DNA of 6,848 nucleotides from a bacterium (lineage in GTDB: Bacteria; Chloroflexota; Dormibacteria; UBA8260; Bog-877): positions 1 to 6,848 of the forward strand of contig JAJYWM010000220.1 of NCBI GenBank assembly GCA_021791455.1. Reading direction: 5' to 3'. A model generated the notes under the pieces. It ran no database searches. It had not been told where the DNA came from and saw only the letters and a list, made by a program, of their open reading frames with translations. Below are positions 1 to 6,848 of this stretch, in pieces. The first letter of the stretch is position 1; each line of letters begins with the position of its first letter. The position numbers and the translations under genes were made by a program.

Positions 1-15
1 GCCTGAGGGTGCGCG

Positions 16-2181
16 TCAACCGTGTGGGGCCGCTCCTGCGCTGGCCAGGAGGTCCAAGCGATGGTGCCAGCGCTCGTAGAAGCGGCGAAAGTTGAGCCGG
101 CTCAGACGGTCGCGCTCGTCCGGGTCGGTGTCCTCCCAGCCCCGGTGCTCATGCATGACCACAGGCAGGTCCGGGATGCGACGCTGCCGGAGCCCGGCCG
201 CCCGCAGGCTGAGGCAGAGGTCGAAGTCCATCATCCGGTAGAAGCGAAAACGCTCATCCAGCAGGCCCAACTCCGAGAATCTGCTGCGCAGAAGGGCCAG
301 GCAGTAGCCGTCAATGGCGTCCACCTCGACCTCATCGGAGTCGAAGAACTCGCGCATGTCTGCGCTGCGTGCGCCCCATCGCCCGACCGCCCCCACTTGG
401 GGATCTGCGAGGGCCCCAAGGATGGGGGAGAAGCAGTCCCCCACCACCTCCACCCCGGTGTCGAGAATGAGGATGGCCACTCCTCGGGCCGCGCGCACGG
501 TGATGTTGCGCGCCGCCGCCTCGCCGATGCGGTGGTCGGCTCTGAAGACCGTCATCGGCAAACCGCCATCGGCCGCTGCGGCCAGGACGGCCTGGCAGTC
601 CCGGCCGGCGTCGTTGTCCACCACGAGCACCTCTACCCGGTGTCCGCCCAGATGGCGCTCGATGCCTTCCAGGCAGCGGCGGAGATCCTCGGGGTAACCG
701 GCGGTCACGATGCTCACCGACAGCTCCAGCAGGTCTGGCTCTGACCGCCGATCCGGGACCTCCAGCGGTGAGGAGATGAGTCCCCGTCGAAGATCCGTAG
801 CCCGGGCCAGGCGGTATCTGGTCGCGCCGCGTAGGTCCTCTGGGATCACCCGAAGAGCGTTCAGGTTGAGCCGGGCCGCGTCTGCTCGCGCGTAGTCACC
901 AGACGCTCGCAGCGCCTCGCGGGAGGCGCCGACCGAAATCCACGGCCCCGGTGAGGGCGGCGTTGTCGGCTCCTTCTCCAGTCCCAGACCGAGTAGTCGA
1001 TCCGCCGCTCGAAGGGCTCTGGCCCGGGTTGCGATGGCCTGGGAACTGTCCCTGGCGAGATGGAAACAGTCGGCCAGGGCCCGGGGCAGGTCCAGGTCGT
1101 CCTCCAGCCTCCGTTGGACTGTGACGGCAAACCTCTCTGCTGCCTCTGGGGAGCCGGAGTCGGGGTCCTGCGACCCGATGCGCCGCAGGCGGTCAAGCGC
1201 CCTTTCGGCTCCCGCCAATGCGGCCAGGGTGAAGTTGAGGCGGGTGCGATAGCGCACACTGGCGCAGAGAAGGCGAAAGGCGAGGGGGTCGAAACCTCTC
1301 TCCACCAGGTCATCGATGGTGTAGACGTTGCCCGAGGACTTCGCCATCTTGATGCCGTCGGCCAAAAGATGCTGGCCATGCACCCACTGGCGGACGAAGG
1401 TCTGGCCTGTCGCCGCCTCACTCTGGGCCAGCTCATCCTCGTGATGGGGGAATATGTTGTCCACCCCGCCGGTGTGGATGTCGATCTGCTCTCCCAGGTA
1501 CTCCATGGACATGGCAGAGCACTCGATGTGCCAGCCGGGAAAGCCGGGTCCATAGGGGCTGTCCCACACCATAAGCTGTCGACCGGGATCGGCCCTGCGC
1601 CACAAGGTGAAGTCGGCCGGATGGCGTTTTTGGGGGTCGGCCTCATCCCCGGCCGCCGCCTGGAGCGCTTCTGGGGTGTTGCGGGAAAGCCGGCCGTAGG
1701 GCTGATAGGCCGCGGTGTCGAAGTAGACCGTGCCGTCGACCTGATAGGCGCGACCCATCTGGATCAACCTGTCTATCAGGGCCAGCATCTGTGGGATGTG
1801 TTCGGTAGCTCTGGGAAAGACGTCCGCGGGCTCGATGCCCAGCTGCGCCTCCGCCAGGTGGAACTCTGCCTCGAACTGTCCCGCTATCTCGCGCGGTGTC
1901 CGGCCCGCGGCCAGGGCTGCGGCGATGACCTTGTCGCCGCCTCGTTCGGCCATCTCCTGGCGCATGTGGCCGACATCCGTGATGTTCTTGACGTGCCGCA
2001 CCTGCCATCCTTGGGCGCGTGCGACCCTCTTGATCCAGTCGGCCATCAGATAGGTGCGAAGGTTGCCGATGTGGACGGACCTGTAGACCGTGGGGCCGCA
2101 ACTGTACATGGTCAGCTGGCCCGGCCGAAGCGGTGCGACCTCGACCGTCCGGCGCGAGAATGTGTCATGGATGCGCAGCAC
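16..2181 (-). CDS. cysS: Cysteinyl-tRNA synthetase fused to a C-terminal GT2 glycosyltransferase domain
   Basis: Cytoplasmic class I synthetase charging tRNA-Cys, with an added glycosyltransferase domain. Seen: CGPTVY (C28 is a zinc ligand), HIGN at 37-40 as the HIGH motif, NITDVGHM at 67-73, GWHIECSAM with C221, HHEDE with H246 and E250 (completing the zinc site with E. coli-like spacing), and KMAKS at 278-282 as KMSKS. A DALR-type helical region lies near 345-395, and the usual CysRS C-terminal block ([10 protein letters not shown]...) at 420-457. Ordinary CysRS ends about here, near 460 residues. After a linker (458-486) comes a GT2-like fold at 487-705: [15 protein letters not shown] (518-524), LDTGVEV (573-579), [14 protein letters not shown] (642-655) and HEHRGW (677-682). 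The frame is open throughout. The start is GTG; MLRIHDTF aligns with the known CysRS N-terminus and no Shine-Dalgarno is visible, so it may be leaderless. The sugar donor and acceptor are unknown. The CysRS call is very secure and the GT2 call secure at fold level. Confidence 0.95.
715..727 (-). promoter_or_regulatory. Possible internal ribosome binding site and GTG start for the GT2 domain alone
   Basis: Within the fusion gene, GGAG (plus positions 724-727, read on the minus strand) sits 6 nt before an in-frame GTG at 715-717, which encodes V489. Initiation there would give a stand-alone protein of about 233 residues starting MSIVTAGY, where free-standing GT2 enzymes usually begin. GGAG is common in GC-rich coding sequence, so this may be chance. 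It is listed because it falls exactly at the domain border. Confidence 0.2.
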
Positions 2182-2187
2182 AGATCG

Positions 2188-2193
2188 ATGCTA
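2188..2193 (-). promoter_or_regulatory. Putative -10 element of a leaderless cysS promoter
   Basis: On the minus strand TAGCAT (4 of 6 matches to TATAAT) ends 6 nt before the GTG start of cysS, which would place the transcription start at or next to the start codon. No Shine-Dalgarno precedes that GTG, as expected of a leaderless mRNA. No convincing -35 hexamer stands 16-18 bases upstream, so the call rests on spacing and the missing ribosome site. Confidence 0.3.
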
Positions 2194-2195
2194 GC

Positions 2196-2230
2196 AGTGA
2201 GCGGGCGAAGCCCCGAGCCCGCCACTCACT
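2196..2230. repeat. Imperfect inverted repeat in the cysS / S51 hydrolase divergent gap
   Basis: The left arm AGTGAGCGGGC (2196-2206) pairs with GCCCGC (2217-2222) and TCACT (2226-2230), an 11-bp stem interrupted by a 3-base bulge (2223-2225) with a 10-base loop. A competing small hairpin, GGGC-GAA-GCCC, lies at 2203-2213. The repeat fills most of the 62-base gap, upstream of the putative cysS -10 and just before the ribosome site of the rightward gene. It could be an operator for both genes or an mRNA hairpin of the rightward transcript. Confidence 0.45.
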
Positions 2231-2243
2231 GGGCGAGGGAAGC

Positions 2244-2939
2244 GTGACCCTTGGGGCCGAGCGGGAGAGGACCCTGGTGCTGGAGGGGGGCAACGAGTGG
2301 CGCCCGGGATGTGAGGTCGCAGACCGATGGTGGGTGGCCCGCCAAGGGGGCGCAGAGGCCACGATCCTCACGACCGCCGCCCAGGATGGGCCCGAAAGGG
2401 CCGTCCGGTGGGCCAGCAGCTACTTCCGCGGTCTGGGTGTGGCGGTTCGCGCCTGCCCCATTCAGACCGTGGCCGACGCCTCCGATCCGCAGCTCCTCCG
2501 AATCCTAGCCGAGAGCGGATCGGTCTTCATCTGCGGCGGGGACCCGGCGGCGGCCAGGGATGTGCTGGTGGGTTCTCCGGCGGGCTCTATGCTGCTGGAG
2601 CTTTACCGCAGGGGGGTTCCCCTCATCGGGTCCAGCGCCGGTGCGATGGTTCTCGGAGCCAGGTGCCTTCTGCCGCGGCTGGGCTTTGCAACCCTCCCGG
2701 GACTGGGTCTGCTACCCAATGGCGTGGTGGTTCCGCACTGGAACGCTGCGGGCGCGTCCTGGCGTGAGAATGCCATGAAACTGGTTGCGCAACTGGAGGT
2801 GCTGGCGGTAGATGAGGGCACCGCGGCGGCGTGGGATGGCCGCAGCTGGCAGACCTTGGGTGCGGGGCGGGCCCTGGTCCTCAGCTCTGCGGGCGAGCTG
2901 GCGGTCCAGGGTCGCCTGCCTTCTCCGCCGATAGAATGA
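2244..2939 (+). CDS. Peptidase S51 / cyanophycinase-like serine hydrolase (type 1 glutamine amidotransferase-like fold)
   Basis: Predicted cytoplasmic serine hydrolase of the dipeptidase E / cyanophycinase group. Family members cleave Asp-containing dipeptides or cyanophycin; the substrate here cannot be read from sequence. The product is 231 residues, close to E. coli PepE. Numbering from the GTG start: a first strand LVLEGGNEW (11-19), FICGGDP (95-101), the nucleophile elbow GSSAGA (129-134) with S131 as probable nucleophile, PHW with H165 as probable catalytic His, and AVDEGTA (188-194) as the conserved acidic segment near the active site. There is no signal peptide. GTG at 2244 is chosen because GAGGGA at 2235-2240 sits just upstream and the length fits; an upstream ATG at 2133 would run into the divergent cysS start and add a non-homologous leader. 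It is followed after 57 bases by glyQS on the same strand. The family call is strong, the function open. Confidence 0.85.
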   Translation: MTLGAERERTLVLEGGNEWRPGCEVADRWWVARQGGAEATILTTAAQDGPERAVRWASSYFRGLGVAVRACPIQTVADASDPQLLRILAESGSVFICGGDPAAARDVLVGSPAGSMLLELYRRGVPLIGSSAGAMVLGARCLLPRLGFATLPGLGLLPNGVVVPHWNAAGASWRENAMKLVAQLEVLAVDEGTAAAWDGRSWQTLGAGRALVLSSAGELAVQGRLPSPPIE

Positions 2940-2996
2940 CCGGGTTAGCCTGAATTTACAGTTCGCCAAGGGTGGCGGGGCTGCTGGGAGATCTTG

Positions 2997-4307
<1,311 letters not shown>

Positions 4308-4319
4308 CCGCCCGGGGTA

Positions 4320-4352
4320 GGGGACATCGTCCGGGACCTGTCAGTGGTCCCC
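4320..4352. terminator. Possible bidirectional terminator hairpins between glyQS and thrC
   Basis: In the 83-base gap between two convergent genes, GGGACC (4333-4338) pairs with GGTCCC (4346-4351) around a 7-base loop. GGAC (4322-4325) pairs with GTCC (4329-4332), and GGGGAC (4320-4325) could instead pair with GTCCCC (4347-4352). No T-run follows on either strand, so a classical intrinsic terminator is not shown. Position between convergent stops is the main support. Confidence 0.35.
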
Positions 4353-4390
4353 CGATCGAGCCCTGCCGGAGATGGGTCCTGAGGATGGGC

Positions 4391-5653
4391 TCACTCCAGC
4401 CACCGGGCCAGGCGCTCGCGGACATCCTCGCGGACGGATGGCTGCGGCTCATCGCCTGGCACCACCGATTCCAGGATGTAGTCGGTGTCCTTCAGTTGGT
4501 GGCCGGTGAGCACCGCGACCACGTCGGCACCACTGGAGATCTGCCCCGAGGCCCGCAGCTGTCGGACCCCGGCTATGGCGGCGGCGGAGGCGGGCTCGCA
4601 GCCGATCCCCTCACTTGCCAGTTGGCGCTTGGCCCGCAATATCTCCTCCTCGGAGACGGCCGCCGTCATTCCGTCGGTCATCTCCAGGACCCGGCGGGCC
4701 CTGCGCCAATTGGCTGGGCTTCCTATGCGAATGGCGGTGGCCCTGGTCTCCGGGTCAGCCAGCGGGAGGAGGTCGGTATCTCCGTTCCGCCACATCCTGT
4801 GGAACGGGCTCGCACCCTCGGCCTGGATGACGGCCAGGGCGGGCATTCGGTCGAGCAGGCCCAGGGCAAAGAGCTCCCGGAGGCCCTTGCCCACCGCGGA
4901 GCAGTTTCCGAGATTGCCCCCGGGCATGGCGATGACATCCGGCGCCCGCCACCCGCGCTGCTCCATGATCTCGAATAGGAGCGTCTTCTGCCCCTCCAGC
5001 CGCAGGGGATTGATCGAGTTGACCAAGTAGAGGTCCAGCTCTGGCGCGGCCCTGCGCAGCAGCGCGAACGCCTCGTCGAAGTTGCCACCCACCTCCATCA
5101 CCAACGCGCCGAAGTCCTCGGCCTGGGCCAGCTTCGCTCGGGAGACACTGCCTCGGGGAACGAATACGACCGCTTGCAGACCAGCCCTGGCGGAGTACGC
5201 GGCCATCGAGGACGAGGTGTTCCCCGTGGATGCGCACGCCACCACGCTCCTGCCCAGCCGAACCGCCTCCGAGATGCAGACGGTCATCCCCAGATCTTTG
5301 AACGACCCGGTTGGGTTCGCGCCCTGATGCTTGATCGCGAGTTTGGCCACCCCGGCCCACTCTGCTGTCCTCACCGCCTCTGGCATGGGGGTGCCCCCCT
5401 CCCCGAGGGTTACCACGGCCTGCCCGTCGAAATCGGGAAGAAGTTCGCGGAAGCGCCAGACGCCACTTCTGTCCAGGGCTGATCCGGAAGCCCGCCGGGC
5501 CCGAAAGTCGGCGACCAGTTCGCCCGGTCGCAAAAGGGCGGGATCGTAGCTGAACTCCAGGAGCCCGCCGCACGCCGCGCACGACGTCGCCGCGGCATCG
5601 CGAGCCGTCTCTTCGCCACACGATGGCTCGCTGCAGATGAGCCGGGTGGGCAT
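4391..5653 (-). CDS. thrC: Threonine synthase
   Basis: PLP-dependent fold-type II enzyme converting O-phosphohomoserine to threonine and phosphate, the last step of threonine synthesis. The 420-residue product begins with a zinc-knuckle-like segment (C7, C12, C25, C28, then GG), as in many archaeal, actinobacterial and Chloroflexota-type threonine synthases. Then LGEGGTPM (83-90), NPTGSFKD (113-120) with K119 as the PLP Schiff-base lysine, STGNTSSS (142-149), the phosphate-binding loop GGNLGN (245-250), EPASAA (353-358) and LTGHQLKD (382-389). The start is ATG at 5651-5653, behind a G-rich stretch (minus strand of 5659-5664). It shares one base (TGATG) with the stop of a 31-codon upstream frame, which suggests coupling. 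Longer in-frame starts would add a low-complexity Gly/Arg/Ala leader that does not look like protein. It converges on glyQS and diverges from the solute-binding protein gene. A related PLP enzyme is possible but unlikely. Confidence 0.93.
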   Translation of the reverse strand: MPTRLICSEPSCGEETARDAAATSCAACGGLLEFSYDPALLRPGELVADFRARRASGSALDRSGVWRFRELLPDFDGQAVVTLGEGGTPMPEAVRTAEWAGVAKLAIKHQGANPTGSFKDLGMTVCISEAVRLGRSVVACASTGNTSSSMAAYSARAGLQAVVFVPRGSVSRAKLAQAEDFGALVMEVGGNFDEAFALLRRAAPELDLYLVNSINPLRLEGQKTLLFEIMEQRGWRAPDVIAMPGGNLGNCSAVGKGLRELFALGLLDRMPALAVIQAEGASPFHRMWRNGDTDLLPLADPETRATAIRIGSPANWRRARRVLEMTDGMTAAVSEEEILRAKRQLASEGIGCEPASAAAIAGVRQLRASGQISSGADVVAVLTGHQLKDTDYILESVVPGDEPQPSVREDVRERLARWLE

Positions 5654-5748
5654 CACATCCCCCCGGGAACCGCTGTTCGATCCGGCCTGAGCTCCAGGCG
5701 GGGGGTCACCTCGGCCGTCTCTTTCTCCGTTAGCACCGAGCCGCGCAT
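5653..5748 (-). CDS. Possible 31-residue upstream mini-ORF coupled to thrC
   Basis: A short frame beginning MRGSVLTEKE and ending VPGGM stops at TGA (5653-5655), which overlaps the thrC ATG by one base (TGATG), the usual arrangement for re-initiation. Codon third positions are mostly G or C, like the flanking genes. There is no Shine-Dalgarno before its ATG, but TACCCT (plus 5756-5761) ends 7 nt upstream, so it could be a leaderless start. It has four threonine codons in 31 but no threonine run, so it is not an obvious attenuation leader. I recognise no family. It could equally be untranslated leader. Confidence 0.3.
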   Translation of the reverse strand: MRGSVLTEKETAEVTPRLELRPDRTAVPGGM

Positions 5749-5755
5749 GGGAGAA

Positions 5756-5785
5756 AGGGTATCCGGCCCGACCGGCCCTTGGCAC
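5756..5785 (-). promoter_or_regulatory. Candidate promoter for thrC (and the mini-ORF)
   Basis: On the minus strand GTGCCA (plus 5780-5785; 4 of 6 matches to TTGACA), an 18-base spacer and TACCCT (plus 5756-5761; TAnnnT type). Transcription would start near 5748, at the ATG of the 31-codon frame. Both boxes are weak, and the spacer contains a GGGCCGG direct repeat. Confidence 0.25.
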
Positions 5786-5787
5786 TC

Positions 5788-5801
5788 CTGGCTTGGGCCA
5801 G
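5788..5801. repeat. Short perfect palindrome upstream of the rightward promoter
   Basis: CTGGC-TTGG-GCCAG forms a 5-bp stem with a 4-base spacer, ending 11 bases before the -35 box at 5813. It could be half of an activator site, but its size allows chance occurrence. Confidence 0.2.
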
Positions 5802-5812
5802 CCATTCCACGG

Positions 5813-5841
5813 TTGACAGTTTGTGGTCTGTGGTATATGGT
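5813..5841 (+). promoter_or_regulatory. Sigma-A/sigma-70-type promoter of the solute-binding protein gene
   Basis: A perfect -35 TTGACA (5813-5818), a 17-base spacer and TATGGT (5836-5841) as -10. TATATG (5834-5839) is an alternative -10 with a 15-base spacer. The spacer holds two tandem copies of TGTGGT (5822-5827 and 5829-5834), a 7-base repeat lying on one helix face less well than a 10-base repeat would. The expected start is near 5848, giving a leader of about 66 bases. A consensus -35 in such GC-rich DNA is unlikely to be accidental. Confidence 0.7.
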
Positions 5842-5899
5842 CCGCCTAACATCAGGCACGACGGCCAGTCCGTTCACCTCATCAATAGCGCCGGCAGCC

Positions 5900-5907
5900 A
5901 GGAGGGA
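5900..5907 (+). promoter_or_regulatory. Ribosome binding site fixing a TTG start
   Basis: AGGAGGGA contains the full AGGAGG Shine-Dalgarno core, with 8 bases between it and TTG at 5914-5916. It decides the start of the solute-binding lipoprotein: no in-frame ATG precedes the signal sequence, and the first ATG (codon 18) lies inside it. Confidence 0.8.
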
Positions 5908-5913
5908 CCGACA

Positions 5914-6848
5914 TTGCGTAACTTCATCCGCCTCAAGCACTCCCTTGCCTTTTTGGTTGCCCTGATGGCGGGGGCGTCCCTGCTCGCGGCGTGCTCGTCG
6001 GCCCCTTCAGCGTCCAGCACGCCGACTCCCAAGGTGCAGAACGGCGGGACCCTGAACATCGGCATTCCCACCGCCCCGGAGGCGCTGGATCCCAGCACCG
6101 AGGCGAGCTTTGTCGGCCACTGGGTGTTCGCCAACATGTGTTACGGGCTGTACGGCTTCAGCGTCAAGAACCAGGTCGTCCCGGTGCTCGCGACCGGGCT
6201 TCCGACCATCTCCGATGGGGGCCTCCTGTACACCATCCACGTCCGCCAGGGAGTCCGCTTCAACGACGGGACCGCGATGACGGCCGAGGCCGTGAAGACC
6301 TCGCTGGTGCGGGACAAGACGCTCCCGACCTCGGCCCGGGCCGCGGCCCTGGCGGACATATCGTCGATAACGGTGGTCAACAAGTACACGGTGCAGTTGC
6401 GGCTTTCCCAGGTGGATGCCCCGCTGACTTCGATTCTGGCGAGCCGGTCTGGCATCGTCATGTCGCCGACGGCCCTGGCCCGCGAGGGCGCCAACTTCGG
6501 CAACGATCCCGTCTGCGTCGGACCTTTCAGTTTCCAGTCGCGACCCAGCCTGGACCAGATCAACCTCACCCGCTCCAAGTACTTCTACGGCAAGAAGCCC
6601 GCCGTTCAAGAGGTCATCTACCACGTGATCACCGATCCCGCGACCTGCTACTCGGACCTCCTCTCGGGAGCGATCAATGTGGCGGAGTGCCTGGCGCCCA
6701 ACGACGTCAAGCTCCTGGACAGCAACAGCGCCTACCGAGTTCAGCAGGTCACCTCGGACGGCTACTCGATGATCGTGATCAACGTCGGCAATGTGGCCGG
6801 TTCGCTGAAGAAGACCTATGGCACAGCCGATAATCCCCTCGCCAAATA
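5914..6848 (+). CDS. ABC transporter family-5 solute-binding lipoprotein, N-terminal part (cut by window end)
   Basis: Extracytoplasmic substrate-capture protein of a peptide/nickel/opine-type ABC importer, anchored by lipid. The frame is open from TTG at 5914 to the window edge: 311 codons of a protein family usually about 500-600 residues. Seen: basic MRNFIRLKHS, a hydrophobic core (10-23), lipobox LAAC with C27 as the lipidated cysteine, a Ser/Thr/Pro-rich tether (28-40), and the family opening GGTLNIG (44-50) followed by ALDP (57-60). Further family signatures are PVLATGLP (90-97), YTIHVRQGVRFNDGTAMTAE (106-125) and VGPFSF (202-207). Extra cysteines occur at 76, 201, 245 and 259. It has its own promoter and a perfect Shine-Dalgarno; permease and ATPase genes are expected to the right. 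Substrate cannot be read; oligopeptides are the commonest for this family. Confidence 0.9.
   Translation, partial: MRNFIRLKHSLAFLVALMAGASLLAACSSAPSASSTPTPKVQNGGTLNIGIPTAPEALDPSTEASFVGHWVFANMCYGLYGFSVKNQVVPVLATGLPTISDGGLLYTIHVRQGVRFNDGTAMTAEAVKTSLVRDKTLPTSARAAALADISSITVVNKYTVQLRLSQVDAPLTSILASRSGIVMSPTALAREGANFGNDPVCVGPFSFQSRPSLDQINLTRSKYFYGKKPAVQEVIYHVITDPATCYSDLLSGAINVAECLAPNDVKLLDSNSAYRVQQVTSDGYSMIVINVGNVAGSLKKTYGTADNPLAK

Follow-up and report, generated by a model that had tools for sequence, protein, structure and literature searches.

The fusion of a cysteinyl-tRNA synthetase (CysRS) to a GT2-type glycosyltransferase domain is real and not an artefact. In the window (the whole 6,848-nucleotide stretch of DNA that we analysed), open reading frame analysis places an uninterrupted 721-codon frame on the minus strand (16..2181), with a GTG start and no internal stop. 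Extra domains on synthetases are well known as such. For the joining of a synthetase to a glycosyltransferase fold, we found no prior description. The original prediction had stated that no function was described for this combination, and indeed none emerged from literature searches aimed at the fused protein and at CysRS paralogues and fusions, which covered mostly material outside subscription papers. Chloroflexi or CysRS come up at 16 places in an mBio article about cysteine synthesis on RNA (PMC5424206), and the 12 of these that we read make no mention of the fused protein. In the sequence databases, some members are already annotated as cysteine--tRNA ligase.

The frame, its family matches, its relatives and its structural model all describe a CysRS of what we call the TDVGH type followed by a GT2-like domain. 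AlphaFold2 predicts a single confident chain for the 721-residue protein (pLDDT 91.2, pTM 0.86). The CysRS catalytic domain (residues ∼1–325; 1207..2181, minus strand, as for all features of this protein) matches PF01406 tRNA-synt_1e (E 4.1e-92, residues 16–325). It contains a HIGN signature, which is a HIGH-type motif (residues 37–40; 2062..2073), and a KMAKS loop of the KMSKS type (residues 278–282; 1336..1350). Across 94 aligned rows, H37, G39, N40, K278, M279 and K281 are invariant, and A280 and S282 are conserved in at least 90%. The helical domain (residues ∼326–405; 967..1206) follows from the secondary structure of the model and a structural match to 1u0b_B, which extends to residue 459 and covers the C-terminal anticodon-binding mini-domain (residues ∼406–457; 811..966). 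This mini-domain is marked by R425 and D434, present in 208 of 209 fused rows (the other has a gap), and D449, present in 200 of 209. A junction placed by Pfam and the model (residues ∼458–484; 730..810) leads into the GT2-type GT-A domain (residues ∼485–711; 49..729), which matches PF00535 Glycos_transf_2 (E 2e-11, 44.6 bits against a cut-off of 23.3, residues 488–649). The structural search with the full model hardly probed the GT2 part, and the GT2 domain with its mini-domain was then folded and searched separately; that search matched the GT-A fold for the GT2 part and hardly probed the mini-domain.

The architecture is widely shared. A protein database search, which scored only the 7998 candidates with the most words in common and favours proteins of similar length, gave 7698 matches, and all 120 of those listed contain both PF01406 and PF00535 (identity 46–100%). 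A genome scan with the GT2 part alone as query and one genome per species gave 220 relatives. At the best 80 of these loci, 73 have the complete fused frame, three are cut by a contig end, one (L074) has a broken frame and three carry a GT2 domain without the CysRS catalytic part. Several carriers lie on contigs of 2.3–4.0 Mb. A frameshift or misassembly at the junction, raised at the outset as a possible source of error, is thereby ruled out; the idea that close relatives might all have separate genes also failed, for the close relatives are fused.

Record titles among the best 80 of the 220 loci name Dormibacterota, Chloroflexota (Dehalococcoidia, SAR202, one Ktedonobacteria and others), one Desulfarculaceae and one Nitrospinota metagenome-assembled genome. 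The last is a 6-kb contig from the sole genome searched in its phylum. In the phylum of the Desulfarculaceae record, two of 39 genomes are positive: that of the record itself and another in which the gene lies on a 641,648-base contig. The GT2 module is found at E ≤1e-30 in 54 of 201 genomes in the phylum of G011; in the class of this genome six of 60 are positive, and every frame there is of fused length. The class that contains G002 and the Dormiibacterota-titled G001 has 28 positive genomes out of 61, and by score and frame these comprise ten of the fused kind (G248 being cut short) and 18 with the GT2 part as a separate protein.

As judged from its intact signature set, the synthetase half is a CysRS of the TDVGH subfamily and is predicted to charge tRNA-Cys. 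The HIGH/KMSKS-type catalytic domain, the zinc residues and the anticodon mini-domain are all in place, and the protein scores 358.6 bits against the NCBIfam CysRS model TIGR00435 (cut-off 340). NF011108 scores higher, at 390 bits, yet this is below its own cut-off of 780. C28, C221, H246 and E250, which correspond to the zinc ligands of E. coli CysRS, are invariant in 94 rows. Catalytic, helical and anticodon domains are common to the fused protein and bacterial CysRSs (E. coli 1u0b and 1li5; Borrelia 3sp1). What differs is the C-terminal GT2-like domain, the HIGN and KMAKS forms of the two motifs, and the presence in relatives of the fused gene as a second copy alongside another CysRS.

The original prediction had asked whether a second cysS is present, and for the relatives the answer is yes. 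In 25 genomes reached through the loci, 22 have the fused gene, and each of the 22 has one or more additional CysRS-like genes (for G004, a 267-codon piece at a contig end). A representative of these further copies, L086, scores 533 bits against TIGR00435. The two kinds differ in one segment, NITDVGHM in our protein: the GH form is present in 88 of 88 fused frames read (L112 repeats L022), whereas 25 of 29 other copies (L081–L109) read TD(V/I)(D/E)D, one (L098) has the GH form and three have no match. The aligned Borrelia CysRS (3sp1) has the same kind of segment, TDIGH. In a CysRS tree of 105 rows, built by a quick method and rooted at the midpoint, the fused rows cluster with SH-aLRT support of 99 (39 fused rows and the broken L074) or 85 when L019 is included. 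The fused group adjoins 19 unfused TDVGH CysRSs (support 94, not starred), and the window sits in a six-row group (support 100) with Dormiibacterota-titled rows. Two unfused TDVGH CysRSs (L202, L203) and L201 fall outside both groups, and their genomes also have the fused gene.

The fusion also has a split counterpart. The set contains 29 separate GT2 proteins; measured from the first start codon, 20 have 254–344 residues and the others range from 196 to 576. In all 29 the alignment starts at model position 387–414 and so takes in the CysRS mini-domain; the catalytic part of CysRS is absent from every one. A tree of mini-domain plus GT2 divides 72 family rows from four outgroups (100/99) and places the separate forms in two groups, with 7 and 22 members, without resolving the base. 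Both forms occur together in four genomes (G133, G177, G201 and G215). The second CysRS in relatives, this split form and the loss of the DXD aspartate described below were all unforeseen by the original prediction.

Genomes with the separate form tend to have an unfused TDVGH CysRS. By motif it is present in 17 of 24 separate-only genomes versus four of 30 genomes without the module (G026, G031, G037 and G046), the 30 having been chosen from those surveyed in the phylum of G011 and the class of G002, in counts that ignore relatedness and genome incompleteness. Six of the 24 have no TDVGH CysRS, and in the remaining one (G124) the high-scoring copy is cut before the motif. Three further genomes with the separate form include one with a TDVGH CysRS (G016) and two without (G021, G023). 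Among the module-free genomes, reading of four more showed no such motif, and for the remaining 22 the call was made from the score (at most 452 bits; G029 lacks any CysRS match). Fourteen of the 30 come from the class of G002, which has 33 non-carriers; none of the 14 has a match above 472 bits, and G080 has partial matches only. Incomplete genomes may explain part of the mismatch between TDVGH CysRS and module. In three genomes (L125, L147 and L151) a TDVGH CysRS and a separate GT2 are near each other on opposite strands, tail to tail.

How might the two halves work together? Our preferred explanation, which is plausible though we would stop just short of calling it probable, is that the TDVGH CysRS, a second CysRS in relatives, bears an RNA-directed GT-A module working with tRNA-Cys. 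The mini-domain is kept with or without the synthetase and the module co-occurs with one CysRS subfamily, which together point to work on or with tRNA-Cys. A tRNA-directed role was one of several readings offered at the outset, and we favour it because the GT2 domain retains an anticodon mini-domain of CysRS type even where it is not fused; the readings as a neutral merger or a maker of surface glycoconjugates fared less well. Anticodon binding by the mini-domain is established for E. coli CysRS, and 1u0b is the tRNA complex of that enzyme. The mini-domain and the GT2-like domain would act as a unit with tRNA-Cys, and both halves of the fused protein would bind it. Counting against this are the genomes that have the separate module or a TDVGH CysRS but not the other, and the lack of an evident dedicated tRNA-Cys in the tRNA searches described below. 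The mini-domain would hold the substrate while the GT2 domain moved a sugar, independently of metal, onto a nucleotide of the anticodon arm. Such a transfer is the likeliest single step, although as a specific proposal it is doubtful. Somewhat less likely again is the full statement that in Chloroflexota and Dormibacterota a synthetase-tethered, metal-independent glycosyltransferase sugars the tRNA-Cys anticodon arm, as an undescribed modification that also exists in a split, two-gene form.

Sugar transfer to a tRNA anticodon nucleotide has a precedent in animals, where passages of PMC12518689 and PMC11782371 describe it for the queuosine-tRNA enzymes QTGAL and QTMAN. These enzymes act on queuosine, and the likeness to the GT2 module that we propose is one of function. 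tRNA-Cys with a GCA anticodon is not known to carry queuosine, and neither enzyme is known to be linked to a synthetase. If the module does act on tRNA-Cys, it would be a direct case, open to testing, in which little-studied bacteria couple tRNA charging to sugar chemistry or to sugar sensing; it might also account for the retention of more than one CysRS by these cells. The separate form, which consists of mini-domain and GT2 only, amounts to a natural experiment in which the added domain is uncoupled from the charging of cysteine.

One correction concerns the GT2 domain, whose motif set is incomplete. Its DXD motif is degenerate, reading D574-T575-G576 within D574-T-G-V-E578 (448..462). At position 576, where the second Asp of DXD would stand, the 209 fused rows have Ser (115 rows), Gly (88), Ala (four), Asn (one) or Cys (one). 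Asp is absent there from all 241 family rows (209 fused and 32 others; database and locus rows may overlap, and L009, L063 and L071 among the 32 are contig-cut fusions) and present in four of four outgroup GT2s, taken from genomes of the set. According to alignment with other GT2s, on which our statements about cleft residues are based, the catalytic-base Asp of the usual ‘ED’ is D652, within R646-F-Y648-R649-M-M-D652 (226..246), and the Glu is replaced. Comparison with the GT-A enzymes PcManGT (6yv7, metal motif DAD) and GalNAc-T2 (6nqt) likewise sets the fusion family apart as having a mini-domain and no metal motif; in GalNAc-T2 that motif is DXH. The best NCBIfam match of the window's GT2 domain is the mycofactocin glycosyltransferase MftF (TIGR03965), at 57.8 bits and thus below the curated cut-off of 280.

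Loss of the DXD aspartate may mean loss of catalysis, which counts against our preferred explanation and for a rival that deserves serious consideration, although we think it is probably wrong: that the GT2-like domain is catalytically dead and has a binding role instead, be it in strengthening or positioning tRNA-Cys, in recruiting a partner, or in sensing a nucleotide sugar so as to tune the CysRS. The missing aspartate and the replaced Glu of ‘ED’ both speak for it. Moreover, a C-terminal family motif recognized from conservation in the fused rows (R690..S694..N697-F-R-R-F..L712; 46..114) is among the best-kept parts of both forms (in fused rows R690, S694 and N697 at ≥99%, R700 at 91%), while cleft residues drift in the separate forms, where D522, D549, H550, H679 and W682 are frequently altered. 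In the 32 other rows, D652 is kept in 31, D574 in 30, H677 in 28, Y648 in 21, H679 in 19 and W682 in 17. Against a dead domain stands the fused form itself. All 209 fused rows have D574, R646, Y648, R649 and D652, and the residues of H677-x-H679-x-x-W682 (136..153) occur in 205, 207 and 208 of them, respectively; the invariance or near-invariance of D574, N559, D652, H677, R646, Y648 and R649 goes beyond the needs of a scaffold. Furthermore, passages of PMC3961637 document GT-A enzymes that have no DXD, are metal-independent and can be active, so that DXD loss alone is no proof of lost activity.

Selection on the added domain is strong. Over 126 of 168 close pairs, the CysRS core has a median dN/dS of 0.042 and the helical and mini-domain region one of 0.152; for GT2 the median is 0.060 (range 0.025–0.283), a value that indicates strong purifying selection. 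On this sequence evidence, the GT2 half is altered, not decayed. One fused group (L133, L134, L136–L140 and L142, from genomes of 3.1–6.6 Mb) has His-rich tails after the GT2 domain.

A second rival would have the protein make a cysteine-sugar small molecule. The CysRS-like half would activate cysteine for a sugar acceptor built by the GT2 half, in the manner of mycothiol synthesis. MshC, from that pathway, is a CysRS relative able to use a sugar acceptor, and the fused CysRS does match the MshC model TIGR03447 weakly. However, we consider this reading improbable. The match (233.2 bits) is far below the MshC cut-off of 485.1, which bears out the earlier assignment of CysRS rather than MshC motifs. 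Compared with MshC (mycothiol ligase; 3c8z, 8hfm), the fused protein has GT2 attached and keeps the anticodon mini-domain, whose conserved Arg and Asp are retained even on separate GT2s. Moreover, shorter MshC-like paralogues without the mini-domain reside in a number of the same genomes; three of them (L101, L102 and L105; 390–457 residues) stay below the MshC cut-off, at 363–378 bits, and exceed the cysS cut-off. More broadly, MshC-like CysRS paralogues of ∼390–490 codons without the anticodon domain were seen at L099, L101–L105 and L213–L217, and matches of this kind are also present in genomes without the GT2 module.

The weakest rival is a neutral merger of adjoining genes, in which each half does everyday work unrelated to that of the other and their joining serves no purpose; it accords with the lack of a conserved operon and with a separate form that makes covalent joining inessential, but it is very improbable given that the CysRS tree shows the fusion maintained across a single large group, that the CysRS mini-domain is on GT2 in all 29 separate cases and that the GT2 domain is so strongly conserved. 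Clustering of neighbours at 120 loci, in which the GT gene itself was dropped from the gene choice at some loci, gave no conserved operon or sugar operon: the largest neighbour cluster is present at 24 loci, mostly of close relatives. Ten cluster representatives comprise a CoA-transferase, MeaB, NfeD, a short-chain dehydrogenase, a weak DUF429 match, a CT398-type zinc-ribbon protein, a GFO/IDH/MocA oxidoreductase, CNNM/CorC, a peptidase M3 and one familyless protein. None of the ten is a sugar or envelope-polymer gene, which leaves the suggested link to cell-surface glycoconjugates unsupported.

The fused gene has no dedicated tRNA-Cys beside it at the loci covered: ARAGORN found only tRNA-Sec (L014) and tRNA-Ala (L037) at 60 of the 80 loci, and no tRNA in the window. 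The selenocysteine tRNA gene (L014, 218–315, plus strand) is ∼4 kb upstream of the fused gene. A genome-wide tRNA-Cys pattern, which recognized only GCA anticodons combined with a single T-arm form and picked up tRNA-Ala, tRNA-Gly and other sites as well, was followed by ARAGORN on 25 of 30 pattern loci. This called tRNA-Cys at 14, one per genome in 14 of 15 genomes and always with anticodon GCA, and the CysRSs outside the window's class may well therefore share one tRNA. Two genomes of the window's class (G002 and G003) have further tRNA-Cys-like matches, partly ARAGORN-tested. In these genomes the 3′ part of tRNA-Cys is repeated within a few kb (L165, L166, L179 and L180). At L165 and L180 no tRNA was called for it, which would fit attachment-site repeats left by integrated elements.

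The window encodes four other proteins with family matches. A peptidase S51 family protein (2133–2939, plus strand) is cyanophycinase-like, scoring 45.8 bits and thus below the cyanophycinase cut-off of 126.6; its frame as listed overlaps the fused gene head to head, and its true start is therefore probably further downstream. It is followed by a glycyl-tRNA synthetase (2994–4307, plus strand), a threonine synthase (4391–5785, minus strand) and an incomplete family 5 solute-binding protein (5779–6846, plus strand). A neighbour cluster of nine loci (cluster 12), with a representative resembling the same glycyl-tRNA synthetase, is found close to the fused gene in loci of Dormibacterota type, among them L001, L003 and L030.
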